A DNA stretch of 64,000 nucleotides, from contig NZ_JADWOX010000016.1 of the NCBI RefSeq assembly GCF_016135805.1, positions 1-64,000 on the forward strand, in the 5' to 3' direction. This stretch comes from Caulobacter hibisci. GTDB taxonomy: Bacteria > Pseudomonadota > Alphaproteobacteria > Caulobacterales > Caulobacteraceae. Position 1 is the first letter of the stretch; every line of letters begins with the position of its first letter. The translations under genes and the position numbers were made by a program. The notes under the pieces are model-generated. The model did not search any database, was not told the DNA's origin, and was given only the letters and a program-made list of their open reading frames with translations. Below, in pieces: positions 1-64,000 of this stretch.

Positions 1-66
1 GCCCTAAATCACATCCCGTGACCGACGCGCGGTGCGCCGGCCCGTCTAACGGAAAGGTTCACTTCC

Positions 67-816
67 ATGTCCCGCCTCGCCAACAAGACCATCCTCGTCA
101 CCGGCGGCACCACCGGCATCGGCTTCGCCGCCGCTCAGCGCGCGCTTGAGGAAGGCGCCCGCGTCGCCATCACCGGCGCCAACGCCCAGCGCCTGGAAGA
201 GGCCAAGGCCGCGCTCGGCGGCGACGTCCTGGCCATCCTCGCCGACGCGGGCGACGTCTCGGCCCAGGCCGATATCGCCAAGGCGATCCAGGCCCGGTTC
301 GGCACGCTGGACGCCGTGTTCGTCAACGCCGGGATCGCGCCGTTCGGACCGCTGGAAAGCTGGACGGAGGAGACCTTCGACCGCGCCATCGGCGTCAACC
401 TGAAAGGCCCCCTGTTCCTGATCCAGGCCCTGGCGCCGATCCTCGCCAACCCCGCCTCGATCGTGCTGAACGGCTCGATCAACGCCCACATCGGCATGCC
501 GAACTCAAGCGTCTACGCCGCCAGCAAGGCCGGCCTGATCTCCCTGGCCCGGACGCTGTCGGGCGAGCTGATCGGGCGAGGCGTACGGGTCAATGTCGTC
601 AGCCCCGGGCCGGTCTCGACGCCGCTCTACGGCAAGCTCGGCCTCGACCAGGCGTCGCTCGACGCGATGTCGTCCGGCATCTTGCAGAACCTGCCGGTCG
701 GCCGCTTCGGCGAGCCCCGCGAGATCGCCGACGCCGTGGTGTTCCTCGCCTCGGACGAAAGCCGCTTCACCGTCGGCAGCGAGCTGATCATCGACGGCGG
801 CATGAGCACGCTCTAG
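67..816 (+). CDS. SDR family NAD(P)-dependent oxidoreductase
   Basis: This is a classical short-chain dehydrogenase/reductase of 249 residues, the usual length for the family. The N-terminal cofactor loop reads TGGTTGIG (residues 12-19), the NAG motif follows near 87-89, and the catalytic Ser137, Tyr150 and Lys154 (YAASK) are in place. The C-terminus ends in IDGGMSTL, the usual G-G-x close of SDRs. It should be a soluble cytoplasmic oxidoreductase acting on an alcohol or ketone. The substrate cannot be read from the sequence. The ATG follows an AAAGG-like ribosome binding site. It is convergent with the amidohydrolase gene downstream and shows no obvious operon partner in the window. Confidence 0.93.
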   Translation: MSRLANKTILVTGGTTGIGFAAAQRALEEGARVAITGANAQRLEEAKAALGGDVLAILADAGDVSAQADIAKAIQARFGTLDAVFVNAGIAPFGPLESWTEETFDRAIGVNLKGPLFLIQALAPILANPASIVLNGSINAHIGMPNSSVYAASKAGLISLARTLSGELIGRGVRVNVVSPGPVSTPLYGKLGLDQASLDAMSSGILQNLPVGRFGEPREIADAVVFLASDESRFTVGSELIIDGGMSTL

Positions 817-842
817 AGGCTGAGCAACGGTGCGGAAGCCCC

Positions 843-2132
843 CTACTTCCGCACCACCTGCCCGCCCTTCATCACGAACACCGGCTTCTCCAGCACCGTC
901 ACATCCGCCAGAGGGTCGCCCGACACTGCGATCAGGTCGGCGTAGTGGCCCGCCGTCGCCTGGCCCACGTCCTTTTCGCGGCCCAGGGCCTGTGCGGCGT
1001 TGACCGTGGCGGCCTGGATCGCCTGGAGCGGCGTCGCGCCATAGCGGACCATCACCGCGAACTGCTTGGCGTTGTCGCCGTGCGGATAGACCCCGGCGTC
1101 GGTGCCGTAGATCATCTTCACCCCGCCCTTCAGGGCCTTGCGGAAGTTCTCGCGCTGGACCTCGGCGATGTCGCGGTCCTTGCGCAGGTTGTCCTCCAGC
1201 ACGCCGTTCTTGGCGCCCTCGGCCTGGGTGTAGTCGGTGTTGTAGATGTCCATCGAGAACCAGGCGCCCTTCTGGACGGCCAGCTTGATGCCCTCGTCGT
1301 CGACCAGGCTGGCGTGCTCGATGGTGTCGATCCCGGCGCGGATGGCGTCCTTGATGCCGGCCGCGCCGTGAGCGTGGGCGGCGACCTTGAGGCCGGCCAT
1401 GTGGGCCTCGTCGGCCACGGCGGTCATCTCGGCCAGGGTCAGTTGCTGCTGGCCCGGCTCGTCGCCGTGCGAGAACACCCCGCCGGTGGCGCAGATCTTG
1501 ATCACCTGGGCGCCGTACTTCTTCAGCGTCCGCACCGCCTTGCGGGCCTCGTCGGGGCTGTCGATGTTGTAGGGGGCCTTCTGGTCCATCGACGGCGGGA
1601 AGAAGGTGCTGTCGCAGTGGCCGCCGGTGGCCCCGATGGCGTAGGTGGCCGTCACCACGCGCGGCCCGGGCACGATCCCCTCATCGATGGCCTCGCGCAG
1701 GCCCACGTCGTTGAAGCGGTCGGCGCCGACATTGCGCACGGTGGTGAAGCCGGCGTTCAGGGTGGCCTTGGCGTTGGCGGTCTGGGTCACGCTCCAGAAG
1801 GCGTCGCTGAACTGCAGGCTGTTGTAGCCGCCATAGACCGGCGAAGCGTCCAGGTGCACGTGCATGTCGATCAGGCCCGGCAGCAGGGTCGCGCCCGGCA
1901 GGTCGACGCTCTCGGCGCCCTGCGGAATGGCCAGCTCGCCGGCCTTGCCGACGGCGGCGATGCGGCCGCCGATCACCAGCACCGCCGGCTTGTCGAGATA
2001 GCGGCCGGTGGCCACGTCCAGCAGCCGTGCGGCGGTGACCACCTTGGTGTCGGCCGCCTGGGCGAGGCCGCCCCCCAAGGTCGCGCCGAGCGCCAGGGCG
2101 ACCGCCAGGGTCGAAATCGTCAGTCCACGCAT
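843..2132 (-). CDS. Secreted metal-dependent amidohydrolase
   Basis: The 429-residue protein has an N-terminal signal peptide (cleavage probably after the AQA near residue 26), so it should work in the periplasm. The amidohydrolase TIM-barrel signature HVH lies at residues 91-93. Further metal or active-site positions appear in KICATGG (the Lys that is carboxylated in this family), AAHAHG, IEHAS and GTDAGVYPHG. The family includes imidazolonepropionase-like and Xaa-Pro dipeptidase-type enzymes that hydrolyse C-N bonds. Which substrate is used here cannot be told. It lies downstream of, and in the same direction as, the alpha/beta hydrolase, separated by a hairpin that could terminate transcription. 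Confidence 0.9.
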   Translation of the reverse strand: MRGLTISTLAVALALGATLGGGLAQAADTKVVTAARLLDVATGRYLDKPAVLVIGGRIAAVGKAGELAIPQGAESVDLPGATLLPGLIDMHVHLDASPVYGGYNSLQFSDAFWSVTQTANAKATLNAGFTTVRNVGADRFNDVGLREAIDEGIVPGPRVVTATYAIGATGGHCDSTFFPPSMDQKAPYNIDSPDEARKAVRTLKKYGAQVIKICATGGVFSHGDEPGQQQLTLAEMTAVADEAHMAGLKVAAHAHGAAGIKDAIRAGIDTIEHASLVDDEGIKLAVQKGAWFSMDIYNTDYTQAEGAKNGVLEDNLRKDRDIAEVQRENFRKALKGGVKMIYGTDAGVYPHGDNAKQFAVMVRYGATPLQAIQAATVNAAQALGREKDVGQATAGHYADLIAVSGDPLADVTVLEKPVFVMKGGQVVRK

Positions 2133-2190
2133 CCGGTCGGCCTCGCTGATTTGCGGGATCGACGCTAGAGCGCGGCCGTGAACGTGGAAA

Positions 2191-2222
2191 GGGCGGACCG
2201 CTCGGCGGCCCGCCCCTTTTTC
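2191..2222. terminator. Hairpin between two minus-strand genes
   Basis: A GC hairpin pairs GGGCGGACC (2191-2199) with GGCCCGCCC (2207-2215) and is followed on the plus strand by a run of T. It lies immediately after the stop codon of the alpha/beta hydrolase gene. On the minus strand the stem is followed by a shorter TTT run. It is therefore a reasonable intrinsic terminator for that gene. Confidence 0.5.
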
Positions 2223-2223
2223 G

Positions 2224-3198
2224 TCAGGCCTTGAAGAAGGCCAGCAGGTCCGGATTGATGATCTCCGGATGGGTCGTGCACATGCCGTGCGGCAGGCCCT
2301 TGTAGGTCTTCAGCGTGCCCTTCTTGAGCAGCTTGGCCGAAAGCGGGGCGCTGTCGGCATAGGGCACGATCTGGTCGTCGTCGCCGTGCATGACCAGCAC
2401 CGGCACGTCGGCCTTCTGGAGGTCCTCGGTGAAGTCGGTCTCCGAGAAGGCCTTGATGCAGTCGTAGTGGGCCTTGATGCTGCCCGCCATGCCCTGGCGC
2501 CACCAGTTCCAGATCACGCCCTGGTCGACCTTCGCGCCCGGACGGTTGTAGCCGTAGAACGGGCCGGCCGGCACGTCGAAGAAGAACTGGGCGCGGTTGG
2601 CGGCGGTGGCGGCGCGGAAACCGTCGAACACCTCCAGCGGCAGGCCGCCCGGGTTCTTGTCGCTCTTGACCATGATCGGCGGCACCGCGCCGATCAGCAC
2701 GGCCTTGGCCACGCGGCCCGGCTTGGCGCGGGCGACATAGTGGATCACCTCGCCGCCGCCGGTCGAGTGGCCGACGTGGATGGCGTTCTTCAGGTCGAGG
2801 TGGTCGGTCAGGGCCGCGACGTCGGCGGCGTAGGTGTCCATCTCGTTGCCGGTGTCGGTCTGGCTCGACCGGCCGTGACCGCGACGGTCATGGGCGATGA
2901 CCCGGAAGCCCTGGGCGTAGAAGAACATCATCTGGTTGTCCCAGTCGTCGGCCGTCAGCGGCCAGCCGTGGTGGAACACGACCGGCTGGGCGGTCTTGGG
3001 ACCCCAGTCCTTGTAGTAGATCTGCGTGCCGTCCTTGGTGGTGACGTAACCGCTGCTCATGGTCTTGGCTCCGTGGGAGGAAAGGGTCGCGGCCGAGGCC
3101 GTGGCGAAGGGCGGCGCGACCGCGAAGGCCGCCAGGCCAAGGCCCACGGCCAGGACGTCCCGGCGCGAGGCGCCGTCGTCGGTGGAAGGATTGGTCAT
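2224..3198 (-). CDS. Tat-exported alpha/beta hydrolase (haloperoxidase-like)
   Basis: This alpha/beta-fold hydrolase of 324 residues belongs to the non-haem chloroperoxidase/esterase group. The catalytic triad is visible: nucleophile Ser145 in GHSTGGG, an acid at Asp274 (HGDDDQIVP) and His304 (LPHGM). The oxyanion-loop motif HHGWP (residues 76-80) matches the family. The N-terminus carries [10 protein letters not shown] (residues 11-20), a twin-arginine signal, with hydrophobic residues to about 37, so the enzyme is probably exported folded to the periplasm. An internal Met47 would give a cytosolic form that matches the usual family length, so the extension is a clear Tat leader added to a typical domain. 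The substrate is unknown. Confidence 0.9.
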
Positions 3199-3342
3199 CG
3201 ATCGCCCTCTGCGTTGAACCGCCGGAGGCGCGCGCGTCGCCGCGCCCCGAACGTGGCCGCAGACTGGCTCAGGGGACGCAAGCGGGCTTGAACGTATCGC
3301 GCTGCGGCTGGGACGAACGCGCTCAGACGTTCGGGATGGATC

Positions 3343-4749
3343 CTACTCGACCCGCGGCAACACCAGGGCCACGCGCAGGCCGGGGCCGACGCCGTTGTAT
3401 TCGCCCGGCCCCTCGGCCAGCTCCAGCCGGCCGCCGTGCGAGGCGGCAACGGCCTGCACCAGCGACAGGCCAAGGCCCGCCCCCGGCTCGCTGCGGCTGT
3501 TCTCCAGGCGCACGAAGCGCTGGACGACGCGGGCGCGGTCTTCCTCGGGCACGCCGGGGCCGGTGTCGGTGACCGAGAACTCCAGCTCGCCCGACGAGCG
3601 CCGGCGCAGGCGCAGCATGATCGCACCGCCCTCGGGCGTATACTTGATGGCGTTGTCGAGCAGGTTGGCCAGGGCCTGGGCGATGAACTCGCGATTGCCG
3701 CGCAGGGTCAGGGCCGGGGTGACCTCGGCCTTGAAGTCCAGCCCCTTGTCCTCGCACGACAGCTCGTAGAGCTCGGCCATGTCGCCGGTCAGGTCGCTGG
3801 CGTCGAAGGTCGCCTGGTCGGGGGCCTGGCCGGCGGCCTGCAGGCGGGCGATGGCCAGGACGGCGTTGAAGGTCTTGAGCACGCCGTCGGCGTCCATCAG
3901 CGCCGTCTCCAGCGCCGCCACCGGATCGCCCTTGCCGTTCTCGGCGTCGATCAGGGCCACCTCCATGCGGGCGCGCAGGCGGGTCAGGGGCGAGCGCAGG
4001 TCGTGGGCGATGGCGTCGCCGGCGTGGCGCAGGCCGCCCATCAGCCGCTCGATGCGGTCGAGCATGTCGTTCAGGCCCTCAGCCAGCTCGTCATATTCGT
4101 CGCGGGCGCCGCGGATCTTGGCCCGGGCGTGCAGGTCGCCCGACCGCACCGCGTTCACGACGTCCACCAGCCCCTGCATGCTGCGCGAGACGTTGCGGCT
4201 GATCAGCACCCCGCCGGCCAGGCCCAGGATGATCACCAGAGCCCCAGCGCCCCACAGGGCCCGGACGATCTTCATCACATAGCCCTGGGACTCGGCGACG
4301 TCGGCCCCGACGAACAGGATCTCGCCGCCGGTCAGCCGCTCCTGCACGCCCCGCGCCGGCCGCCGCACGGTCGCGCCGTCCAGGTCGGTCTCGGTCAGGG
4401 TGAAGGTGTCCCAGCTGGGGCCCGTGCCGTTGAAATTGTCGAGCGGCGAGGCCTCGATCGAGCCGGTGATCTTCTTGCCGGCCTTGTCGGCCAGGAAATA
4501 GACGAAGGGCCGCTCGCCGATCGAGCGTTCGACCAGGGTCTGGTTCAGGGCGTTGATCCCGCCCTGGCGATAGGCCGCCTCCAGGCTCTCCATCTCGCGG
4601 GTGATCTCGGCGTCGGCGCGGCGGTCCACCTCGCCGGCGGTGGCGATGTAGATATAGCCGAGGAAGGCCGTCGCCGCCGCGGCGAACAGGGCCAGGAACA
4701 GCAGGGTCAGCCGGAACGGCGTGGATCGGACGAGGCGCGGCAGGCGCAT
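3343..4749 (-). CDS. Sensor histidine kinase of a degP-linked two-component system
   Basis: The membrane sensor kinase has 468 residues. Transmembrane helices lie near 12-36 and 163-185 and flank a periplasmic sensing domain of about 125 residues. A HAMP linker follows (about 186-235), then HisKA with the phosphorylated His249 in IAHDLRSPL, and HATPase_c with N-box NLLDNAIKYTPEGG, G1 DTGPGVP and G2 GAGLGLSLV. The partner regulator is at 5330-6001. Regulator and kinase are normally adjacent, but here two small toxin/antitoxin genes lie between them. The kinase ATG is only 4 nt from the toxin stop codon, so it probably depends on read-through from the same transcript. The nearby DegP-type protease suggests envelope-stress sensing, which is an inference. 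Confidence 0.93.
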   Translation of the reverse strand: MRLPRLVRSTPFRLTLLFLALFAAAATAFLGYIYIATAGEVDRRADAEITREMESLEAAYRQGGINALNQTLVERSIGERPFVYFLADKAGKKITGSIEASPLDNFNGTGPSWDTFTLTETDLDGATVRRPARGVQERLTGGEILFVGADVAESQGYVMKIVRALWGAGALVIILGLAGGVLISRNVSRSMQGLVDVVNAVRSGDLHARAKIRGARDEYDELAEGLNDMLDRIERLMGGLRHAGDAIAHDLRSPLTRLRARMEVALIDAENGKGDPVAALETALMDADGVLKTFNAVLAIARLQAAGQAPDQATFDASDLTGDMAELYELSCEDKGLDFKAEVTPALTLRGNREFIAQALANLLDNAIKYTPEGGAIMLRLRRRSSGELEFSVTDTGPGVPEEDRARVVQRFVRLENSRSEPGAGLGLSLVQAVAASHGGRLELAEGPGEYNGVGPGLRVALVLPRVE

Positions 4750-4753
4750 GGGA

Positions 4754-5068
4754 CTAGCTCTTCTTGCCCATCAGGGCGGCGGTGTCTTGGCGGCTGTCGA
4801 GGATGCGGACGATCCGAACGCCGGCCCCATCGGGCAGAGGACGATAGACGATCAGCCAGGGTCGAACCGAAAAGGCCCTGGGCTCGTTTGCGAAATCCGG
4901 ACGAAGCCTCCCAAGCAACGGACGGCGGGCCAATCGGCTGAGAGCGGTTTCGATCCGGGCGACGACGGCTTCGGCGCGCTCCTGCCCGCCATTCGTGGCG
5001 ATCCACACATAGAGAACACGAAGGTCCCGTCTCGCCTCCGCCGATCGAACGACCTGGAACCCGGCCAT
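4754..5068 (-). CDS. ParE/RelE-family toxin
   Basis: The 104-residue protein has the compact ParE/RelE toxin pattern: an N-terminal helical hairpin (VVRSAEARRDLRVLYVWIA), a linker with LARRPLLGRLRP, and C-terminal beta strands ending VRPWLIVYRPL and VRIVRILDSRQ. Members either poison DNA gyrase (ParE) or cleave mRNA at the ribosome (RelE). The sequence, with no RelE catalytic set that I can pick out, leans to ParE. Its ATG directly abuts the stop codon of the gene at 5069-5296 (TAG then ATG), the usual coupling of antitoxin then toxin. The pair sits between a response regulator and its sensor kinase. Confidence 0.85.
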   Translation of the reverse strand: MAGFQVVRSAEARRDLRVLYVWIATNGGQERAEAVVARIETALSRLARRPLLGRLRPDFANEPRAFSVRPWLIVYRPLPDGAGVRIVRILDSRQDTAALMGKKS

Positions 5069-5296
5069 CTAGCCCTTGCGAAGCTTTGCGAACTTGGCGC
5101 GCAGGTCGCCCAGCATTTCGTCCGTATCCCAGGGCTCGGCCTTGCCTTCCGCGAACTCCCGATCCGCCTCGATGATCGACTCGTTGATGGCGTCTCGATT
5201 GCGGATGAGCCAGGCCTCCATCTCCTCCTCGGAGGGGATCGGGCCGAGGCCGTCATCGACCTCATCGTCCGGAACGGGCTGGGACGGCTTGTTCAT
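5069..5296 (-). CDS. Acidic antitoxin-like protein paired with ParE
   Basis: This 75-residue, strongly acidic protein lies directly upstream of, and is coupled to, the ParE-like toxin gene. It has a short N-terminal segment (PIPSEEEMEAWLIRNRDAIN) and a charged helical C-terminus (AKFAKLRKG). Length, charge and position suit a type II antitoxin that wraps the toxin. No ribbon-helix-helix or AbrB DNA-binding motif is obvious, so autoregulation cannot be claimed. It is called from context more than from sequence. Confidence 0.7.
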   Translation of the reverse strand: MNKPSQPVPDDEVDDGLGPIPSEEEMEAWLIRNRDAINESIIEADREFAEGKAEPWDTDEMLGDLRAKFAKLRKG

Positions 5297-5329
5297 GGCG
5301 CTCAGCCTAACACGGGCTCGGCGGGCCGC

Positions 5330-6001
5330 CTACGGATCGAGCCGGTAGCCCGCCCCGCGCACGGTCTGCAGCATGGCCCGGTCGAAGCCCTTGTCGATCT
5401 TTGATCGAAGACGAGAAACGTGCACGTCGATGACGTTGGTCTGCGGGTCGAAGTGGTATTCCCACACCTTCTCCAGCAGCATGGTGCGGGTCACCGACTG
5501 GCCGGCGTGGCGCATCATGAACTCCAGCAGCTGGAACTCGCGGGGCTGGAGGTCGATCTCCTTGCCCTGGCGGTGGACCGTGCGGTTGATGAGGTTCATC
5601 TCGAGCTCGCCGACCTTCAGGGTCGTGGCCACAGCGCCCGTCTCGCGGCGGCGCGACAGGGCCTCGACGCGGGCGATCAGCTCGGGGAAGGCGTAGGGCT
5701 TGACCAGGTAGTCGTCGGCGCCGGCCTTCAGGCCGTCGACGCGGTCGCCGACCTCGCCCAGGGCCGAGAGGAACAGCACCGGCGTCTGGTCGCCCTCGCG
5801 GCGCAGGGTCGAGACCACCTCGACGCCGTTCTTCTTGGGCATCATCCGGTCGACGATCAGCACGTCGAAGCCGCCCTTGCCGGCCTCGGTCAGGCCCGCC
5901 TCGCCGTCCGGCGCGTGGACGCACTGGTAGCCGGCCTCGGTCAGGCCATGGGACATGGCGCCGGCGGCCTGGAGATCGTCCTCGATAATCAGAATACGCA
6001 T
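5330..6001 (-). CDS. OmpR/PhoB-family response regulator
   Basis: The regulator has 223 residues with a receiver domain (residues 1-120) and a winged-helix DNA-binding domain (about 130-222). The acidic pocket EDD (7-9) and phospho-acceptor Asp51 (IVDRMMP) are present, and the conserved Lys lies in LVKPYAFPEL. The output domain ends TVRGAGYRLDP, typical of the OmpR group. It lies downstream of the degP-type gene on the same strand, beyond a strong terminator, and upstream of the toxin/antitoxin pair and the kinase at 3343-4749, its likely partner. Confidence 0.94.
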   Translation of the reverse strand: MRILIIEDDLQAAGAMSHGLTEAGYQCVHAPDGEAGLTEAGKGGFDVLIVDRMMPKKNGVEVVSTLRREGDQTPVLFLSALGEVGDRVDGLKAGADDYLVKPYAFPELIARVEALSRRRETGAVATTLKVGELEMNLINRTVHRQGKEIDLQPREFQLLEFMMRHAGQSVTRTMLLEKVWEYHFDPQTNVIDVHVSRLRSKIDKGFDRAMLQTVRGAGYRLDP

Positions 6002-6130
6002 CAGCCAACCCCTCGTGCGCCGCCTGGGAACGATCGACGTTCTCCCGATTCTATCGACCGGCGCGATAGTTGGCGACTGGATACCGGCTCCGCGATCGTT
6101 CGTCCCTTAAACCTTGGTCACATACGAAAA

Positions 6131-6160
6131 ATCCCGCCCCGGAGATTTCCGGGGCGGGAT
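6131..6160 (-). terminator. Strong intrinsic terminator after the DegP/DegQ gene
   Basis: A near-perfect stem pairs ATCCCGCCCCGGA with TCCGGGGCGGGAT around a short loop. On the minus strand it is followed by TTTTT (the AAAAA at 6125-6131 on the plus strand). It lies 27 nt after the protease stop codon. It should end the upstream transcript and separate it from the response regulator. Confidence 0.85.
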
Positions 6161-6186
6161 CAATCAGTCGGACTGCGAAGAGACGC

Positions 6187-7764
6187 TTACGGCGCGATCT
6201 TCAGCGGCACGATGGTCGGGCGGCCGGCGCGGACGATGCGCAGGTTGACGCTCGGGCGCTGCAGCTTCTTGGCGGCCTCGACCGCGGCGTTGACCTCGGC
6301 GACGGTCGTCACCGGCTCGCCGTTGACGCTGGTCACCACGTCGCCCTTGCGCAGGCCCTTCTCGCCGGCGTCGGACGCGGCCTTGACCCCGTCGATCAGC
6401 AGGCCCTTCACGGTCGGATCGACGCCGTTGGCCTTGCGGGCCGCGTCGTCCAGGGGCGACAGGCTCATGCCCAGGGCCTCGGCCTTGGGAGCGACCGGCT
6501 TGGCCGGGGCGGCCGGATCATTGCCGTCCTCGTTGTCGTTGTCGGCCAGTTCCTTCTCGGTCGGGCGCACGCCCGAACGGATCTCGACCGTACGGGGCTT
6601 GCCGCCGCGCAGGACGGCCAGCTTGATCACCTCGCCCGGACGGGCCTTGGCGACTTCGCGGGTCAGTTCCGAGCCGCTCTTGATGGCCACGCCGTTGACC
6701 GAGGTGACCACGTCTTCCGGCATCAGGCCGCCGCGCTGGGCGGGACCACCCGGGACCAGGTCGGCGACGATCGCGCCCTTGACGTCGGCCAGGCCTTGCG
6801 CCTCGGCCATCTCGCTGGTGAAGGGCTGGATCTGGGCGCCGATATAGCCGCGCACCACCTTGCCGCCGTTGATCAGCTGCTTGGCGGTGGCCTCGGCCAC
6901 GTCGGCGGGGATGGCGAAGCCGATGCCCACCGAGCCGCCGGTCGGCGAGAAGATCGCCGTGTTGACGCCGATCACCCGGCCGTAGATGTCGAACGACGGA
7001 CCGCCCGAGTTGCCGCGGTTGATGGGGGCGTCGATCTGGATGTAGTCGACGAACTGCGAGGAGCTGTCGCCCAGGTCGCGGCCATAGGCCGAGATGATGC
7101 CGGCCGTGGCGGTGCCGCCCAGGCCGAACGGGTTGCCGATGGTGATCACCCAGTCGCCGACCCGCGGACGGGCCTGGTTCTCGAAGTTCACGAACGGGAA
7201 CGCCGCGCCCTTGGCCTTCGGGTCGATGACCTTGATCACCGCCAGGTCGGTGCTTTCGTCGCGGCCGACGATGGTGGCCTTCAGCTCGCGGCCGTCCTTC
7301 ATGACGACGTTGATGCCGTCGGTGTCGGCGTCGGCCACCACGTGGTTGTTGGTGACGATGTAGCCGTCGGCCGAGATGAAGAAGCCCGAGCCCGAGGACT
7401 GCTGCTTGGGCGCCTGGGCGGCTTCGTCGCCGTCCTCGCCCGGCTTCTGGCCCTTGGGCACGATGTCGAACGGCAGGCCTTCCAGGCCCGGAATGCGCAG
7501 GCGCGCCTTCGGGTCGGCCTTCGAGGTCACGTCGATCTGCACGACGGCCGGCGAGACCTGCTCGAAGATGTCGGCGAAGGACAGCGGCGCGCCGGGCGGC
7601 GGGGCGAACATCGGGGCGGTGGCGGTCGACGCGCGCACCAGCTGCGGCGACTGCTCGGCCGCGCCGGCCGGCCCCATCCGCATGCCCACGCCCGCCAGGG
7701 CGGCGCAAGCCACGCCCGCCCCCGCGACGGCGCCAACAATGAATCCTGACTTCCGAGCAGCCAT
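6187..7764 (-). CDS. Periplasmic serine protease/chaperone of the DegP/DegQ (Do) family
   Basis: The 525-residue protein starts with a hydrophobic export segment (residues 8-27). The trypsin-like domain has the triad His141 (VTNNHVV), Asp173 (STDLAVIKV) and Ser253 (RGNSGGPSF). Two PDZ domains follow, roughly 300-390 and 420-520. A charged Gln/Gly insertion before His141 (about 104-125) corresponds to the LA loop. Do-family proteases degrade misfolded envelope proteins and can act as chaperones. The gene directly follows ccmH, an order also known from rhizobial cycHJKL-degP loci, and precedes a two-component system. Confidence 0.95.
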   Translation of the reverse strand: MAARKSGFIVGAVAGAGVACAALAGVGMRMGPAGAAEQSPQLVRASTATAPMFAPPPGAPLSFADIFEQVSPAVVQIDVTSKADPKARLRIPGLEGLPFDIVPKGQKPGEDGDEAAQAPKQQSSGSGFFISADGYIVTNNHVVADADTDGINVVMKDGRELKATIVGRDESTDLAVIKVIDPKAKGAAFPFVNFENQARPRVGDWVITIGNPFGLGGTATAGIISAYGRDLGDSSSQFVDYIQIDAPINRGNSGGPSFDIYGRVIGVNTAIFSPTGGSVGIGFAIPADVAEATAKQLINGGKVVRGYIGAQIQPFTSEMAEAQGLADVKGAIVADLVPGGPAQRGGLMPEDVVTSVNGVAIKSGSELTREVAKARPGEVIKLAVLRGGKPRTVEIRSGVRPTEKELADNDNEDGNDPAAPAKPVAPKAEALGMSLSPLDDAARKANGVDPTVKGLLIDGVKAASDAGEKGLRKGDVVTSVNGEPVTTVAEVNAAVEAAKKLQRPSVNLRIVRAGRPTIVPLKIAP

Positions 7765-7814
7765 CTGTCGTCTTTCCTCAACCCGCGGCGCTCCGCGCCG
7801 GGTTCCGTCGAACA

Positions 7815-7849
7815 GAACCTAGTTGCATCAGCAATTCGTGCAACGGTTC
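7815..7849. promoter_or_regulatory. Inverted repeat in the degP leader region
   Basis: Two paired arms flank an 11-nt centre: GTTGCA (7822-7827) with TGCAAC (7839-7844), extended outward by GAACC (7815-7819) with GGTTC (7845-7849) across a 2-nt bulge. It lies between ccmH and the protease gene, about 50 bp upstream of the protease ATG. It could be an operator for the protease promoter or an end-of-operon hairpin. The lack of a following T run favours an operator. Confidence 0.4.
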
Positions 7850-7910
7850 CAGGATTATCTTTCCGTCACCCACGCGGCGCTTCTTGCGGCGTCATCGCGG
7901 CGCAATCGTG

Positions 7911-8354
7911 TCATTCGCCCCCAGGGACCTGCTTGAGCAGCCCCTTCAGCCGCGCTTCCTCCTCGACCGACAGCGCCTCGGGCGGCGCCTCCGCCGCACG
8001 GCGCCGCCGCAGCAGCGAGACCATCAGGCCGCCGCCGGCCAGCAGCACCGCCAGCGGCGTCAGCCACAGCACCGCGTTGCCGGCCGAGAACGGCGGCTTC
8101 AGCAGCACGAACTCGCCGTAGCGCTCGGTCAGAAACGCACGGATCTCGCCGTCGCTCCGGCCCTGCTTCACTTGGTCGCGCACCAGCACGCGCAGGTCGC
8201 GGGCGAGGTCGGCCTCCGAGTCGTCGATCGACTCGTTCTGGCAGACCAGGCACCGCACCTGCTTGAAGATTTCCCGCGCCCTGGCCTCCTGCCCCGGATC
8301 GGCCAGCCGCTCGGACGGGTCCGACGCCGCGGCCATGCAGGCGACTGCGGCCAT
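7911..8354 (-). CDS. ccmH: Cytochrome c maturation protein CcmH (CycL)
   Basis: CcmH is the membrane-anchored periplasmic thiol-reductant subunit of the haem lyase complex. The 147-residue product has the redox motif RCLVCQN (Cys35, Cys38), the conserved fold region to about 85, and one transmembrane helix (about 94-115) followed by RRRR. The open frame continues far upstream, but that part is antisense-like reading of the ccmF region. The ATG at 8354 is the first sensible start. Its only G-rich ribosome binding site (GAGGGGG, 12 nt away) lies in the palindromic repeat separating it from ccmF. The signal sequence is short with this start, so a slightly longer form is possible. Confidence 0.88.
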   Translation of the reverse strand: MAAVACMAAASDPSERLADPGQEARAREIFKQVRCLVCQNESIDDSEADLARDLRVLVRDQVKQGRSDGEIRAFLTERYGEFVLLKPPFSAGNAVLWLTPLAVLLAGGGLMVSLLRRRRAAEAPPEALSVEEEARLKGLLKQVPGGE

Positions 8355-8364
8355 CGCTACCGCG

Positions 8365-8466
8365 ATCCCCCTCAGTCGCTTCGCGACAGCTCCCCCAGAG
8401 GGTGAGCATCTGCGGCCTAGATCCTCCCCCTCTGGGGGAGGTGGCCCGGAGGGCCGGAGGGGGTCA
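8365..8466. repeat. Palindromic repeat, family B, between ccmF and ccmH
   Basis: This copy carries the CTCCCCCAGAGG and CCTCCCCCTCTGGGGGAGG elements of family B. It is closely related to the copy at 32561-32668, including the CCCCCTCAGTCG outer end. On the minus strand that outer end places GAGGGGG upstream of the ccmH start. Confidence 0.8.
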
Positions 8467-8470
8467 GCAC

Positions 8471-10465
8471 TCACGCCCGCGCTCCCTTGGCTTTCCTGCC
8501 CACGGCCATCCGCAACCGACGGTCCGACAGCGACACCGCCCCGCCCAGCGCCATGACCAGCGGACCCAGGAAGATCAGCCGCACCCACGGGTTGACATAG
8601 GCCCGCACCAGCCAGGCCGGCTGGCCTTGCGGCCCCGCCCGGCGCTCGCCGATGACGATGTAGAGGTCGTCCAGCCCGCGCGGGCACAGGGCCACCTCCG
8701 AGGTCGTCTGGCCTCCGGTCGGGAAGAACCGCCGCTCCGGCTCGGCCGTGCAAACGAAACGTCCATTTGGGCTTCCGTCGCGCTTCTCGATCCGCACGAT
8801 CCCGCGTTCGGCCAGGTAGTTGGGGCCGTCGATCGTGCCGACGTCGGTCAGGGTCATCACATAGGCGCCCAGCTCGATCTTGCCGCCGACGCTCAGCGCC
8901 TGGGCTGTCTCCAGCTTCCAGGCGGTCTCGAAGCTGGCGCCCAGCACGAACAGGCCCAGGCCCGCGTGGGCGATGGTCGCGCCCCAGGCGCCGCGCGGCA
9001 GGCCGCCGGCCCGGCGACGCACCTCGGCCCAGGGGGCGCGGAAGGCCTTGGTCCGCTCGGCCAGCTCGGCCAGGGTCCCGCCGATCAGCCAGAAGCCGAT
9101 CACCAGGCCGAGGCTCGCCAACGCCTTGCGCGGCGTCACCACGGCGTAGGCGACCAGGCCCAGGATCGCGGCGATCAGCAGGGCCAGCCACAGCCGCCGC
9201 ACCACCAGCCGCGCATCGCCGCGCTTCCAGGCCAACAGCGGTCCAGCCGGCAGAATGGCCATCGCGAGAACCAGAAGCGGCGTGAAGGTCAGGTTGAAGA
9301 ACGGCGGCCCGACCGACACCGCCTCGCCGTCCATCGCCTCGCGGATCAGCGGGTACAGCGTGCCCAGCAGCACCGTCGCCGTCGCCGCCGACAGGATGAT
9401 GTTGTTGAGCACGATGGCGCTCTCGCGGCTGACCGGCGCGAACAGGCCGCCGGCGTTCAGGCTCGGTGCGCGGATCGCGAACAGCAGGAAGCCAAAGCCC
9501 GCCGCGATCCCCATGATCGACAGCAGCAGCACGCCCCGCGTCGGATCCACGGCGAACGCGTGGACGCTGGTCAGTACGCCCGAGCGCACCAGGAACGCCC
9601 CCAGCATCGAAAAGCCGAAGGCGGCCAGGGCCAGGAACACCGTCCAGCCCGGCAGGGCGCCGCGCTTTTCCAACACGATGGCCGAGTGCAGCAAGGCCGC
9701 GCCGATCAGCCACGGCATGAAGCTGGCGTTCTCGACCGGATCCCAGAACCACCAGCCGCCCCAGCCCAGCTCGTAATAGGCCCAGAAGGCGCCCAGGGTG
9801 ATGCCGACGGTCAGCAGGCTCCAGGCCGCCAGGGTCCAGGGCCGCACCCAGCGGGCGAAGGCCGCGTCGACCTTGCCCTCGATCAGGGCCGCCACCGCGA
9901 ACGAGAACACCACCGAGAAGCCGACATAGCCGGCGTAGAGGAACGGCGGGTGCACGGCCAGGGCCCAGTCCTGCAGCAGCGGATTGAGCGAACGGCCCTC
10001 GACCGGCGGGTCCGGCAGGCGGGTCATGGGGTTCGAGGCGAAGACGGTGTAGGCCAGAAACAGCACGCCCAGCGCGCCCTGCATGGCGATGGCGTAGGCC
10101 CGCAGGCGCGGCGGCAGGCGCTCGCCGAATACCGCCACGGCCGCGCCATAGCCCGTCAGGACCAGGCACCACAGCAGCATCGAGCCCTCGTGGCTGCCCC
10201 AGGCCCCCGCCACCTTGTAGAGCAGCGGCTTGGCGGTGTGGGAGTTGGCCGCGACATTGGCCACCGAGAAGTCCGAGCCGACGAAGGCGTAGACGAGCGC
10301 CGCGAAGGCGCAGGCCAGGGCGACGAAGGCCCCCAGGGCCGCGCCGCGTCCCGCGCCCGCCAGCACGGCCGAGCGCCGCGCGCCGCCGACCGCGGACAGG
10401 CCGGTCTGGGCCACCGACAGGGCGAGCGCCAGGATCAGGGCGAAGGCGCCGAACTCAACGATCAT
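8471..10465 (-). CDS. ccmF: Haem lyase subunit CcmF (CycK)
   Basis: CcmF is the large integral membrane protein that, with CcmH and CcmI, attaches haem to CXXCH motifs of exported apocytochromes c. The 664 residues, close to the family norm, hold many transmembrane helices. The tryptophan-rich haem-handling signature GWGGWWFWDPVENASFMPW lies near 235-253, with conserved histidines in AHPPFLYAGY and SHTAKPLLYK. The gene is third in the ccmI-E-F-H operon. Its start lies 9 nt from GGGGAGG, which overlaps the end of the repeat at 10481-10602. Confidence 0.97.
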   Translation of the reverse strand: MIVEFGAFALILALALSVAQTGLSAVGGARRSAVLAGAGRGAALGAFVALACAFAALVYAFVGSDFSVANVAANSHTAKPLLYKVAGAWGSHEGSMLLWCLVLTGYGAAVAVFGERLPPRLRAYAIAMQGALGVLFLAYTVFASNPMTRLPDPPVEGRSLNPLLQDWALAVHPPFLYAGYVGFSVVFSFAVAALIEGKVDAAFARWVRPWTLAAWSLLTVGITLGAFWAYYELGWGGWWFWDPVENASFMPWLIGAALLHSAIVLEKRGALPGWTVFLALAAFGFSMLGAFLVRSGVLTSVHAFAVDPTRGVLLLSIMGIAAGFGFLLFAIRAPSLNAGGLFAPVSRESAIVLNNIILSAATATVLLGTLYPLIREAMDGEAVSVGPPFFNLTFTPLLVLAMAILPAGPLLAWKRGDARLVVRRLWLALLIAAILGLVAYAVVTPRKALASLGLVIGFWLIGGTLAELAERTKAFRAPWAEVRRRAGGLPRGAWGATIAHAGLGLFVLGASFETAWKLETAQALSVGGKIELGAYVMTLTDVGTIDGPNYLAERGIVRIEKRDGSPNGRFVCTAEPERRFFPTGGQTTSEVALCPRGLDDLYIVIGERRAGPQGQPAWLVRAYVNPWVRLIFLGPLVMALGGAVSLSDRRLRMAVGRKAKGARA

Positions 10466-10480
10466 TGGATGAGACCTCCC

Positions 10481-10602
10481 CTTCTCCCCTTGCGGGAGAA
10501 GGTGGCCCGCGAAGCGGGTCGGATGAGGGGTCGCGCGGACGGGGGAGCAAAACCCCTCATCCGTCGGCTATCGCCGCCACCTTCTCCCGCAAGGGGAGAA
10601 GG
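10481..10602. repeat. Palindromic repeat, family A, between ccmE and ccmF
   Basis: Family A has outer arms CTTCTCCCCTTGCGGGAGAAG and its inverse, with inner GTGGCCCGCGAAGCGGG and GGATGAGGGG elements. Both outer arms are intact here and the whole unit forms a long imperfect palindrome. Related copies lie at 31759-31889, 40601-40762 and 42961-43123. Confidence 0.85.
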
Positions 10603-10625
10603 ACCGCCCGATTGATGGGAAGCGT

Positions 10626-11123
10626 TCAAGGCTCCTTGCCTCCGGCGGCCCCGTACGCCGGCGCACCGCTTCCCTCGCCGCGCCACTCGCCCTGTTCCTT
10701 GATGGCCTTGGCCACCTCGCGCGGCATGTAGCGCTCGTCGTGCTTGGCCAGCACCTGCTTGGCGACGAAGACGCCGCTGTCGTCGAACGATCCGGACGCG
10801 ACGATCCCCTGCCCCTCGCGGAACAGGTCGGGCAGGTCGCCCTGGTAGCGCACCTTGCTGGTCGCCCGCTGGTCGGCGACCACGAACTCCACCAGGCCGT
10901 CCGGATGCTTGACCACGCTGCCGGTTTGCACGAGGCCGCCCAGCTGCACCTTGCGGCCGGCCGGCACGCGGGCCTCCTGGGCCTGGGCGGGGGTGTAGAA
11001 CAGCGAGATCGAGTCCCGCATGCCGTACAGGGCCAGGCCCACGGCCAGGGCGGCCACCGGCGCGATGGCCAGCAGCACGGTCAGGCGACGGCGCGCTTTG
11101 CGGGATTTGGGCAGGAAACTCAT
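10626..11123 (-). CDS. ccmE: Cytochrome c haem chaperone CcmE (CycJ)
   Basis: CcmE carries haem covalently to the CcmF/CcmH complex in the periplasm. The 165-residue protein has a single N-terminal membrane anchor (about 12-34) after a basic stretch, then the OB-like barrel. The haem-binding His128 and the conserved Tyr132 lie in LAKHDERYMP. Its ATG overlaps the ccmI stop codon (ATGA), so the two are translationally coupled. A family A repeat separates it from ccmF. Confidence 0.96.
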   Translation of the reverse strand: MSFLPKSRKARRRLTVLLAIAPVAALAVGLALYGMRDSISLFYTPAQAQEARVPAGRKVQLGGLVQTGSVVKHPDGLVEFVVADQRATSKVRYQGDLPDLFREGQGIVASGSFDDSGVFVAKQVLAKHDERYMPREVAKAIKEQGEWRGEGSGAPAYGAAGGKEP

Positions 11124-12241
11124 TGGACGGCCGTATTGGCGGGCGTGTCGGCGGCCTGGCGCAGGGCGGCCAGCACGCGGGGCTGGTCCTTGAACCGCGT
11201 CGACGCACTGGCCAGGGCCGCGTCGCGCCGGGCCGCATCGCCCAGCACCGCATAGGCGCGGACCAGCCGCACCCAGCCGTCGGGATCGTCCGGCGCGGCG
11301 GCCAGGCGCGCGGCCAGGCCCTCGACCATGCCCTGGATCATGTCGGGAGTGACGCCGCCCTCGGCGGCCGCCTGGACCTGCCCCGGCGCCGGCGCCTCGA
11401 CCAGCCGTCCGGCCTTGGCCGTGCGGTCGATCTCGGCGGCCAGGATCGCGCGGCGCTCGTCGGCCGGCGGCAACGAGGCCAGCAGGGCGCGCCAGCCGGC
11501 CAGGCCCTCGTCCAGCTTGCCGTCGGCGATCAGGCCCTTGGACAGGTGATAGCGGGCGGAAAGGTCATTGGGGTCGCGCTTCAGCGCCTCGGCGAAGGCG
11601 GTGCGGGCGTCGGGCCCGACCTGGCCGTTGTCGCCGGCCACGAAGGTCTCGCCCAGGGCGGTCCACAGGTCGGCCCGCTGCGGCGCCAGGCTCACGGCTC
11701 TGCGCAGGGCCTCGCCGGCCCCGACCGCGTCGCCGCCGGCGATCCGGGCCAGGGCCAGGTTGCGATAGAGCTCGGGGTCGTTGGGGCGGGTCTTGGCCGC
11801 CTGTTCCAGCACCGCGGCGATGCGCGGCGGATCCAGCCTGGACGGATCGCTCGACCGCCACTCGGCCACCCGGCGGGCGAACGGCTGGTCCGGCGCGCCC
11901 GGCGATCCGATCAGCACGTACAGCGTCACAGCGGCCAGCGAGGCGATGGCGGCCGAAGCGACCACCGCGCGGCGCGCGCCATTCCCGTCCTGAGGCCAAG
12001 CCGCGTCGCCCTGGTCGGCGGCGGCCAGCAGCCGGCGGCCAGCCTCGGCCCGGGCCGACTTCAGCTCGCCCTGCGCCAGCAGGCCGCGCTCGGCCAGGTC
12101 GTCGATCTCGGAAAGCTGGCGGCGATGGACGGCCAGGTTCGGGTCGTCGCCGACCGGCGCGAGCCCGCGCGCGGCGCCCCGCAGCACCAGGGCGGCGGCG
12201 GCGGCGGACAATCCAGCGGCGCCAATCCAGAAAAATATCAT
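11120..12241 (-). CDS. ccmI: Cytochrome c maturation protein CcmI (CycH)
   Basis: CcmI is the apocytochrome chaperone of the haem lyase. The 373-residue protein has two N-terminal transmembrane helices (about 2-20 and 92-112) separated by a cytosolic loop with the family pattern HRRQLSEIDDLAERGLL. A periplasmic TPR domain follows (about 130-370; AKTRPNDPELYRNLALARIA, LKRDPNDLSARYHLSKGLI). As the first gene of the ccm operon it shares four bases with ccmE. No ccmG is in the window, which agrees with the split cycHJKL arrangement of alphaproteobacteria. Confidence 0.93.
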   Translation of the reverse strand: MIFFWIGAAGLSAAAAALVLRGAARGLAPVGDDPNLAVHRRQLSEIDDLAERGLLAQGELKSARAEAGRRLLAAADQGDAAWPQDGNGARRAVVASAAIASLAAVTLYVLIGSPGAPDQPFARRVAEWRSSDPSRLDPPRIAAVLEQAAKTRPNDPELYRNLALARIAGGDAVGAGEALRRAVSLAPQRADLWTALGETFVAGDNGQVGPDARTAFAEALKRDPNDLSARYHLSKGLIADGKLDEGLAGWRALLASLPPADERRAILAAEIDRTAKAGRLVEAPAPGQVQAAAEGGVTPDMIQGMVEGLAARLAAAPDDPDGWVRLVRAYAVLGDAARRDAALASASTRFKDQPRVLAALRQAADTPANTAVQ

Positions 12242-12331
12242 GGCCAGAAACCGATCATGGATCGGTGTTAGCCGCAGACCACGCCGCGCGTCAGTGAAAA
12301 AAACCGCATAAGGCGCAGATTGCGCGCCGCG

Positions 12332-13666
12332 TCAGGCCGCCATCGCCGCGACGGCCCGGCGACGCACGATCTCGGCGGTCTTCTCGTCGCGGGTATGGGC
12401 GATGTAGCGGGCGGCGATCTCGAGATAGGCGCGGGCGATCTGCGGGTCGCCGCCCTCGGCCGTGCGGGCCACGTAGAGGCTGTCCTCGATATACTGGTCC
12501 AGCCGCTGGTTCAGCTTTTCCAGCACCTTGGTGCGGCTGGCGCCGTAGCCGGCCTGGGCCGCGCAGGGCCGCAGGTCCTCGACGAAGACCAGGGCCGCCG
12601 TGGCGCGGCGCACCAGGGCGTCGTCCGGGGCCTCTTCCAGCTTCGGCACGCCCTTGCCCCCGCCCATCTTGCCCATCATCGAGATCGGCCGCAGCGGCAG
12701 GGCCAGGCCCAGCTCCTTGTCGGCGGCGTTCATCCGCGTCTCGGCCGCCTGGGCCGCGGCCTGCTTGAACTTGGCGATGCGCTTGCCCCACGGGCCGTCC
12801 TTGGCCACGTCCACCGCCTGCTCGAATTCGGTCAGCTGGTTGGCGATGCGCTGGGCCGCCTGGGCCGCCTCGCGCCCCGCCGCCTCGCCGCCCGACAGGT
12901 CGAAGCTGCGCACCTGCTCGATGCTGGCCTCGATGTCGGCCAGCATCCGCTCGCCGAATTCCTTGACCTCCGACGAGGCCAGGTAGCGGTCGTTGGGACG
13001 GTCCATCACCGCCGAGATCACGCGCAGGATGCGCCAGGGCTCGGGCAGGTGGGCGGCCAGCATCTCGAACATCCGGGGACCGGCGTCGTCGCTGATGGCG
13101 CAGGCGTCACGATAGGCCAGGCGCGCGGCGGCGGCGCGCTCGCCGCTCATCCGGCTGACCCACTCCGACAGCCGCGGCAGGGCGTTGCGGACGATCACCG
13201 ACAGGTCGAGATAATCGGCCAGCTCGTCGGCGTCGCACATGTCGGCGATCGCCGCATATTCGGGCCGCTCGGCCGCGCGCAGGCCGCGGGCGGCCATCTT
13301 GCACAGCTCGTTGAAGACGTCGGGGGCCCCGTTGTCGAGGTCCCAGGGATTGCAGCGCGCCGCGCCCTCGGCGACTTGGCGCGGGGCCTCGACCTTCAGC
13401 GCCTTCCACAGCAGGGCCAGGGCCCGGCGCGGGAACTGCGGCAGGTCCTCGGCCCGCGGCTGGCACAGCGGCGCGATCGGCGAAAGAATGGTGTTGCGGA
13501 CGTAGCGGTCGGCGGTCTCGTCCTCGACCATGGCGCGCACGGTCGCCAGCGCCCCCTGCCCGCCCGCACTGGCGAGGGCCAGCTCGAGACTGCGCAGAGC
13601 CGCGTCGGGCGCGGTCTCGACCAGCGTCCGGAGGATCAGCAGTTTTTGCGCGGCGAGTGCGGGCAT
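12332..13666 (-). CDS. Conserved-looking alpha-helical protein of unknown function
   Basis: I do not recognise this 444-residue protein. It is predicted to be almost entirely alpha-helical, without signal peptide or transmembrane helix, and rich in Ala, Arg and Glu. It has HEAT-like paired helices in the first 250 residues and a Gly/Met-rich linker (ISMMGKMGGGKG, about 335-347). The last 60 residues (KLNQRLDQYIEDSLYVARTAEGG onward) look like another helical bundle. Codon use is like its neighbours, and the ATG is preceded by only a weak ribosome binding site. It is a single gene between ccmI and the kinase at 13838. A cytosolic scaffolding or regulatory role is possible, but nothing specific supports it. 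Confidence 0.8.
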   Translation of the reverse strand: MPALAAQKLLILRTLVETAPDAALRSLELALASAGGQGALATVRAMVEDETADRYVRNTILSPIAPLCQPRAEDLPQFPRRALALLWKALKVEAPRQVAEGAARCNPWDLDNGAPDVFNELCKMAARGLRAAERPEYAAIADMCDADELADYLDLSVIVRNALPRLSEWVSRMSGERAAAARLAYRDACAISDDAGPRMFEMLAAHLPEPWRILRVISAVMDRPNDRYLASSEVKEFGERMLADIEASIEQVRSFDLSGGEAAGREAAQAAQRIANQLTEFEQAVDVAKDGPWGKRIAKFKQAAAQAAETRMNAADKELGLALPLRPISMMGKMGGGKGVPKLEEAPDDALVRRATAALVFVEDLRPCAAQAGYGASRTKVLEKLNQRLDQYIEDSLYVARTAEGGDPQIARAYLEIAARYIAHTRDEKTAEIVRRRAVAAMAA

Positions 13667-13837
13667 GGATCTCCGCCGGAACGGGGGGTCCTGGCAGCGT
13701 CAACCATGTTGCCAACGAGGTTAAGACTTTCCGAAACCGACGCTTTTTCAACGCTGGAACACGGGGCGAATGGTCGCGGGACGCTTCTCTCCACCTGTGC
13801 GACAGCGCGCTCACCCCCAGATCGCGCCAGGGTAGCG

Positions 13838-15235
13838 CTACCCCTCCGCGCGCGGCAGCCGCAGCACGACCCGCAGGCCGCCCAGGGGCGAATCGTCCAG
13901 CGTCACCGACCCGCCATAGGCCCGCGCCAGCTCGTCGACGATCGACAGGCCAAGGCCGGTGCCCGGCGTGTGCTCGTCCATCCGCTGGCCGCGCTTCAGG
14001 GCCTGGCCCCGCTGCTCGGCCGGAATGCCCGGGCCGTCGTCGTCGACGGTCAGCAGCATCTTGCCCTCGCCGTCGGCCTTGGCCTCGGCCCGGACCTTGC
14101 CCTTGGCCCACTTGCCGGCGTTTTCCATGACGTTACCGGCCAGCTCCAGGAAGTCCTGCCGCTCGCCCTGGAAGCACAGGTCTTCCGGACAGCGCCAGTC
14201 GATCTCCACACCCCGGCCGCCGGCCTTGTCCTGGAAGATCCGCTCCAGGGTCACGGCCAGCTCGTCGAGGATCGGCTCCACCGGCGTGCGCTCGCCGCTG
14301 GTCTGCGAGCGCGCCGCCGCCCGCGCCCGGCGCAGGTGGTGATCGACCTGCTCGCGCATGGTCTGAGCCTGGCGGTCGACGACGTCGGCCAGCGGGCCGG
14401 GCCGCTGGCTGGCCTCGGTCAGCATCACCGACAGCGGCGTCTTCAGGGCGTGGGCCAGGTTGCCGACATGGGTGCGCTGGCGTTCGACCACCTCCTGGTT
14501 ATGGACCAGCAGGCCGTTCAGCTCGCCGGCCAGAGGCTCCAGCTCCTCGGGATAGGGCCCGACCAGCCGTTCGGCCTTGCCGCTGCGCACCCCGGCGATC
14601 TCGCGACGCAGGCGGAAGATCGGCTGCAACCCGAACCGCACCTGGAAGACGATGGCCACGATCAGGCCCGCTCCGAGCAACAGCAAGGCGAACGCCGTAA
14701 TTCTTCCAAAGCGGTCGGCGTCGTCGTCGATCGGCGAACGGTCCTCGGCGGCGATGAACACCACCGGATCAGGATGCCCCGGCAGCCGCGTCAGGATCGC
14801 CGCCGCCCGCAGCGGCTTGTCCTGCGGCCCGCGCATGTCGAAATAGAGGGTCTTGCCCGGATCGGCGGTCAGCCGGTCGATCTGGGCGGTGGACAGCATC
14901 AGGTCGCTGTCGAACAACGAGCGCGAGCGCTCGATCGCCGAAAGCCCGCCGCCGCTCTTCTGGGCGAAGATCGCCCAGTAGCGGCCGGAATAGGCCCGGG
15001 TGGCGCGGATGTCGGTCAGGAACGGCGCCTTGACCACCCCGTCCTCCACCGTCGAGCCGGCATAGAGGTCGTCGGTCAGCACCGCCAGCGACTGGTCGAA
15101 GCGGCGGATGGCGGCGTCGCGGAACTGGGCGGTCAGGAAGGCCCCGGCCGCCAGCAGCACCACCAGCGTCCAGATCGCCGCCAGCAGCACCAGCCGCCGG
15201 ACGAGCGAGCGCTTGCGGAAGTCGAGGAACATCAA
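13838..15235 (-). CDS. PhoQ-like sensor histidine kinase
   Basis: The membrane kinase has 465 residues. Transmembrane helices lie at about 14-36 and 179-200 with a periplasmic domain between them. HAMP-like sequence is followed by the phosphorylated His262 in NLAHALKTPLS, the variant HisKA box typical of PhoQ-type kinases. The ATPase has NVMENAGKWAKG (N box), DDDGPGIP (G1) and GTGLGLSIV (G2). It is the third gene of a PepSY protein/regulator/kinase operon and starts 16 nt after the regulator stop codon. Two adjacent Met codons are possible starts. Confidence 0.93.
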   Translation of the reverse strand: MMFLDFRKRSLVRRLVLLAAIWTLVVLLAAGAFLTAQFRDAAIRRFDQSLAVLTDDLYAGSTVEDGVVKAPFLTDIRATRAYSGRYWAIFAQKSGGGLSAIERSRSLFDSDLMLSTAQIDRLTADPGKTLYFDMRGPQDKPLRAAAILTRLPGHPDPVVFIAAEDRSPIDDDADRFGRITAFALLLLGAGLIVAIVFQVRFGLQPIFRLRREIAGVRSGKAERLVGPYPEELEPLAGELNGLLVHNQEVVERQRTHVGNLAHALKTPLSVMLTEASQRPGPLADVVDRQAQTMREQVDHHLRRARAAARSQTSGERTPVEPILDELAVTLERIFQDKAGGRGVEIDWRCPEDLCFQGERQDFLELAGNVMENAGKWAKGKVRAEAKADGEGKMLLTVDDDGPGIPAEQRGQALKRGQRMDEHTPGTGLGLSIVDELARAYGGSVTLDDSPLGGLRVVLRLPRAEG

Positions 15236-15251
15236 CGGCCCACGCGCGGGC

Positions 15252-15929
15252 TCACCCCGCGGTCTCGCCTTCCAGCGGGGTCAGGCGGTAGCCCAGGCCG
15301 CGCACCGTCTCGATACGGTCGGCGCCCAGCTTCTTGCGCAGCCGGCCGATGAACACCTCGATGGTGTTGCTGTCGCGGTCGAAATCCTGGTCGTACAGGT
15401 GCTCGACCAGCTCGGTGCGGCCAATCACCCGGCCCTGGTGCATCATCATGTAGTGCAGCAGGCGGTATTCCAGCGAGGTCAGGCGCAGCGGCTCGCCGTT
15501 GACGCTGGCCCGCGCCGCGCGCGGGTCCAGGCGCAGGCCGCCGCAGGTCAGGCTGGGCGCGGCGTGGCCGGCCGAGCGCCGCAGCAGCGCCCGCAGGCGC
15601 GCCAGCAGCTCCTCGGTGTGGAAGGGCTTGGTCAGGTAGTCGTCGGCCCCGGCGTCGAAGCCGGCGACCTTCTCGCTCCAGGCGCCGCGGGCGGTCAGGA
15701 TCAGCACCGGCGTGGCGACATTGCCGCGCCGCCAGCGCTCCAGCACCGACACCCCGTCCACCTTGGGCAGGCCCAGGTCGAGGATCACCGCGTCATAGGG
15801 CTCGGTCTCGCCCAGGAACTGGGCCTCCTCGCCGTCGGCGGCGTGGTCGACCGCGTAGCCCGCGTCGCCGAGGGCCAGCTTCAGCTGGCGCGACAGGTCG
15901 GGATCGTCTTCGACGAGCAGGATGCGCAT
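15252..15929 (-). CDS. PhoP-like OmpR-family response regulator
   Basis: The 225-residue regulator has the receiver pocket EDD (7-9), phospho-acceptor Asp51 (VILDLGLPKVDG), the conserved Lys in LTKPFHTEEL, and a winged-helix output domain ending VRGLGYRLTP. It is closest in style to PhoP-type regulators. The gene lies between a PepSY-domain gene and the PhoQ-like kinase. This trio commonly responds to Mg2+, cationic peptides or envelope stress, but the signal here is not visible. Confidence 0.95.
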   Translation of the reverse strand: MRILLVEDDPDLSRQLKLALGDAGYAVDHAADGEEAQFLGETEPYDAVILDLGLPKVDGVSVLERWRRGNVATPVLILTARGAWSEKVAGFDAGADDYLTKPFHTEELLARLRALLRRSAGHAAPSLTCGGLRLDPRAARASVNGEPLRLTSLEYRLLHYMMMHQGRVIGRTELVEHLYDQDFDRDSNTIEVFIGRLRKKLGADRIETVRGLGYRLTPLEGETAG

Positions 15930-15944
15930 GTCTTTGTAAGCTCC

Positions 15945-16262
15945 TTAGCCGCCGCTGAGGATGCGGCCGCTCTCGGCGTCGACGATGAAGTCGATGCGGC
16001 GGCCGTCCGTGGTCGCCCAGCGGATGCGATAGTTGCGACCTTCCAGGCCCGCGTCGAGCAGGCGGCCGGGGGTGCGACGGGCGATATTGTCGATGACGGC
16101 GCTCAGCGGCACCAGGCGGCCCGACTGCACGCCGCCACGCGCCTGGTCCTGCCGGGCGCGCCAGTCGGCTCCCAGGGAGTCCGGGCCGCGCTGGGCCAGA
16201 GCCGCGCCCGGAAGGGCGGCGACGATGGCGGCTGCGGCGAGTATGGCGCGGATCGGCTTCAT
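15945..16262 (-). CDS. Small periplasmic PepSY-domain protein
   Basis: The 105-residue protein has a clear Sec signal peptide (cleavage after the ALA near residue 23). The mature domain has the PepSY pattern of two short helices and strands (LSAVIDNIARRTPGRLLDAGL, then YRIRWATTDGRRIDFIVDAESG). PepSY proteins are often encoded beside PhoP/PhoQ-like systems and may modulate the sensor or bind peptidase partners. It is first in its operon, 15 nt upstream of the regulator. Confidence 0.85.
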   Translation of the reverse strand: MKPIRAILAAAAIVAALPGAALAQRGPDSLGADWRARQDQARGGVQSGRLVPLSAVIDNIARRTPGRLLDAGLEGRNYRIRWATTDGRRIDFIVDAESGRILSGG

Positions 16263-16383
16263 GTCGTCCGGTTTAGAGGGCCACGGCTGAATGGAGACTG
16301 AACGCGGGGTTTATGAACGGTGTGCGACGTCCTGTCACGGGCCAAGCCCCGAAGCGCGCGCCAGTCGATCACAATCGCAGATC

Positions 16384-16403
16384 ACATAAAGAAATCTTTA
16401 TGT
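16384..16403. promoter_or_regulatory. Palindromic operator upstream of metE
   Basis: The arms ACATAAAGA (16384-16392) and TCTTTATGT (16395-16403) form a perfect 9-bp palindrome around AA. It ends 5 bp before a TTGACA -35 box at 16409. Its CATAAAGA/TCTTTATG shape resembles operators of ArsR-type regulators of methionine/SAM metabolism (SahR/SamR group). That match is recalled, not computed. AT-rich sequence of this kind stands out in this GC-rich region. Confidence 0.6.
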
Positions 16404-16408
16404 CCCTG

Positions 16409-16438
16409 TTGACAACGATCACCACCCCCGGCTTGATA
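16409..16438 (+). promoter_or_regulatory. metE: Probable sigma-70-type promoter of metE
   Basis: TTGACA (16409-16414), an 18-bp spacer and TTGATA (16433-16438) make a good housekeeping promoter. Transcription would start about 16445, right at the 5' end of the cobalamin riboswitch. Confidence 0.6.
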
Positions 16439-16439
16439 G

Positions 16440-16675
16440 GGGTGTCGTGGTCTGCGGGCGCTCACGCGCTCAAAGCTAAGAGGGAAGCCGGTGCGACACC
16501 GGCGCTGCCCCCGCAACTGTAAGCGGCGAGCGGCCGTCCGATACGTGTCACTGGTGCGCCGAACTCGACTCGGTGGCGCATCGGGAAGGCCAGGACGGCG
16601 GCGTTGACCCGCGAGCCAGGAGACCTGCCTCGGCAGATAACGTCCTCCGGCGGGGTGTCCGGTCTGGTCGCGAGC
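16440..16675 (+). ncRNA. Cobalamin (B12) riboswitch controlling metE
   Basis: The leader carries the class hallmarks. AGGGAAGCCGGTGCGACACC runs into the GCTGCCCCCGCAACTGTAAGCGG core (16481-16526), with the paired GAAGCCGGTG..CACCGGCGC helix. GGGAAGGCCAGGACGG follows near 16582. The B12 box GCCAGGAGACCTGCC is at 16615-16629. It lies between the promoter and the start of metE, the B12-independent methionine synthase. Adenosylcobalamin should shut metE off when the B12-dependent enzyme can work. The stretch 16676-16756 would hold the expression platform. Confidence 0.95.
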
Positions 16676-16756
16676 CTTCTGGCGCACGGCCCGTCCGCGC
16701 GCCCGCGCGCCTGCGTCCCGTCCAGCCTCCGTCATTATCGAGACAGAGGCTAAGAA

Positions 16757-19090
16757 ATGACCGTCACCGTCGCCGCCCTCGGCTTTCCCCGCATCGGCCC
16801 GCAACGCCGCCTGAAGACCGCCCTCGAAACCCACTGGGCCGGCCGCCTCGACGCCGAAGGGCTGCGCACCGAAGCCGCCGCCCTGCGCGCCCTGGCCTGG
16901 CGCCGCCAGGCCGACCTGGGCGTCGACCACGTGCCCAGCAACGATTTCTCGCTCTACGACCACGTGCTCGACACCGCCGTCATGGTCGGCGCTATCCCTG
17001 AAACCTACGGCTGGACCGGCGGCTCCGTGGATCTGCCACTCTACTTCGCCATGGCGCGCGGCACACAAGGTCGCGAAACCTGCGACCACGGCTGTGCGCA
17101 CGACGTCGGAACCGGCCTGCCGGCCCTGGAGATGACCAAGTGGTTCGACACCAACTACCACTATCTCGCGCCTGAACTGGTCCCCGGCCAGGCCTTCCAG
17201 CTCGACGCCTCCCGGCCGATCGACGCCTTCCTCGAGGCCAAGGCGCAAGGGATCCACACCCGCCCGGTGATCCTCGGCCCCGTCACCTTCCTCAAGCTCG
17301 CCAAGTCGAAGGTGAAGGACTTCCAGCCGCTGTCGCTGCTGTCGGCCCTGCTGCCGGTCTATGCGCAGCTGCTCCAGCGCCTGGCCGCCGCCGGCGCCGA
17401 CTGGGTGCAGATCGACGAGCCCTGCCTGGCGCTGGACCTCACCGACTTCGAACGCGGCGAGATCCGCCGCGCCTACGGCGTCCTGGCCCACGCCGCCCCG
17501 CGGATCAGTATTCTTCTCGCCAGCTACTTCGGGACCTATGGCGACAATCTCGCCACCGCCGCCAACCTGCCGGTCGAGGGCCTGCACCTTGACCTCGTCC
17601 GCGCCCCGGGCGACCTCGACGCCGTCAAGGCCCTGGCCCGCGACAGTCTCGTCCTGTCGCTCGGCGTCATCGACGGCCGCAACGTCTGGCGCGCCGACCT
17701 CGAAGCCATCCTCGACCGCGTCGAGCCCGTCGTCGCCACGCGCGGCCCCGACCGGGTGATCCTGGCGCCGTCCTGCTCGCTGCTGCACACCCCGCTCGAC
17801 CTCGCCATCGAGACCAGCCTCGATCCTGAAGTCAGCCAGTGGCTGGCCTTCGCCGTCCAGAAGCTGGAAGAGCTGTCAATCCTGGCCAAGGCCCTGAACC
17901 ACGGCCGCGCCTCGGTGCGCGAGCAACTGGCCGCCTCCAGCGCCGCAGTCGCCGCCCGCCGCGCCTCGCCGCTGATCCACGACCCGGCCGTCCAGGCCCG
18001 CACCAAAGCCCTCACCCCGGCCGACGCCGAACGCGCCACGCCCTTCGCCGAGCGCATCGCCCTTCAGCAACAGCGCCTGGCCCTGCCGCCCCTGCCGACC
18101 ACCACGATCGGCTCGTTCCCGCAAACCGCCGCCGTCCGCCAGGCCCGCGCCGCCCACGCCAAGGGCCAGCTGCCCGACGCCGACTACGAGGCCTTCCTGC
18201 GCGCCGAAACCGCCCGCGCCGTCGCCTGGCAGCAGGAGATCGGCCTCGACGTGCTGGTCCACGGCGAGTTCGAGCGCAACGACATGGTACAGTATTTCGG
18301 CGAGCGCCTGACCGGCTTCGCCTTCACCAGGCACGCCTGGGTGCAGTCCTACGGCTCGCGCTGCGTGCGCCCGCCGATCCTCTACGGCGACGTCTCGCGC
18401 CCCGCGCCGATGACGGTCGAGTGGTGGGCCTACGCCCAATCCCTCACCGACAAGCCGATGAAAGGCATGCTGACCGGCCCCGTCACCATCCTGCAGTGGT
18501 CCTTCGTCCGCGACGATATCCCGCGTTCGGAAACCTGCCGCCAGATCGCCCTGGCCGTCCGTGACGAGGTCGTCGACCTCGAAGCCGCCGGCGCGGCGAT
18601 CATCCAGATCGACGAGGCCGCCCTGCGCGAAGGCCTGCCCCTGCGCCGCGGCGACTGGGACGGCTATCTGGCCTGGGCCGTCGAGGCCTTCCGCATCGCC
18701 GCCTCGGGCGTGGCGCCCCAAACCCAGGTCCACACCCACATGTGCTATTCGGAGTTCAACGACATCATCGCCGCCATCGGCGCCATGGACGCCGACGTCA
18801 TCTCCATCGAGACCGCCCGCTCGAAGATGGAGCTGCTCGACGCCTTCGAGGCCTACGCCTACCCGGCCCAGATCGGCCCCGGCGTCTACGACATCCACGC
18901 CCCCCGCAGCCCCGGCGCCGCCGAGATGCTCGACCTGCTGGAGCGGGCGGGCCAACGCCTGTCGCCCAGCCAGCTGTGGGTCAACCCCGACTGCGGCCTG
19001 AAGACCCGACGCTGGGAGGAAGTGGAGCCGGCCCTGGCCAACATGGTCGCCGCGGCGAAGGCGGCGCGGGCGGCGTTGACAGGCGCCTGA
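16757..19090 (+). CDS. metE: Cobalamin-independent methionine synthase MetE
   Basis: MetE transfers the methyl group of 5-methyltetrahydropteroyltri-glutamate to homocysteine, the last step of methionine synthesis. The product has 777 residues, near the family size. The N-terminal half begins GFPRIGPQRRLK and contains MTKWFDTNYHY. The C-terminal catalytic half has TTTIGSFPQT, VHGEFERNDMVQYF, QIDEAALREGLP, and zinc-site motifs HMCYSEF and NPDCGLKTR. The ATG follows the riboswitch leader, and gene plus switch form a self-contained unit. A long inverted repeat lies just downstream. Confidence 0.97.
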   Translation: MTVTVAALGFPRIGPQRRLKTALETHWAGRLDAEGLRTEAAALRALAWRRQADLGVDHVPSNDFSLYDHVLDTAVMVGAIPETYGWTGGSVDLPLYFAMARGTQGRETCDHGCAHDVGTGLPALEMTKWFDTNYHYLAPELVPGQAFQLDASRPIDAFLEAKAQGIHTRPVILGPVTFLKLAKSKVKDFQPLSLLSALLPVYAQLLQRLAAAGADWVQIDEPCLALDLTDFERGEIRRAYGVLAHAAPRISILLASYFGTYGDNLATAANLPVEGLHLDLVRAPGDLDAVKALARDSLVLSLGVIDGRNVWRADLEAILDRVEPVVATRGPDRVILAPSCSLLHTPLDLAIETSLDPEVSQWLAFAVQKLEELSILAKALNHGRASVREQLAASSAAVAARRASPLIHDPAVQARTKALTPADAERATPFAERIALQQQRLALPPLPTTTIGSFPQTAAVRQARAAHAKGQLPDADYEAFLRAETARAVAWQQEIGLDVLVHGEFERNDMVQYFGERLTGFAFTRHAWVQSYGSRCVRPPILYGDVSRPAPMTVEWWAYAQSLTDKPMKGMLTGPVTILQWSFVRDDIPRSETCRQIALAVRDEVVDLEAAGAAIIQIDEAALREGLPLRRGDWDGYLAWAVEAFRIAASGVAPQTQVHTHMCYSEFNDIIAAIGAMDADVISIETARSKMELLDAFEAYAYPAQIGPGVYDIHAPRSPGAAEMLDLLERAGQRLSPSQLWVNPDCGLKTRRWEEVEPALANMVAAAKAARAALTGA

Positions 19091-19131
19091 CGATCCCAAG
19101 AGGGCGCGCCGCAACGGCGCGTCCTCCCCTC

Positions 19132-19267
19132 CCGTCATTCCCGCCCTTGTGGCGGGAACCCCTCTGTCAGCCGCATGGGCAGGAGGGGCGGCGTGCTCAG
19201 CACGCCGCTTGCACCGTCATTGCAAACGGAAACAGGGGTTCCCGCCACAAGGGCGGGAATGACGGGA
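19132..19267. repeat. Long inverted repeat (family E) after metE
   Basis: The ends GTCATTCCCGCCCTTGTGGC and the matching GCCACAAGGGCGGGAATGAC are perfect inverse copies, extended by GGGAACCCCT/AGGGGTTCCC. About 85 bp lies between them. The unit could form a cruciform and may act as terminator for metE. It encodes nothing. Confidence 0.85.
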
Positions 19268-19318
19268 GATATTAGGAATGGCGGCTCGGGAAGATGCGCC
19301 TACGCGTTCAGCCCAGCC

Positions 19319-19519
19319 TCACGCCGAAATGTCGACCACGGTCCCTGTCAGCTCGCCGGTGGCCTGGGCCAGGGCCGTGCCGGCGGCCTGGGTCGCCTTG
19401 GCGTTGGTCTGGGCCACGGCCAGTTGCGTCAGGTCGACGATCGCCGCAGCGGCCTCGCCGCCGCCGGCCGGGCGCGGCGGGGCGTAGCGGACGACGGTGT
19501 TTGTTGCGGAAACCTGCAC
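19319..19519 (-). CDS. Small protein of unknown function
   Basis: The 66-residue product starts at GTG, 9 nt after GGAG. An upstream GTG at 19540 lacks a ribosome binding site. The sequence begins QVSATNTVVRYAPPRP and continues as an Ala/Thr-rich helix (IVDLTQLAVAQTNAKATQAAGTALAQATG) ending TGTVVDISA. There is no signal peptide or membrane segment. It resembles short helical secretion-associated or motility-associated proteins, but I cannot name a family. A perfect 10-bp inverted repeat lies 40-75 bp upstream. Confidence 0.6.
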   Translation of the reverse strand: MQVSATNTVVRYAPPRPAGGGEAAAAIVDLTQLAVAQTNAKATQAAGTALAQATGELTGTVVDISA

Positions 19520-19558
19520 GGCGTCACACTCCAGAGACACCGCGCAATCTGGTCCGCA

Positions 19559-19594
19559 GGTCTTAACCAGGCCTGACCAGACAAGGTTAAGACC
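19559..19594. promoter_or_regulatory. Inverted TTAACC sites upstream of the small gene
   Basis: GGTCTTAACC (19559-19568) and GGTTAAGACC (19585-19594) are perfect inverse copies 16 bp apart. Each arm contains TTAACC, which resembles the half-site bound by the cell-cycle regulator CtrA in alphaproteobacteria. The pair lies between the DnaJ gene stop and the small gene start, both on the minus strand. It may be an operator or a terminator stem. Confidence 0.4.
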
Positions 19595-19617
19595 CGGCGC
19601 GCAATGACGCGCAGGCC

Positions 19618-20532
19618 CTACCGCCGCTTGGGCGTGTAGGGCTTCTGGTCCCGCCAGGCCTGGGCGAACTTTTCCAGGTCCTCGTCGATGGTCTCGGGCA
19701 GGGTCACGACCAGCCGGGCGTAGAGGTCGCCGCGCACGCCCTTGGCGTCCGACAGGCCCCGGCCCTTCAGCCGCAGCTTGGCGCCGCTGTTGGCGCCCTT
19801 GGGCACCGTCACGTTCACCGGGCCGTCCGGGGTCGGGGCCTCGACCTTGCCGCCCAGCACCGCGTCGGGCACCGAGACCGGCAGGTCCATGACCAGATGC
19901 TCGCCTTCGCGCCTGTAGATGGGATGCGGCTTGACCGCCAGCTCGATCAAGGCGTCGCCCGGACCGCCGCGCCCTTGGCTTCCCTGACCCTTCAAGCGAA
20001 GCGTCTGGCCTTCCTGGGCGCCGGCCGGGATGGTCACGTCGATGGTGCGGCCGTCCGAGAAGGCCACGCGCTTCTTGCCGCCTTTGATCGCCTCTTCCAG
20101 GTCGATGTCGAGCCGGGCGCGCACGTCGGCGCCCTTGGCCGAGAAGCCGCCGCCGAACCCGCCGCCGCCCGCGCCGCGATTGCGGCCGAGGATGTCGCCG
20201 AACAGGTCGTTGAGATCGACCTCCGGACCCTCGCCGCCGCCGCGCCCGAAGCCGCCGCCCCGGTTGAAGCCGCCACCGCCGCCGAATGGGCCGCCGCGCA
20301 TGGTCTCGCGGCCGTCGGCGTCGATCTCGCCGGCGTCGAACTTCTTCTTCTTCTCGACGTCGCCGAGGATGTCGAAGGCGGCGCTGATCTGCTTGAAGCG
20401 GTCCTCGGCCTTCTTGTCCCCGGGATTGGTGTCGGGGTGGAACTGCTTGGCCAGCTTGCGGAAGGCCTTGCGGATCTCGTCCGCGCTCGCGCCGCGGGAA
20501 ACGCCAAGCTCCAGATAGGGGTCGCGCGCCAA
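19618..20532 (-). CDS. DnaJ-family co-chaperone, CbpA-like
   Basis: The N-terminal J domain (about residues 1-70) has the HPD motif in AKQFHPDTNPGD, needed to stimulate DnaK ATPase. A Gly/Phe-rich linker follows (RGGGFGRGGGEG), then the C-terminal substrate-binding domains. There is no cysteine-rich zinc domain, so this is the CbpA type. The start is taken as TTG at 20532, 6 nt after GAGGG, giving ARDPYLELGVS as in typical members and 304 residues. A more upstream start would add a non-conserved tail. Confidence 0.92.
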   Translation of the reverse strand: MARDPYLELGVSRGASADEIRKAFRKLAKQFHPDTNPGDKKAEDRFKQISAAFDILGDVEKKKKFDAGEIDADGRETMRGGPFGGGGGFNRGGGFGRGGGEGPEVDLNDLFGDILGRNRGAGGGGFGGGFSAKGADVRARLDIDLEEAIKGGKKRVAFSDGRTIDVTIPAGAQEGQTLRLKGQGSQGRGGPGDALIELAVKPHPIYRREGEHLVMDLPVSVPDAVLGGKVEAPTPDGPVNVTVPKGANSGAKLRLKGRGLSDAKGVRGDLYARLVVTLPETIDEDLEKFAQAWRDQKPYTPKRR

Positions 20533-20620
20533 GGAAGGCCCTCGAAGGACTAGGGGATAAAGCCGAAGCCCCTCACTTAGGCCGTTCCGCGCCGGGCGCA
20601 AGCCAAATGTTGCATTAATA

Positions 20621-23600
20621 TCACAGACCCGTTGCCGCAGGCGCGCCCCAGCCGCCGTTCGCGGCGCCCTGCGCCACCCGCGCCGACAACACAGCGGCCG
20701 GCCCGGACGGCAGGTCCGCCGCCCGCATCGCCGCCGTCCAAACGAACGCCGCCGTCGTCGTCTCCACCGTCCGGATCACCGTGACTCCATCAAGGATCTC
20801 CACCCGCCACAGCGCCTCGCCGACGGGAACCTCGCCCTCCCAGCCGTCGCCGCCGACCCGCGCCCGGGGAATCCACGACAGCCGCACGTCGCCGCCCGCC
20901 GTCTTGGCCCGCAGATGCGCCGGCGACCACGGCCGCAGGGCAAGCCCCCGCCACGTCGCCTCGACCTGCCGCATCGCCGCCCCCGAGGCCGGACCGCCGG
21001 CCGGCGCCGCCCGCCAGACCAGCGGCAGGCCGCGCTCCGACAACGCCAGCTCGGCCCGAACCAGCGCCGCATCGACCAGCACCACCTCCGCGCCGGCCGC
21101 GACCACCGCCGCCACGTCCGACCCGCCCTGCCCGCGCAGCAGGCCGCTCAGGGCGAAGCTGTCGACGCCCACCGCCTGCGCGTTCAGGAACTGCAAAAGC
21201 TCCCAGCCCTCGCCGTTTCGCACCGCAATCAGGTTCTCGCCGGCCAGCACGGCGGCCCGGCTGCGGCTCTGCGGAACCCCGCCCTCCAGTCGCACCACCA
21301 GCCGCGTCGCCCGATCGATCCGATGCAACGGCCCGGCCGGGAGGTCGCTCAGGGTCACCCCGACCACCGCCGGCGTCGCCGCATTGGCCCGCACCCGCAG
21401 GGCGTCCACCGCTGCGCCGACATGAACGTCGAAGGCCCGCCACGGCTGGGCCGAAACCGCCACCAGCGGCCGCGCGTCGTCCTCCGCTCCCGGCAGCGGC
21501 GGCAGGTCCAGCACCACCAGCGCTGGCGGCCCGGTCACCGACGCGGCCGGGGCCGGCGTCCAGTCGATATCGCCCGCCGCGCCCGCCTCGGGCAGGACCG
21601 GCAGCAGCCGCAGCCTCGGCCGCTCGTCCAGATCGACCCGCGCCACCCGCCAGGCCTCGCCGTCCAGGCTGAGACGATCCCCAGTCTGCCAGCGCAGGGC
21701 CGCCAGAGGCGCCAGGTGCACGATCCGCTCGCGGCGCACGGCCTCTTCGGCCGCAAGCCGCCGCTCGGCGACGATCCGGGCCTCGGCCGCCGTCAGCACC
21801 AGCGGCGCGTCGACGTCCAGGATCTCGCCCTCGGCGCTACCCCGCACGATCAGCGCCCCGGCCTGGTAATCTCGCGCCAGATCGACGAACCGAAGCCGCA
21901 CCGCGCCGGCCGCAGCTTCCAGCCGCCGCGCGGCGCTGTCCGGCGCGTCGCGGTCCTCCGGCCAGGCCAGGTCGTCGCCCGCCAACATCCCCGCCGCCGG
22001 TCCCGAACGCGACACCAGCCGCACGCCGCCACCACGCTCCACCGCATCCAGCCCGAAGGCCTCGGTCAGCGGCGCCAGGGCGTCGCGCACGCGCATCGGC
22101 CGGTCGATCACATAGCCGGCGACCAGGCCCGAGGCCTCGCCCGGATCGATCTCGACCCCGCCCCTGGCGGCCACAGCCACGACCAGTTCGCCTACGGTCA
22201 TCGCCCCGGCCCGGCCGTTCAGCCAGTGGCCCAGGCTCCAGTTCGGGGCGTCCGCCCACACGTCCGCCCGCGCCGGAAAGTCCGGAAACGGCCGCGCATC
22301 CCAGCACCAAACGCTGGCCTGCGCGATCATCGGCCCGCCATAGACCGGCGAGACCGGATTGGCGGCCGGATCGGCGATCCAGCCCAGCACCGCCTCCAGC
22401 GCCCGCCGCTGGCCCAGCTCGTCCCGCGTCCCGTCCGAAAACGGCGGCAGGGCGCTCTCGGCGCTCTTCTCATCGACGAACAGGTTCGGCGCATTGGCCC
22501 CCTTGTCCACCGCCCCGCAGCCGAACTCGATCAGCCGGATCGGCTTGGACTTCGGAACCCACGCCGTCGGCGTCGCCGCCCGCACCCCGCCCGGCCGGTC
22601 GTGATGCGCCCGGCTCCACCAGTTCAGCAGGTCCTTGGGCCGGAACACCCACGGCTCGCCATGGGCCCCGTCGGTGATCGGCGTGCGCGCCTGCGCCGTC
22701 CGCGCCGCCTCCGAGGCGTAGAACCAGTCATAGCCCTCGCCGCCCGTCAGCCCGTGGCGCAGATAGGCCAGGTCATGCGGCCCGCCCCAGCCGGCCAGGG
22801 CGTCGAGATGCCCCTCGCCGTCCCGCCAGTCGGCCAGCGGCGGATAGAAGTCGATCCCCACGAAGTCGATGTTCGCATCAGCCCACAGCGGGTCGAGATG
22901 GAAGTGCACGTCGCCCGAACCGTCGGCCGGCTGGCTGCCGAAATACTCGCTCCAGTCGGCGGCATAGCCGACCCGGGTCGCCGGACCGACCAGCGCCCGC
23001 ACCTGCCCCGCCAGCGTCTTCAGCGCCGCCACCGCCGGAAAGCCCGCCGCGTCGCGCACCTTCGTCAGCCCGACCAGCTCCGAGCCGATCAGGAACCCGT
23101 CGACCCCGCCGGCCTGCGCCGCCAGCCCCGCATAGTGCAGCACGAACCGCGAAAAGCCCCAGGCTCCGCCGAAGAAGGCGCTCACCTGCGAAGCGGCCGC
23201 CGACGTCTTGTGGGGCGAGCCCGCCCGCCCCGGGGCCGGATGACAGGTGACCCGCCCCCGCCACGGATAGGCCGCCTGCCGCGCCCCGCCATGTGGATCG
23301 GGCAGGCCATTGCCCGCCGGCACGTCCATCAGCACGAACGGATAGAGCGTGACCGAAAACCCCCGCCGCTTCAGCTCGACGATCGCCTGCACCACCGCCG
23401 CGTCAGCCGGCGTGCCGCCATAGGCGACGCCGCCGCCACTCTGCGAGATCAGCCGCGCCCCGCCTCGATCGACGCCCGCGACCGACCAGGCCATCGGTTC
23501 GGTCGGCTTGTCGGCCCGCTCGATACCCGGCCGGATTTCGCACGATGCGCAGCGCAGGTCGGTCCCGAACCACGAGACCACCAGGTTCACGTGCTTCACC

Positions 23601-24364
23601 TTCGGCAGCTGCGCCTGCAGCTGGTCCAGCGACACCAGAAGATCGGCCCGCCCCTCGGCGTTGTTGAGGTTCTCGGCGCTGGTCCGCGTCAGGCCCGAGC
23701 GGGCCAGCACCACGTCGGTCGCCAGCACGAACTCCCCCGCCCCGGGGATCAGGCAGACGCTTTCCAGCCGGTCCTCCAGCGCTCCCCCGTCCCCGCCCGG
23801 CCGGCGGAACACCTCGAACGACAGCTGCGGCGGCCGCCCGCCAAAGCCGTCCAGCATCAGGTCCTCGAACACCACATAGGCCACGCCCCGGAAGGCCGGC
23901 GCGGCGTCCTCGCCCTCCACCGCCGCGATCAACGGATCGGGCGCCTGGTCCTCGGTTCCGCGATGCACCCGCATCGTCACCCCGTCCATGGCCAGCGCCT
24001 TGCCGTCGGCCCAGACCCGGCCGATCCCGTCGATCGTCCCCTCGCCCACGGCCAGGGCGAACGACAGGCTGTAGCCGTAGCTCCGCGTGCGCCCGGCCTT
24101 GCTTCCGCTGGTCGTGCGGTGTTCGCGAAAGCGCGCCGCCCAGATCACCTGACCGGACACCCGCGCCCGGCCGAACACGCACGGCATGGCCGCCCCCTCG
24201 GCCGCCGCCGTCAGCTTCAGCTCGGCGATGCGCGGCCCTGCCTGCCGAGCGGGGCCCAGCGAGGCGATCAGGCTCTGGTCGATCGCCGCCCCGATCGTCG
24301 CGCCGATGGCGCTACCCGTGGGGCCGAACTGCGAACCGGCCGCCTGCAGGATCATCTGGGCCAT
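20621..24364 (-). CDS. GTA tail-tip megaprotein (gp15 type)
   Basis: This giant GTA baseplate/tail-tip protein of about 1247 residues is the last gene of the cluster. It begins MAQMILQAAGSQFGPTGSAIG, the usual start of gp15. A central TIM-barrel glycosidase-like region follows (motifs FLIGSELVGLTKVRDAAG, WSEYFG, FVGIDFYPPLADW, about residues 400-720), then the phage-tail_3-like region and a C-terminal fibronectin-like domain. In the GTA particle it contacts the recipient surface. The ATG shares one base with the stop codon of the peptidase gene (TGATG). The frame stays open upstream, but that part overlaps the peptidase gene and is not used. Confidence 0.95.
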   Translation of the reverse strand: MAQMILQAAGSQFGPTGSAIGATIGAAIDQSLIASLGPARQAGPRIAELKLTAAAEGAAMPCVFGRARVSGQVIWAARFREHRTTSGSKAGRTRSYGYSLSFALAVGEGTIDGIGRVWADGKALAMDGVTMRVHRGTEDQAPDPLIAAVEGEDAAPAFRGVAYVVFEDLMLDGFGGRPPQLSFEVFRRPGGDGGALEDRLESVCLIPGAGEFVLATDVVLARSGLTRTSAENLNNAEGRADLLVSLDQLQAQLPKVKHVNLVVSWFGTDLRCASCEIRPGIERADKPTEPMAWSVAGVDRGGARLISQSGGGVAYGGTPADAAVVQAIVELKRRGFSVTLYPFVLMDVPAGNGLPDPHGGARQAAYPWRGRVTCHPAPGRAGSPHKTSAAASQVSAFFGGAWGFSRFVLHYAGLAAQAGGVDGFLIGSELVGLTKVRDAAGFPAVAALKTLAGQVRALVGPATRVGYAADWSEYFGSQPADGSGDVHFHLDPLWADANIDFVGIDFYPPLADWRDGEGHLDALAGWGGPHDLAYLRHGLTGGEGYDWFYASEAARTAQARTPITDGAHGEPWVFRPKDLLNWWSRAHHDRPGGVRAATPTAWVPKSKPIRLIEFGCGAVDKGANAPNLFVDEKSAESALPPFSDGTRDELGQRRALEAVLGWIADPAANPVSPVYGGPMIAQASVWCWDARPFPDFPARADVWADAPNWSLGHWLNGRAGAMTVGELVVAVAARGGVEIDPGEASGLVAGYVIDRPMRVRDALAPLTEAFGLDAVERGGGVRLVSRSGPAAGMLAGDDLAWPEDRDAPDSAARRLEAAAGAVRLRFVDLARDYQAGALIVRGSAEGEILDVDAPLVLTAAEARIVAERRLAAEEAVRRERIVHLAPLAALRWQTGDRLSLDGEAWRVARVDLDERPRLRLLPVLPEAGAAGDIDWTPAPAASVTGPPALVVLDLPPLPGAEDDARPLVAVSAQPWRAFDVHVGAAVDALRVRANAATPAVVGVTLSDLPAGPLHRIDRATRLVVRLEGGVPQSRSRAAVLAGENLIAVRNGEGWELLQFLNAQAVGVDSFALSGLLRGQGGSDVAAVVAAGAEVVLVDAALVRAELALSERGLPLVWRAAPAGGPASGAAMRQVEATWRGLALRPWSPAHLRAKTAGGDVRLSWIPRARVGGDGWEGEVPVGEALWRVEILDGVTVIRTVETTTAAFVWTAAMRAADLPSGPAAVLSARVAQGAANGGWGAPAATGL

Positions 24365-24807
24365 CAGACTTGCTCCGGAAAGGAAAAGGCGGCGACCAGC
24401 CGCGTGCGCCACCAGGGCCCCAGCCAGCTTTCGACGCAGGCCCTGCCCCAATAGGCGTGGATCATCCGCGCGCCTTCTCCGGAGAGAATGGCGCAGTGCT
24501 TGGCCGGAACCCCGCGCGCCATGCGGAAGGCCAGCACGTCGCCCGGCCGCGCCGCCCACGGATCGACCGCCGACAGCACGCCCGCCAGGCCGTCGAGCAG
24601 CGGCTCGCCACCACCCAGCTCCGCCCAGTCCGGGCGATAGGGCGGCGGCGCGATCTCGGCCCCGCCCAGCCCCCGCCACACCCCGCGCACCAGGCCCAGG
24701 CAGTCGCAGCCCACGCCCTTCAGGCTGGCCTGATGCTGATAGGGCGTGCCCAGCCAGCCCCGCGCCTCGGCCAGCACCCGATCGCTCATGGCGCCCCGGG
24801 CGCTCAT
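24364..24807 (-). CDS. GTA NlpC/P60 peptidase (gp14 type)
   Basis: The 147-residue NlpC/P60-fold cysteine peptidase is carried on the GTA tail, where its relatives cut the peptidoglycan of the recipient. The catalytic cysteine lies in CDCLGLVRG (Cys36, after Cys34), and the likely His104 is in PAKHCAIL. The start at 24807 overlaps the stop of the preceding gene as ATGA. A second Met (residue 7) is also possible. It is part of the tightly coupled run gp12-gp13-gp14-gp15. Confidence 0.93.
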   Translation of the reverse strand: MSARGAMSDRVLAEARGWLGTPYQHQASLKGVGCDCLGLVRGVWRGLGGAEIAPPPYRPDWAELGGGEPLLDGLAGVLSAVDPWAARPGDVLAFRMARGVPAKHCAILSGEGARMIHAYWGRACVESWLGPWWRTRLVAAFSFPEQV

Positions 24808-25454
24808 CGCCGGCCGCCGTCGTTGAGCTCGCCCTCGACCGGATACAGCGTCAGGAAGTCCTCGCCCGGCAGGGTCGGAAAACCCCGGAAATTGACGCCG
24901 TTGGCGAACACCTCGCGACAGGTCGTCCAGCGCCGGTCGCAGGTCACGCCCGGAAGCGCCGCCAGGTCCACGCCGCAGCGGGCGTCGCCCAGCACCGCGT
25001 CGCAGGTCCGGGCATAGGTGCGCCCGACCACCCGCTCCAGCGCCGCCGCTGGCCCCTCCAGCTCGGCCGTGAAGGCCCCGCCCGTCCAGGCGATCCGCGC
25101 CACCCGCGCCCGCCACAGCTCGACGAACAGCTCCGGCGCCTCCCAGTCCACCCGCCGGCAGACCACCGCCGCCCCGTCATAGAGCCCGGCCTCGATGTCG
25201 GCCGCCGTAATCGCCGCGTCGTCGAAGGTCCCCAGGGCCGCCGCCAGGCCCGGCGCGAAACCCGCCTCGCCGTCGACCGCCCCGGCGCTCCAGCCGCTGG
25301 CCGCCTTGCAGGTCACGCCCTCGACCACCACGTCGCGGTCGTGGTCGGTAAAGCCCAGCGCCGCGCCGTCTGCCCGGGTCAGCACCCAGGCGTGGCACAA
25401 ACTGGCCGCCCCGCTCTCGATGCGCTCGGCCAGCGCCGCCGGAACCGCGCGCAT
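24804..25454 (-). CDS. GTA baseplate hub protein (gp13 type, DUF2163)
   Basis: The 216-residue protein matches the DUF2163 hub family. The N-terminus has LCHAWVLTRADGAALGFTDHD, and a cysteine-rich C-terminal part (RTCDAVLGDARCGVDL, VTCDRRW, GEDFLTLYP) in related proteins binds an iron-sulphur cluster. The ATG at 25454 overlaps the gp12 stop by one base (TGATG), and the end overlaps gp14 by four. The reading frame is open further upstream in antisense-like sequence that is not used. Confidence 0.92.
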   Translation of the reverse strand: MRAVPAALAERIESGAASLCHAWVLTRADGAALGFTDHDRDVVVEGVTCKAASGWSAGAVDGEAGFAPGLAAALGTFDDAAITAADIEAGLYDGAAVVCRRVDWEAPELFVELWRARVARIAWTGGAFTAELEGPAAALERVVGRTYARTCDAVLGDARCGVDLAALPGVTCDRRWTTCREVFANGVNFRGFPTLPGEDFLTLYPVEGELNDGGRR

Positions 25455-26089
25455 CAGACCCGCACCTCGACCAGCGACACCGCCCCCACCCGCGCCGCGC
25501 CGAACCCCTCCAGGGTCACGTCGATGCGGTCGAGATCGAAGCGCACCGGCGTGTCGAACAGGAAGCCGGCGGTCACCGCCGCCCCCGCCGCCGGGGCGCT
25601 GGCCAGGGTCACCAGCCCCGTATTGACGTCGACGGCGAAGGCCGCGGCCGTCAGCTCCACGCCGGCCACCGCCACCCGCACGCTGCCGGCCTGCGGCTTG
25701 GCGATCGGCCGCAGCACCGTCTCGGCGCCGCTGGCATAGGCCTTCACGAGCGCGAAGACCGTGCGCGTCCCGTCGCCCGTTCCCAGCGCCTGGTCGGCCG
25801 GGGCCGGCGTCGCCGAGGGCAGGCACGACTTGTAGTCGGTCGGATCCCGGAACCGAAAGCCGTGCAGCCGCCCGCCCCGCGCCTCGAAGAAGGCGACCAG
25901 CCTGGCCGCCTCGTCCAGGCTGCGCGTGGCCGTGCCGATCAGGTAGCGCCGCCGGCCCTGCGCCCAGGGGCTGGACCGCCGCTCGAAGCCCGAGGCCAGG
26001 CCGACCACCTCGGTCCGTCGCTCGACCCCGCTGGTCCCGCCGAAGGCCAGCCGGGTGGGCAGGCGTGTTTCATGGAAGGCGGCGCTCAT
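25454..26089 (-). CDS. GTA distal tail protein (gp12 type, DUF2460)
   Basis: The 211-residue protein has the DUF2460 pattern (FHETRLPTRLAFG, GGRLHGFRFRDPTDYKSC) of the distal tail protein joining tail tube and hub. It begins the last coupled block of the GTA cluster. Upstream, in place of the tape-measure gene, lie four plus-strand DUF805 genes. Its ATG is 78 bp from the first of these, back to back, so its transcription from the GTA promoter must cross 2 kb of opposing genes. Confidence 0.92.
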   Translation of the reverse strand: MSAAFHETRLPTRLAFGGTSGVERRTEVVGLASGFERRSSPWAQGRRRYLIGTATRSLDEAARLVAFFEARGGRLHGFRFRDPTDYKSCLPSATPAPADQALGTGDGTRTVFALVKAYASGAETVLRPIAKPQAGSVRVAVAGVELTAAAFAVDVNTGLVTLASAPAAGAAVTAGFLFDTPVRFDLDRIDVTLEGFGAARVGAVSLVEVRV

Positions 26090-26100
26090 GGGGAGCCTCC

Positions 26101-26129
26101 TTGACAGTCGGTCAAAATGTGAGTGATTA
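26101..26129 (+). promoter_or_regulatory. Candidate promoter of the DUF805 array
   Basis: TTGACA (26101-26106), a 17-bp spacer and TGATTA (26124-26129) form a fair sigma-70 promoter. It would start transcription about 30 nt before the TTG chosen for the first DUF805 gene. It lies in the short gap next to the GTA distal tail gene. Confidence 0.5.
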
Positions 26130-26167
26130 CTTACTTGCGCTATGCGAGAAACCGGAGGTCCGAGCCC

Positions 26168-26686
26168 TTGCGCGTCCTTGCCCTGTTGCTGTCGCCCCGC
26201 GGCGCCATCGGCCCGCGCGCCTTCGGGCTCGGGCTGCTGTCGCTGGCGATGCTGGAGGTCGTCCTCTTCGTCGTCCTGGCCAGCCTGGATCTTTCGCCGC
26301 CAGCCCTGCTGCCGGCGATCGGTCCCTGGTTCATCGCCTTCGACGGCCCGATGCTGGGCGCGCAGGGCTGGCTGCTGAACCTTGCGGTCATCGCCCTGCA
26401 GGCCTGGATCAGCGGCGTCCTCTGCCTCAAGCGGCTGCGCGACGCTGGCCGTGGCCCCGCGCCCCTGGTCAACGTCTGGCTGGCCAATCTGGCCCTGGGC
26501 GGCTGCGCCTTGCTTAAGATCGTCGAGGTCGAACGGTCAAATACCGATTCCCTGGGCATGCTCGTCTTCGCCATCACCCTGCTCGGCGCCGGCGCGGCAG
26601 GCCTGATTTGGATCGTCTTCCTGATGTGGCTGGGTCCCGCCCGGCGGCCGGCGCCGCCAGCGTCGACGCACGTCCCCGCGGGTTAA
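26168..26686 (+). CDS. DUF805-like membrane protein 1
   Basis: This 172-residue integral membrane protein is divergent within the DUF805 family. It begins with a short cytosolic stretch (LLLSPRGAIGPRAFGLGLL) and has about four transmembrane helices. The weak family signature CLKRLRDAGRGPAPL lies near residue 95. The TTG start, 9 nt after GGAGG, is preferred to a GTG at 26123, which would overlap the candidate -10 box. DUF805 proteins are uncharacterised. This is the first of four consecutive plus-strand members inside the GTA cluster. Confidence 0.75.
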   Translation: MRVLALLLSPRGAIGPRAFGLGLLSLAMLEVVLFVVLASLDLSPPALLPAIGPWFIAFDGPMLGAQGWLLNLAVIALQAWISGVLCLKRLRDAGRGPAPLVNVWLANLALGGCALLKIVEVERSNTDSLGMLVFAITLLGAGAAGLIWIVFLMWLGPARRPAPPASTHVPAG

Positions 26687-26766
26687 ACCCCTGTCATGAC
26701 GTCCATTTCACTTCGAAGGCGCGAAGACCGGTCCTAGTCTCTCCTCAAGGTTGGGAGACCAAAGAC

Positions 26767-27225
26767 ATGGACTGGAAAACGCTTCTCTTCACGCCCGACG
26801 GCCGCATCGGCCGCCAGGCCTTCTGGATCGCCTGGCTGATGCTGCTGGGCGTCAACGTGGTCGCCGGCTGGATCCCCGTCATCGGCTGGATCGCCTCGCT
26901 GGTCACCCTGTTCTGCTTCGTCTGCATCTACGCCAAGCGCCTGCACGACATGGGCAAGAGCGGCTGGTGGCAGCTGCTGCCGATCGTCCTGGGACCCGTC
27001 CTGCTGATGGGTTCGGTGATCTGGCTGGTGTTCGGCTCGGCCGCCATCGCGATCGGCGGCGGCGACCCGCAATACTTCGCCCTGGCCAGCGTCGGCGCCA
27101 TGATCATCGCGGCCATCCTCGGCTTCGTGATCACGGCCGGCTTCACCCTGTGGGTCGGCTGCGCCGAGGGCCAGACCAGCGACAACCGCTGGGGCGACCC
27201 GCCCCTGCACGCCCTGGCGGTGTGA
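26767..27225 (+). CDS. DUF805 membrane protein 2
   Basis: The 152-residue protein is a good DUF805 member. It opens with MDWKTLLFTPDGRIGRQAFW, has four transmembrane helices, and bears the signature YAKRLHDMGKSGWWQL between helices two and three. It ends in a short polar tail (GQTSDNRWGDPP). The ATG follows GGGAG. The function is unknown. It is the best-conserved of the four tandem paralogues. Confidence 0.88.
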   Translation: MDWKTLLFTPDGRIGRQAFWIAWLMLLGVNVVAGWIPVIGWIASLVTLFCFVCIYAKRLHDMGKSGWWQLLPIVLGPVLLMGSVIWLVFGSAAIAIGGGDPQYFALASVGAMIIAAILGFVITAGFTLWVGCAEGQTSDNRWGDPPLHALAV

Positions 27226-27298
27226 TCCGCCGGCGCCCTTTCACCGACGCAACCCCGCCGCTAATCTGCGGCGGGGTTTCTGTTTCGGGGCGGCGTCG

Positions 27299-27697
27299 TT
27301 GGACATCATCAGGGGCTATCTGACCGGGCGCTGTCGGCGACCGGAATACTGGGCCGGCGTGCTGGTGCTGATCGGTCTGAACTGGGGTTCGAACCAGATC
27401 CCTTGGACCAGCCTGCTGTTCTGGCCTCTGCTTGTCGCCTGGTTCGTGCTGGCGTCCCGGCGACTGCGCGACATCGGCTGGTCGCCCTGGCTATGCCTGA
27501 TTCCAGCCGCCGCCCTTCTGGCGTTCCTCGTCGTGGCCGCCATGGCCACGATGCAGGTCATCGACGACAGGCTCCGGTCTGCGGCGCCGATCATGCTGCT
27601 CCTGGTATGGCTCGGCTTCTGGCTGCTGATCGGCGTCAGGAAGTCCGCCCCGGCCGCCGGACCCACGCCCCAGACCCAGGCCGAGGTGTTCGGATGA
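27299..27697 (+). CDS. DUF805-like membrane protein 3
   Basis: This 132-residue membrane protein starts at TTG and begins DIIRGYLTGRCRRPEYWAGV. The DUF805 signature is degenerate (SRRLRDIGWSPWLCL). About four hydrophobic segments follow, and the tail ends QTQAEVFG. Its TGA overlaps the ATG of the next paralogue (ATGA), so the two are co-translated. No strong ribosome binding site is seen for the TTG. Confidence 0.75.
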   Translation: MDIIRGYLTGRCRRPEYWAGVLVLIGLNWGSNQIPWTSLLFWPLLVAWFVLASRRLRDIGWSPWLCLIPAAALLAFLVVAAMATMQVIDDRLRSAAPIMLLLVWLGFWLLIGVRKSAPAAGPTPQTQAEVFG

Positions 27698-28104
27698 GCG
27701 CCTTGGCCCTTCGCAAGGTTCTGCGCACCGCTCTACTGGGAAGAGGCGGCCGTCCAGAATACTGGTTCGGCCTCGTCGCCACGATCTGCGTGTTCGGCGT
27801 AGCGTTCGCCTATTGGCCTGGTGGCCGCCAGCTGTTTCCGCCCTGGATGGCGATACTGATCTGGCTGTGGGTCGCCTCGCGGCGCCTGCGCGACATCGGC
27901 TGGCCCGCCTGGCTCTGCCTGTGGCCGATCATTGTGGCGGTCGCCGCCCTGCTCACCGTCCCACAGGTCGGGCGGCTCTGGCTCTATCAGCTACTCAATC
28001 TCCTGCCGCTGCCGTGGCTGCTCTTCGCCATCGCCATCGGCGCGTGGAAGCCCAAGGCCGCCGCCCTCGCGAGCCCCGAAGATCAGGCCGGGGTGTTCGG
28101 CTAG
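27694..28104 (+). CDS. DUF805-like membrane protein 4
   Basis: The 136-residue membrane protein is closely similar to its upstream neighbour. It has GRGGRPEYWFGLV near the start, the SRRLRDIGWPAWLCL signature and the same EDQAGVFG-type tail. Its ATG overlaps the preceding stop, and its TAG overlaps the TAG of the convergent GTA tape-measure gene (shared CTAG). It is almost certainly a tandem duplicate of protein 3. The array ends exactly at the GTA gene with no spacer. Confidence 0.78.
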   Translation: MSALALRKVLRTALLGRGGRPEYWFGLVATICVFGVAFAYWPGGRQLFPPWMAILIWLWVASRRLRDIGWPAWLCLWPIIVAVAALLTVPQVGRLWLYQLLNLLPLPWLLFAIAIGAWKPKAAALASPEDQAGVFG

Positions 28105-28646
28105 AGCCGCCGCGCGCCCAGGCTCACCGCCCGCGCCAGGGCCTGGGCCAGCTGGGCGTCCGAGCGCGCCAGGCCCGCCGCGTCGCCGCCGCTGACCTGC
28201 ACCGTCACGCTCATGCCGCCGCCCCCCAGCGGTTCCACGGTTCCGGCGCCGGCCGGGCGGAACACCTCCGGCCCGCGCTCGCCGACCAGATAGGCCCCGC
28301 CGCCGGTCACCGGTCCGCCGTCGGCCCGCGCCCCCGAAAAGCTCGAGCCCAGGGCCGAGCTCAGCGCCTCGCCCAATCCCCCGCCAAGCCCGGCGCCGTC
28401 TCGCGTCCCGCCGGCCGCGGCCTCCACCGCCGCCAGCACCGCCCGCGCCAGCTCGGACAACGACACCTCGCCGTCCGCCGCCGCCCGGGCCAGCGACCGG
28501 GCCAGGCTCGAGCCGGCCGCCGAGAAGGCGTCCTCGATCGAGCGCGCCGCCGCCCGCGCCGGGGCCTCCAGCGCCGTCAGGGCCTGCGCCGCCTCGGCCG
28601 CCTGGATCGGCAGGCCGGCCAGCCCGCCCTCGTCGAAGCCGCTCAT
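28101..28646 (-). CDS. GTA tape-measure protein (gp11 type)
   Basis: The 181-residue tail tape-measure protein sets tail length, and its small size suits the short GTA tail. It has Ala-rich helices (AAEAAQALTALEAPARAAARSI) and the C-terminal GPVTGGGAYLVGERGPEVF segment typical of phage tape-measure and minor tail proteins. The start overlaps the gp10.1-type gene by four bases (ATGA). Downstream, the next GTA gene is displaced by the DUF805 array. Confidence 0.88.
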   Translation of the reverse strand: MSGFDEGGLAGLPIQAAEAAQALTALEAPARAAARSIEDAFSAAGSSLARSLARAAADGEVSLSELARAVLAAVEAAAGGTRDGAGLGGGLGEALSSALGSSFSGARADGGPVTGGGAYLVGERGPEVFRPAGAGTVEPLGGGGMSVTVQVSGGDAAGLARSDAQLAQALARAVSLGARRL

Positions 28647-28858
28647 GCGTCGTCCTCCTGGTCCCCGTCGGGATCGTCATCGGGAAACCGCGCCATCAGC
28701 GCCTCCAGCGCCGGACGCGGCAGGGCGGGCGAGGCCGGCGGTCCGGCCAGGGCCCGCCACTCCGGCAGCGACAGCCGCCAGAACGCCGCCGGCGGCAAGG
28801 CGAACTCCCGCGCCGCCCGCCGCAGCAGCTCGGGCCAAGGGCGCTTCGAGGCGGTCAT
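28643..28858 (-). CDS. GTA tail assembly chaperone (gp10.1 type)
   Basis: This 71-residue protein has the rcc01693/TAC_N pattern: KRPWPELLRRAAREFALPPAAFWRLSLPEWRAL. Such proteins assist tape-measure assembly. The ATG overlaps the stop of the gp10-type gene (ATGA), and its end overlaps gp11. The frame upstream of this ATG is open but lies over the previous gene. Confidence 0.87.
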   Translation of the reverse strand: MTASKRPWPELLRRAAREFALPPAAFWRLSLPEWRALAGPPASPALPRPALEALMARFPDDDPDGDQEDDA

Positions 28859-29166
28859 ACCGCCGCCGCCAGCGCCTTGGCCACCGCCGCGGCGGCTTCG
28901 CGCACGTCCAGCCTGCCCACGTCCAGCGGCGGCGCCCCGTCCTCGTCGTCGAGCAGGGCCTGCAGCACCGCCAGCAGGTCGCGCGCCGACATTCTGGCGA
29001 TCCGTCCCGGCAGCTGGCTCCAGTCCTCCAGCTCCAGGGCCTCCTCGATCCGCGCAAGGGCACCCAGGGTCAGGCACAGCCGGCGCGTCACCCCGCCCAG
29101 CACGGCCGTCACCTCGCCTCGCGCGGCGTTGGCGGGCGCGCGATTGCAGGTGGTCTGAATGGTCAT
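28855..29166 (-). CDS. GTA tail protein (gp10 type)
   Basis: The 103-residue protein matches the GTA gp10 family. It begins with NAARGEVTAVLGGVTRRLCLTLGALARIEEAL, an Arg-rich strand then helix, and ends in an Ala-rich helix. It is thought to act with the tail chaperone in tape-measure assembly. It lies between the major tail gene and gp10.1, overlapping the latter by four bases. Confidence 0.88.
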   Translation of the reverse strand: MTIQTTCNRAPANAARGEVTAVLGGVTRRLCLTLGALARIEEALELEDWSQLPGRIARMSARDLLAVLQALLDDEDGAPPLDVGRLDVREAAAAVAKALAAAV

Positions 29167-29185
29167 GTGGTTCCTCCCTGGGAAT

Positions 29186-29602
29186 CTAGATCGCCGTGAA
29201 GCTCACCTGCCCGGCCGAGGCCAGGGTCAGGGCGAAGGCCGCCTCGCCGTCGTGCTGGCCGGCATATTCCAGCGCCGAGACGAAGAACGGCCCCTCCATC
29301 TGGATGAAGTCGGGGATCACCAGCCGCCAGGTGCGCAGGGTCTGGGAGAAGAAGCTGTCGCGCACCATCGCGTCCGAGGCCGCGTCGCGGAACACCCCGC
29401 TGCCCGACACCGAGGCCGAGCGCACCCCGGCCGCCGCCAGCAGCTCGCGCCAGCGCCCGGTGCTGTCGCCGTCGGTGGCGTCGATCGCCCGGGCGTTCAG
29501 GCTGATGGTCCGGGCCCGCAGGCCCGCCACCGTCGTGAACACCGGGGTCGATGCGCCGTCGCTCATCTTCAGCAGCATGTCCTTGCCGGCTTGCGCGGCC
29601 AT
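29186..29602 (-). CDS. GTA major tail protein (gp9 type)
   Basis: The 138-residue tail tube subunit belongs to the TP901-1-like family. It begins AAQAGKDMLLKMSDG, with the strand pattern TTVAGLRARTISLNARAID and GSGVFRDAASDAMVR, and ends LTLASAGQVSFTAI. The ATG at 29602 lies 5 nt after GGAGG, and this start is preferred to an ATG four codons upstream. Many copies of it form the tail tube. Confidence 0.92.
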   Translation of the reverse strand: MAAQAGKDMLLKMSDGASTPVFTTVAGLRARTISLNARAIDATDGDSTGRWRELLAAAGVRSASVSGSGVFRDAASDAMVRDSFFSQTLRTWRLVIPDFIQMEGPFFVSALEYAGQHDGEAAFALTLASAGQVSFTAI

Positions 29603-29636
29603 GGACGCCTCCATCGCTTGTGGAAAAAGGGAAAAC

Positions 29637-30032
29637 TCAGGCCGGTTCGCTGACCACCCGCAGGCGCAGCACGCCCAGGGTCAGCTCGTCGTCGGCCGCC
29701 GCGAACACGTCGGAGAACCGCACCCGGCACGAGGCGACCTTGCGCCCCGCCACCAGGGGGCGGGCGTCGTGCAGCGCCAGCCGCGCCGCCGCCGTCATCG
29801 CCCGCGCCTCCTCGGGCCCTCCGAACCGCGAGGCGCAGGTGATGGTCACCACGTGCTCCAGCAGGTCCTCGCCCACGGGCCGGCTCTCGATCCGGCCGAC
29901 GCTGACGCACGGATAGGTCAGCATCCGTGGCTGATCGGCATGGACACGTGTTCCGACGATCGTCGTCACCGCCGGCGCCGCCGCCAGCACGCTCGCCAGG
30001 GCGGCGGCCAGATCGCTCTCGACGCCGCTCAC
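29637..30032 (-). CDS. GTA tail terminator (gp8 type, DUF3168)
   Basis: The 131-residue protein is of the DUF3168 family, which caps the tail tube and joins it to the head. It contains TTIVGTRVHADQPRMLTYPCVSVGR and the C-terminal strands DELTLGVLRLRVVSE. The start is the GTG at 30032, overlapping the preceding stop (GTGA). It directly follows the gp6-type gene with no gp7-type stopper gene between. Confidence 0.88.
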   Translation of the reverse strand: MSGVESDLAAALASVLAAAPAVTTIVGTRVHADQPRMLTYPCVSVGRIESRPVGEDLLEHVVTITCASRFGGPEEARAMTAAARLALHDARPLVAGRKVASCRVRFSDVFAAADDELTLGVLRLRVVSEPA

Positions 30033-30301
30033 AGCCGCGCCTCCCGATAGGGGGCGAGCCAAGGCTCGACCAGCGACAGCGGCGGCGGCCTTTCACCGTC
30101 GCGATGCTCATAGGCGTGGCAGGCCAAAACGAGCACGGCCAGGCGCAGCGGGGCGGGACTGGCGGTCGTCAGGGCCACGCCGGCCGCCTGCCCGACCCGC
30201 GCCTCGGCGGCGTCGATCAGCAGGGAAACCAGCGCGTCCTCGCCGCTCCCGCCCACGCGCAAGAACCCCTTGGCCTCGGCCAGGGTCACGGAATTGGGCA
30301 T
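30029..30301 (-). CDS. GTA head-tail connector (gp6 type)
   Basis: This short, 90-residue connector has the gp6 pattern VTLAEAKGFLRVGGSGEDAL then LIDAAEARVGQAAG and a second helical part. It should join the portal to the tail. Some GTA gp6 proteins are about twice as long, so this is a one-domain version. It starts at an ATG preceded by GGAAACATCCCC. It overlaps the gp8 gene by four bases. A family B repeat separates it from the capsid gene. Confidence 0.85.
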   Translation of the reverse strand: MPNSVTLAEAKGFLRVGGSGEDALVSLLIDAAEARVGQAAGVALTTASPAPLRLAVLVLACHAYEHRDGERPPPLSLVEPWLAPYREARL

Positions 30302-30350
30302 GGGGATGTTTCCGATGATTTTGAAGAAAAGCCGCAGCTTCGACCTTCAG

Positions 30351-30486
30351 GAACCTCCCCCCGTGGGGGAGGCGATCGCGTCAGCGATCGGTGGGGGGAG
30401 CGGCCGCCAACCCGGCCGCTCCCCGAAAGCTGAAAACGTCCCCCCTCCGGCCCTGCGGGCCGCCTCCCCCACAGGGGGAGGTTCCC
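30351..30486. repeat. Palindromic repeat, family B, between gp6 and capsid genes
   Basis: The ends are GAACCTCCCCCCGTGGGGGAGG and CCTCCCCCACAGGGGGAGGTTC in inverse orientation, with GCGATCG/CGATCGGTGGGGGGAG inside. It fills the 211-bp gap 30302-30512 within the GTA operon and encodes nothing. The stem could slow or stop transcription of the GTA genes. Confidence 0.85.
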
Positions 30487-30512
30487 GATGCGCCGGAGAA
30501 GGGCCTTCCGTG

Positions 30513-31736
30513 CTAGCTCGCCGCGAACTTCAGCAGCTTCACCGCGTCGAAGTTCTGCACCCCGCCGCCGACCCGCTTGGTGGTGTAGAACAGCACGTGC
30601 GGCTTGGCCGAATAGGGGTCGCGCAGCACCCGCACCCCGGCCCGGTCGACGATCAGGTAGCCCTTCTCGAAGTCGCCGAAGGCCACCGCCAGGCCGTTGG
30701 CGGCCACGTCGGGCATGGCCTCGATCTCGGTCACCGGGAAGCCCAGCAACGACGCCGACTGCCCCGGCTGCAAGGCCGCGTTCCAGATGTAGTTGCCTTG
30801 CGCGTCCTTGAACTTGCGCACCGCGCTGACCGTGCGGCGGTTCAGCACGAAGCGGCCGTTCTGCCGGTATTGGGTCTTGGTGGCGTAGATCAGGTCGATC
30901 AGCTTGTCGGTCGGGTTGCTGGCCGGCCAGGCGCCCGCCACGCCGGTGGCCAGGTAGCCCAGTTGCCCCCAGGTGTAGCTGGCGTCCGGCGCGGCCGTGT
31001 AGGCCAGCAGGCCCTTGGGCTTGTTGACCCCGTCGCCCGACACGAAGGCCGTGGTCTCCTGGGCGGCGAACGCGTCCTGCACTTCTTCCGCCAGCCACTC
31101 GTCGATGCTCACATAGGCGTCGTCGAGCAGGGCCTGGGTCGCGGCCGGGCTGGCGTAGAGCTCGCCGGCCGGGAAGTCGATCACGTCCAGGGTCGGGGCC
31201 GTGGTCTCCGGCCGCGCGGCCGTCTCGGCCACCCAGGCGGCGGCCAGGCCCGCCGGCGACACCGGCTTGCGGAAGGTCCCCGCCCCGATCGTGCGCACCT
31301 GGCAGATCTCGCGCATCGGCGAGGTGGCGGCCAGGCGACGCAGGATCTGCCGCTCCAGCTCCGGCGGCGCCACATAGCCGCCGGCCGTGGCCACGCCCTC
31401 CGACAGGCCCTTGGCCTCGAGCAGCCCCGCCGTCTCGCCGGTCTTCACATAGCGATCGAAGGCGGCCTTGCGCTCGTCGACCCGCGCCACCGGGGCCTCG
31501 CCGCCCAGCGCCGGACGCCGGCTTTCGGCCAGGATGCGGTCCAGCCGGTCCTGGGCGCTGGTCAGGGCCGCGTCGATGCGCGCGGCCTTCTCCTCCAGCA
31601 GCACGTCGGCGCTCTTGGCTTCGATCGCCGCCAGCCTCTGGTCGTTGGCCGCCTTGAAGCCCTCGAACGCCGCCAGCACCTCGGCAAACGCCGCCCGGGC
31701 CTCCGGCGAGGCCGGAACCTGTTTGGTTTCCTTCAT
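30513..31736 (-). CDS. GTA major capsid protein (HK97 fold, gp5 type)
   Basis: The 407-residue HK97-type capsid protein begins with a coiled-coil scaffold region (about 1-75; ERKAAFDRYVKTGE ends it). This is probably removed by the prohead protease encoded next upstream. The mature domain has VATAGGYVAPPELERQI, FVSGDGVNKPKGLLAY, GRFVLNRRTVSAVRKFKD and FGDFEKGYLIVDRAGVRVLRDPY, all typical of the family. The ATG is at 31736, after GGAGAACCCC. A family A repeat lies between it and the protease gene. Confidence 0.96.
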   Translation of the reverse strand: MKETKQVPASPEARAAFAEVLAAFEGFKAANDQRLAAIEAKSADVLLEEKAARIDAALTSAQDRLDRILAESRRPALGGEAPVARVDERKAAFDRYVKTGETAGLLEAKGLSEGVATAGGYVAPPELERQILRRLAATSPMREICQVRTIGAGTFRKPVSPAGLAAAWVAETAARPETTAPTLDVIDFPAGELYASPAATQALLDDAYVSIDEWLAEEVQDAFAAQETTAFVSGDGVNKPKGLLAYTAAPDASYTWGQLGYLATGVAGAWPASNPTDKLIDLIYATKTQYRQNGRFVLNRRTVSAVRKFKDAQGNYIWNAALQPGQSASLLGFPVTEIEAMPDVAANGLAVAFGDFEKGYLIVDRAGVRVLRDPYSAKPHVLFYTTKRVGGGVQNFDAVKLLKFAAS

Positions 31737-31758
31737 GGGGTTCTCCGTCACGGATGAC

Positions 31759-31889
31759 CTTCTCCCCTTGCGGGAGAAGGAGGGGCCCGCCGGCCACAGG
31801 CCGGTGGGAGGATGAGGGGTTGCGCGGCACGTCCGGCGAGACCCCTCATCCGACCGCTTTCGCGGCCACCTTCTCCCGCAAGGGGAGAA
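31759..31889. repeat. Palindromic repeat, family A, between capsid and protease genes
   Basis: This copy has intact CTTCTCCCCTTGCGGGAGAAG outer arms and two internal GGATGAGGGG/CCCCTCATCC elements. It is almost the same length as the copy at 10481-10602. It occupies nearly the whole gap between two GTA genes. Confidence 0.85.
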
Positions 31890-31897
31890 GGGAAACT

Positions 31898-32308
31898 TCA
31901 GCCGGCCACCGTCAGCCGCGCGCCCGGCAGCATCGGGAAGGTCACCACCGACACCTCCCAAAGCTCCACCCGGCTCAGCACCCGCAGCGGCCCTTGCGTC
32001 CGCGCCTTGACCTGCCGGAAGCCGATCGACAGGCCATCCAGCGCACCGGCCTTCACCAGCGCCGCCACCAGCCGCCCACGCGGCGTCGCGGTGATGATCC
32101 GCCCACGGACAAAGAGCCCGCGCGCGTCCTCGAAAACCTCGTCCCAGACCCCGATCGGCTCGGCCTCGTCATGCTGATGCAGCATGCGGATCGCCCCCGC
32201 CCCGCCGGCTTCCAGGCTCTCGCGGAAGGCCCCGGCGGCGGTGACGTCGTCGTTGAGATCCCGCGTCCAGAACAGCGAGGCGTAGCCCTCGATCGCCACG
32301 TCCTTCAT
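31898..32308 (-). CDS. GTA prohead protease (HK97 family, gp4 type)
   Basis: The prohead serine protease has 136 residues. It begins KDVAIEGYASLFWTRDLNDD, with catalytic-site motifs IRMLHQHDEAEPIGVWDEV (His) and GALDGLSIGFR (Ser). The last part reads RVELWEVSVVTFPMLPGA, as in the family. It should trim the capsid protein during head maturation. Its ATG overlaps the stop of the gene upstream (ATGA). Confidence 0.94.
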   Translation of the reverse strand: MKDVAIEGYASLFWTRDLNDDVTAAGAFRESLEAGGAGAIRMLHQHDEAEPIGVWDEVFEDARGLFVRGRIITATPRGRLVAALVKAGALDGLSIGFRQVKARTQGPLRVLSRVELWEVSVVTFPMLPGARLTVAG

Positions 32309-32553
32309 CGGCGCTCTCCGTCCAGCTTGGCCTCGATCCGCACCAGGGCCGCACGCGTGGCGTCGGCCTGCGCCTCCAGCCGCGCCAGCCGCTCGGCCAC
32401 CGGCGCCTGGGCCTCGAGTCGCCGCGACAGGTCGTCGATCCGCGCGCTGGCCCGCCCGGCCCACATCAGCGCGGCCGCCGCCTGCAACACCACCGCCACC
32501 AGCACGGCGGCCGAGATCTGGCGGTCCAGCCGCCAGCGGTTGGTTGTCGTCAT
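32305..32553 (-). CDS. Small membrane/coiled-coil protein in the GTA cluster (gp3.5 position)
   Basis: The 82-residue protein has one N-terminal membrane helix (about 13-33; SAAVLVAVVLQAAAALMWAG) and a coiled-coil C-terminus (RIDDLSRRLEAQAPVAERLARLEAQ). It lies between portal and protease genes like gp3.5 of other GTAs. The function is unknown. Its ribosome binding site, GAGGGGG at 7 nt, is the outer end of a family B repeat. Confidence 0.8.
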   Translation of the reverse strand: MTTTNRWRLDRQISAAVLVAVVLQAAAALMWAGRASARIDDLSRRLEAQAPVAERLARLEAQADATRAALVRIEAKLDGERR

Positions 32554-32560
32554 GGAAAGA

Positions 32561-32668
32561 CCCCCTCAGTCGGCTTTGCCGACAGCTCCCCCAGAGGGGG
32601 AGCATCTGGTTCGCGCTCAAAGATCCTCCCCCTTTGGGGGAGGTGGCCCAGAGGGCCGGAGGGGGCCG
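32561..32668. repeat. Palindromic repeat, family B, between portal and gp3.5 genes
   Basis: The unit runs from CCCCCTCAGTCGGC through CTCCCCCAGAGGGGGAG and CCTCCCCCTTTGGGGGAGG to GGGCCGGAGGGGG. It closely parallels the copy next to ccmH (8365-8466). On the minus strand it ends in GACTGAGGGGG, which serves the gp3.5 gene. Confidence 0.85.
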
Positions 32669-32683
32669 CCCGCCAGGGCGGCC

Positions 32684-33820
32684 TCAGCCCTCCAGCCCCG
32701 CCAGCCGTCGCCGCTCCGCGTCGGTCAGAAAACTCGCCGCCTCCAGCCGCGCCCACAGCGCGTCCCGCTCGGCGCTCAAGGCCGGCACGGCGTCCAGATC
32801 GCAGCCCACCCGCGCGCCGGGGAACTTCACCCCCAGCCACGCCGTCAGCGCTCGCGCCGCCCGTTCGGCCAGCGGAACCACCGTGTGCCGCCAGAACGCG
32901 CCATTGGCCTCGCGATAGTTGGCGTAGGTGTTGTCGCCCGGGATCCCCAGCAGCTGCGGCGGCACCCCGAACGCCAGGGCGATCTCCCGCGCCGCCGCGT
33001 GCTTGCCCTCGACGAAATCCAGGTCCGCCGGGGTCAGCGACATCGGCTTCCACTCCAGCCCGCCCTCCAGCAGCAGCGGCCGCCCGGCGTTGTCGGCGCC
33101 GGCGTGGGCGCCCGCCAGCTCGGCCTTCAGCCGCTCGAACTGCTCCTCGGAAAGCCGATCCCCGTCGCGCCCGCCATAAACAAGCGCCCCCGAAGGCCGC
33201 GCGGCGTTGTCCAGCAGCGCCTTGTTCCACGCCCCCGAGGCGTTGTGCACGTCGATGGCGAAGGCGGCGGCTTCCAGCGGCGAGGCCCCGTAGTGGTCGC
33301 TGGTCGGATTGAACAGCTTCAGGTGCAGCACCGGCAGCCAGCCCTCGCCCTCCCGCGCGATCCGCGCCGTCCGCCCGCCGGCCTGGTAGTCGTAGGCCGC
33401 CGGCCATCCGCGCGGCCCCGGAACCACCGCCATCCGGTCGGGCCGCAGCGCATAGAGCTCGCCCGGCCCCTCGCCCGCCGCCTCCAGGTAGCCGTTCCCC
33501 GCCACCTGCAGGTGACCGAAGAACTGCTCCATCAGGTCCGGCCCGCCCTGCTCGGGATTGGGCCGCGCCAGCAACCTCGCCAGCGGATGGTCGTCGCTGC
33601 GCCGGCCGTCGTGGAACACCACCAGCGGCGTCGCGGCGGCTGCTTCGGCGATCATCCGCACGCAGCGATAGGCCACCGGGTTCTTGCCGAACCCCTCCGC
33701 CGCCAACGCCCCATAGTCCCTGGGCGTCCACTGCGCCCGCCCGCCGCTGGTCAGGGCGACCAGCCTGGCGGCGCGGGAGTCCTTGATTTCCGGCGCACGC
33801 CGGGATGCGAAGAGGGCCAT
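32684..33820 (-). CDS. GTA portal protein (HK97 family, gp3 type)
   Basis: The 378-residue portal forms the ring through which DNA enters the head. It begins ALFASRRAPEIKDSR, and contains GFGKNPVAYRCVRMIAEAAA, NPEQGGPDLMEQFFGHLQVAGNGYL, LHLKLFNPTSDHYGASPLEAAA and GVPPQLLGIPGDNTYANYREANGAFW, the family landmarks. The ATG at 33820 lies 5 nt after GGGAG and is preferred to one 27 bp upstream. The DUF559 island separates it from the terminase gene. Confidence 0.95.
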   Translation of the reverse strand: MALFASRRAPEIKDSRAARLVALTSGGRAQWTPRDYGALAAEGFGKNPVAYRCVRMIAEAAAATPLVVFHDGRRSDDHPLARLLARPNPEQGGPDLMEQFFGHLQVAGNGYLEAAGEGPGELYALRPDRMAVVPGPRGWPAAYDYQAGGRTARIAREGEGWLPVLHLKLFNPTSDHYGASPLEAAAFAIDVHNASGAWNKALLDNAARPSGALVYGGRDGDRLSEEQFERLKAELAGAHAGADNAGRPLLLEGGLEWKPMSLTPADLDFVEGKHAAAREIALAFGVPPQLLGIPGDNTYANYREANGAFWRHTVVPLAERAARALTAWLGVKFPGARVGCDLDAVPALSAERDALWARLEAASFLTDAERRRLAGLEG

Positions 33821-33884
33821 GGCCGCTCCCGTGAAGGTTGAGAACAAATTAGGAACATGCTAAAGGCGAAGCGACGTACTCAAG

Positions 33885-33934
33885 GAACCTCCCCCCGTGG
33901 GGGAGGCGATCGCGAAGCGATCGGTGGGGGGAGA
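33885..33934. repeat. Family B repeat, half copy before the DUF559 gene
   Basis: The half copy runs GAACCTCCCCCCGTGGGGGAGG, GCGATCGCGAAGCGATCG and GTGGGGGGAG. The terminal G run sits 2-8 nt before the ATG of the DUF559 gene and should act as its ribosome binding site. The matching inverse half copy lies at the other end of the gene. Confidence 0.85.
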
Positions 33935-33935
33935 C

Positions 33936-34382
33936 ATGCCCGACGAAAACCCTGTCGTCAGACGCGCCCGCGCCCTGCGCAAGGACATGTCGTTGCCTGA
34001 AATGATGCTCTGGAAGGCCCTGCGCGGCAGCCAACTGGACGGCCTGCGCTTTCGCCGCCAGCACCCCTTCGGGCGCTACGTGCTCGACTTCTATTGTCCG
34101 GCCTTCAAGCTCGCCGTCGAGATCGACAGCTACGTCCATGAGACCGGAGACCAGCCCCGGCGCGATGCGATCCGCGACGAATACATGGCCGGTTACGGAA
34201 TCCGCACCCTGCGTATCGCCGCCGCCGAAGTGCTCAAGTCCGTCGACGACGTCGTCGCGACGATCCGCGCAAATCTCCCCCCACCGACCGCTACGCGGCC
34301 GCCTCCCCCACAGGGGGAGGTTTCCTATCTACGAACCTCCCCCTATGGGGGAGGCGGCCCAAAGGGCCGGTGGGGGGCGTAG
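33936..34382 (+). CDS. DUF559 (VSR-like nuclease fold) protein
   Basis: The 148-residue protein has a DUF559 domain over residues 1-113. Landmarks are ARALRKDMSLPEMMLWKALRG, LRFRRQHPFGRYVLDFYCPA with the Asp of the nuclease core, and KLAVEIDSYVHETGD (Glu, His). DUF559 is related to very-short-patch-repair endonucleases, but most members are unstudied. The frame then runs through the downstream family B repeat, which adds a low-complexity tail (PPPTATRPPPPQGEV and on). It lies on the strand opposite the GTA genes, between terminase and portal, bracketed by repeat halves. Confidence 0.85.
   Translation: MPDENPVVRRARALRKDMSLPEMMLWKALRGSQLDGLRFRRQHPFGRYVLDFYCPAFKLAVEIDSYVHETGDQPRRDAIRDEYMAGYGIRTLRIAAAEVLKSVDDVVATIRANLPPPTATRPPPPQGEVSYLRTSPYGGGGPKGRWGA
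34274..34380. repeat. Family B repeat overlapping the DUF559 gene end
   Basis: The segment carries CTCCCCCCACCGACCGC, CCTCCCCCACAGGGGGAGG, then a second stem (GAACCTCCCCCTATGGGGGAGG) and GGGCCGGTGGGGGG. The first part is the inverse of the half copy at 33885-33934. It codes the C-terminal tail and stop of the DUF559 protein, and ends 10 bp before the terminase stop. Confidence 0.85.
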
Positions 34383-34390
34383 TCACGACC

Positions 34391-35713
34391 TCAAACCACC
34401 CGCAACCGCGGCGCCTTCCCCCCGCCCAGCATCAGCTCGCTCAGCGCCCACACCAAGGCATCCGCCCGATCCGGACTGTGCCCCAGATCCCCGTCGCCCA
34501 GCCCCATCAGCTCCTCCTCCAGCGCCGGAAACGCCCCGCAGTGCACGACGCGGCCCTGCTCGTACAAAGCCGCCACCGGCTCGGCCCGGGCCCGCTTGCC
34601 CACCGACGCTCGCACCAGCTTGATCGGGCACGGCGGCGCGGCTTGCGCGAGCACCGAGCGGACCATCTCGCCGCCCTGGTTGGCCTCGGCCACCAGCGCG
34701 TCGGCGTCGAAATCCACCGCCGCCGCGACGGCCAGGCTGGCCCAGCCGTTGGGCGACAGGCCCCGCGCCGTGCGGTCGGCCAGCACATAGGCGCGGCCGT
34801 CCCTGCGGCCCGCGACCACCACCCCGCAGGCGTCGCCGCGCGCCGTGGCCGGCGGGTCGACCGCCACCACCACCCGGTCGAATTTCGCCGGCGGCGCCCC
34901 GCGACAACGCGCCAGGTCCTCTGCGCGGAACAGGCCGCCGTCGGTCTCGACGACGATCCCCTCCAGCTCCTGGGCCGCCAGCCGCGTGCCGCCGTACAGC
35001 GCCTCCAGCGTCGCCAGGAACCGGGGCGCGAGGTTGCCGGCATTGGCCGCCGTCCCGGCCCGCGTCGTTTCCACGCCAGGCTCGGCCATCAGCACCTTCA
35101 GCGCCCGGGTCGGCCGGGGCGTGGTGGTGACCACCAACCTCGGATCCTCGCCCAGCCGCAGTCCGAACCGCAGCATCGCCAAAGTCTCGGCGGCCTTGGG
35201 CCAGGCGCAGAACTCGTCGGCCCAGGCGGCATGGAACTGCGGCCCGCGCAGGCTGTCGGGATCCTCGGCGGAGAAGGCGTAGGCCTCGGCCCCGGTCTCC
35301 CACACCAGCCGCCGGCGCGAGCCCTCCCAGCGCACGCGGTTTGCCTCCTGGGCCATGGCGCGCAGGCCGGACGGCCCCTCGATCATCACCTCGCGCACGT
35401 CGTGGAAGGTCGGTCCGACCAAGGCCATCCGGCACGGCGCCGCGGCCTGGTCCGTCACCCAGCCCGCGCCGGCGAAGGTCTTACCCGCGCCCCGCCCGCC
35501 CAGCATCAGCCAAGTCGCCCAGGGGGTCTCCGGCGGCTTCTGGTGATCCAGAGCCGTCCAGGTTCGCAGCACCTGCGCCTCCGCCGCCCTCAGCGACGAC
35601 GCGCTCTTGAACCATGCGCTTAAATTCGAGAGTTCGCGCAACCGGTCCCAGTCGGCGCTCGAGAGCGGCGTGCAGCCGCTCGATGCGATCTTCGGTCCAG
35701 GGTTCGTCGTCAT
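34391..35713 (-). CDS. terL: GTA terminase large subunit (TerL, gp2 type)
   Basis: TerL packages host DNA into GTA heads. The 440-residue protein has an ATPase with Walker A GGRGAGKT (residues 72-79) and Walker B-like HAAWADEFCAWP, preceded by the WLMLGG strand. The RNase H-like nuclease follows with acidic residues in DRVVVAVDPPATARGD, ALVAEANQGGEMV and SPDRADALVWAL. The first 77 codons overlap the small terminase gene by 233 bp in another frame. The true start may be later, but conserved sequence begins by about residue 45, still inside the overlap. Confidence 0.94.
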   Translation of the reverse strand: MTTNPGPKIASSGCTPLSSADWDRLRELSNLSAWFKSASSLRAAEAQVLRTWTALDHQKPPETPWATWLMLGGRGAGKTFAGAGWVTDQAAAPCRMALVGPTFHDVREVMIEGPSGLRAMAQEANRVRWEGSRRRLVWETGAEAYAFSAEDPDSLRGPQFHAAWADEFCAWPKAAETLAMLRFGLRLGEDPRLVVTTTPRPTRALKVLMAEPGVETTRAGTAANAGNLAPRFLATLEALYGGTRLAAQELEGIVVETDGGLFRAEDLARCRGAPPAKFDRVVVAVDPPATARGDACGVVVAGRRDGRAYVLADRTARGLSPNGWASLAVAAAVDFDADALVAEANQGGEMVRSVLAQAAPPCPIKLVRASVGKRARAEPVAALYEQGRVVHCGAFPALEEELMGLGDGDLGHSPDRADALVWALSELMLGGGKAPRLRVV

Positions 35714-35978
35714 TCATCGCCATCTCCTCGCCGACCGCCTTGGCGACCGACGCCTTGTGTTTGGCGGCCGAGACCTTGCGCGAGCGCATCGCGGCGGCGT
35801 GGTGCAGCTCCACCGGCCGCCCGACCAGGGCCACCTGCTTGGTCGCATCCATCCGCACCTTCGGCGGCTCGTCCTTCACCTGGGTGAGGAGTTCCTTCGC
35901 CGCCTCGTGATAGATCCGCACATTGAGGTCGCGGATCTCGTCCAGCAGCGCGTCGATCTGTTCGCTTTTCTCGGCCAT
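35481..35978 (-). CDS. terS: GTA small terminase-like protein (gp1 type)
   Basis: This 165-residue protein heads the GTA cluster. Its N-terminal half is helical (EQIDALLDEIRDLNVRIYHEAAKELL), followed by a basic region (RKVSAAKHKASVAKAVGEEM) and WTEDRIERLHAALERRLG. The last 40 residues are Gly/Ala-rich and may be non-functional. By position and helical character it is the small terminase, which helps load DNA. Its final 233 bp are also read as the start of the large subunit. No clear helix-turn-helix is seen. Confidence 0.75.
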   Translation of the reverse strand: MAEKSEQIDALLDEIRDLNVRIYHEAAKELLTQVKDEPPKVRMDATKQVALVGRPVELHHAAAMRSRKVSAAKHKASVAKAVGEEMAMNDDEPWTEDRIERLHAALERRLGPVARTLEFKRMVQERVVAEGGGGAGAANLDGSGSPEAAGDPLGDLADAGRAGRG

Positions 35979-36070
35979 GACAGAAGTCTACGACAGCAGC
36001 GAACGCGTCTGATCCAGCGGCCTAATAAAGTTTCAACCCCCCGAAATAAAACGACTTTTCGCCGTGCTCA

Positions 36071-36098
36071 ACGGGGATAAAAGTCGCTCTATCCCCGT
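36071..36098. promoter_or_regulatory. Inverted repeats at the head of the GTA cluster
   Basis: ACGGGGATA (36071-36079) and TATCCCCGT (36090-36098) are perfect inverse arms 10 bp apart. A second, overlapping pair, CGACTTTT (36052-36059) and AAAAGTCG (36079-36086), shares the same AT-rich patch. They lie about 100 bp upstream of the first GTA gene. This is a likely site for GTA regulation, though the bound protein cannot be named. Confidence 0.5.
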
Positions 36099-36104
36099 CC
36101 GACC

Positions 36105-36176
36105 ACCCTTTCCCTCTCTCCGAGAGAGAGGGAGGGGCCCGCCGCGCAGCGGTGGGAGGGTGAGAGGTTTCACCCT
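36105..36176. repeat. Palindromic repeat, family A variant
   Basis: ACCCTTTCCCTCTCTCCGAG pairs with GAGAGAGGGA, followed by GCCCGCCGCGCAGCGGTGGG and AGGGTGAGAGG. It is a partial, diverged copy of the family A unit. It lies between the GTA head and GH43, in the 289-bp gap 35979-36267. Confidence 0.65.
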
Positions 36177-36228
36177 TGGCCGATCTAGGCCCGAACACAC
36201 CTCGAAGACCATCGATTGACGGGCCATA

Positions 36229-36239
36229 TTGTCTGAGTA
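36229..36239. promoter_or_regulatory. Hydrolase-regulon motif, copy 1 (GH43)
   Basis: The sequence TTGTCTGAGTA, preceded by TA, differs at two positions from the perfect palindrome TTGTCTGACAA found upstream of the GH27 gene. It ends 28 bp before the GH43 ATG and sits between a TTGACG -35-like box (36215) and the start. See the regulon finding. Confidence 0.5.
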
Positions 36240-36267
36240 ATCGTGCCCCGTTCGTAGGGAGCACGGC

Positions 36268-37269
36268 ATGACATCGTTCTGGACGGCGCTGGCGCTGATC
36301 GCGGCCGTAGCGGTCTCGTCTCCCTCCGAGGCGCAGGAGAAAGCCCCCATCGCGCCGGGGTCGAACCCGCTGGTCAGGGACAGGTTCACGGCCGACCCCG
36401 CGCCGCTGGTGGTCGGCGACACCCTGTTCCTCTACGTCGGCCACGACGAGGCCCAGCGCGACGAGATGTTCAACATGCGCGAGTGGCTGGTCTATTCGAC
36501 GACCGACATGAAGACCTGGACCGCCCATCCGCCGATCATGAAGGCGACGGACTTCAAATGGGCCAGGAAGGACGCCTGGGCGTCGCAGACCATCGAGAAG
36601 AACGGGAAATTCTACTTCTACACCGCCGTCGAGCACGACGCCTCGCACCCCGGCAAGGCCATCGGCGTGGCGGTGTCGGACAAGCCGACCGGCCCCTTCA
36701 CCGACGCGCGCGGCTCGGCCCTGATCACCAACGAGATGACGCCCAAGGGCCCGCACAGCTGGGAGGACATCGACCCCACGGTGTTCACCGACGGCGACGG
36801 AACCACCTGGATCGCCTGGGGCAATCGCCAGTGCTATATCGCCAGGCTCAAGCCCAACATGATCGAGATCGACGGTCCGATCACCGAGATCACGCCGCCG
36901 CATTTCGAGGAAGGCCCCTGGCTGCACAAGCGCGCCGGGCTCTACTACCTGACCTATGCCTCGCTGGACCGCTCGACCCAGCGCGACGAGCACATCTCCT
37001 ACGCCACCGCGCCGTCGATCACCGGACCATGGACCTATCGCGGCCAGCTCACCGGTCCTGGCCAGAACAGCTTCACCATCCATCCCGGCATCGCCCAGTT
37101 CAAGGGCGACTGGTACATCTTCCTGCACAACGCCGCCCTGGAGATCGGCGACCAGAAGGGCGCCATCGGGCGTCGGGCGGTAACGGTCGAACGCCTGCAC
37201 TACGCGCCCGACGGCGCGCTGCTGGCCGTCACCCAGACCCAGGCGGGCGTGTCGACGCCGGACCGTTAG
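36268..37269 (+). CDS. Secreted glycoside hydrolase family 43
   Basis: The 333-residue protein has a signal peptide (cleaved after SEA, about residue 22) and a five-bladed GH43 propeller. The catalytic base is in RDRFTADPAPLVVGDTLFLYVGHD, the pKa-modulating Asp in the WEDIDPTVFTDGDG blade, and the acid Glu probably in PPHFEEGPWLHKRAGLYYLTYA. GH43 enzymes cleave arabinose or xylose linkages in plant polysaccharides. It lies apart from the other hydrolases but shares the upstream palindrome. The ATG has an AGGGAG ribosome binding site. Confidence 0.93.
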   Translation: MTSFWTALALIAAVAVSSPSEAQEKAPIAPGSNPLVRDRFTADPAPLVVGDTLFLYVGHDEAQRDEMFNMREWLVYSTTDMKTWTAHPPIMKATDFKWARKDAWASQTIEKNGKFYFYTAVEHDASHPGKAIGVAVSDKPTGPFTDARGSALITNEMTPKGPHSWEDIDPTVFTDGDGTTWIAWGNRQCYIARLKPNMIEIDGPITEITPPHFEEGPWLHKRAGLYYLTYASLDRSTQRDEHISYATAPSITGPWTYRGQLTGPGQNSFTIHPGIAQFKGDWYIFLHNAALEIGDQKGAIGRRAVTVERLHYAPDGALLAVTQTQAGVSTPDR

Positions 37270-37282
37270 GCCGGGCGCCTCC

Positions 37283-39433
37283 TCAGTACGGCAGCTCCGG
37301 CGGCGCCTGCGCCCCGCCCGGCTGGCCGGCCGCCGGCTCGTCCGGTTCCCCGGCCTCCTCCAGCTCGGAAGCCGTCCGCGCGAACTCCGCCGCCAGGGTC
37401 TCGTAATAGCCGTTGCGCGGGTCCGGCGAGGTCCGGGGCGAGGGATCGGGCAGCAGCCAGGGGAAGTCGCGGATCGCCAGGTTCTGGTGCGCGGCCAGCA
37501 TGAACCGCCGCCAGACGCTGGCGGGCATGTCGCCGCCGACCACCTTGTTCATCGGCTTGTCGTCGTCGTTGCCCACCCAGACGCCGGTCACGAAGTCGGG
37601 CGTGAAGCCCACGAACCAGGCGTCGCGCCAGTTCTGGCTGGTGCCGGTCTTGCCCGCCGCCGGCCAGCCGAAGGCCGCCCGCTTGGCCGTGCCCTGGTCG
37701 ACCACCTTCTTCATCATCTTGACCATCATGCTGGCCCGGCCAACGTCGTAGACCTGATCGGGAACCAGCGGCCCGCGGCTGTAGATCGGCCGGCCGTCCT
37801 GGGCGGCGATGCTCTCGATGACGTAGGGCGCCACCCGCTGGCCGCCCAGCTGGAACACCTGGAAACCCGAGGTCAGCTGCAGCAGATTGACCTCATAGGC
37901 CCCCAGCGCCACCGACAGGTCGGGTCGCGGCGGCAGGCTGGTGATGCCGAACCGGCGGGCCAGATCCCCCACCTGCGCGCCGCCGGCCTCCTGGGCCAGC
38001 TTGACGGCGATGGTGTTGGTCGAGGTGACCAGGGCCTGCTCCACCGTCATCGGCCCGCGATAGTCGCCGCCGTAGTTCTCCGGCTTCCAGTCGCCGAACT
38101 GCACCGGCCCGTCGACGCGGATGTCGGTCGGCAGCACGCCCTTCTCCAGGGCCGCGGCATAGACGAACGGCTTGAAGGTCGAGCCCGGCTGGCGGCGGGC
38201 CTGCACCGCGCGATTGAAGGGGCTGGCGATGTAGTCGGTGCCGCCCACCATGGCCCGGATCGCCCCGTCGGCCGACAGCGACAGCAGCGCCGCCTGGCTG
38301 GCCCCGGCATGCTCGCCGCCCAGGGCGATGGCCTGGCGGACGATGTCGGCCCCGGCCTTCTGCAAACGGCTGTCGATGGTCAGGCGCACGGTCAGGTCCG
38401 GCGCGTTCTGGCCGGCGATGCGGATGGCCTCGGTGGTGGCGTAGTCCAGCACCCAGCCATAGTCGCCCTCGTCGCTGACGGCGTCGGGCGACAGGCGCGG
38501 GGTGTCGTCCAGCGCCCTGGCCTCCTCCTCGGCGGTGATCCAGCCTTCCTTGCGCATGTTGGCCAGCACGAGCCGCGAGCGGGCCAGGGCGCCGGCCATG
38601 TCGCGGGTCAGGGCCAGGCGCGACGGCGCCTTAGGCAGCGAGGCCAGCAGGGCCGCTTCCGACAGGGTCAGCTGGCTGGCCGGCTTGCCGAAATAGGTCC
38701 TTGCTGCGCCATCGACGCCATAGGTGTTGGCTCCGAAGAACACCCGGTTCAGATAGAGCTCCAGCACCTCGTCCTTGCTCAGCACCTGTTCCAGGCGCCA
38801 GGCCATCAGCATTTCCTGAAGCTTGCGCTCGACCGTGCGGTCCGGCGTCAGGAACATCCCCTTGGCCAGCTGCTGGGAGAGGGTCGAGGCGCCCTGCACG
38901 GTCCGTCCCGAGCGCCAGTTGACCCAGGCCGCCCGGGCGATGCCGTAGAGGTCGATCGGCCCGTGCTTGTAGAACCGCCGATCCTCGGCCGCCAGGAAGG
39001 CCAGGGGCACATAGCCCGGCACGGTGCTGACCGTCACCCGCTGGCCGTAGCGCGGGCCGCGCGTGGCGATCACCTGGCCGCTGCGGTCCTCGAACCGCAC
39101 GCCCGGCGCGCGGTTGATGGCGAACAGGCTCTCGCGGCTCGGCAGGGCCGGCGTATCCTTCAGATACTTGAACCAGACATAGGCCCCGGCGCCGCCCACG
39201 GCGATGAAGCCGATCAGGGCGCTGACCAGCAGGGTGATCCACACCCAGCCCCAGCCGCCCTTCTTGCGCGGCGGCTTCAGATCGGCCCGGAACGGCTCCT
39301 CGGGCGGGCGTTGAGGCGGCTGTTGCGGCGGCGGCGGGGTCGGCGGCACGGGCGCGAATCCGCCCTGCGCCGGCGGCGGCGTGCGCCCCGGCGTGTCGTC
39401 GAACTTGTAGGGCGGCAGCGTCCAGTCGTTCAC
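37283..39433 (-). CDS. Class A penicillin-binding protein (PBP1A-type)
   Basis: This bifunctional peptidoglycan synthase has about 716 residues. A Pro/Gln-rich cytosolic N-terminus (about 14-45) precedes one membrane helix (about 61-84). The transglycosylase domain has Glu150 in AAEDRRFYKHGPIDLYG and GASTLSQQLAKGMFL. The transpeptidase has the active-site Ser in QPGSTFKPF, TSTNT, and GKTGTSQNW. It builds the cell wall at the inner membrane. The GTG at 39433 gives the best N-terminus (NDWTLPPYKFDD). A longer frame exists but would overlap the divergent YcgN gene. Confidence 0.94.
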   Translation of the reverse strand: MNDWTLPPYKFDDTPGRTPPPAQGGFAPVPPTPPPPQQPPQRPPEEPFRADLKPPRKKGGWGWVWITLLVSALIGFIAVGGAGAYVWFKYLKDTPALPSRESLFAINRAPGVRFEDRSGQVIATRGPRYGQRVTVSTVPGYVPLAFLAAEDRRFYKHGPIDLYGIARAAWVNWRSGRTVQGASTLSQQLAKGMFLTPDRTVERKLQEMLMAWRLEQVLSKDEVLELYLNRVFFGANTYGVDGAARTYFGKPASQLTLSEAALLASLPKAPSRLALTRDMAGALARSRLVLANMRKEGWITAEEEARALDDTPRLSPDAVSDEGDYGWVLDYATTEAIRIAGQNAPDLTVRLTIDSRLQKAGADIVRQAIALGGEHAGASQAALLSLSADGAIRAMVGGTDYIASPFNRAVQARRQPGSTFKPFVYAAALEKGVLPTDIRVDGPVQFGDWKPENYGGDYRGPMTVEQALVTSTNTIAVKLAQEAGGAQVGDLARRFGITSLPPRPDLSVALGAYEVNLLQLTSGFQVFQLGGQRVAPYVIESIAAQDGRPIYSRGPLVPDQVYDVGRASMMVKMMKKVVDQGTAKRAAFGWPAAGKTGTSQNWRDAWFVGFTPDFVTGVWVGNDDDKPMNKVVGGDMPASVWRRFMLAAHQNLAIRDFPWLLPDPSPRTSPDPRNGYYETLAAEFARTASELEEAGEPDEPAAGQPGGAQAPPELPY

Positions 39434-39486
39434 GTGCGGTGTTGCGTCCAGTTGGTCTTCGGGCCGATTGGGTTTAGGACGCCCCG

Positions 39487-39975
39487 ATGATGGCGCGCAA
39501 ACCTTTCTGGGAGACGAAATCCCTTCACCAGATGACCGTCCCCGAGTGGGAGAGCCTATGCGACGGCTGCGGCCTTTGCTGCCTGGTTCGCTTCGAAGAC
39601 GAAGATACCGGCGAGGTGATCCCCACACGGGTGCACTGCCAGCTGCTCGACGCCCATCTTTGCCGCTGCAGCGACTATGCCAACCGCCGCAAGACCGTGC
39701 CCGACTGCATCAAGCTGACGCCGCACAACATTGAGGACCTGGAGTGGATGCCCCCCTCCTGCGCCTATCGCCGCCTGCACGAAGACAAGCCCCTGCCCCA
39801 GTGGCATCCCCTGATCACCGGCGACCCCGACAGCCCGCACAAGGCCGGGATCTCGATCCGCGACCAGACCATCAGCGAAACCAGCCTCGACGACCCCGAA
39901 GACGCCATGGACTTCGTCGCCACCGACCTGATGGTCGACAAGGGCGACTGGCCCTACGAGCCGGACGAGGACTGA
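39487..39975 (+). CDS. YcgN-family cysteine-cluster protein (UPF0260)
   Basis: The 162-residue soluble protein has the family cysteine cluster: CDGCGLCC (residues 25-32), HCQLLDAHLCRCSDY, and VPDCIKLTP with CAYRRLHEDKPLP. The arrangement suggests a bound zinc or iron-sulphur centre. Its function is not known. Two adjacent ATGs are possible starts. It is divergent from the PBP gene across 53 bp, and a family B repeat follows. Confidence 0.93.
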   Translation: MMARKPFWETKSLHQMTVPEWESLCDGCGLCCLVRFEDEDTGEVIPTRVHCQLLDAHLCRCSDYANRRKTVPDCIKLTPHNIEDLEWMPPSCAYRRLHEDKPLPQWHPLITGDPDSPHKAGISIRDQTISETSLDDPEDAMDFVATDLMVDKGDWPYEPDED

Positions 39976-40001
39976 TTTTCACGGCCTGAGGCCGCGCACC
40001 A

Positions 40002-40136
40002 AGATCCTCCCCCTGTGGGGGAGGTGGCGCGAAGCGCCGGAGGGGGGCCGTTTTCAGCCGCCGCTGCGCTGGCCCGTTCCGCAGCCACTCCCCTCTCCGT
40101 CGCCTGTGGCGACACCTCTCCCACAGGGAGAGGGTC
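40002..40136. repeat. Palindromic repeat, family B
   Basis: GATCCTCCCCCTGTGGGGGAGG is joined to GTGGCGCGAAGCGCCGGAGGGGG and later to CTCTCCCACAGGGAGAGGG. Inverted halves make a long imperfect palindrome. It lies upstream of a small membrane protein gene. Confidence 0.8.
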
Positions 40137-40194
40137 TCCTGTGCTTGACCTTTCCGCCCGCCACACCACCTCAAGCTGCACCTTGAGGATCGCC

Positions 40195-40596
40195 ATGCTG
40201 CTGAGCACCCTGCTGATCTGCCTGCTCGCGGCCGCCCGCCACGACGGCCCCGTCCGCCGCTGGCTGGTCGAGCTGCCGGCAGAACGCCTGGCCGCCCTGT
40301 CGCCGCACAGGACCATAGCCCTCATCCTGCTGCTGCTGATCCTGCCCTTCGCCGGCCAGGTCATCCTGCCGGAGATGGCCTGGGTGCTGGCCCTCGACCT
40401 GGCCGCCTGGATCGAGCTGGGCGTCGCGGTCGTCGTCGCCACCCGCCTGGCCCCCGCCTGGAAAGGCCTGCGCGCCGCCGCCGTCCGCACGGTTCGCCAA
40501 GCCCTCCGCCCCGCCGCCCGCGCCCGTCGGGCGACCAGACCCCGCCGCCGCCCGGCAAAGGCCCCCGAACCCGAAGACGGATGGGCGTTGGCCTGA
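40195..40596 (+). CDS. Small membrane protein of unknown function
   Basis: The 133-residue protein has three hydrophobic segments (LLSTLLICLLAAA, TIALILLLLILPFAG, MAWVLALDLAAWIELGVAVVVAT) and a strongly basic, Pro/Arg-rich tail (RRATRPRRRPAKAPEPEDGW). I do not recognise a family. The ATG follows GAGGA at 6 nt. An upstream extension of the frame lies in the repeat and is not used. Confidence 0.7.
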   Translation: MLLSTLLICLLAAARHDGPVRRWLVELPAERLAALSPHRTIALILLLLILPFAGQVILPEMAWVLALDLAAWIELGVAVVVATRLAPAWKGLRAAAVRTVRQALRPAARARRATRPRRRPAKAPEPEDGWALA

Positions 40597-40600
40597 TTTC

Positions 40601-40762
40601 CTTCTCCCCTTGCGGGAGAAGGTGGCGGCGAAGCCGTCGGATGAGGGGTCGCGCAAACCTCATACGCCCCGCCCAGCCTGGCCGCCGCCGCGGCCGAGGG
40701 TTCTGAGAGACCCCTCACCCGACCTCCTTCGGAGGCCACCCTCTCCCACAAGGGGAGAGGGG
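40601..40762. repeat. Palindromic repeat, family A
   Basis: The left arm CTTCTCCCCTTGCGGGAGAAG and GTGGCGGCGAAGCCGTCGGATGAGGGG match other family A units. The right half (CCCTCTCCCACAAGGGGAGAGGGG) has diverged. It fills most of the 202-bp gap before the DUF6250 gene. Confidence 0.8.
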
Positions 40763-40798
40763 CTTCGCGAGCGTCTTCGGCCCTGCTACCCCTTGCCC

Positions 40799-41515
40799 AT
40801 GCTCACCCGCCGCGTCCTCGCCCTCTCCGCCTTCGCCCTGCCGCTGGCCACCACCGCCCACGCGCAAGCCCCAGAGCCCTGGCGCAAGGCTGATCGTCTC
40901 TATACAGACGAATTTACTCAAGGCCTCGCCAACTGGATCGTCGAGGCCGAGAAACCCTCCTTCGCAAAAGCCGAAAACGGCGTCCTCGAGCTCGACGCCC
41001 CGGCCGGCCTGACCGCCTGGTTCAAGCCGCGCCTGCAAGGCCCGCTGCTGGTCGAATACCAGGCCCAGGCCGTCTACGACGGCGGCCGCAACGACCGGAT
41101 CAGCGACCTCAACGCCTTCTGGATGGCCACCGACGTCCGCTCCCCGGACGACCTGTTCGCCAGCCCCCGCAGCGGCGCCTTCGCCGACTACGACCTGCTC
41201 AAGACCTACTATGTGGGCCAGGGCGGCAACTACAATTCAACCACCCGCCTGCGCCGCTATGTCGGCCGGGCGGGCGACCGCCCGATGCTGCCCCAGCACG
41301 ACCTCAAGGGCGCCCGGGCCTTGCTTCAGCCCAACCGCTGGGTCGCCGTCCAGCTGGTGGCCTATGACGGCCTGATCCAGTACTGGGCCGACGGCCGCAA
41401 ACTGTTCGAGCTGATCGACCAGGATCCCTACCGCAGCGGCTGGCTGGGCCTGCGCACGACGTGGAGCCGTTTGCGGTTCAGGGACTTCGCCGTGTGGCGG
41501 CTGGCGGCGGCGTAG
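40799..41515 (+). CDS. Secreted DUF6250-domain protein
   Basis: This 238-residue exported protein has a signal peptide (LTRRVLALSAFALPLATTAHA, cleaved about residue 23). The mature domain is beta-rich (DEFTQGLANWIVEAEKPSFA, WFKPRLQGPLLVEYQAQAV, WMATDVRSPDDLFASPRSGAF, WVAVQLVAYDGLIQYWADGR). It resembles DUF6250, a lectin-like jelly-roll fold found in polysaccharide lyases and similar enzymes. A role in plant glycan breakdown is likely but unproven. Confidence 0.8.
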   Translation: MLTRRVLALSAFALPLATTAHAQAPEPWRKADRLYTDEFTQGLANWIVEAEKPSFAKAENGVLELDAPAGLTAWFKPRLQGPLLVEYQAQAVYDGGRNDRISDLNAFWMATDVRSPDDLFASPRSGAFADYDLLKTYYVGQGGNYNSTTRLRRYVGRAGDRPMLPQHDLKGARALLQPNRWVAVQLVAYDGLIQYWADGRKLFELIDQDPYRSGWLGLRTTWSRLRFRDFAVWRLAAA

Positions 41516-41520
41516 CTAAA

Positions 41521-41650
41521 AGGAACCTCCCCCTCTGGGAGGCGGCCGAAGGCCGGGGCCGTTTTCAGCTGCCGGGGCGACGGCTAGGTTCCGCAAAACT
41601 CCCCCCACCGATCGCTACGCGATCGCCTCCCCCAGAGGGGGAGGTTCCCG
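41521..41650. repeat. Palindromic repeat, family B
   Basis: AGGAACCTCCCCCTCTGGGAGG and CCTCCCCCAGAGGGGGAGGTTCC form inverted ends, with GGCCGAAGGCCGG and CCACCGATCGCTACGCGATCG inside. It sits in the gap between the DUF6250 and acyltransferase genes. Confidence 0.8.
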
Positions 41651-41770
41651 ATCACCCAAGCCTTACATTTCCAACAATTTCCACGCCCTCCCCCGTGACG
41701 ACTCAAGGTTGATCATCCACCATCCTCCCCGGCCGCCGCTCCAACCTCCCGGCGGCCTTTCGGGAACATC

Positions 41771-42958
41771 ATGAACGCCGTCCTCGGGGCCCTCGCCGCC
41801 CTCTTCGGTCCCTCGCGCCAGGTCGCCCACAGGCGGTCCTACGGCCCCGACCTGCTGCGCGCCGCCGCCATCCTGCTGGTCATGGCCTGGCACATGCCCA
41901 AGCCCGCCCGGCCAGAGCCCCTGCTCACCGTCCAGCCGTTCGGCTGGCTGGGGGTGGACGTGTTCTTCGTGCTCAGCGGCTACCTGATCGGCGCCCAGCT
42001 GCTGAAGGGGATCGCGGCCGGGAACGGCGTCGACTTCGGTCGCTTCTGGACCAGCCGCGCCTTCCGCATCCTGCCGGCCTTCGGGGTGGTGCTGGCGCTC
42101 TACTTCCTGCTGCCCGGCTTCTCGGACGGCGAGGCGATCCAACCGCTGTGGCGGTTCCTGACCTTCAGCATGAACCTCGGCCTCGACTATCGCGTCACCG
42201 GCGCCTTCACCTCGGCCTGGTCGCTGTGCGTCGAGGAGCACTTCTACTGGATCCTGCCGCCGCTGGTCCTCGTGCTGGCTCGCTTCAAGGGCTGGGGACC
42301 GGCCGTGGCCGTCGGCGCCGCCGTGATCCTCGGCGGCATGGCCCTGCGCTGGGGGATCTGGCATGGCCCCGCCGCCGATCCGGCCACGCGGCCCGCCGAC
42401 TTCCTGCGGCTGATCTACTATCCGACCTGGACCCGGCTGGACGGCCTGGCCCTGGGCGTGCTGCTGGCCGCCGCCCGCACCTTCCGCCCGGCCCTGGTCG
42501 CCCGCTTCGCCCCGCCCTGGCTGACCGGATCGCTGGGCCTGCTGGCTACCGCCGGCACGGTGATCGTCTGCCTGCGCCATGCCGACGGCGTGGCGCTGGA
42601 CCTGACCGGCGCGGTCTTCCTCTATCCGCTGGCCTGCCTGGCGTCGGCCTTGCTGCTCTGCGCCCTGCTCGACCTGGAGCCGGCCCTGCAACGCCTGCCG
42701 CTGCAGCCGTTCACCGCCGTGGCCACCCTGGCCTACAGCCTCTACCTCGTCCACAAGCCGGTGCAGCACATGCTGCGCGAGGGGCTGGGCGACGGCGTGC
42801 TGCACGGCTGGACCGGCGTCGCGGCCTACCTCGCCGCCGACTTCGCCGCGGCGATCCTGCTGTGGTGGCTGGTCGAGCGGCCGTTCCTGAGATTGCGCGA
42901 CCGGGCGCTGCGGAGGCCGGTTCCGGCGCCGGTGGAGGAGATGAAGCGGGCGGCTTAA
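41771..42958 (+). CDS. Membrane acyltransferase (OafA/YrhL type)
   Basis: The 395-residue integral membrane O-acyltransferase has about ten transmembrane helices. The conserved catalytic His lies in LVMAWHMPKP near residue 40, with LGVDVFFVLSGYLIGAQL and RFWTSRAFRILPAF following, then WSLCVEEHFYWILPPLVL. These enzymes add acetyl or other acyl groups to surface polysaccharides. The target is unknown. The gene stands alone between repeats. Confidence 0.93.
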   Translation: MNAVLGALAALFGPSRQVAHRRSYGPDLLRAAAILLVMAWHMPKPARPEPLLTVQPFGWLGVDVFFVLSGYLIGAQLLKGIAAGNGVDFGRFWTSRAFRILPAFGVVLALYFLLPGFSDGEAIQPLWRFLTFSMNLGLDYRVTGAFTSAWSLCVEEHFYWILPPLVLVLARFKGWGPAVAVGAAVILGGMALRWGIWHGPAADPATRPADFLRLIYYPTWTRLDGLALGVLLAAARTFRPALVARFAPPWLTGSLGLLATAGTVIVCLRHADGVALDLTGAVFLYPLACLASALLLCALLDLEPALQRLPLQPFTAVATLAYSLYLVHKPVQHMLREGLGDGVLHGWTGVAAYLAADFAAAILLWWLVERPFLRLRDRALRRPVPAPVEEMKRAA

Positions 42959-42960
42959 AT

Positions 42961-43123
42961 CCCTCTCCCCTTGCGGGAGAGGGTGGCCCGCGAAGCGGGT
43001 CGGGTGAGGGGTCGAAAGCCTGGTCCGTTTCGACCAACGGCTAGGCCGGGTGCGGCCGAAAGTTCTGAGAGACCCCTCATCCGACGGCCTTCGGCCGCCA
43101 CCTTCTCCCGCAAGGGGAGAAGG
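42961..43123. repeat. Palindromic repeat, family A
   Basis: CCCTCTCCCCTTGCGGGAGAGGG with GTGGCCCGCGAAGCGGGTCGG and the inverse CCACCTTCTCCCGCAAGGGGAGAAGG form the two ends. It lies between the acyltransferase and ABC-F genes. Confidence 0.85.
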
Positions 43124-43219
43124 GACATCTCTCACTTTCCGCGTTCCCCCCTCCCCTCGCCCTGCTATAGGCCCCATCTCCCCGACCGACCGCCGTATCC
43201 AGACGTAAAGAACCCCTCC

Positions 43220-45052
<1,833 letters not shown>

Positions 45053-45430
45053 GGCCTGCTGGCTCAGTGCGTGGTCCTCGTCCTTCGACAAGCTCAGGAT
45101 GAGGACCAGTTGCAAGCTCGGCGTCTCTCTCATCCGCTAAATCCCCGCGAAGGCGGGGACCCAAGCTGACTCCCGGCCTGCTGGGAGCCGGGGATCACCC
45201 GCCAACTCGGCTTGGATCCCCGCCTGCGCGGGGATGCTCGGAGGTAGGGAAAGGGCGATCAAACTCACCCCGTCATCCCGGGCGGAGGGCCGCGTAGCGG
45301 ACCGCAGACCCGGGACCCAGGGGACTGGGCGCGGCGGGCGCTTCACCCTCCCGGCGGTGGCCGGCGCGGTGCGGCGGCCCCTGGGTCCCGGATAAGCGCT
45401 GCGCGCTTTCCGGGATGACGGGCTAGGACG
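45053..45430. repeat. Non-coding stretch with repeat families C and D
   Basis: No gene is seen in this 378-bp gap. Family C spans 45140-45243 (ATCCCCGCGAAGGCGGGGAC..CCAAGCTGA and the inverse TCGGCTTGGATCCCCGCC). Family D spans 45269-45422 (CGTCATCCCGGG.. and ..CCGGGATGACG with internal GGGACCCAGGGG/CCCCTGGGTCCC). Both are large palindromes that end convergent genes, and they may act as bidirectional terminators. Confidence 0.8.
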
Positions 45431-46390
45431 TCAAGCCGCCGCCGCCATCAGCTGCTCGGCCACCGCCTCGGTGATCGGCTGGCCCGTGCGTTCCTCGATG
45501 AACAGCCACTGGCCGGCCGGATTGACCTCGAGGAACACGTACTCGCCCTCCGGGGTCAGGCGCATGTCGATGGCCCCGTAGACCAGGCCCAGCCGCGCCA
45601 TCAGCGCCCGCAGGTCGGCGATCACCGCGTCCGGCAGGACGTGGGGACGCATGTCGGCGTCGTACATCGTCATGCGGAAATCCACCCGGTAGTTGGTGGC
45701 GCCCGAATGGATCTCGGCGGCGAAGATCTTGGGTCCCACCACGGTGATCCGCAGGTCGATGTCGGCGCGGATGTGCTCCTGGAAGATCAGCGGCGCATGG
45801 CGCACGGCGTCGAGCTGGTCCTGCTCCTCAGGGCGCAGCAGCCGGGTCTCGCGCCAGGCCCGGTCGGTGGCCGAGAAGGCCTTGTAGATCACCCCCCGGT
45901 CGCCCTCGGCCGCGATGAACTCCCGCGCCCGGTCCGGATCGTTGGTGATCAGGGTGCGGGGCGCGCGCAGGCCCATGGCGGCGGCCAGCTTCAGCTGCCA
46001 GGTCTTGCGGGCGGCGGCCTCGTCGCGGATCGGGTCGTTCATCCAGGTGGCGTCCAGGCACGACCACAGGCCGTTGATCGCCGCCTGGCATTCGCCAAAG
46101 GCGAAGTTGCGGTCGTCGGGATCGGTCATGGCCTCGTCCAGGCCATAGGGCAGCGGCCGCCGCCACCAGGCCGAACGCACCGCCGACAGGTCGCGCTCGA
46201 CCCCGTCGATCACCGCGCTCAGGGACGAGCCGCTTCCGTTGTGGTGGGCGATACCCAGGCGGATCTCGCCCGGGAACCGCGCCGTGTCGAACAGGATCGG
46301 CTCGGCCCCGGCCTTGCCCAGGCGGTCGAGGACCGCCTGGGTGTGCTGGTCGCCGGCATGCGAAACGATCAGGATCGCGCCGGCCGTCAT
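45431..46390 (-). CDS. ATP-grasp ligase (MvdD-like, graspetide-type)
   Basis: The 319-residue ATP-grasp enzyme resembles the ribosomal-peptide macrocyclases MvdC/MvdD that make ester or amide side-chain crosslinks. It has a pre-grasp N-domain (VSHAGDQHTQAVLDRL, AWWRRPLPYGL). The ATP-grasp domain follows with TLITNDPDRAREFIAA, VIYKAFSAT (ATP-binding Lys), IFQEHIRADIDLRITVVG, and the metal-binding end YVFLEVNPAGQWLFIEERTG. The family and role are from motif style. Its ATG overlaps the stop codon of the protease gene (ATGA), so both are made together. The protease C-terminal repeat is the probable substrate. Confidence 0.88.
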   Translation of the reverse strand: MTAGAILIVSHAGDQHTQAVLDRLGKAGAEPILFDTARFPGEIRLGIAHHNGSGSSLSAVIDGVERDLSAVRSAWWRRPLPYGLDEAMTDPDDRNFAFGECQAAINGLWSCLDATWMNDPIRDEAAARKTWQLKLAAAMGLRAPRTLITNDPDRAREFIAAEGDRGVIYKAFSATDRAWRETRLLRPEEQDQLDAVRHAPLIFQEHIRADIDLRITVVGPKIFAAEIHSGATNYRVDFRMTMYDADMRPHVLPDAVIADLRALMARLGLVYGAIDMRLTPEGEYVFLEVNPAGQWLFIEERTGQPITEAVAEQLMAAAA

Positions 46391-47823
46391 CCGCCCTGCC
46401 CGACCAGCGCCTGGTAGTGCGCCAACAGCTGCCGGTACTGGTTGTCCAGCTGCTGCAGCTCGGCTTCCGCCGCGGCGATGTGCTCAGCCAGCTGGCCGAG
46501 GGCCGCCTCGACCTGGGCGGCCTCGTCCTGGCCGGTCGGCGTGGCGCTGGCCGTGCCGTTCCAGGCTTCCGAGTGGTGCGGGGTCGACAGGATGAACGGC
46601 CGGGCCTGGGCGCCCTCGGGCAGGGCGCGGTTCAGCACGGCCGGATTGATGACCACGCGGCCGGGATCGAAGCGGCCCGGATCGTCGAAGCCGGCCGACT
46701 TGTTCTCGCCGCCCGGGATCTTGTCGAGGCCCGGCTGCTTGACGTCGTCCAGCACCTTGCGCTTGGGGATGCCGTCGTCGCGGAACTTCAGGGTGGAGAT
46801 CGGGTCGTCGACCACCTTCAGCTTGAGGTCGTCGCGCACCTTCAAGGTCGCGATCGGATCGTCGAGCACCTTCAGCTTGACGATCGGCCGGGTGATCCGT
46901 TGCAGGGTCGGCGAGACGGCGATGACCGCCGCGATCCGCTGGCCGAAATTGCTGCCGCCGCCGGCCGGGCTGGCGGCGTTGCAGCCGCCGTTGGTGTGCA
47001 CCCCGACGATCCGCCCGTCGCTGGCCCGCCAGATGCCCGAGCCGGAATTGCCGCCCAGGGTGTCGATGTCGTTGTAGCGGATCAGGTTGCCGTCGATGGC
47101 CGTGGTCGGGCCCGCCTCGATGCGCTTGCGCTGGCCGGCCGGGTGGCCGATCACGCAGATCATGTCGGGCGAGGCCGCGTCGGTGGTCGAGACCAGGGCC
47201 CGGCCGAAGATCGCGCCGGGATTGCCGCCGATCCGGCAGATGGCCATGTCCAGGCCGCCCAGGCGGTATTCCAGCAGCTCCAGGATCGGGAAGCTCTGCT
47301 CGGCGCGCGGATTGCCGGCCGGATCCACCTGGAAGTTGAAGTTCAGGTGCATGTTGCGGGCGATGTCTTGCGGCGAGATGATGTTGGTCGTGCCGTTGAC
47401 GCGCGGCCGCTCCCAGCCGCCGCCGGTCTGGTCGAACAGGTGGCCGCAGGTCAGCAGGATGTCGTCGGCGATCATCGTGCCCGAGCCCCAGCGCACGCCG
47501 TTCACGGTGCCGGGATTGGTGTAGATCGAGGCCAGGTTGGCGTTCCACTGCACCTGGCAGGCATGGGCCTGGTGGGCGCCGACGAAGGCGGTCGTGACCC
47601 CCAGGGCCCCGTTGTATTGCTCGACCGGCTGGCTGTCGTCGGTCGTGCCGCAAATCGATTCCAGCAGTTCGGAATAGGTGTCTCCGCCAAGCGCCTCGGC
47701 GCCGGACAGGCGCTCGGGCAGGCTGTCGGGGTGAGGAACGAACAGCGGATCGGTGGCCCGGTCCGTGGCGGAGCGCACGGCGGACTCGCCCAGCGCCTCC
47801 GAGGGGGTTTTCTTGTCGGCCAT
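46387..47823 (-). CDS. Trypsin-like protease with C-terminal Lys/Asp-Asp repeat (candidate graspetide precursor)
   Basis: The 478-residue protein has no signal peptide. Residues 60-310 form a trypsin-like domain: His128 (LLTCGHLFD), Asp192 (LGGLDMAICRI) and Ser260 (LGGNSGSGIW) make a full triad. Residues 316-360 hold a tandem repeat with an 18-residue period and five K-[V/F]-x-D-D units at 318, 328, 336, 346 and 356. Then follow FDDPGRFDPGR, a conserved-looking RPFILSTPHHSEAWN (408-422), and a coiled-coil tail (435-472). The Lys/Asp repeats suit side-chain crosslinking by the coupled ATP-grasp ligase. That role is inferred. Confidence 0.85.
   Translation of the reverse strand: MADKKTPSEALGESAVRSATDRATDPLFVPHPDSLPERLSGAEALGGDTYSELLESICGTTDDSQPVEQYNGALGVTTAFVGAHQAHACQVQWNANLASIYTNPGTVNGVRWGSGTMIADDILLTCGHLFDQTGGGWERPRVNGTTNIISPQDIARNMHLNFNFQVDPAGNPRAEQSFPILELLEYRLGGLDMAICRIGGNPGAIFGRALVSTTDAASPDMICVIGHPAGQRKRIEAGPTTAIDGNLIRYNDIDTLGGNSGSGIWRASDGRIVGVHTNGGCNAASPAGGGSNFGQRIAAVIAVSPTLQRITRPIVKLKVLDDPIATLKVRDDLKLKVVDDPISTLKFRDDGIPKRKVLDDVKQPGLDKIPGGENKSAGFDDPGRFDPGRVVINPAVLNRALPEGAQARPFILSTPHHSEAWNGTASATPTGQDEAAQVEAALGQLAEHIAAAEAELQQLDNQYRQLLAHYQALVGQGG
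46744..46878 (-). repeat. 54-bp tandem repeats coding the K-x-x-D-D core
   Basis: Two 54-bp repeats (46771-46878) code KLKVLDDPIATLKVRDDL and KLKVVDDPISTLKFRDDG. A partial third copy (PKRKVLDD) runs to 46744. The DNA is only moderately conserved between copies while the K and DD positions are kept, as expected for selection on the peptide. Confidence 0.85.
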
Positions 47824-47936
47824 CGCAGCCTCCCAGTTTTTTGATGCCGTTTTTGATGCGTTTGGTGCGGGCCGGCGCTCCCCCCGAGACCGGCCTTTTT
47901 CAAATTTCTCGTTATGAGTGCAAGAGTCAATGATGC

Positions 47937-47964
47937 TTGCATAAATAGCATAGCAGCGTTATGC
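47937..47964. promoter_or_regulatory. GCATA/TATGC repeats between the divergent protease genes
   Basis: In the AT-rich 169-bp gap, GCATA occurs at 47939 and 47948 and its inverse TATGC at 47960. The last two form a 5-bp inverted repeat over 7 bp. TTGCAT (47937-47942) with TTATGC 16 bp later is a weak plus-strand promoter match. The repeats could be an operator that controls both protease genes. No regulator gene is next to it. Confidence 0.4.
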
Positions 47965-47992
47965 GAAACTTCGACAACAGCCGGGGCCGAGC

Positions 47993-49303
47993 ATGACGGA
48001 CGAGGTCGAAGCCGCCGCGCGGGCCCGGATCGCCAAGGCCGCGTCCGGCATCCGGCGCGCCCTGCGACTGGCCGAGGCGGGCAATCCCTACGCCGCCGAG
48101 CCCGAGACCGAGCGGCTGCGCGACCGCCTGCAGCGCAAGGCGGCCCTGACCCCGAAGGAAGCCGTCGCCGTCGCCGCCAACATCCAGGGCGCGGCCCAGG
48201 GGGCGCCCTCCCCCCGAACAGGCGAGGCGATGCTGGCGCTGGACGGCAAGCCGTCGGAACCGCCCGCCCCTCCGCCGCTGGGGGCCGAGGCCGTCTGGGG
48301 CGACAGCCTGGATTTCGTCAATGTCTCGTTCCTGGCCAAGGGGGCCAAGGCGGCGCGGGCCGTGGGCCGGGTGGCGTTCCGCAACGGCCGGCCGCGCGGC
48401 AGCGGCTTCCTGATCGGCGGCGGGCTGTTCATCACCAACAACCACGTCATCGACAATCCCGAGATCGCCCAGCAGCTGGTGCTGGAGCTGGACTACGAGG
48501 TCGACCTGCGCGGCCAGCCGCGGCCGGTCAGCCGCTACGCCTTCGACACGGCGGTGTTCATCACCGACCCGGTCAGCGGCCTGGACTTCACGGTGATCGG
48601 GGTGGGCGCGGCGATCGACGCCAATGCCGCGGCCCTGGACGGCTACGGCTTCTGCGGTCTGTCGGACGCCAAGGACAAGCACATGCTGGGCGAGTACGCC
48701 AACATCGTCCAGCACCCGGAAGGCCGCCACAAGGAGGTGGTGCTGCGCGAGAACCGGCTGGTCTCGCGCTATGACGACGCCCTGCACTACGTGGCCGACA
48801 CCCAGCCGGGCTCGTCCGGCGCGCCGGTGTTCAACAGCGAATGGGACGTCATCGCCCTGCACCACTGGGGCGGGCCGTGGATCCAGAAGACCGACGCGGC
48901 CGGCGCGCCGCTGGCCAATATCCAGATCAACGAGGGGGTGCGGATCAGCGCCATCGTCCGCACGATCCGGCAGCGGCTGGCGGCGCTGGAGCCCCTTGCC
49001 CGCGACCGCCTGAGCGGGGCGCTGGACCTGGGGGCGGCGGAGTATTTCGCCGACGACGCCCCGCCCTCTCCCGTCACGCCCCCGCCGGTCGCGACCGGCG
49101 CGGCGCGGGTCGATCCCGACGGCCGGGTGACCTGGACCATCCCGCTGGAGCTGTCGGTGCACATCCCGCTGCTGGCCCAGGGCGCGGCCCTGGGTCCGGC
49201 CGCCTCCCCGGCGGTCGCCGCCGGGACGCCGGCCGAAGCCATCGTCCAGGCAGACGCGCCCGAGGCTCCCACGGCGTCCAAGCCCAAGAAGCCGAAGGGC
49301 TGA
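47993..49303 (+). CDS. Trypsin-like serine protease with N-terminal helical domain
   Basis: The 436-residue protein has no signal peptide. It has a helical N-domain (1-70; MTDEVEAAARARIAKAASGI), a Pro-rich linker (about 86-97), and a trypsin-like domain introduced by LDFVNVSFLAKGAKAARAVG. The triad is His151 (FITNNHVID), Asp198 (GLDFTVIGV) and Ser275 (TQPGSSGAPVF). The C-terminus has the WTIPLELSVHIPL strand and a Pro/Lys-rich tail. Cytosolic proteases of this type, led by small adaptor-like domains, occur in signalling or conflict modules. It is divergent from the protease/ATP-grasp pair and probably part of the same system. Confidence 0.85.
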   Translation: MTDEVEAAARARIAKAASGIRRALRLAEAGNPYAAEPETERLRDRLQRKAALTPKEAVAVAANIQGAAQGAPSPRTGEAMLALDGKPSEPPAPPPLGAEAVWGDSLDFVNVSFLAKGAKAARAVGRVAFRNGRPRGSGFLIGGGLFITNNHVIDNPEIAQQLVLELDYEVDLRGQPRPVSRYAFDTAVFITDPVSGLDFTVIGVGAAIDANAAALDGYGFCGLSDAKDKHMLGEYANIVQHPEGRHKEVVLRENRLVSRYDDALHYVADTQPGSSGAPVFNSEWDVIALHHWGGPWIQKTDAAGAPLANIQINEGVRISAIVRTIRQRLAALEPLARDRLSGALDLGAAEYFADDAPPSPVTPPPVATGAARVDPDGRVTWTIPLELSVHIPLLAQGAALGPAASPAVAAGTPAEAIVQADAPEAPTASKPKKPKG

Positions 49304-49306
49304 GCC

Positions 49307-52552
<3,246 letters not shown>

Positions 52553-52600
52553 TCAGTCCGCCTCTTCGGGCGTGGCCACCTGCTTAGCACGGGAATCCCA

Positions 52601-52613
52601 TTTGTCAGACAAA
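52601..52613. promoter_or_regulatory. Hydrolase-regulon motif, copy 2 (GH2)
   Basis: TTTGTCAGACAAA is a perfect 13-bp palindrome upstream of the minus-strand GH2 gene. On that strand it reads TTTGTCTGACAAA and is preceded by a second half-site, TGTCTGA. It matches the sites near the GH27, GH127 and GH43 genes. Confidence 0.7.
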
Positions 52614-52659
52614 TCAGACACGAAAAGAGCGCCTCATTTTCGCCGCAATCCGCCACACA

Positions 52660-52683
52660 TGTAGCGCTACACCTGTAGCGACA
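52660..52683. promoter_or_regulatory. Probable BlaI-type operator
   Basis: TGTAGCGCTACA (52660-52671) is a perfect 12-bp palindrome, followed by a related half-matching TGTAGCGACA (52674-52683). The TGTA/TACA ends are typical of BlaI/MecI/CopY operators. It ends 18 bp before the start of the BlaI-like repressor gene, as expected for autoregulation. Confidence 0.6.
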
Positions 52684-52701
52684 TCGCCCGTGGAGCCCGT
52701 C

Positions 52702-53085
52702 GTGATCGAATCCCTGCCCAGACGCGAACGCGAGGTCTTCGAGACCCTCTGCCGGCTGGAGGCCAGCACCGCCGCCGGGGTGCGCGGGGCCCTGTCGGAT
52801 CCGCTCAGCGACTCCGCCGTGCGCACCATGCTGTCGCGGCTGGAGGCCAAGGGCCTGGTGGCGCGCACCAGCGACGCAGAGGGCCGGCTCTATCGCCCCG
52901 TGCAGCGCACCGAGGCCGTGGCGGCCAGCGCCCTGCGGCGGGTGATCGACACCTTCTTCGCCGGCTCGGCCGCCAGCGCCGCCACCGCCCTGCTGGGCCT
53001 GGGCCAGAAGCTGACCCCCGAAGAGGCGGCCGAGCTGGAACGGGCCATCGACCAGGCGACGCAAGTCGAGGGGAGCAAGTCGTGA
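52702..53085 (+). CDS. BlaI/MecI/CopY-family repressor
   Basis: The 127-residue winged-helix regulator begins IESLPRREREVFETL. The DNA-binding part has AAGVRGALSDPLSDSAVRTMLSRLEAKGLV and the wing RTSDAEGRLYRPV. The C-terminal dimer domain has RRVIDTFFAGSAASAATALL. The GTG at 52702 has GGAG 6 nt upstream, while an earlier GTG at 52690 does not. Its stop overlaps the start of the M56 sensor gene by four bases (53082-53085), the standard pair in which the sensor protease inactivates the repressor. Confidence 0.94.
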   Translation: MIESLPRREREVFETLCRLEASTAAGVRGALSDPLSDSAVRTMLSRLEAKGLVARTSDAEGRLYRPVQRTEAVAASALRRVIDTFFAGSAASAATALLGLGQKLTPEEAAELERAIDQATQVEGSKS

Positions 53086-54701
53086 CCTGGGACCTGCTCG
53101 CCGGCCTGCTGGTCAAGTCCAGCCTGATCGCCGGGGCGGGCCTGGCCTGCGCCCGTTTCCTCGTCACCCGTCCGGCCGACAAGGTGGACGTCCTGCGCGG
53201 CGCGGCCGGCCTGCTGCTGGCCCTGCCGGTGCTGATGACCGTGCTGCCGGCCCTGGACCTGGCCCTGCTGCCGGCCGACGCTCCGCCACTGGCCCTGCCC
53301 GCCCCCGTCACGACCGGCGCAACCGAGCCCCTCCCCGCCCCGAGCGGCCTTTCCGCCCTGACGATCGTCGGCGGCCTGTGGCTGCTGGGCTTCGCCGCCA
53401 TCGCCGGCCGGCTGCTGCTGGGGGTGCTGACCCTCGACCGCTGGACCCGCAAGGCCCAGGCCGTGCGCTGCCCCTACTGGCTGGCGCCGCTGGAAGACCT
53501 TGAGCCCGCCGACCGTCCCGGCCTGGCGGCCAGCGACCGGGTCGCCGGCCCGCTGAGCTGGGGCGTCGCCCCCGGCTTCATCCTGGTCGACCCGGCCACC
53601 CTGGACCAGCGCCAGGCCGCCCCGGCGATCCTGGCCCACGAGATGGCCCACCTGCGTCGCCACGACTGGATCTTCCTGCTGCTGTCGCGGCTGGTGGTGG
53701 CGATCTTCTGGTTCAACCCGCTGGTCTGGCGGCTACACGCGACCCTGGTCGAGCGCTCGGAAGAGGCCGCCGACGCCGCCGCCCTGACCAGCGTCGACCG
53801 CACGCTCTACGCCAAGGCCCTGGTCCGCCTGGCCGCCCACGCCGCTCCCGGCCGCATCCCTGACCCCAATCCCGGAATGGCCAGCGCCATGGCCGCCGAC
53901 TCCCGCACCCTGAGCAAGAGGATCGCCTGCATCATGAGCCCCGCCGCCGCGCGCCGTCCGCTGACGGTCGCCCTGACCCTGCTCGCCCTGGCCGCCGTCG
54001 CCGCGCCCGTGGCCGCCCTGGGCCTGACCCAGCAAAAGGTCGTCGTCGCCGAGCCCCCGCCGCCGCCGCCGGCTCCGCCCGTCCCGCCGCTGGCCGCGCC
54101 GGCCCCGCCCGCGCCGCCCGCGCCCCCCGCGCCGCCGCCGCCCGAACTAGCCGCCTGGCCCGAGCCCCCGGCCCCGCCCGAACCCCCGCCGCCTCCGGAA
54201 CCGCCCGCCGTCCATGTCGAGGCGTCCGTCCAGGCCCAGATCCAGGCCGCCGCCCGCGCCGAGGCCGACGCCCACCTGGCCGAGATGGCCGCCACGCAGG
54301 TCCGCATCCAGGTCGCTGAAGGCATCCGCCAGGCCGACGCCGTGCGCGTGGCCGTGCGCGAGGCTCGCGTCGAGGCCGACAGGGCAAGGGCGGAGGGCGA
54401 GCAGGCCCGTCAGGCCGGCCAGCGCGCCGAGCAGGAGGCCGCCCGCCATCGGCGTCAGGCCCGCGTCGACATGGCCTTCGGCGTCGAGCAGATGCGCAAG
54501 GGGGCCCGCGAGATGCGCGCCGAAGCCGCCCGCCTGCGCGACCCGGCCTATCGCGCCAAGCAGATCGCCGAGAACCGCGGCCGCGCCAACGCGGTCACCG
54601 ACGCCCAACTGCTGGCCGTCGCCCGCCAGCTGCCGGCCCAGGCCGACGAGATGGACCGCCAGGCCGACAAGATGGCCGAGGAGGCGCGGCGGCCGATCTA
54701 G
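53082..54701 (+). CDS. M56-family (BlaR1-like) membrane metalloprotease
   Basis: The 539-residue protein has four transmembrane segments in the first 310 residues and a zinc-protease motif HEMAH (186-190) between helices. It is followed by a Pro-rich stretch (about 325-375) and an Ala/Arg/Glu-rich coiled coil in the periplasm. There is no penicillin-binding domain, so the signal is unknown and need not be a beta-lactam. Relatives cut the BlaI-type repressor upon stimulus. It is translationally coupled to that repressor. Confidence 0.92.
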   Translation: MTWDLLAGLLVKSSLIAGAGLACARFLVTRPADKVDVLRGAAGLLLALPVLMTVLPALDLALLPADAPPLALPAPVTTGATEPLPAPSGLSALTIVGGLWLLGFAAIAGRLLLGVLTLDRWTRKAQAVRCPYWLAPLEDLEPADRPGLAASDRVAGPLSWGVAPGFILVDPATLDQRQAAPAILAHEMAHLRRHDWIFLLLSRLVVAIFWFNPLVWRLHATLVERSEEAADAAALTSVDRTLYAKALVRLAAHAAPGRIPDPNPGMASAMAADSRTLSKRIACIMSPAAARRPLTVALTLLALAAVAAPVAALGLTQQKVVVAEPPPPPPAPPVPPLAAPAPPAPPAPPAPPPPELAAWPEPPAPPEPPPPPEPPAVHVEASVQAQIQAAARAEADAHLAEMAATQVRIQVAEGIRQADAVRVAVREARVEADRARAEGEQARQAGQRAEQEAARHRRQARVDMAFGVEQMRKGAREMRAEAARLRDPAYRAKQIAENRGRANAVTDAQLLAVARQLPAQADEMDRQADKMAEEARRPI

Positions 54702-54750
54702 AGGGGGCGAGCTGAGCTTGAGCTTCCTTCGACCGCCCTCTCAACCGCAC

Positions 54751-54848
54751 AATCCCCGCGAAGGCGGGGACCCAAGCTGAGGTTGGGCTGGCGGTGGGAT
54801 CGATCGTCCGACTCGGCTTGGACCCCCGCCTTCGCGGGGGTGCTCGGA
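54751..54848. repeat. Palindromic repeat, family C
   Basis: AATCCCCGCGAAGGCGGGGAC with CCAAGCTGA at one end and the inverse CGGCTTGGACCCCCGCC at the other. It is nearly identical at its ends to copies at 45140-45243 and 57360-57462. It lies between the convergent M56 and GH127 genes. Confidence 0.85.
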
Positions 54849-54884
54849 GGAGGGGGGAACGGCGATCATTATCGCTAACACCCA

Positions 54885-54930
54885 GTCCCCTGGGTCCCGG
54901 CTCTTCGCTACGCTTCGGCCGGGATGACGG
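54885..54930. repeat. Family D repeat at the GH127 gene end
   Basis: CCCAGTCCCCTGGGTCCCGG followed by CTACGCTTCGGCCGGGATGACGG is a half copy of the family D unit at 45269-45422. The GH127 stop codon at 54908 lies inside it, so the last residues of that enzyme are repeat-encoded. Confidence 0.7.
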
Positions 54931-57268
54931 ACTTGGAAGTTGCCGCCATCACCCGGGCCTCATAGATCAGCACCGGCTTGTCGCCGGCCTCCAGCCGCAC
55001 CCGCGCCGGACCCGTTCCCGCCGGCAGCGGCACGTCCACCGCGAAGAAGCCGTCGCGGCGGGTCGTCGGGGTCTCGAAGCTGCCGACCGCCACGCCATCG
55101 ACCAGCACCCGCGCCGACTGGCCCACATCCTGGCCCCAATGGACCAGTTGCAGCACCAGCGGCCCGGGGCGGCGCTTGAGGGTCATTTCCAGCCAGCCGC
55201 CGGGCGACAGCTTGCGGCCGCTGCGGCCGTTGAGCTGGATGATCTCGCCGCCGCCGGCGGTCACCGCGTGGTCGACCTCGGGCTGCTGCTCGCCGAGATA
55301 GACGGTGTCGACCGTGCGGGCGACGGTGTCGATCCGGGTGCGCTCGGCGGCCAGATAGGCCGGCCCCTCCGCCGTCCAGCGGGCCCTGGTGAAGGTCGGG
55401 ACGTAGACGGCCGTACGCTCCGTGTAGAGATTGAAGAACGGGCCAAAGACCACCGCCTCGCCCTGGGCGGTGCGCGCGGCATAGGTGTGGTCCAGCGCGC
55501 CGACCTTGCGCAGCAGGCCGGCGGCGGGACCGTCGCCGACCAGGGCCGGGGCGGCGCGCTCGAACGGCCGGTCGGCCGCGCCGACGCTGGCGGCCAGCAC
55601 CAGCGGGCCGGAGACGAAGGCCACCAGGTTGGGATCATCCGGCGTCGGTTCGGCCCGCAGCTCCATCGGCAGGGAGAGGTCGATGCGGTCGCCGGCCTTC
55701 CAGCGGCGCTTGAGGCGAGCATAGCCGTCGGCGCCGCGCACCCCGGCGGGCTTGCCGTTGACGCTGACCAGCGGACGGGCGCTCCAGGCCGGCAAGCGCA
55801 CGGCGATCTCGCGCTCGCCCTGCGGGGCGCGGGTGATTGCCAGGCTGACCTTGCCGTCGGCCGGATAGCGGGTGTCGAGGTCGATGGCGAAATCGCCGTC
55901 CGGCAGGTCGAGCGTCGAGGGGATGAAGAGGTTCAGGTACAGCGTCTCGCCGCCCTTCCACCAGACGCTGTCGGCGTGCTTGGCGTGGCTCTCCATGCCC
56001 GAGCCGACACAGCACCAGAAGCTGTCCTCGTAGGTCGAATAGCTGCGCCGTCCGCCCGCCGCCATCGGCATGAAATAGACGAACCGGCCGTCGGCGGGGT
56101 TCTGGTGGGCCATGATGTGGTTGAGCTGGGCGCGCTCGTAATAGTCGAACAGGGCGCCGTCAGGCTTCCAGCTCCAGAGATGCCGGGTCAGCTTCAGCAT
56201 GTTGTAGCTGTTGCAGGCCTCGCAGGTGGTCTCGGCCATGTGGCGGGCGATCTGGCCGGGCTTGCCGAAGTGCTCGCGGTCGCTGTTGCCGCCGATGACG
56301 TAGCTGTGGTCGCGGGTCACGGCGGTGTGGAAGAAGCGCGCGGCGGTCGCCTCGGCCGGATCGCCGCCGACCTCGTAGAGACGGGCGAGACCGATGACCT
56401 TGGGGATCTGGGTGTTGGCGTGCAGGCCGGCCAGCTCGTCGCGCTGGGCGGCGATCGGGTCGAGCACGGCCTTGTGGCGCAGGCGGCGGGCGATCTTCAG
56501 CCAGCGCTGATCACCGGTCAGGGCGTAGGTCTGCGCATAGGCCTCGTTGAGCCCGCCGTGCTCGGTGACGAGGATCTGCTGCACCTGGTCGTCGCTGAGG
56601 CCCTCGATGATGGTGGCGAAATAGCCGGCCAGGCCCGTGGCGACGTCGAGGGCGCCCGGCGTGGCGGCCAGGCTGTGGGCGTCGAGCAGGCCGGCATGGA
56701 CCTTGTGCCAGGTATAGATCGGCACCCAGCCGTCGTTGAGGCTGAAGCGCGAGGACCGGATGTCGCCCCGCCGCAGTTCCTCGAACACCTGCTTGCCGCC
56801 GACCGGATCGGCCTGGCCCCAGCGGGTGGTCCCGCCGACATAGCCGTCGCCATGGGCGGCCTGGACGCGGGCCAGTTCGGCGACGGTGTAGGCCAGGCGG
56901 GCGCGCAGTTCGGGGTCGCCGGTATTGGCCACCTGCAGCGAGCAGGCGGTCAGGTAGTGGCCCAGGGTGTGGCCGGCGATGCTCTGGGCCTCCCAGCCGC
57001 CATAGACCGGGGCCTTCGGCGGCAGGCCCGCGCCCTGGTGGAAGTTGTGCAGCAGTCGGTCGGGCGACAGCGAGACGAGATAGGCGCGGTTGGCGGCCTG
57101 GGCGCGGCTGAAGATCGACGGCTTCAGGGTCACGTGGCGGGCGGGCACGGGCGTGGCGACCACGCGGCCGGCCTCGGAAGGGGGCGTCGCGGCGGCGGCG
57201 GGTCCGGCTAGGGCCAGGGCGCTGGTGGCCAGCAGGAAGGCGCGGCGGCTCGTCTGGTGCGGGTCCAT
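54908..57268 (-). CDS. Secreted GH127 (DUF1680) beta-L-arabinofuranosidase-like enzyme
   Basis: The 786-residue enzyme has a signal with SRRAFLLATSALALAG (possible Tat). The (alpha/alpha)6 barrel carries the GH127 metal/catalytic residues: ETTCEACNSYN with Cys349, Glu350 and Cys352, and WCCVGSGMESHAKHAD with Cys419 and Cys420. In HypBA1-type enzymes a cysteine of this set is the nucleophile. The C-terminal beta domain ends inside a repeat. It should remove beta-L-arabinofuranose from plant glycans. It is divergent from GH27, with a one-mismatch copy of the shared palindrome 19 bp upstream. Confidence 0.93.
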   Translation of the reverse strand: MDPHQTSRRAFLLATSALALAGPAAAATPPSEAGRVVATPVPARHVTLKPSIFSRAQAANRAYLVSLSPDRLLHNFHQGAGLPPKAPVYGGWEAQSIAGHTLGHYLTACSLQVANTGDPELRARLAYTVAELARVQAAHGDGYVGGTTRWGQADPVGGKQVFEELRRGDIRSSRFSLNDGWVPIYTWHKVHAGLLDAHSLAATPGALDVATGLAGYFATIIEGLSDDQVQQILVTEHGGLNEAYAQTYALTGDQRWLKIARRLRHKAVLDPIAAQRDELAGLHANTQIPKVIGLARLYEVGGDPAEATAARFFHTAVTRDHSYVIGGNSDREHFGKPGQIARHMAETTCEACNSYNMLKLTRHLWSWKPDGALFDYYERAQLNHIMAHQNPADGRFVYFMPMAAGGRRSYSTYEDSFWCCVGSGMESHAKHADSVWWKGGETLYLNLFIPSTLDLPDGDFAIDLDTRYPADGKVSLAITRAPQGEREIAVRLPAWSARPLVSVNGKPAGVRGADGYARLKRRWKAGDRIDLSLPMELRAEPTPDDPNLVAFVSGPLVLAASVGAADRPFERAAPALVGDGPAAGLLRKVGALDHTYAARTAQGEAVVFGPFFNLYTERTAVYVPTFTRARWTAEGPAYLAAERTRIDTVARTVDTVYLGEQQPEVDHAVTAGGGEIIQLNGRSGRKLSPGGWLEMTLKRRPGPLVLQLVHWGQDVGQSARVLVDGVAVGSFETPTTRRDGFFAVDVPLPAGTGPARVRLEAGDKPVLIYEARVMAATSKSVIPAEA

Positions 57269-57286
57269 GCGTTCTTCCCCAGGGTA

Positions 57287-57297
57287 TTGTCTGACTA
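57287..57297. promoter_or_regulatory. Hydrolase-regulon motif, copy 3 (GH127)
   Basis: TTGTCTGACTA, preceded by TA, has one mismatch to the perfect palindrome. It lies 19 bp upstream of the minus-strand GH127 start and would probably lie at the start of the transcript. Confidence 0.6.
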
Positions 57298-57359
57298 TTG
57301 AGCGTTACAGAGCATAGGGAGCGGAGGGGCTCAAGAGCGTCGCGCTCATCTCGCTCCGA

Positions 57360-57462
57360 CCTCCCCCGCGAAGGCGGGGGCCCAAGCTGAATTTCAGAAG
57401 GGAGCGAGGCCGCGGGCGACTCCGACCTCGGCTTGGATCCCCGCCTTCGCGGAGAGGCTCGG
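57360..57462. repeat. Palindromic repeat, family C, between GH127 and GH27
   Basis: The ends CCTCCCCCGCGAAGGCGGGGG..CCAAGCTGA and TCGGCTTGGATCCCCGCCTTCGCG are inverse copies. The unit lies between the two copies of the hydrolase-regulon palindrome in the divergent gap. It should insulate the two promoters. Confidence 0.8.
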
Positions 57463-57497
57463 TGAAAGGGAGCGGGGACCTTGCCTATCCGCTCTTA

Positions 57498-57508
57498 TTG
57501 TCTGACAA
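57498..57508. promoter_or_regulatory. Hydrolase-regulon motif, copy 4 (GH27)
   Basis: TTGTCTGACAA is a perfect palindrome around a single T, preceded by TA. It lies 30 bp before the TTG start of GH27. The size and symmetry suit a GntR- or LacI-type operator. Confidence 0.65.
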
Positions 57509-57537
57509 GAAACCCAACGACATATGGGAGGATGCGC

Positions 57538-58911
57538 TTGACCCAGGACCTGCACCGCCGCGGCCTGCTGGCCGCCGGACTGATGGCCGGCGCGGCCGCT
57601 TCCGCCACCGCCACCACCACCGCCGAGGCGGCAAAACCGGCCAAGAGCGCCAAGCCCGCCCTCCTCGCCCCGCGCCCGCCGATGGGCTGGAACAGCTGGA
57701 ACAGCTTCGCCACCACCATCACCGAGGCCCAGTCGTTGGAGACGGCGCGGATCATGGCCGCCAGGCTGCTGCCGTTCGGCTATGACGTCTTCACCGTCGA
57801 CATCCAGTGGTACGAGCCGCAGGCCTCCAGCTACGAGTACAACCGCGATCCGCAGCCGGCCATGGACGGCCACGGGCGGCTGCTGCCGGCCCCCAATCGC
57901 TTTCCGTCCAGCGCCGGCGGCAGGGGCTTCAAGCCGCTGGCCGACCAGGTCCACGCGCTCGGCCTGAAGTTCGGGGTGCACCTGATGCGCGGCATCCCGC
58001 GCGCGGCGGTGAAGGCCAACCTGCCGGTGCTGGGAACCAAGGTCCGCGCCGCCGACATCGCCGACACCGCCAGCACCTGCACCTGGAACCCGGACATGTA
58101 CGGCGTCGACATGAGCCGTCCGGGCGCCCAGGCCTATTACGACAGCGTCTTCCGGCTGCTGGCCAGCTGGGGCGTCGACTTCGTCAAGATGGACGACATG
58201 AGCCGCCCCTACGACGCCCACGCCCCGGAGATCGAGGCCGCGCACAAGGCGATCGCGGCCTCGGGGCGGCCGATGATCCTGTCGCTGTCGCCGGGCGAGA
58301 CGCCGGTGGCTCGCGCCGACCACGTGCGCCGCCACGCCCAGATGTGGCGGATCTCCGACGACTTCTGGGACGAGTGGCACATGCTCGAGGCCCAGTTCAC
58401 CCGGCTGGAGAACTGGAACGAACACCGCGTCCCCGGCGGCTGGCCCGACGCCGACATGCTGCCGCTGGGCCGCCTGGCGCTGGGCAAGCGCGACAGCAAG
58501 TTCACCCCCGACGAGCAGCGCACCCTGATGACCCTGTGGGCCGTCGCCCGCTCGCCGCTGATCATGGGCGGCGACCTGCGCCACCTGGACGAGCCGACGC
58601 TCAGCCTGCTGACCAACCGCGCGGTACTGGCCGTCAACCAGGCCAGCACGGCCAACCAGCCGCACTTCGTCGAGGATGGCACGCGGATCTGGTCGGCGCG
58701 GCCGGAGGGATCGCCCCAGGCGCGCTACCTCGCCCTCTTCAACACCACCGAGAAGCCCAAGCTCGTCGGCCTGCCGCTTCGCGACCTGGGGCTTTCGGGC
58801 GCGGTCTCGGCGCGCGACCTGTGGAGCGGCGCGGACCTGGGCCGGGTGTCGGGTCGGGTCGAACAGACCCTGCCGCCGCATGGCGCCGCGCTGCTCAGAT
58901 TGGGGGCCTAG
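57538..58911 (+). CDS. Secreted alpha-galactosidase-like enzyme (GH27)
   Basis: The protein has 457 residues from the TTG at 57538. That start lies 6 nt after GGGAGG, whereas an ATG at 57532 directly abuts it. The leader HRRGLLAAGLMAG looks like a Tat signal. The GH27 barrel begins PPMGWNSWNSF. The nucleophile is Asp219 (FVKMDD) and the acid/base is probably Asp274 or Asp275 (WRISDDFW). A C-terminal beta domain follows (PLRDLGLSGAVSARDLW). The family releases alpha-galactose or beta-L-arabinopyranose. It is divergent from GH127 and shares its palindrome. Confidence 0.93.
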   Translation: MTQDLHRRGLLAAGLMAGAAASATATTTAEAAKPAKSAKPALLAPRPPMGWNSWNSFATTITEAQSLETARIMAARLLPFGYDVFTVDIQWYEPQASSYEYNRDPQPAMDGHGRLLPAPNRFPSSAGGRGFKPLADQVHALGLKFGVHLMRGIPRAAVKANLPVLGTKVRAADIADTASTCTWNPDMYGVDMSRPGAQAYYDSVFRLLASWGVDFVKMDDMSRPYDAHAPEIEAAHKAIAASGRPMILSLSPGETPVARADHVRRHAQMWRISDDFWDEWHMLEAQFTRLENWNEHRVPGGWPDADMLPLGRLALGKRDSKFTPDEQRTLMTLWAVARSPLIMGGDLRHLDEPTLSLLTNRAVLAVNQASTANQPHFVEDGTRIWSARPEGSPQARYLALFNTTEKPKLVGLPLRDLGLSGAVSARDLWSGADLGRVSGRVEQTLPPHGAALLRLGA

Positions 58912-58974
58912 GGAAAAGCGGAGCCGATCGGGCCGCCGGAGCGTTCGTCTGTCCCCAACAGTCAGGATGCCCCC

Positions 58975-59112
58975 ATGGAACCCTCGAACGGCCCCAAGCC
59001 CCCCAAGCGCAAGCGCATCAAGGTTCTCGGCTTGGTGACGGCCGTGATCGCGATCGTCGCCGTGGCGATGTTCATCGGCGTCAACGCCCACTACGCGGCG
59101 CTGACCCACTAG
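58975..59112 (+). CDS. Small single-pass membrane protein, 45 residues
   Basis: The gene begins with ATG after AGGA. It codes a short basic Pro-rich cytosolic start (NGPKPPKRKRIK), a single hydrophobic helix (VLGLVTAVIAIVAVAMFIGV) and a short tail (NAHYAALTH). The reading frame is intact, with a TAG before the terminator at 59121. The topology is typical of small regulatory or stress membrane proteins. No homologue is recognised. Promoter and partner are unknown. Confidence 0.7.
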   Translation: MEPSNGPKPPKRKRIKVLGLVTAVIAIVAVAMFIGVNAHYAALTH

Positions 59113-59120
59113 GATGAATG

Positions 59121-59154
59121 AAAAAAGGGCGCGCCGGAGGCCCGGCGCGCCCTT
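59121..59154. terminator. Bidirectional terminator
   Basis: GGGCGCGCC and GGCGCGCCC form a perfect 9-bp stem over a short loop. On the minus strand it is followed by TTTTTT (AAAAAA on the plus strand at 59120). It lies between the 45-residue protein gene and the convergent beta-barrel gene and should end both transcripts, most strongly the latter. Confidence 0.85.
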
Positions 59155-59175
59155 CGTTCGTCAGGTCGGTCCGGC

Positions 59176-59826
59176 TCAGAAGCCGAAGCGCACGCCCACC
59201 AGGCCGCCGGCGCTCGACAGGTCGAAGTCCGACTTGGTCTCGCTGAAGCCGTTGCTGACCTTCACCTTGACCGGGCCGACGCGCTGGAAGCGGCCTTCGG
59301 CGAACAGCGACACCGTGGGCGAGACCGCCCAGCTGGCGCCGGCGATGGCTTGCAGGCTGAGGGCGTCGCCGCGGTCGTCGAGCAGGCCGTCGTCGATCTT
59401 CACCGAGGCCACGCCGATGCCGGCGCCCAGATAGGGCTTCACCGGTCCCGAGACCGGGAAGTCGTAATAGGCGTTGATGTCGAGGGTAACGGTCTGGGCT
59501 TTGTCGCCGCCCAGGGTGTAGGTGTAGGGCGGAATGCGAACGGTCGAGTCCAGCTTCTGGTTGCGATAGCCCACGGCCAGCTCGGCGCGCCAGTTGGCGC
59601 CGACGGTCGCGCCCCAGGCCACGACGCCCTGGGCGCCGGCGTCGAGGTCGGCGGTCACAGAGCCGCCCGTGAAGTCATAGTCGTAGTCCGACTTGCCGAT
59701 GACGCCGCCGGCGACCGAGATGTACTGGCTGCGTGCGGCCGAGGCCTTGGCGGGCTTGGCGTCCTGGGCCGAGGCGGCGCCGGCGAAGGCCAGGGCGGCC
59801 ACGGCGGTGGTGATAAACAAACGCAT
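59176..59826 (-). CDS. Outer-membrane beta-barrel protein
   Basis: The 216-residue protein has a Sec signal (LFITTAVAALAFAGAASA, cleaved about residue 20). The mature part has alternating strands with turn residues (YISVAGGVIG, RAELAVGYRN, VKPYLGAGIGVASVKID) and ends LVGVRFGF, with C-terminal Phe as in Bam substrates. It is an OmpW/OmpA-like small barrel. A role in porin function or surface structure is likely. The start is the ATG at 59826. An extended frame lacks a leader. Confidence 0.87.
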   Translation of the reverse strand: MRLFITTAVAALAFAGAASAQDAKPAKASAARSQYISVAGGVIGKSDYDYDFTGGSVTADLDAGAQGVVAWGATVGANWRAELAVGYRNQKLDSTVRIPPYTYTLGGDKAQTVTLDINAYYDFPVSGPVKPYLGAGIGVASVKIDDGLLDDRGDALSLQAIAGASWAVSPTVSLFAEGRFQRVGPVKVKVSNGFSETKSDFDLSSAGGLVGVRFGF

Positions 59827-60096
59827 GAAGAGACTATCCCCGAGAATTACGCTCCCTGGTTGGGCGGGGTCGGCGATAGGGGCTACGTGCGGTCGAGTAA
59901 ACCGAGCCCTGGTCAAGCTTGACGGTTTCTCGCCCACCTATTGCACAACTGCAACATTTAGAGACGTAATATTCGCCTGACGGGCGATTTGCGCTTCCGC
60001 AACGTCAGCGCACTTAACGAAAAACCGATATTTCAGCGGCATGGTGCCGCTGACCGCGTCCGGACCCATCCAGCTCCGGGCGCGTTGGGGAACATC

Positions 60097-62346
60097 GTGG
60101 GGACCGACCGCCTCGACATCGCGATCGATCGCTCTGGCGCGCCTGACAGGAACGCGCCTGGCGGGGTCGCGTCTGGCAGGGTCGCGTCTGGCGGGCGCAC
60201 GCCTGGCGAGGACACGCGCCACGAGGATCCACGTCCGGGCGGCTGGCGCCGCTGGCGGCGGCCCGTCGGGCTGACGGCCGCCTATCTGGCCTCGATGGCC
60301 TACAGCCTGTTCCTGACCGGCGCGGCCCAGGAAATCGCCACCATCTGGACGGCCAACGCCGTCGTCATCGCCGGGCTGATGACCCTGGACCGGCGTCGGG
60401 GCCTGGTGCTGCTGGCGGTGTGCACGGTGCTGCACCTGTTCCTCAGCCTGGCCACCAGCAACAATCACGCCTTCGCCGTGGCCGTCACCGGATTGGACGC
60501 GGTGCAGATCGCCGCCACGGCCGCCGCCCTGCGGCTGCTGCGGCTGCCTGGACGGGTACGCAGCATGCGCGGCCTGCTGGTGCTGACCCTGGTGTCGGCG
60601 GTGTTCACGGCGGCCACCTCGATCGGCGTCAACGGCCTGGCCTCCCTGGCCGAAGGCGGCGGCTTCTGGACCGGCTGGAGCGGCTGGACCACCAGCAACG
60701 TCCTGGGCGTGGCCGTGGCCCTGCCCACCTGCCTGATCCTGCTCGACCGCCGTCACGCCGAGGCCTTCCCGGTGCGCGGCTGGATCGAGCCCGCCGTCGG
60801 CATGGCGGCGATCGGCGTGATCTCGTGGCTGGTGTTCTCCGGACCGCCGCAGCTGCGGGTGCTGGTGTTCGCGCCGGTGCTGCTGGCCGCCTTCCGGGGC
60901 GGACCCCGCGCGGCGGCCCTGGCGGTGATGATGGCCCTGGCCGCGGCCATCCCCGCATCCCTGGCCATCGTGGGCCTGGATCCGCAGCGGGCCAACGGAC
61001 CGATGCGCGACCTGCTGGTGTTCCACGTCGTGCTCCATGCGGTGGCCATGGCCGCGGCCCTGGCGCTCGGCCGTCAGGCCAGGCTGTCGGCCCTGCTGGT
61101 GCGCCGCCAGGCGGCCGCTCGCGCCGCCCAGGCCCGCGCCCAGGCCGCCAACGCCGCCAAGTCGGAGTTCCTGGCCACGATCAGCCACGAGATCCGCACC
61201 CCGCTGAACAGCATCCTCGGCTTCACCGGCCTGGTGGCCGAGGACGCCGAGCTTTCGCCCGAGAACCGCCGCCGCCTCGACCTGGTCGGCCGCGCCGGCC
61301 GCTCGCTGGCCGAGATCGTCAATGACCTGCTCGACTTCGCCAAGGTCGAAGCCGGCCGCCTGGAGCTGACCCTGGAACCCGCCTCCCCCGCAGCCCTGCT
61401 GCGCGACGCCGCCGCGATCATCGCCCCCGAAGCGCAAGCCAAGGGATTGAGCGTGACCGTCTCCGTGGAATCGCTGGGCGGCCAGGACCCGGAAGGCCTG
61501 TTCTCGCTGGACGAGACGCGCCTGCGCCAGGTGCTGCTGAACCTGCTCAACAACGCGGTGAAGTTCACCACCCAGGGCCAGGTCGCCGCCCGGCTGGTGG
61601 TCGGTCCCGAGGTCGGCGTCCTGCGGTTCTCGGTGGTCGACACCGGCATCGGCATCGCGCCCGACGTGCAGGCCCGGCTCTTCCAACGGTTCAGCCAGGC
61701 CGACAGCTCGATCAGCCGCGCCTATGGCGGCACCGGCCTGGGGCTGGCGATCAGCAAGGCGCTGGTCGGCGGCATGGGCGGGACGATCTGGGTCGAGAGC
61801 GCCCTGGGCGCGGGCGCGGCCTTCCACATCGCCCTGACCGCCGCGCCGGCCGTCCCGGTCGAGGCCGCCGACGAGGACGCCCCGACGCCGTCCGCGGCCC
61901 GGGTGCTGCTGGTCGACGACCATCCGATGAACCGCGAGCTGGGCGACGCCCTGCTGACCCTTGCCGGCTGCCAGGTGTTCACCGCCGAGGACGGCTTCCA
62001 GGCCGTCGAGGCCGCCCGCACCGGCAGCTTCGACCTGATCCTGATGGACGTGCACATGCCGGGCATGGACGGCCTGGCCGCCGCCCGCGCCATCCGCGCC
62101 CTCGACGGGCCGGCCGCCGCCACCCCGATCCTGGCGCTCAGCGCCGACGTCCTGCCCGAGCAGGTGGCCCGCTGCCGCGCCGCCGGCATGGACGGCCACG
62201 TGGCCAAGCCGATCCGCCGCGAGGAGCTGCTGGCCGCCGTGGCCCAGGCCCTGGCCGAGGGTCCCGATCGCCTGGCGCAAGAGGCCGAAAGTCGCGACTC
62301 AACGCCGCAGAACCCCCCCGTACACGGAAAAAGTGCTGTCCCTTAA
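60097..62346 (+). CDS. MASE1-type hybrid sensor histidine kinase
   Basis: The 749-residue hybrid kinase starts with a low-complexity N-terminus carrying five copies of a pentapeptide. A MASE1-like sensor region of about eight transmembrane helices follows (IWTANAVVIAGLM, SNVLGVAVALPTCLILLD). HisKA has phospho-His364 ([12 protein letters not shown]). The ATPase has NLLNNAVKFT, DTGIGIAP and GTGLGLAISK. A C-terminal receiver has Asp651 (LILMDVHMPGMDG). The GTG at 60097, 5 nt after GGGGA, is the best start. A TTG at 59989 is possible. No DNA-binding partner is nearby. Confidence 0.88.
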   Translation: MGTDRLDIAIDRSGAPDRNAPGGVASGRVASGGRTPGEDTRHEDPRPGGWRRWRRPVGLTAAYLASMAYSLFLTGAAQEIATIWTANAVVIAGLMTLDRRRGLVLLAVCTVLHLFLSLATSNNHAFAVAVTGLDAVQIAATAAALRLLRLPGRVRSMRGLLVLTLVSAVFTAATSIGVNGLASLAEGGGFWTGWSGWTTSNVLGVAVALPTCLILLDRRHAEAFPVRGWIEPAVGMAAIGVISWLVFSGPPQLRVLVFAPVLLAAFRGGPRAAALAVMMALAAAIPASLAIVGLDPQRANGPMRDLLVFHVVLHAVAMAAALALGRQARLSALLVRRQAAARAAQARAQAANAAKSEFLATISHEIRTPLNSILGFTGLVAEDAELSPENRRRLDLVGRAGRSLAEIVNDLLDFAKVEAGRLELTLEPASPAALLRDAAAIIAPEAQAKGLSVTVSVESLGGQDPEGLFSLDETRLRQVLLNLLNNAVKFTTQGQVAARLVVGPEVGVLRFSVVDTGIGIAPDVQARLFQRFSQADSSISRAYGGTGLGLAISKALVGGMGGTIWVESALGAGAAFHIALTAAPAVPVEAADEDAPTPSAARVLLVDDHPMNRELGDALLTLAGCQVFTAEDGFQAVEAARTGSFDLILMDVHMPGMDGLAAARAIRALDGPAAATPILALSADVLPEQVARCRAAGMDGHVAKPIRREELLAAVAQALAEGPDRLAQEAESRDSTPQNPPVHGKSAVP
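60138..60212 (+). repeat. 15-bp tandem repeats, five copies
   Basis: Five imperfect 15-bp units of the form CGCGTCTGGCAGGGT lie head to tail and in frame. They code pentapeptides such as APGGV, ASGRV, ASGGR and TPGED at the start of the kinase. Copy number could change by slippage without breaking the frame. Confidence 0.85.
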
Positions 62347-62417
62347 CCCTTTTTCCGGCTCTCCGTGATGGGTGAAGGTTCCGGCCGCCAGTCGCGCCGG
62401 AGGGGGAAGTCGGGGAC

Positions 62418-64000
<1,583 letters not shown>

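Follow-up and report, generated by a model that had tools for sequence, protein, structure and literature searches.

A C-terminal repeat tail on unrelated enzymes as the predicted substrate of a graspetide-synthetase-type ATP-grasp ligase

The trypsin-like protease P0001 of Caulobacter hibisci carries a C-terminal tail of donor/acceptor repeats that is very probably the substrate of the adjoining ATP-grasp ligase, P0002. Both are encoded in the window, the 64,000-nucleotide stretch of contig NZ_JADWOX010000016.1 that was analyzed. From the sequences, P0002 is predicted to cross-link the P0001 tail as follows. The ligase would bind a C-terminal recognition segment of the protease, or follower, made up of PF[IV]L[SA]TPHH and a helix. 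With ATP it would close two links in every repeat, one from Thr/Lys (i) to Asp (i+5) and the other from Lys (i+2) to Asp/Glu (i+6), turning the tail into a row of small macrocycles. Once ringed, the tail would stay attached and serve the enzyme as a stalk or handle that is stapled and resists proteolysis. As a module, the tail would have spread, along with its ligase, among enzymes that are not related. Taken as a whole, this explanation of a follower-directed tail that is cross-linked, retained as a stalk and mobile strikes us as reasonably probable. For its retention step, by which the stapled tail would be kept as a stalk or handle on an enzyme whose type is normally secreted and which has no evident signal peptide, we hold the balance to be even.

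The features of the locus are collected in Table 1. The intact His128/Asp192/Ser260 triad described in an earlier note on this DNA is seen in the P0001 translation and is kept in all five aligned rows; these residues, together with similarity to a glutamyl endopeptidase (8.9e-7), fit the glutamyl endopeptidase-like trypsin family. A crude hydrophobicity test found no hydrophobic stretch of the signal-peptide type at the N-terminus. The stop codon of P0001 does overlap the start of the ligase gene, as the earlier note had stated, and the second, divergent trypsin-like protease that it had pointed out (P0003) was recognized by its Trypsin_2 match. The gap between the divergent genes, which had been called AT-rich, is so solely by comparison (169 bp at 53% GC versus 71% for the window). 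P0003 was rejected as a core part of the system, since homologues of it also occur at L012 and L017, two loci without a tail. A homologue lies beside one further tail locus, L084, and P0003 is probably just a neighbor. An anti-phage role was likewise rejected, P0001 and P0002 having no PADLOC match at 0.01; P0003 gave weak PADLOC matches only, the best being RT-Protease_XI (2.6e-6).

Table 1. Features of the tail-bearing protease locus (positions in the window)
Feature	Residues	Position	Strand	Basis
P0002, graspetide-synthetase-type ATP-grasp ligase	319 aa	45431..46390	-	
P0001, trypsin-like protease	478 aa	46387..47823	-	Trypsin_2, 1.4e-10
P0001 catalytic domain	~68-308		-	triad H128/D192/S260
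ATGA stop/start overlap of P0001 and P0002 genes		46387..46390	-	
Five core units [T/K]-x-K-[V/F]-x-D-D	316-360	46744..46878	-	
Single unit KQPGLD	362-367	46723..46740	-	per-tail unit list
PFILSTPHHSEAW, predicted recognition element (follower)	409-421	46561..46599	-	
C-terminal helix, predicted follower part	432-475	46399..46530	-	AlphaFold2
P0003, trypsin-like protease, divergent, without tail		47993..49303	+	Trypsin_2, 1.9e-19

Behind the catalytic domain, the five K-[V/F]-x-D-D units announced in the earlier note were located in the translation at K318, K328, K336, K346 and K356, each with a second donor two residues before its Lys (K316, T326, K334, T344 and K354). None of 100,000 shuffles of residues 309 to 408 reached five such K..DD units, the maximum being four. 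The 18-residue period claimed for them holds for a double unit, while single units are spaced by 10, 8, 10 and 10 residues. The KQPGLD that follows is a K-x4-D unit, and such units also follow the repeats of other tails.

That the repeats are the modified core is backed by covariation within 139 T/S-anchored units from 24 tails, although the units counted are not independent, because repeats multiply by duplication. With Lys at i+2, an acid occupied i+6 in 75 of 75 units; without it, the acid was absent in 63 of 64 and present in 1. Within the 13 mixed tails, Lys and acid agreed in 87 of 89 units, compared with a permutation mean of 62.2, and none of 20,000 permutations was as high. The acid was tracked more weakly by Leu at i+1 (73/89), Phe at i+3 (84/89) and Arg at i+4 (60/89); units with Phe at i+3 and no Lys had the acid in 1 of 6 cases, and those with Lys and no Phe in 13 of 13. 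When K-anchored units were added, those without Lys at i+2 numbered 98 with no acid and 5 with it, and those with Lys 1 and 98, respectively; counted as 97 distinct 7-mers, the corresponding figures were 62 and 1, and 0 and 34. Because Lys at i+2 and the acid at i+6 covary, both links, T/K(i)-D(i+5) and K(i+2)-D/E(i+6), are likely in each core unit.

The ligase itself was described in the earlier note as MvdD-like, and an MvdC/MvdD type agrees with its matches, at the levels of both PDB sequence and fold. P0002 lies above the cut-off for the MvdD pre-ATP-grasp domain (PF21068, 4.4e-14), and its NCBIfam matches (TIGR04187, 3.5e-75; MvdC, 2.7e-60; MvdD, 1.4e-56) are all below the curated cut-offs. 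Its nearest structures are graspetide synthetases, AMdnB (1.0e-31) and MdnC with precursor (5.1e-31), the best RimK structure reaching only 4.6e-16. In at least 90% of 28 aligned ligase rows the DFR motif keeps D237 and R239, and E288 and N290 also reach this level.

Searching DNA with a pattern that encodes PF-x-[L/F]-x-TPHH gave 54 loci; among the tail loci, only the window and L023 were reached by other means. The conservation of the motif itself is therefore circular in this set. A related ATP-grasp adjoins the motif in 27 of the 54 pattern loci, and donor/acceptor repeats precede the motif in 26 of these 27. The remaining 27 loci have neither ATP-grasp nor repeats in the DNA covered, which in 5 of them extends less than 1,500 bases downstream. 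Among tail-less relatives of the protease domain, no ATP-grasp was found within ~6 kb (0/6). The tail loci are spread over several phyla, judging from record titles and tree labels, and complete homologues of the tail proteins are 397 to 661 aa long, with the motif C-terminal of the repeats.

Segments resembling the helix region of P0001 end many of these tails, and in the AlphaFold2 model of P0001, which is otherwise poor (pLDDT 32.2, five-row alignment), the helix forms a block with pLDDT up to 76. The earlier note suggested that PFILSTPHH may serve recognition from the C-terminal side. This gains from the coincidence of the motif with the ATP-grasp in 27 of the 54 pattern loci and from a ligase relative with a short ordinary precursor, at whose N-terminus PFIF is found. 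The segment is thus predicted to be a natural follower.

The earlier note had also held that homologues with the ATP-grasp gene but without K/DD repeats would refute its reading. Formally such cases exist, K..DD being absent from 8 of 29 tail proteins (L023, L048, L055, L061, L077, L079, L092 and L096). Units of another T/K-to-D/E form remain in seven of the eight, irregular in L092, and the K/DD signature is therefore too narrow; in L061 the ATP-grasp and the motif are present and the core repeats are absent.

Searches independent of the motif used a ligase profile in five motif-free samples (398, 247, 251, 207 and 197 genomes) and found no new PF-x-L-x-TPHH-tail locus. The additional ATP-grasps in these samples come from loci of different kinds; L142, whose DPK repeats end in PFILTTNWPY, and L155, which has a short precursor of the ordinary sort, are the nearest. 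In viral contigs, one scan found no relative and the pattern scan gave four matches, none in a reading frame that contains the motif. A scan of genome contigs from a two-row alignment found nothing, and the truncated ATP-grasp of L037 matched no relatives in plasmids. The idea that L060, on a Nitrososphaerales contig, is a small precursor standing on its own was rejected, because a different frame immediately upstream encodes an S8-like C-terminal piece; L060 thus resembles a frameshifted S8 gene.

The enzymes that carry the tail are diverse. By Pfam, the 27 passengers with an assigned domain comprise 5 trypsin-like proteases (Trypsin_2), 12 M43, 5 S8 and 3 astacin proteases, and 2 tyrosinases (L052 and L073), which rejects a system peculiar to one trypsin-like protease and makes the module independent of the enzyme. 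In the earlier note, the protease domain was thought to release the core or to be controlled by it; as a general logic this is not supported, because the same tail occurs on four unrelated protease families and two tyrosinases.

Release would nevertheless suit a cis precursor, from which the fused protease or P0003 excises the ringed region and cyclic peptides are the real product. Such a reading, which we consider unlikely, can point to the proteases among the passengers (25/27), whose catalytic motifs are mostly intact, and to the proposal of Carter et al. that nearby proteases may serve maturation or resistance (PMC13097080). The two tyrosinases with the same tail argue against it, as do closely similar repeats on proteases of different families, and an informal look at the tails noticed no conserved cut site. 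It is quite unlikely that the ringed tail is instead a cis inhibitor silencing a cytosolic protease until the tail is removed. Microviridins and plesiocin are described as inhibiting serine proteases (PMC8939145, PMC13097080), and silence in the cytosol would help enzymes that lack evident signal peptides by the crude test; however, one inhibitory loop hardly fits serine proteases, metalloproteases and tyrosinase alike, and other small genes may inhibit, namely, the lipocalin-like genes that adjoin four M43 loci and the YscW-like genes of two astacin loci. It is very improbable that the tail is no more than a disordered linker, with the ATP-grasp acting elsewhere or adding amino acids like RimK: the ligase falls below the curated cut-offs of the matched NCBIfam models and its product is not known, but its pairing with the tail (27/27 versus 0/27, plus 0/6 tail-less relatives), the Lys/acid covariation and a fold much nearer graspetide synthetases than RimK all stand against it.

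If the stapled-tail explanation is true, it offers a testable answer to the question of what is modified by those graspetide synthetases that are linked to peptidases and lack a known precursor. The presence of the same tail and partner with very different enzymes in many kinds of bacteria may explain a family of peptide-modifying enzymes for which substrates were not found. It would also provide natural C-terminal followers, which in the literature available to us were reached elsewhere by engineering, and it suggests that whole enzymes may be modified by stapling of their side chains. A follower with a [T/K]-x-K-x-x-D-D unit would then amount to a compact tag with which the tails of proteins could be stapled, whatever the enzyme. 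In the open-licence papers searched, we found no prior description of a cross-linked tail system on enzymes.

From its published description, we infer that branch 7 of the ATP-grasp ligases of Makarova et al. (2022) is the branch into which the present clade fits. In branch 7 loci, peptidases come from several families that are not related to one another, a separate precursor was not found and a YscW homologue is often present; the authors, who could not predict a precursor, suggested other proteins as the source of peptides delivered by the peptidases (PMC8939145). The present loci similarly have unrelated peptidase families. PF09619 (YscW) is above cut-off beside two of the three astacin loci scanned (L074 and L086; the L133 neighbor had no match); in the other loci the neighbors were compared among themselves. 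Unlike in that description, the enzymes here bear repeats and a recognition segment, and tyrosinases occur too. The branch 7 "peptidases" are thus probably ligase substrates. Whether these ligases are protein-stapling rather than natural-product enzymes, with portable tails on many enzymes made into chains of macrocycles under the direction of a natural C-terminal follower, and with the neighbors as the "missing precursors" of the branch, seems to us an even question. Group 32 of Carter et al. (2026), noted for "diverse families of neighboring proteases" seen as maturation or resistance neighbors (PMC13097080), may be the same set of loci, as compared by description.

Among solved graspetides, corallotide (group 15) has a K-x-x-x-D isopeptide, i to i+4, by NMR (PMC13097080). 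The present system shares with it a long substrate, five repeats, a DD pair and, as spacing only, the Lys-Asp i+4 distance, and the predicted K(i+2)-D/E(i+6) ring has the size of the solved one. KIVADDP in corallotide compares with KVLDDP here, the linked Asp being the first of the pair there and, by prediction, the second here. Corallotide has a stand-alone precursor with an N-terminal helical region and hydroxylation by a 2OG oxygenase, and is confined to Corallococcus (PMC13097080), whereas the present loci, found in several phyla, have a C-terminal enzyme tail in which each unit contains an additional donor/acceptor pair and the follower is C-terminal.

The ligase fold is that of the microviridin MdnC/MdnB and plesiocin PsnB ligases, and a PF-type recognition motif is common to the present tails and the MvdC/MvdD system (PFFARFL; PMC13039773). 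Microviridin and plesiocin precursors are short, with an N-terminal leader and a C-terminal core; here the order is reversed, and a 478-aa enzyme takes the place of a small precursor. In the engineered graspetide fuscimiditide, a leader shifted to the C-terminus still directs cross-linking (PMC13003496); in the present tails, in contrast, this order occurs naturally, and the core comes after a complete enzyme.

The 478-aa trypsin-like protease of the window, P0001, contains a Trypsin_2 domain (Pfam, 1.4e-10), and its closest PDB sequences are glutamyl endopeptidases (8.9e-7). The H128/D192/S260 triad claimed in an earlier note on this DNA is present in the translation and invariant across five aligned rows, and the ATGA overlap of the stop codon with the start of the 319-aa ATP-grasp ligase gene (product P0002) is likewise seen in the sequence. 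The K..DD motifs of the C-terminal tail start at residues 318, 328, 336, 346, and 356; a count of five was never reached in 100,000 shuffles of residues 309-408, which gave four at most.

Features of the tailed protease P0001
Feature	Position	Strand	Remark
P0001, gene of 478-aa protein	46387-47823	-	translation
Five core units, KLKVLDD, TLKVRDD, KLKVVDD, TLKFRDD, KRKVLDD	residues 316-360		C-terminal of protease domain
Unit KQPGLD	residues 362-367		after the five core units
PFILSTPHHSEAW	residues 409-421		after KQPGLD
Predicted helix	residues 432-475		sole confident part of an otherwise poor AlphaFold2 model (mean pLDDT 32.2)

In P0002, Pfam recognises the MvdD pre-ATP-grasp domain (4.4e-14); the TIGR04187 (3.5e-75), MvdC, and MvdD models also match, all three under their curated cut-offs. 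Its AlphaFold2 model (mean pLDDT 91.4) is closest to AMdnB (1.0e-31) and MdnC with precursor (5.1e-31), followed by CdnC, PruB, and PsnB, with the best RimK at 4.6e-16. The DFR motif, termed critical by Carter et al. (PMC13097080), is preserved in the aligned ligase rows.

Among 61 close genomes (its own, 36 of the same genus, and 24 of the same order), P0001 had one full match, its own, plus one weak partial match, and the ligase is present in one copy in its own genome. A plasmid search with the ligase returned 82 records, the best from Burkholderia stagnalis (locus L023, ligase 49% identical). There the gene before the ligase encodes an M43 metalloprotease (8.3e-16), not a trypsin; it overlaps the ligase start by four bases, like the window pair, and its product ends in T-x4-D repeats and PFVLSTPHHSMAW. 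Because this protein has a comparable tail, we scanned the DNA pattern PF-x-[L/F]-x-TPHH across a genome collection of 84,980 species (according to the tool's description) and obtained 54 loci. An ATP-grasp 45-67% identical to P0002 adjoins the motif in 26 of them, and a 27th (L055, 42%) became visible once the locus was extended. Of these 27 proteins, 26 have donor/acceptor units ahead of the motif, with a single unit in L060 and none in L061. ATP-grasp genes were absent from the available DNA of the other 27 loci, five of which span <1,500 bases downstream; of their motif matches, 12 fall within frames 36-249 aa long (ten of ≤90 aa) and 15 in no frame of ≥30 aa. The titles of the positive records, many of them metagenome assembled, name Planctomycetota, Myxococcales, Verrucomicrobia, Chloroflexi, Bacteroidota, Acidobacteria, Actinomycetota, Proteobacteria, and one Nitrososphaerales archaeon, or subgroups.

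As a control we used six plasmid loci, retrieved with P0001, that encode tail-less relatives of its protease domain (24-48% identical); two of these relatives carry a different C-terminal module (murein endopeptidase M74 in L012, FG-GAP in L016). No ATP-grasp lies in the ~6 kb flanks of any of the six, whereas each of the five tailed trypsins has one beside it. Since PF-x-L-x-TPHH is partly fixed by the search pattern, its conservation is not independent evidence; its coincidence with ligase and tail is. Evenly drawn genomes were also searched with a ligase profile, the motif not being required. The 398 genomes of the window's phylum gave four other ATP-grasps at 1e-40 or better; around known members, 247 and 251 genomes gave three and nine others at 1e-70, 207 gave one other at 1e-85 plus two already known, and 197 gave none except the seed. 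None of these five samples yielded a new PF-x-L-x-TPHH tail locus; the system is therefore rare, and the locus set is largely limited to the catch of the pattern. In some of the loci inspected (L031, L033, L155), short frames with a PF motif at the N-terminus look like precursors, and others have nothing evident. One ATP-grasp, in L142 (profile match 6e-101, 43% identical to P0002), follows a 375-aa protein (L142:6474-7601) that consists mostly of DPK(Y/F) repeats, ends in PFILTTNWPY, and resembles the L061 protein in its N-terminal part (3e-7); it may represent another core type of the tail/ligase system. In the sample around genome G726, one genome has three tandem graspetide-type ATP-grasp genes (L143, G797:C159:58000-74000), ~38-39% identical to P0002.

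Together with the window and B. stagnalis, the ligase-positive loci make a set of 29 tail proteins, whose enzyme domains, or passengers, are diverse. M43 passengers number 12 (nine recognised by Pfam, two, L044 and L094, by HExxH in longer loci, and one, the cut protein L077, by likeness of the domain end), trypsin-like ones five (window, L059, L066, L072, L084), S8 five (L047, L051, L063, L067, L092), astacins three (L055, L074, L086), and tyrosinases two (Pfam; L052, 3.6e-42; L073, 3.1e-41); L061 has one small domain with no Pfam match. Catalytic motifs are largely kept: HExxH in 9/9 M43 proteins checked as well as the two longer loci, HExxHxxGxxHE in 3/3 astacins, T[CA]GH and GNSGS in 5/5 trypsins, and in the S8 passengers GTS in 5/5 and HG[TN] in 4/5 (L051 being cut), the S8 Asp motif being matched by the search pattern in L092 only. 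By a crude hydrophobicity test, none of the 29 proteins has a strong hydrophobic N-terminal stretch, six N-termini being cut (L044, L051, L077, L084, L093, L094) and others uncertain; the highest 14-residue mean was 1.66, in a spurious extension of L066, and the next 1.55. On the Nitrososphaerales contig (L060:2499-4063), tail motif and ligase are accompanied by an S8-like piece in a different frame, an apparent S8 remnant in broken frames that would reflect gene decay or assembly error.

Small related proteins, perhaps inhibitors or chaperones, directly precede four M43 tail proteases (L023:5063-5398, L046:3744-4061, L087:7198-7608, L096:1429-1815); three are weakly lipocalin-like (PF13648, ~0.01, below cut-off). 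Proteases like P0003, the window's second, tail-less trypsin (47993-49303), are found again close to P0001-like ones, whether or not an ATP-grasp is there (L084:4683-5276, L012:1819-2403), and the protease domain of RT-Protease_XI weakly matches that of P0003 (2.6e-6).

The earlier note took K-x-x-D-D repeats to be the crosslinked core. K..DD does occur 108 times across the 29 tails, where 2,000 shuffles averaged 4.3 and never exceeded 13, but it is absent from eight of them (L023, L048, L055, L061, L077, L079, L092, L096) and so is not universal. Seven of the eight carry other T/K-to-D/E units, irregular in L092, while L061 has ligase and motif and no repeats; in L023, L072, L077, L079, and L096 the units are T-x4-D, mostly without Lys. 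A strict count (T/S at i with D at i+5, C-terminal of each Pfam domain) gave 139 units in 24 tails. An acid stands at i+6 in all 75 units with K at i+2 and is missing from 63 of the 64 without it, the exception being TLTFLDD (L052); among 97 distinct 7-mers the figures are 34/34 and 62/63, and in a looser first count (143 units, 25 tails) 75/75 and 66/68. Within the 13 mixed tails, 87 of 89 units agree, versus a permutation mean of 62.2 (0/20,000 as high). Phe at i+3 (84/89), Leu at i+1 (73/89), and Arg at i+4 (60/89) also track the acid, because TLKFRDD multiplies as a block; Phe without Lys is accompanied by an acid in 1/6 units, and Lys without Phe in 13/13. When units anchored on Lys were included as well (202 units, 29 tails), agreement was 98/99 and 98/103. 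The simplest reading of these sequence patterns is that each unit has two donor/acceptor pairs, i/i+5 and i+2/i+6, that would be linked. The latter has the spacing of corallotide, in which an i+4 ring from K to D was proven by NMR (PMC13097080). What a stapled tail does can be guessed from the passenger range; in single members, its release or an inhibitory action may apply.

On a ligase tree of 34 rows, 26 labelled with passenger type, the passenger types require 8 changes, versus a shuffled mean of 13.7 (0/200 as low; least possible, 4). Hosts of different phyla intermix, and the closest relative of the window ligase (65%) comes from a Cytophagales genome assembled from a metagenome; with 16 of the 31 internal branches open, details are unsure. 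Ligase and tail seem to move together, swapping their passenger now and then.

The putative recognition segment, or follower, is extended by [S/T]-x-A-W after PF-x-L-x-TPHH in 21 of the 29 proteins; a helix-like C-terminus is common, although not universal. MvdC/MvdD read the leader motif PFFARFL (PMC13039773), and the 53-aa precursor-like frame of L155 begins MKPFIF; the N-terminal PF motif of ordinary precursors therefore seems, judging from sequence, to be mirrored C-terminal of the core here. A C-terminal leader made by engineering still works at a two-fold slower rate (PMC13003496), whereas in these tail proteins the PF motif itself stands C-terminal of the core.

In the open-licence papers searched, we came across no account of graspetide cores fused to enzymes. 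Carter et al. (PMC13097080), in their account of group 32, note diverse neighbouring proteases, interpreted as maturation or resistance genes. Makarova et al. (PMC8939145) were unable to predict a precursor for branches 7 and 8 of the ATP-grasps; they noted peptidases from several unrelated families and, often in branch 7, a YscW homologue. The branch 8 description is matched by L037:2658-6464 and L036:446-3499, in which an enzyme precedes a shorter protein beside the ATP-grasp; the shorter proteins, which have no Pfam match, may be the truncated ATP-grasp of that branch. The enzyme of L037 is kelch/galactose-oxidase-like, 741 aa long, and includes a K/E-rich repeat stretch (IKEKTEIKEKAEVKEK...); that of L036 matches S8 weakly (0.0068, below cut-off). 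Branch 8 may also modify enzyme-borne tails. A YscW domain (PF09619) adjoins two of the three astacin loci (7.3e-7 and 4.4e-5, above cut-off), in small proteins facing or following the ligase (L074:5107-5466, L086:1-326); in the third, a similar-sized protein after the ligase (L133:4803-5171) has no match. We infer that the tail-linked ligase clade is branch 7 or part of it, and that the substrates of this clade are the tails of the "peptidases".
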